7,469 nucleotides of DNA. Origin: Dehalococcoidales bacterium (GTDB taxonomy: Bacteria; Chloroflexota; Dehalococcoidia; Dehalococcoidales; Fen-1064). Below are positions 1 through 7,469 of this stretch, one piece after another. The notes below the pieces were generated by a model. The model had not been told where the DNA came from. It did no database searches and saw only the letters and a list, made by a program, of their open reading frames with translations. The stretch is from the NCBI GenBank assembly GCA_030667735.1, contig DAOUVG010000064.1, forward strand, positions 1 through 7,469, read 5' to 3'. Both the position numbers and the translations under genes were made by a program. Every line of letters begins with the position of its first letter. Position 1 is the stretch's first letter.

Positions 1-19
1 AGCGGTAAAGGCTAAGCAA

Positions 20-244
20 ATGAATATCAGGGCTGCTGAGGAACCACAGATTCAGGCTGGAACAGCAGCGCCCAGCAGCACCTATAATTATCTTACAATA
101 CAGAGGACCGCACTGGGACTGGCCAGGACAAATGTCGGGCTGGCCTCATTCGTAAGGACTGCTGGAATACTGGATATACTTGTGGGAATAGGTCTGGTTC
201 TGGCTGGTGTGGGACTATTCAAGCAAAGCCAGAGCTTTTCATAG
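20..244 (+). CDS. small one-helix membrane protein, unknown function (possibly 5'-truncated)
   Basis: A 74-residue ORF that I do not recognise. The first half is polar (EEPQIQAGTAAPSSTYNY). An Arg-containing stretch with repeated RT pairs follows (QRTALGLARTN, then FVRTA), and then one strongly hydrophobic helix (about residues 50-67, ILDILVGIGLVLAGVGLF) ending in a short polar tail. The RT-rich helix approach loosely recalls small DUF202-like membrane proteins, but I would not assign it. The ATG at 20 has AAAGG 8 bases upstream, a plausible ribosome site. However, the frame stays open to the left edge of the window, so this could instead be the C-terminal part of a longer protein. No gene in the same transcript can be seen; about 250 non-coding bases follow it. 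Confidence 0.5.
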   Translation: MNIRAAEEPQIQAGTAAPSSTYNYLTIQRTALGLARTNVGLASFVRTAGILDILVGIGLVLAGVGLFKQSQSFS

Positions 245-440
245 AGCTGTAACGGGCTGATATGCCCTGTACTTACAACGTAATGCCTGCCATTGACATC
301 TGTCAGCGAAGTCTGCGGACATTTTGGGGTGTACGGTGTCGGTGAGATTCGAGGATGGCCCGAAGTTGTGTCTGGTTATTGTGAAAACAGGGCTTTTAGC
401 TCGGGGCTCCAGATTCAGTAGCCAGTTACCCCTTCACCAC

Positions 441-469
441 CTGACTTGGCACACCGCTTGCCGTACAAT
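441..469 (+). promoter_or_regulatory. candidate sigma-70 promoter for the plsY-like gene
   Basis: CTGACT (441-446, four of six consensus bases) and TACAAT (464-469, five of six) are separated by exactly 17 bases. Transcription would start near 476 and leave a leader of about 30 bases before the ATG at 506. The -35 is mediocre, so this is a moderate call. The rest of the 245-493 gap shows only small hairpins such as GGGC-TGATAT-GCCC at 254-267, which has no T-run, and no RNA gene. Confidence 0.35.
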
Positions 470-489
470 GCCTAGCTAAACTAGGTATT
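467..489. repeat. inverted repeat overlapping the plsY promoter start region
   Basis: AATGCCTAG (467-475) and CTAGGTATT (481-489) are complementary over nine positions with one G-T, separated by CTAAA. The core CCTAG/CTAGG is perfect. It overlaps the last bases of the proposed -10 and spans the expected transcription start, which is a typical operator position. If transcription starts near 476, the 5' arm is not in the RNA, so a DNA-level role is more likely than an RNA hairpin. No regulator can be named. Confidence 0.35.
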
Positions 490-505
490 ATCGGTGAGAG
501 GCGGC

Positions 506-1075
506 ATGGTCTGGGTAATTATTATCCTCGGATACGTCCTCGGCTCCATCCCCACGGCCTACATCGTGGGACGCCTCCTCTCCGGTGTGGACATCCGGCG
601 GATGGGGGACGGCAATGTCGGTGCCCGTAACGCTTACCATGAGCTGGGACCGAAGGCCGGGGTTGGCGTGTTCTTCCTTGATGCCACCAAGGGTGCGCTG
701 CCCGTCCTGATTGCCCGGTCATTCGGCCTGCCCGATGTCTTCGTTCTGGTCGCCGGGGTTGCCGTCGTAATCGGTCACAACTGGCCGGTCTTCCTTGGCT
801 TCAGGGGAGGCAGGGGAGAGTCAACCACCATCGGAGTGCTGATGGCCCTGGTCACCCAGCCAATGCTGATTCTCGCCGGGCCGGTCCTGGCCACCCTGTT
901 TCTGAAGAAGAATACCATCATCACCAGCTGTGTCCTCTTCATTCCATTGCCACTGGTATGCTGGTGGCTGGGTGTTTCCGGAATGCTGGTGGCCTACAGC
1001 GTGGCGCTGCCGTGCCTGGTGGGTGTCACCCACTACCTGAGGACGAGGCAGGTCTCCATCGCCAGGACAGCCTAG
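506..1075 (+). CDS. plsY: PlsY-like glycerol-3-phosphate acyltransferase (divergent)
   Basis: A membrane protein of 189 residues matching the PlsY family, which transfers an acyl chain from acyl-phosphate to the sn-1 position of glycerol-3-phosphate to begin phospholipid synthesis. Visible marks are the N-terminal helix with GSIPTAY (13-19), motif 1 as DIRRMGDGNVGARN (29-42; usual form GSGNxGATN), DATKGALPV (59-67), IGHNWPVFLGFRGGRG (89-104), and several hydrophobic helices. Departures from the family are clear. The phosphate-loop motif usually written GGKGVAT is GGRGEST here. The C-terminal HxxNIxRLxxGxE motif is reduced to THYLRTRQVSIARTA, ending early. I chose the ATG at 506 because GAGAGG lies 4 bases upstream and the first helix follows at once; a GTG at 494 would add four residues. 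The gene runs convergently into the transketolase C-terminal gene. It is either a specialised paralogue or a weak or altered acyltransferase; family assignment is good, activity uncertain. Confidence 0.8.
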   Translation: MVWVIIILGYVLGSIPTAYIVGRLLSGVDIRRMGDGNVGARNAYHELGPKAGVGVFFLDATKGALPVLIARSFGLPDVFVLVAGVAVVIGHNWPVFLGFRGGRGESTTIGVLMALVTQPMLILAGPVLATLFLKKNTIITSCVLFIPLPLVCWWLGVSGMLVAYSVALPCLVGVTHYLRTRQVSIARTA

Positions 1076-2013
1076 CCCTTCCTCTCCACCACTGTCCGCA
1101 CTGCCCGCTCGATGTCTGCGGCGGTCAGCCCGTACTTCCGGAGAAGCTCCGCAGGAGGTCCGGACTCGGCATAGGTGTCTTTGATGGCGACAAACTCGAC
1201 CGGTACCGGATGCTGTCGGGCAAGTACCCGGGCTACGGCACTCCCCAGGCCGCCGTGCTCCAGGTGCTCTTCGGCGGTAACTATTGCCCCGGTATCTCTG
1301 GCTGCCCGGACTATGGCGGCCTCATCAACCGGTTTCAGGGTTGACATATTAAGCACCCGGCAGTCGATTCCTGCCTGCTGAAGGTTCCCGGCTGCCTCCA
1401 GGGCGGTGGCTACCATGGTACCGATGGCGATTATGGTTGCCCGGTTGCCCTCTCTCATGACCGTCGCCTTACCCAGCTCAAACCGGTAGTCTTCGTTATG
1501 GACCAGTGGCAGGCCGGGGCGGCAAAGCCTGATGTAGAAGGGGCCTTCGGTGGCAGCAGCCATCCTGATAACCCGGACGGTCTCTATGGCATCGGCGGGG
1601 ACAACCACGGTAAGGCCGGGCAGGGCACAGGCCAGGGCCAGGTCTTCGATAGCCTGGTGGGAGGTGCCATCCTCACCGACAGTAATACCGCTGTGAGTGG
1701 TGACCAGCTTCACATTCAGTTGTGGCTGGGCAACGGACATACGGACCTGGTCAAAACACCGTCCCGGAATAAAAACGGAGAAGGTACTGGCGAACGGTAT
1801 CTTACCGGAGGCCGCCAGCCCGGCGGCGATGCCCACCATGTTCTGTTCCGCGATACCGCAGTCGAAAATCCGTTTGGGGAACTCGCTGGCGAAGAAATGG
1901 GTCATGGTTGAGCGGGACAGGTCCGCATCCAGCACCACGACATCAGGGTTCTGCCTGCCAAGCTCGACCAGGGTTTTGCCATATGCCTCTCTCACGGATA
2001 CCGACGGCGCCAT
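1072..2013 (-). CDS. transketolase, C-terminal subunit (pyrimidine-binding and C-terminal domains)
   Basis: A protein of 313 residues equal to the second half of a full-length transketolase. Residues about 5-170 form the pyrimidine-binding domain, with CGIAEQNMVGIAAGLA (52-67). Its Glu56 is the family glutamate that activates thiamine diphosphate. The SGITVGEDGTSHQ stretch (108-120) carries the active-site His119. Residues about 185-310 form the C-terminal transketolase domain (EEHLEHGGLGSAVA). With the N-terminal subunit it would move two-carbon ketol units between sugar phosphates in the non-oxidative pentose phosphate pathway. The ATG at 2013 lies 2 bases after the upstream stop. Its ribosome site AAGGAG is the Lys-Glu codon pair near the end of that gene, so translation is probably coupled. 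Its stop codon overlaps that of the plsY-like gene on the other strand. The split form is common in bacteria and archaea; a related split ketol transferase with another sugar substrate cannot be excluded. Confidence 0.92.
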   Translation of the reverse strand: MAPSVSVREAYGKTLVELGRQNPDVVVLDADLSRSTMTHFFASEFPKRIFDCGIAEQNMVGIAAGLAASGKIPFASTFSVFIPGRCFDQVRMSVAQPQLNVKLVTTHSGITVGEDGTSHQAIEDLALACALPGLTVVVPADAIETVRVIRMAAATEGPFYIRLCRPGLPLVHNEDYRFELGKATVMREGNRATIIAIGTMVATALEAAGNLQQAGIDCRVLNMSTLKPVDEAAIVRAARDTGAIVTAEEHLEHGGLGSAVARVLARQHPVPVEFVAIKDTYAESGPPAELLRKYGLTAADIERAVRTVVERKG

Positions 2014-2015
2014 GA

Positions 2016-2855
2016 CTATTCCAGCTCCTTAAGTGCTATCTCAACCTGTTCCGGCGTAGGCGCTTTCCCGTGAAAGTCCGCGTTGTTCTCCATGAAACTG
2101 ACGCCCTTGCCCTTGGTGGTACGGGCAATGATGACGGTTGGTTGTCCTTTAATCGTTTTTGCCTGGCTAAAAGCCTCCTCAAGCCGGGTGAAATCGTGGC
2201 CGTCTGCCTCGATGACGTGCCAGCCGAACGAAGACCACTTGCTGTTGAATGGTTCCAGACCCATGACATCGCACGTCCAGCCGTCAATCTGCAATCCGTT
2301 TCTATCGACAATTGCCACCAGGTTGTCCAGCTTGAAATGGGCTGCCGCCATGGCTGCTTCCCAGACCTGTCCTTCATCACATTCACCGTCACCGAGCAGG
2401 ACATAGACCTGGTACGGTTTCGAGTCGAGTCGCCCGGCCAGGGCAACGCCAGTGGAAAAGGACAATCCCTGTCCCAGAGAACCTGCGGTCATCTCGATAC
2501 CGGGGGTGAGCATGTGGTCAGTATGGCCCTGCAGGCGGCTGTTCAGTTTCCTCAGGGTGGATAGCTCTTCCACGGGGAAGTAACCGCATTCCGCCAGGGT
2601 AGCATAGAGCATGGGAGCGGCGTGACCTTTACTCAGGATGAAGCGGTCACGGTCCGGCCATTGCGGGTCACGGGGATTGTGCCGGAGTACCCGGAAATAG
2701 AGCGTGCTGACAATCTCCACGGCTGACAGCGAACCGCCGGGGTGGCCGCTGCCGACACTGCCTATCATGGTAACAATGTGACGGCGCAGCTTCCTGGCTA
2801 TTGCCTGCATTTCCGCCAGCGAAAGTGCCTTTATCTCGCCAGGTTGTTGCATCAT
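2016..2855 (-). CDS. transketolase, N-terminal subunit (thiamine diphosphate-binding domain)
   Basis: A protein of 279 residues corresponding to the first half of transketolase. It carries GSGHPGGSLS (35-44, with His38), SKGHAAP (75-81), GSLGQGLS (125-132) and the thiamine diphosphate motif starting GDG at 155-157. Asp156 and Asn186 match the Mg2+ ligands of the family. It needs the C-terminal subunit, encoded immediately downstream, to make the active site, which lies at the interface of the two domains. The frame is open upstream to an ATG at 2924. I prefer the ATG at 2855 (or the adjacent one at 2852) for two reasons: a strong extended -10 promoter lies inside the longer frame, and 279 residues is the usual length of these split subunits. 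The upstream extension (TCFTGELLSSAVMGGIIDEQ) does not resemble transketolase. No strong ribosome site precedes 2855, and the expected leader is only about 10 bases, so initiation may be nearly leaderless. Confidence 0.9.
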   Translation of the reverse strand: MMQQPGEIKALSLAEMQAIARKLRRHIVTMIGSVGSGHPGGSLSAVEIVSTLYFRVLRHNPRDPQWPDRDRFILSKGHAAPMLYATLAECGYFPVEELSTLRKLNSRLQGHTDHMLTPGIEMTAGSLGQGLSFSTGVALAGRLDSKPYQVYVLLGDGECDEGQVWEAAMAAAHFKLDNLVAIVDRNGLQIDGWTCDVMGLEPFNSKWSSFGWHVIEADGHDFTRLEEAFSQAKTIKGQPTVIIARTTKGKGVSFMENNADFHGKAPTPEQVEIALKELE

Positions 2856-2871
2856 TGGCTTCTGCTCATCT

Positions 2872-2899
2872 ATTATACCACCCATTACTGCACTGGAAA
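2872..2899 (-). promoter_or_regulatory. extended -10 promoter of the transketolase operon
   Basis: On the minus strand TATAAT (2877 down to 2872) is a perfect -10, preceded by TGG, giving the extended -10 pattern TGnTATAAT. TTTCCA (2899 down to 2894) sits 16 bases upstream and matches four of six -35 bases. Transcription would begin near 2865, just before the chosen start at 2855. Its position supports independent transcription of the two transketolase genes rather than only read-through from the synthetase gene. Confidence 0.55.
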
Positions 2900-3016
2900 G
2901 GAGCTCTCCCGTAAAGCACGTCATGCACGTTGGAAGAAACCCTTTATCTATACTGCTGAAGTCCGCACCGCTCCGGCCCGCGGCACCAGCCGAGTGTCGG
3001 ATGACCTCTCAATCCA

Positions 3017-4492
3017 CTAGCGACCACGAAGGTAATTACTGTACTGCACCAGGTGGGCCAGTGTCTTGGCGGCTCTTTCCGGAGTAGGGTACATTACAAT
3101 GCCGTTTTCCTGAAGCTTCTTGTAGACTGGCGAATCGTTCATTCTTTCCAGGCCTCTGCCGAAGATGAGCACCGGTTTCTGGTACCGGTCCATGTACTCG
3201 ATGAGCCTGTCCAGGTCCTTCAGTTCCTCTTCCTGGTACTCCTGCATTATCCGCTCCGCCCTTTCCATGAAAGACGGGGAATCATCGGCCTGCTGCATGC
3301 TTGCCATCATGCTGCGCGACATCATGGACATCATTCCGATGCCGCCGATTACCAGCAGCGCATCCAGGTTCTCGTCCTCCAGCAGCGGCCAGATGCAGGG
3401 GTAGGTAACATTTCCCGTAGCGACGGTGTCAACCGGGTTGGCGTGCGGCCACCGGTCCGGAAGGACCTTGTTCAGCTTCTCGATGGTGTACGGAGAAAGT
3501 TGCGCAACGTCCAGTCCCAGTTTGGAGCAGGCGTCCGACGTCACGCAGCCGAAGCCACCGCCGCCGGTCAGGATGGCCACCCGGTTTCCTCTGGGCAGTG
3601 GTTGTCGAAGCACGGCCGAGGCCACGTCGAAAAGCTCATCCACCTCGTCCACCCTGATAACGCCGCTCTGCCTGAACATGGCATCGTATATCTCGTCGGC
3701 TCCAGCGATGGCACTGGTGTGCGACCGTGCCGCCTTCGCCCCGGCCGGTGTCTTGCCCACCTTAACCACCACCATCGGCTTACGCTTGGTTATCTCCGAA
3801 GCCAGCCTGAAGAACTCCCTGCCTTTTCTCAGGCCCTCGATATAGCCGGTGATGACTTTGGTATCGTTGTCGTTGGCCAGGTATTCAAGGAAATCCTCGA
3901 AATGAAGGTCGGCCTCATTACCGACGCTGACGAACTTGCTGAACCCGGCGCCTGCCTGTATGCCGGACATCAGGATGTGAATCGCGAACCCACCACTCTG
4001 CGAGATGACGCCAACTCCCCCCTTGGGAACGGGGAGCGGCATACGCAGGGTGGAGAAACCATTGGAGGTGTTGAAGTGCCCCATGCAGTTCGGACCGACG
4101 AGTCGCATGCCAATCTGATGCGCGCTTTCTACTATCTCGCGCTCCAGTATCACTCCCTCGTCGCCAGTCTCCCCCAACCCGGCGGTGATTATCAGCCCCG
4201 CCTTAACGCCCATCGCAACACAGTCCCGCATAACCTCAGGGACGTCCGGATAGGGTATTACAATCGCCACGAAGTCCACCGGTTCAGGCAGGTCACGGAT
4301 GGTCGGGTAGGCCTTGACGCCCTGCACCTCAGCGGAGGTCTTGTTGATCGGGTAAGCTCTTTTAACCGAAGGAGACTTGAGGACGCGGCTGAAGATACCG
4401 GCCCCCCATTTATCCAGGGCGTTGGATGCACCGACCACGGCAACTGTCTCGGGGTCAAACATCAGTCCAATGCGGTCAATATCAGCAACCAT
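3017..4492 (-). CDS. acyl-CoA synthetase (ADP-forming), alpha-type subunit
   Basis: A protein of 491 residues of the NDP-forming acetate/acyl-CoA ligase family, which interconverts acyl-CoA + ADP + phosphate with acid + ATP + CoA. Residues about 8-140 form the CoA-binding Rossmann domain (AVVGASN 18-24; LVGPNCMGHF 131-140). Residues about 155-290 form the succinyl-CoA-ligase-like domain, with ISQSGG (163-168) and AARSHTSAIAG (254-264). His258 there is the expected phosphohistidine. Residues about 300-490 form the third ligase domain (ILTGGGGFG 307-315; NPVD 352-355). There is no ATP-grasp domain, and no beta-subunit gene lies beside it, so the partner must be encoded elsewhere if the enzyme works canonically. 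An unusual Met-rich stretch (387-399) followed by a charged helical segment sits in the third domain. The ATG at 4492 has GAGGTGA 6 bases upstream. Substrate (acetate or another acyl group) cannot be read from the sequence; a CoA-binding role other than catalysis is possible. Confidence 0.85.
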   Translation of the reverse strand: MVADIDRIGLMFDPETVAVVGASNALDKWGAGIFSRVLKSPSVKRAYPINKTSAEVQGVKAYPTIRDLPEPVDFVAIVIPYPDVPEVMRDCVAMGVKAGLIITAGLGETGDEGVILEREIVESAHQIGMRLVGPNCMGHFNTSNGFSTLRMPLPVPKGGVGVISQSGGFAIHILMSGIQAGAGFSKFVSVGNEADLHFEDFLEYLANDNDTKVITGYIEGLRKGREFFRLASEITKRKPMVVVKVGKTPAGAKAARSHTSAIAGADEIYDAMFRQSGVIRVDEVDELFDVASAVLRQPLPRGNRVAILTGGGGFGCVTSDACSKLGLDVAQLSPYTIEKLNKVLPDRWPHANPVDTVATGNVTYPCIWPLLEDENLDALLVIGGIGMMSMMSRSMMASMQQADDSPSFMERAERIMQEYQEEELKDLDRLIEYMDRYQKPVLIFGRGLERMNDSPVYKKLQENGIVMYPTPERAAKTLAHLVQYSNYLRGR

Positions 4493-4498
4493 TCAGTA

Positions 4499-4505
4499 TC
4501 ACCTC
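4499..4505 (-). promoter_or_regulatory. ribosome binding site of the acyl-CoA synthetase gene
   Basis: GAGGTGA on the minus strand is a strong anti-Shine-Dalgarno match, 6 bases from the ATG at 4492, and fixes the start of the synthetase gene. Confidence 0.7.
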
Positions 4506-4517
4506 GCTATCTACGTC

Positions 4518-4548
4518 ATTATAGCACTATTCGAACCCGGCGTGACAA
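4518..4548 (-). promoter_or_regulatory. extended -10 promoter of the acyl-CoA synthetase gene
   Basis: On the minus strand TATAAT (4523 down to 4518) is preceded by TGC, an extended -10. TTGTCA (4548 down to 4543) matches five of six -35 bases, but the spacer is long at 19, so the extended -10 probably carries the activity. Transcription would begin near 4511, giving a leader of about 18 bases that includes the GAGGTGA ribosome site. The promoter is divergent from that of leuS; the two -35 elements are about 55 bases apart. Confidence 0.55.
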
Positions 4549-4602
4549 ATCGTTTCACCGGTAATTTCTACCCCTGAGGCCGACAGACGGCACAACATGC
4601 AA

Positions 4603-4631
4603 TTGACATCAAACACGGACTGTGCTATCTT
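4603..4631 (+). promoter_or_regulatory. promoter of the leuS leader transcript
   Basis: A perfect TTGACA (4603-4608) is followed after exactly 17 bases by TATCTT (4626-4631), with TGC just before it (extended -10). This is the best-formed promoter in the window. Counting seven bases past the -10 puts the transcription start at about 4638, which is the A of the leader-peptide ATG. Confidence 0.7.
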
Positions 4632-4637
4632 ACGAGC

Positions 4638-4685
4638 ATGAAAAAACAGGACCTCACACTCACACTTAGCATCGATAGTCCGTGA
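4638..4685 (+). CDS. leuS leader peptide (15 residues, Leu-rich run)
   Basis: A 15-codon ORF, MKKQDLTLTLSIDSP, ending in TGA at 4683-4685. Three Leu codons (CTC 4653, CTC 4659, CTT 4665) alternate with Thr ACA codons, giving LTLTL. It lies between a strong promoter and an intrinsic terminator in front of leucyl-tRNA synthetase, and its stop codon directly abuts the 5' arm of an antiterminator (4686-4693). That arrangement is what a ribosome-stalling sensor of charged tRNA-Leu needs. A ribosome waiting at the Leu codons leaves the antiterminator arm free; one reaching the stop codon covers it. No Shine-Dalgarno sequence precedes the ATG, and the predicted transcript begins at or next to it, so initiation may be leaderless. 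The peptide itself probably has no function after synthesis. The call rests on architecture only, since an ORF this short could occur by chance. Confidence 0.6.
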   Translation: MKKQDLTLTLSIDSP

Positions 4686-4725
4686 CCGGTGGGCAGGTTC
4701 ATCTGCACAATGGCCGTCCCACTGG
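4686..4725 (+). promoter_or_regulatory. predicted antiterminator of the leuS attenuator
   Basis: CCGGTGGG (4686-4693) can pair with CCCACTGG (4718-4725) over eight positions with one G-T. This pairing consumes the three last bases of the terminator's 5' arm, its whole loop and the first two bases of its 3' arm, so the two structures exclude each other. A small nested hairpin (GCAG 4693-4696 with CTGC 4703-4706) may form inside; it competes for base 4693. Energies were not computed. Confidence 0.55.
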
Positions 4726-4737
4726 GGCGGCTTTTTT
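4713..4737 (+). terminator. intrinsic terminator in the leuS leader (attenuator)
   Basis: GCCGTCCC (4713-4720) pairs with GGGGCGGC (4724-4731) as an 8-bp stem with one T-G pair and a 3-base loop, followed at once by six T's (4732-4737). It lies about 75-100 bases into the predicted transcript and 58 bases before the leuS start, with no complete gene before it except the leader peptide. It therefore reads as a conditional terminator controlling leuS. The synthetase gene reads away from it, so it cannot be that gene's terminator. Confidence 0.85.
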
Positions 4738-4785
4738 CGTGAGTGCCGGACACGCAGGTTGCTGTTAACGATTCTCTTTCAGACA

Positions 4786-4791
4786 GGAAGG
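4786..4791 (+). promoter_or_regulatory. ribosome binding site of leuS
   Basis: GGAAGG at 4786-4791, within a longer AGGAAGGA, lies 4 bases from the ATG at 4796 (7 bases counting from the AGGA at 4785-4788). It supports the chosen start and lies outside the attenuator structures, so control should act on transcription rather than on this site. Confidence 0.65.
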
Positions 4792-4795
4792 ACAG

Positions 4796-7243
4796 ATGGT
4801 AGCGAATTACATCCCGAATGAAGTAGAAAAGAAGTGGCAGGAGAAATGGGCCGAGACCGGGCTGTACCGGGTCACCGAGGACAGCCCCAGGCCCAAGTAC
4901 TATGCCCTGACCATGTTTCCCTATACCTCGGGCGACCTCCATATCGGGCACTGGTATAACAATGTTCCCCCTGATGTCCAGGCCAGGTTCAAGAGGATGC
5001 AGGGCTACAACGTCCTCCACCCGATGGGATTTGACGCCTTTGGTCTCAATGCCGAGAACGCCGCCATCAGCCGGGGCATTCACCCTTACACCTGGACGAT
5101 GCAGAACATAGACAGCATGCGTCGACAGCTCAAGAGCATCGGCGCTGTCTACGACTGGGACCGAGAGGTAATCACCTGCCAGCCGGACTACTACCGGTGG
5201 ACCCAGTGGTTTTTCCTCAAGCTGTACGAACATGACCTGGCCTACCGTCAAAAAGCCCCGGTGAACTGGTGCCCAAGCTGCCAGACGGTGCTGGCCAACG
5301 AGCAGGTAATCGATGGCCGCTGCGAGCGCTGCGGGACGGTGGTCAGGCGGGAAGACCGCGAGCAGTGGTTCTTCCGCATCACCAGGTACGCCGACGAACT
5401 GATGCAGCACGAAGGAATCGACTGGCCGGAGCGAACGAAGACAATGCAGCGGAACTGGGTAGGCAGGAGTGAAGGCACCGAAATCTCGTTCGGCCTTGAC
5501 CACCCCGGGGTGGAAGAAAAAGAGCTGGGGGTTTTCACCACCCGCCCGGATACTATTTTCGGCGTGACCTTCATGGTCCTCGCTCCGGAGCACCCGCTCG
5601 TGCCCAGGCTCACCACAGCGGAGAAGAAAGCCGAGGTTGAGGACTACGTGGCCAAATCGCGGGAGCAGACGGAGATAGAGCGCCTGTCTACCGAGAAAGA
5701 GAAGGACGGGGTATTCATCGGCGCTTACGTTACCAACCGGCTCAACGGCCGGAAGGTGCCCATCTGGATTGCCGATTACGTGCTCCTGGGCTACGGTACC
5801 GGTGCCGTCATGGGTGTGCCGGCCCATGATGAGCGTGACTTTGCCTTTGCCAGGAAATATGGCATACCGATTCCGGTAGTTATCGCTCCGGAGGGATGGC
5901 AGGGAAAAGAGCTATCCGAGGCCTACATCGAGCCCGGCACAATGGTGAACTCGGACCAGTTCAACGGGCTGCCCAGCGAGCAGGGGATAGAGGCCGTTTC
6001 CGGTTTCCTCGAAGAGAAAGGTTGGGGGAAGCGAACGGTAAGATATCGCTTGCGCGACTGGCTGATTTCGCGGCAGCGTTACTGGGGCGCACCGATACCG
6101 ATGGTCTACTGCGATAAGTGCGGTATCATCCCGGTGCGAGAGGAAGACCTGCCCGTCCTGCTGCCTGAGGACGCCGAGTTTAAGCCCACCGGTGAGTCCC
6201 CGCTGGCGCAACACGAAGGGTTCGTCAATACCACCTGTCCAAAGTGCTCTTCACCGGCCAGGCGGGAGACGGACACCATGGACACCTTCATGTGCTCTTC
6301 CTGGTACTTCCTGCGCTACTGCAGCCCGCACTATGATAAAGCCGCATTCGACCCGGTCAAATTGAAGTACTGGATGCCGATGGACCTTTACACCGGCGGT
6401 GCCGAGCACGCCGTGATGCACCTGTTCTACGCCCGTTTCTTCACCAAGGCACTCCGGGATATGGGGCTGGTGGATTTCGGTGAGCCGTTTACGCGCCTTT
6501 TCAACCAGGGTATCATCATCCGCGAGCACCAGAAAATGAGCAAGTCAAGAGGCAACGTGATTAACCCGGATAAGTACGTCGCAGAGCTCGGGGCGGATAC
6601 GATGCGCATTTATCTGATGTTCCTCGGGCCGTGGGAGCAGGGTGGTGACTGGTCTGACAGCGGTATCAACGGCGCCAGCCGGTGGCTAAAGCGTATCTGG
6701 GACCTGGTGCTGGAGGATTATACCCCCGGACCGGGGACCGGCGGTGACGAAGCACTCACCGGGCTACAGCGCATAACTCACCAGACCATCCGCAAGGCGA
6801 CCGTCGACATCGAAAGACTGCGCTTCAATACCATGCTTGCCGCCCTGATGGAATACACCAACTACCTGAGCAAGACCAAAGAGGCGGGTAATATCACGCA
6901 GGCCGACTGGAAGGAGGCCATCGATACCCTGCTGCTGCTCCTGGCACCAACTGCCCCACACATTACCGAAGAGCTGTGGGAGCGGACCGGCCACGACTAC
7001 AGCATTCATAGCCAGGACTGGCCGGAGTGGGACGAAGCGCTGGCGAAGGATGAGGAGATTACGCTGGTAGTCCAGGTCAACGGCAAGCTGCGCGACCGTA
7101 TTACTGTCCCGGTGTCAATCAGCGAAGAGGAAGCCTTGACGCTTGCCTTCGAAAGTCAGAAAGTGAAAGCACACATCGAAGGTAAAGAGGTGGTCAGGAG
7201 AATATACGTGCCGCAGAAACTGGTGAATATCGTTGTGAAGTAG
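4796..7243 (+). CDS. leuS: leucyl-tRNA synthetase (class I, bacterial type)
   Basis: A full-length cytoplasmic enzyme of 815 residues that charges tRNA-Leu with leucine using ATP. The class I signatures are HIGH at 49-52 and KMSKS at 580-584. The CP1 editing domain (about 220-400) is intact. It has TTRPDT at 248-253 and GVPAHDERD at 340-348, with Asp345 as the expected editing residue that binds the amino group of the mischarged amino acid. Two zinc knuckles are visible: Cys159/162/176/179 near the editing-domain entry and Cys439/442/481/484 after DWLISRQRYWGAPIP. SSWYFLRYCSP follows, as in LeuRS. Residues about 655-775 form the helical anticodon-binding domain, and the C-terminal end carries VQVNGKLRDRITVP, typical of bacterial LeuRS. 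Length and residue numbering are close to the Escherichia coli enzyme. It is preceded by a leader peptide and terminator that probably adjust expression to leucine-tRNA charging. A small membrane-protein ORF follows 26 bases downstream. No truncation or frameshift is seen. Confidence 0.98.
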   Translation: MVANYIPNEVEKKWQEKWAETGLYRVTEDSPRPKYYALTMFPYTSGDLHIGHWYNNVPPDVQARFKRMQGYNVLHPMGFDAFGLNAENAAISRGIHPYTWTMQNIDSMRRQLKSIGAVYDWDREVITCQPDYYRWTQWFFLKLYEHDLAYRQKAPVNWCPSCQTVLANEQVIDGRCERCGTVVRREDREQWFFRITRYADELMQHEGIDWPERTKTMQRNWVGRSEGTEISFGLDHPGVEEKELGVFTTRPDTIFGVTFMVLAPEHPLVPRLTTAEKKAEVEDYVAKSREQTEIERLSTEKEKDGVFIGAYVTNRLNGRKVPIWIADYVLLGYGTGAVMGVPAHDERDFAFARKYGIPIPVVIAPEGWQGKELSEAYIEPGTMVNSDQFNGLPSEQGIEAVSGFLEEKGWGKRTVRYRLRDWLISRQRYWGAPIPMVYCDKCGIIPVREEDLPVLLPEDAEFKPTGESPLAQHEGFVNTTCPKCSSPARRETDTMDTFMCSSWYFLRYCSPHYDKAAFDPVKLKYWMPMDLYTGGAEHAVMHLFYARFFTKALRDMGLVDFGEPFTRLFNQGIIIREHQKMSKSRGNVINPDKYVAELGADTMRIYLMFLGPWEQGGDWSDSGINGASRWLKRIWDLVLEDYTPGPGTGGDEALTGLQRITHQTIRKATVDIERLRFNTMLAALMEYTNYLSKTKEAGNITQADWKEAIDTLLLLLAPTAPHITEELWERTGHDYSIHSQDWPEWDEALAKDEEITLVVQVNGKLRDRITVPVSISEEEALTLAFESQKVKAHIEGKEVVRRIYVPQKLVNIVVK

Positions 7244-7246
7244 GGT

Positions 7247-7260
7247 TCCTAGAGCTAGGA
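7247..7260. repeat. palindrome overlapping the ribosome site of the downstream ORF
   Basis: TCCTAG and CTAGGA are perfect complements around AG. In RNA a 5-bp stem with a GAGC loop is likely. The 3' arm supplies the first four bases of AGGAGG (7257-7262), the ribosome site of the next ORF, so folding would partly hide that site. It has no T-run and is not an intrinsic terminator for leuS. Confidence 0.45.
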
Positions 7261-7269
7261 GGCAGTAGA

Positions 7270-7469
7270 GTGAAGAGCCTATGGGGTTGGTTTGGTCACA
7301 ACTGGCAAGCGCTACCTATAATCCTATCGATTGCACTTCTCGGGGTAGCACTACTGGTGGGGGTATCCAATTTCCAGGACCTGGCGTGGTACGGCCTTGT
7401 TGCACTAACCGGAATGTATGCTTTCGTCACACTTTTCATCGGCAGGGCTACATCTAAACAAGCAGAAGA
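7270..7469 (+). CDS. small membrane protein, unknown function (3' end outside window)
   Basis: An ORF starting with GTG and open to the window edge, at least 66 codons. The start is supported by AGGAGG (7257-7262), a near-perfect Shine-Dalgarno sequence 7 bases upstream. The protein opens with an aromatic stretch (KSLWGWFGHNWQ). Two hydrophobic helices follow (about residues 15-32, LPIILSIALLGVALLVGV, and 40-58, LAWYGLVALTGMYAFVTLF) joined by a short polar turn (SNFQD), and then a basic tail (GRATSKQAE). I do not recognise a family. It lies 26 bases after leuS with no terminator between, so it is probably on the same transcript and may share leuS attenuation. Its frequent CTA and GTA codons differ from the CTG/CTC-rich leuS, which may mean weaker expression or a different origin. 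Small proteins of this kind are poorly conserved; the coding call itself is fairly secure. Confidence 0.6.
   Translation, partial: MKSLWGWFGHNWQALPIILSIALLGVALLVGVSNFQDLAWYGLVALTGMYAFVTLFIGRATSKQAE

What the first reader, a model, noticed from the sequence alone, without database searches (positions are those of the whole stretch)
4603..4795. Leader-peptide transcription attenuator in front of leuS
The sequence shows, in order, a TTGACA/17/TATCTT promoter, a 15-codon ORF with an LTLTL run, an antiterminator arm (4686-4693) starting at the base after its stop codon, and an intrinsic terminator (4713-4737) whose folding excludes the 8-bp antiterminator pairing 4686-4693:4718-4725. By established attenuation logic (as for trp, leu and pheST leaders), a ribosome stalled at the Leu codons leaves 4686-4693 free and leuS is read. 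A ribosome at the stop codon masks it and transcription ends. Leucyl-tRNA synthetase genes in Firmicutes are usually under T-box control. A compact leader-peptide device here, about 100 bases long, would be a different solution and may be undescribed for this lineage.
Basis: partly seen in the sequence, partly recalled or inferred. Interest (0 to 1): 0.75.

Follow-up and report, generated by a model that had tools for sequence, protein, structure and literature searches.

The report
Leucine-codon attenuator before leuS
In a family of Chloroflexota bacteria the gene for leucyl-tRNA synthetase is preceded by a tiny leucine-rich reading frame and a conserved RNA terminator with a competing hairpin, which together would likely switch the gene on when charged leucine tRNA runs short; related copies carry valine codons before the valine enzyme and leucine, valine and isoleucine codons before a shared biosynthesis gene.

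Summary
The window is a Dehalococcoidales (Chloroflexota) MAG, not a Firmicute. Promoter, Leu-rich leader ORF, antiterminator arm and terminator recur before leuS in 14 of 14 held genomes of its family. Homologous elements stand before ilvD (13 of 14; the other genome shows no ilvD) and valS (6 of 14). A covariance model found 24 more in the order, 23 before ilvD and 1 before leuS. All 57 elements lie before ilvD (36), leuS (15) or valS (6), and the codon run follows the gene: mean Val 3.67 in valS leaders, 0.27 in leuS leaders. The leader ATG lies 6-10 nt after the -10 box in 52 of 56 measured elements, so the leader mRNA is predicted to be leaderless. Antiterminator covariation exists but is modest. 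No Rfam family matches the window, while ileS in the same family mostly has a T-box. Classical leuS attenuators were already predicted in Streptomyces, so the kind is known. New, as far as searched, are the lineage, the predicted leaderless leader ORF and the re-addressing of one element to three genes by codon change. Nothing was tested in cells.

The parts
4603..4631 (+). predicted sigma-70 promoter TTGACA-17-TATCTT with extended -10 (TG)
   Evidence: scan; TTGAC and the TG before the -10 box are invariant in 24 aligned elements. No TSS data.
4638..4685 (+). leader ORF MKKQDLTLTLSIDSP*, predicted leaderless (ATG 6 nt after the -10 box)
   Evidence: ORF with Leu codons kept in 15 of 15 leuS leaders; Leu/Val/Ile codons more frequent in frame than in the other two frames
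4653..4667 (+). control codons CTC-ACA-CTC-ACA-CTT (Leu 4653, 4659, 4665); last Leu codon 24 nt before GTGGG
4686..4693 (+). antiterminator 5' arm CCGGUGGG, directly after the stop codon
4696..4715 (+). predicted inner helix of the antiterminator (4696-4698 and 4700-4702 with 4710-4715)
   Evidence: fold; an inner helix of GUCUC:GRGGC type was counted across 52 elements
4718..4725 (+). antiterminator 3' arm CCCACUGG, shared with the terminator
4713..4737 (+). intrinsic terminator, 8-bp core stem (4713-4720:4724-4731), ACU loop, U tract 4732-4737
   Evidence: a contiguous hairpin of 8 or more pairs in 55 of the 55 elements that the script reached before it stopped; L196 and L197 are imperfect by eye
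4785..4792 (+). Shine-Dalgarno-like AGGAAGGA of leuS itself
   Evidence: sequence, by eye
4796..7243 (+). leuS, bacterial leucyl-tRNA synthetase, 815 aa
   Evidence: NCBIfam TIGR00396, 1037.4 bits against cut-off 548.4

Best explanation
Bases 4603-4737 hold a promoter-like sequence, a 15-codon Leu-rich ORF and two mutually exclusive predicted hairpins, an arrangement that recurs before leuS in all 14 held genomes of the family and is predicted to act as a ribosome-sensed transcription attenuator of leuS. Inferred sequence of events: RNA polymerase starts at or within about 4 nt of the leader AUG, and a ribosome is predicted to start on this leaderless 5' end. If leucyl-tRNA is scarce it would stall at 4653-4667; its front edge (about 12 nt past the A-site codon, recalled value) would stop short of 4686, so CCGGUGGG would pair with CCCACUGG as it emerges, the terminator could not form and leuS would be read. 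If leucyl-tRNA is plentiful the ribosome would reach the stop at 4683-4685, cover 4686-4693, and the terminator would form. The same element, probably by duplication of an older ilvD attenuator, stands before ilvD and, in some genera, valS, with the control codons changed to fit the gene.
For: Conservation before leuS in 14 of 14 family genomes and in G476 of another family. 57 of 57 elements lie before ilvD (36), leuS (15) or valS (6), checked by tblastn. Codon run follows the gene: mean Leu/Val/Ile per leader 3.20/0.27/1.00 for leuS, 1.00/3.67/0.50 for valS, 2.49/2.31/1.77 for ilvD; in 6 of 6 genomes with both, Val minus Leu is higher in the valS than in the leuS leader; in 14 of 14 with both, ilvD has more Val+Ile than leuS; label permutation 0 of 20000 in family f1 (related genomes are not independent). 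Homology of leuS and ilvD leaders: blastn 70% over 135 bp, E 1.9e-8. L/V/I share 0.32-0.52 in the reading frame against 0.22-0.32 and 0.06-0.13 in the other two. Geometry suits stalling: the last cognate codon lies 21-27 nt before the arm in 14 of 15 leuS leaders (33 in the other) and 21 nt in 6 of 6 valS leaders. L195 carries an arm and partner recoded on both sides (7 bp with each other, at most 4 bp with the canonical halves), L188 one compensated pair; inner helix 86.6% of cells paired, 3 of 500 shuffles as high. The ORF upstream of leuS (3017-4492, an acetate--CoA-ligase-alpha-like protein) is on the other strand, so leuS needs its own promoter here.
Against: No transcript, TSS or reporter data. 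Covariation of the outer antiterminator helix is modest (56 of 2000 shuffles as high) because it is nearly invariant; L182, L189 and L191 would pair better with the canonical partner than with their own, and L190, L098 and L191 have only 4 contiguous pairs. For the inner helix the number of double-sided changes (3 cells) is not above shuffles (65 of 500) or slid controls (up to 6). leuS leaders have at least as many Leu codons as the ilvD leader in only 11 of 14 genomes. No family-wide pairing of the ORF with arm 1 (a 1:2 protector) was found. In 25 of 56 elements the first base of the stop lies 8-17 nt before the arm, too far for a ribosome there to cover it fully. ilvD leaders in some other families have promoter and terminator but no leader ORF by eye, so an ORF-independent layer is not excluded.
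Confidence: 0.86

Rival explanations
1. A T-box or other tRNA- or ligand-binding riboswitch controls the terminator and the ORF is incidental.
For: leuS T-boxes occur elsewhere in the phylum (L036, L038, L044 above the gathering score, L043 below it), and ileS in the same family has T-boxes (10 of the 11 loci given, of 16 found).
Against: No Rfam match in the window at E up to 1 nor in 11 related leader loci apart from one match far below its gathering score (L107, RF02837, E 0.37), with the same scan finding T-boxes readily. Only 52 nt lie between the stop codon of the ORF and the end of the U tract.
Confidence: 0.02
2. The terminator/antiterminator pair is regulated without the peptide (for example by a protein or by start-site choice), and the ORF is an added or secondary sensor.
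For: Promoter-terminator leaders without a leader ORF by eye precede ilvD in other families of the order (L141, L151, L153, L194, L198, L238; and f9 genomes L239-L241, L244-L248).
Against: It does not explain why the codons follow the gene nor the constrained codon-to-arm distance.
Confidence: 0.08
3. The leader senses any slowing of translation (for example general starvation) and not leucine in particular.
For: A ribosome stalled anywhere well upstream of the arm would free it (inference).
Against: Gene-specific codon runs.
Confidence: 0.03
4. Chance arrangement of a promoter, a short ORF and a terminator.
For: Terminator-like sites are at the shuffled expectation, and the arm pattern alone is as frequent as its reversed control (26 and 24 matches).
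Against: 57 homologous elements, all before three branched-chain amino acid genes.
Confidence: 0.01

Closest known systems
Classical leuS attenuators of Streptomyces (Seliverstov et al. 2005, PMC1262725; passages and the Leucine section read)
   Same: Leader ORF with Leu codons, antiterminator and terminator before leuS, predicted by comparison.
   Different: Other phylum; given there before leuS in two species; the main text has no occurrence of valS, ilvD or leaderless.
S. aureus ilvD attenuator with a Leu/Ile-rich peptide (Kaiser et al. 2018, PMC5794164; passages read)
   Same: BCAA-rich leader peptide and terminator before ilvD; ribosome stalling proposed; selected mutations support it.
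   Different: Terminator 52 nt after the peptide stop; the proposed antiterminator pairs with the U tract; no synthetase copies in the passages I read.
ilvB-II and ilvB-OMG motifs (PMC10272879; passages read)
   Same: BCAA-rich uORF (15-17 codons usual in ilvB-II) with, for ilvB-II, terminator and antiterminator.
   Different: They precede ilvB; the window and 11 leader loci gave no Rfam match of this kind (I did not check that these motifs are in the library).
trp, leu and pheST leaders of enterobacteria (recalled)
   Same: Ribosome position on cognate codons chooses between antiterminator and terminator.
   Different: Those have Shine-Dalgarno-led leader ORFs, and trp a protector 1:2 stem (recalled); here the ORF is predicted leaderless and no family-wide 1:2 stem was found.
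Small uORFs on leaderless transcripts of mycobacteria (PMC4633059; passages read)
   Same: Small ORFs rich in cysteine codons proposed to attenuate cysteine genes; leaderless transcripts common.
   Different: No terminator/antiterminator pair of this type in the passages read.

Membership tests
Ribosome-mediated (classical) transcription attenuation | short leader ORF with codons cognate to the regulated gene | tested here: met
   15 of 15 leuS leaders with Leu codons; valS leaders Val-rich; ilvD mixed
Ribosome-mediated (classical) transcription attenuation | intrinsic terminator between leader ORF and gene | tested here: met
   4713-4737, z -3.43; recurs in the other elements
Ribosome-mediated (classical) transcription attenuation | antiterminator mutually exclusive with the terminator | tested here: met
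   shared 4718-4725; pairing kept across most elements with modest covariation. By computation only.
Ribosome-mediated (classical) transcription attenuation | protector (1:2) stem involving the leader ORF (feature of the trp type, not of every classical attenuator; recalled) | tested here: not met
   arm1-ORF pairing not clearly above shuffles: mean 0.61 against 0.50 for leuS, 0.32 against 0.31 for ilvD, 0.18 against 0.30 for valS
Ribosome-mediated (classical) transcription attenuation | read-through rises when the cognate charged tRNA is scarce | not testable with these tools
   needs transcript data or a reporter
T-box leader (RF00230) | match to the T-box covariance model | tested here: not met
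   no match in the window at E up to 1; positives in leuS of L036, L038, L044 and ileS
Leaderless mRNA | 5' end at or within a few nt of the start codon | tested here: inconclusive
   predicted only: -10 box to ATG 6-10 nt in 52 of 56 measured elements (4 of 6 valS leaders have 19-21 nt); no TSS data

The most novel reading that the evidence does not exclude
Dehalococcoidales run a branched-chain amino acid regulon built from one portable, leaderless attenuator. An ilvD leader was copied in front of leuS and, separately, valS, and each copy was re-addressed to its tRNA by point changes in a handful of leader codons, while ileS in the same family kept a T-box. The ribosome would load on the bare 5' AUG as a 70S particle, making this a Shine-Dalgarno-free attenuator whose amino-acid address is rewritten by codon change alone.
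Probability: 0.6. Interest if true: 0.68.

Novelty: new variant of a known kind. Interest (0 to 1): 0.55.

Why it matters
It gives an RNA-level control circuit for branched-chain amino acids in a phylum for which my searches listed no leader-peptide attenuator in print. It shows natural re-addressing of one attenuator to three genes, so the codon rule can be read from sequence. It also predicts leader-peptide attenuation working from a leaderless 5' end, which raises a testable question about how a ribosome couples to RNA polymerase when it starts on the very tip of the transcript.

Tried and rejected
T-box: no match. Leader in other named Dehalococcoidia leuS loci: of the 39 loci printed only L007 (apparently the same contig as G001:C74, both 14415 bases) has it by eye, and a promoter/terminator regex over 41 loci returned a complete leader only there (five other loci returned partial matches, inside genes or without the rest). 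A 1:2 protector stem between ORF and arm 1: in the window clade it looks possible, with compensated differences between the window and L116/L118, but it is not above shuffles (window 0.70 against 0.58), so it is not claimed. A hairpin just after the stop in elements with a distant stop (CGGCC:GGUCG type) was scored; only L174 is reached by fewer than 10 of 200 shuffles, so it is only a lead. Masking by a ribosome at the stop as a universal rule: rejected, distances vary. Of the 25 class-wide loci whose context I printed, five (L131-L135) are leader-peptide elements, six or so lie before ilvD without a clear leader ORF or are T-boxes, and the rest are other terminators; matches beyond those were not opened. 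L199-L201 and L147 are not leaders; L122, L126 and L127 are chance pattern matches. The CM alignment A3 (58 rows, one of them an opposite-strand match in L121) misplaces arm 1, so it was not used for pair counts. L196 (a base N; the script missed its promoter) was left out of peptide, gap, arm and pair counts, hence 56 and not 57; pair counts used 52 distinct segments. A leuS tree (39 of 50 rows, 11 dropped because my motif did not find them) shows the leader label clustered (2 changes) without proving one origin.

Full report
Observation. The antiterminator segment folds at -17.8 kcal/mol (z -2.19) and the terminator at -16.0 (z -3.43); they share 4718-4725 and so exclude each other. The whole leader is not unusually stable (z -1.11). 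Scans alone would not have settled it: terminator-like sites in the window are at the shuffled expectation (5 against 5.7).

Organism. leuS relatives place the window in Dehalococcoidales, Chloroflexota (best 94% identical, Dehalococcoidales isolate BS750m-G43). T-boxes do occur before leuS elsewhere in the phylum: of four loci that I picked by eye, three pass Rfam's gathering score and the fourth is below it.

The element is a family. blastn of the leader against 41 genomes gave 12 with matches, including second copies 70% identical over 135 bp (E 1.9e-8) in two genomes of the same genus. Those second copies lie before ilvD (NCBIfam TIGR00110). A pattern search of the 14 held genomes of the family gave 26 matches, 23 of them complete elements; the reversed control pattern gave 24 matches, so the pattern itself is not specific and the context is the evidence. 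A third target appeared, valS (TIGR00422). A covariance model of arm and terminator (R1) was searched in 393 genomes of the class (59 genomes at E <= 0.01, many of them chance) and 156 of the order. In the order there are 59 matches at E <= 1e-4. Of these, 56 are leader-peptide elements before ilvD, leuS or valS, two (G437, G303) are leaders before ilvD without an ORF by eye, and one (G321) is elsewhere. With G481 (E 1.6e-4) the set is 57 elements: 33 in the window's family and 24 outside. tblastn of the downstream DNA gives ilvD for 36, leuS for 15 and valS for 6.

Distribution. leuS leader: 14 of 14 family genomes, plus G476 of another family. ilvD leader: 13 of 14; in the remaining genome, G007, the ilvD query found no gene (the same query matched 20 of 20 other genomes). 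Outside the family there are 23 ilvD elements; with the family, eight families in all. valS leader: 6 of 14; in seven of the others the valS upstream region shows no such leader by eye and in one (G003) the contig begins inside valS. Among 39 named leuS loci printed, only L007 has the leader. The order-wide ilvD form and the narrow leuS and valS forms suggest that the ilvD attenuator is older and was copied; the leuS gene tree clusters leader-bearing genes but does not decide between one and two origins.

Codons follow the gene. Leaders before leuS average 3.20 Leu, 0.27 Val and 1.00 Ile; before valS 1.00, 3.67 and 0.50; before ilvD 2.49, 2.31 and 1.77 (15, 6 and 35 leaders; L196 left out for an ambiguous base). 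Within genomes, Val minus Leu is higher for valS than leuS in 6 of 6, and ilvD has more Val+Ile than leuS in 14 of 14; leuS has at least as many Leu as ilvD in 11 of 14. A label permutation gave 0 of 20000; the genomes are related, so these are not independent trials. From one genome (G006): SLVLIVTYSSR (ilvD), SLVLSITYSG (leuS), LVVVTKSSR (valS). Here the leuS peptide looks like the ilvD peptide with its Val and Ile codons thinned out and its Leu codons kept. This is the strongest evidence that the peptide codons are the sensor.

Near-leaderless start. The distance from the -10 hexamer to the leader ATG is 6-9 nt in 15 of 15 leuS leaders, 6-10 in 35 of 35 ilvD leaders and 8 in 2 of 6 valS leaders; the other four valS leaders have 19-21 nt. 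With the usual start about 6-7 nt after the -10 box (recalled), the leader mRNA would begin at or within about 4 nt of the AUG in 52 of 56, with no room for a Shine-Dalgarno sequence. leuS itself has AGGAAGGA before its ATG.

Antiterminator. With the terminator's 3' half absent, many elements fold into an outer GUGGG:CCCAC helix and an inner GUCUC:GRGGC-type helix, though not all do (55 segments, L182 and L188 missed by the regex). The inner helix has 86.6% of cells paired (shuffles 84.4, 3 of 500 as high), three of five pairs with a double-sided change (17 of 500), and more cells paired than any slid version (next 70.4); but its double-sided cells (3) are not above shuffles (65 of 500) or slid versions (up to 6). 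The outer helix hardly varies; own partners beat shuffled ones only modestly (56 of 2000 as high). L195 is recoded on both sides (CUGGAGG:UCUCCAG, 7 bp; at most 4 bp with the canonical halves) and L188 carries one compensated pair. L182, L189 and L191 would pair better with the canonical partner than with their own; L190, L098 and L191 have only 4 contiguous pairs. So the structure rests on conservation and a few compensated changes, not on strong covariation.

Geometry. The last cognate codon lies 21-27 nt before the arm in 14 of 15 leuS leaders (33 in L189), 21 nt in 6 of 6 valS leaders and 12-23 nt in ilvD leaders, while the first base of the stop codon is 3-17 nt before it. For the window, a ribosome with the last Leu codon in the A site would end near 4677, short of the arm; at the stop it would reach about 4695 and cover the arm (footprint recalled). 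For the 25 of 56 elements with the stop 8 or more nt away the masking step must differ; a small hairpin after the stop is a lead only.

Same family, two systems. ileS (TIGR00392, 888.5 bits, for the window's genome) has T-boxes in 10 of the 11 loci given, out of 16 found in 14 genomes; L222, the miss, shows GGTGGTACCGCGGG by eye. The window genome's own ileS contig is cut off upstream, so its T-box could not be looked for. Thus leuS, valS and ilvD use the leader-peptide device beside T-box-controlled ileS.

Literature. Classical leuS attenuators are predicted in Streptomyces (PMC1262725, passages and one section). A Leu-rich attenuator of ilvD is supported by mutants in S. aureus (PMC5794164, passages). 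BCAA uORFs precede ilvB in several groups (PMC10272879, passages). A 2010 survey states that, to its authors' knowledge and leaving aside the ermC leader, leader-peptide systems had not been shown outside Proteobacteria and Actinobacteria before its own finding in bacilli (PMC2965389, passages). A survey of cis-regulatory RNAs that includes five Chloroflexi genomes has no occurrence of leader peptide, leuS or Dehalococc in its main text (PMC3766115, term search). My searches for Chloroflexi, Dehalococcoides or Dehalococcoid with attenuation or leader peptide, for Dehalococcoides with leaderless, for leaderless with leader peptide, and for valS with leader peptide listed no description of this element. 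Most listings were capped (9 of 9, 20 of 160, 20 of 84, 1 of 1, 8 of 138, 12 of 29, 15 of 91 and 10 of 137 papers shown), the library holds only openly licensed papers, and Lopatovskaya et al. 2010, cited in PMC4833913, was not read.

Verdict. A conserved leader-peptide attenuator of leuS, part of a three-gene family in Dehalococcoidales. The kind is known; the lineage, the predicted leaderless leader ORF and the codon re-addressing are new as far as searched. Shown: sequence, conservation, gene association, codon association, foldability. Inferred: start site, ribosome loading, stalling, read-through and the direction of copying.

Noticed in passing
L141, L151, L153, L194, L198, L238; L239-L241 and L244-L248: In other families of the order ilvD is preceded by a promoter-like site and, a few dozen nt on, a terminator with no leader ORF by eye; in genomes of family f9 the predicted leader RNA is only about 35-50 nt. 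How such a micro-leader would be regulated is unexplained.
   Followed up: partly
L217-L221, L223-L227: ileS in the same family is under a T-box (RF00230 above the gathering score in 10 of 11 loci given), so both systems coexist.
   Followed up: yes
L036, L038, L044 (and weaker L043): leuS of some other Chloroflexota has a T-box leader, so leuS control has switched type within the phylum.
   Followed up: partly
downstream of GTGGG in most elements (A4 columns 18-22); in the window the stretch around 4696-4705: A GUCUC stretch follows the antiterminator arm in most elements; it probably forms the inner antiterminator helix.
   Followed up: partly
L018, L021, L023, L028, L048, L086, just before leuS: Other Dehalococcoidia leuS genes show a -10-like box close to their own ATG (by eye), so leaderless mRNAs may be common in the class.
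   Followed up: no
L108 (G005): The ilvD reading frame looks interrupted after about 80 codons in this MAG; an assembly error or a broken gene.
   Followed up: no
window 494-2924 and 3017-4492: Neighbours (all below NCBIfam's curated cut-offs): a PlsY-like acyltransferase (+), two halves of a split transketolase (-), and an acetate--CoA ligase alpha-like protein (-) divergent from leuS.
   Followed up: partly
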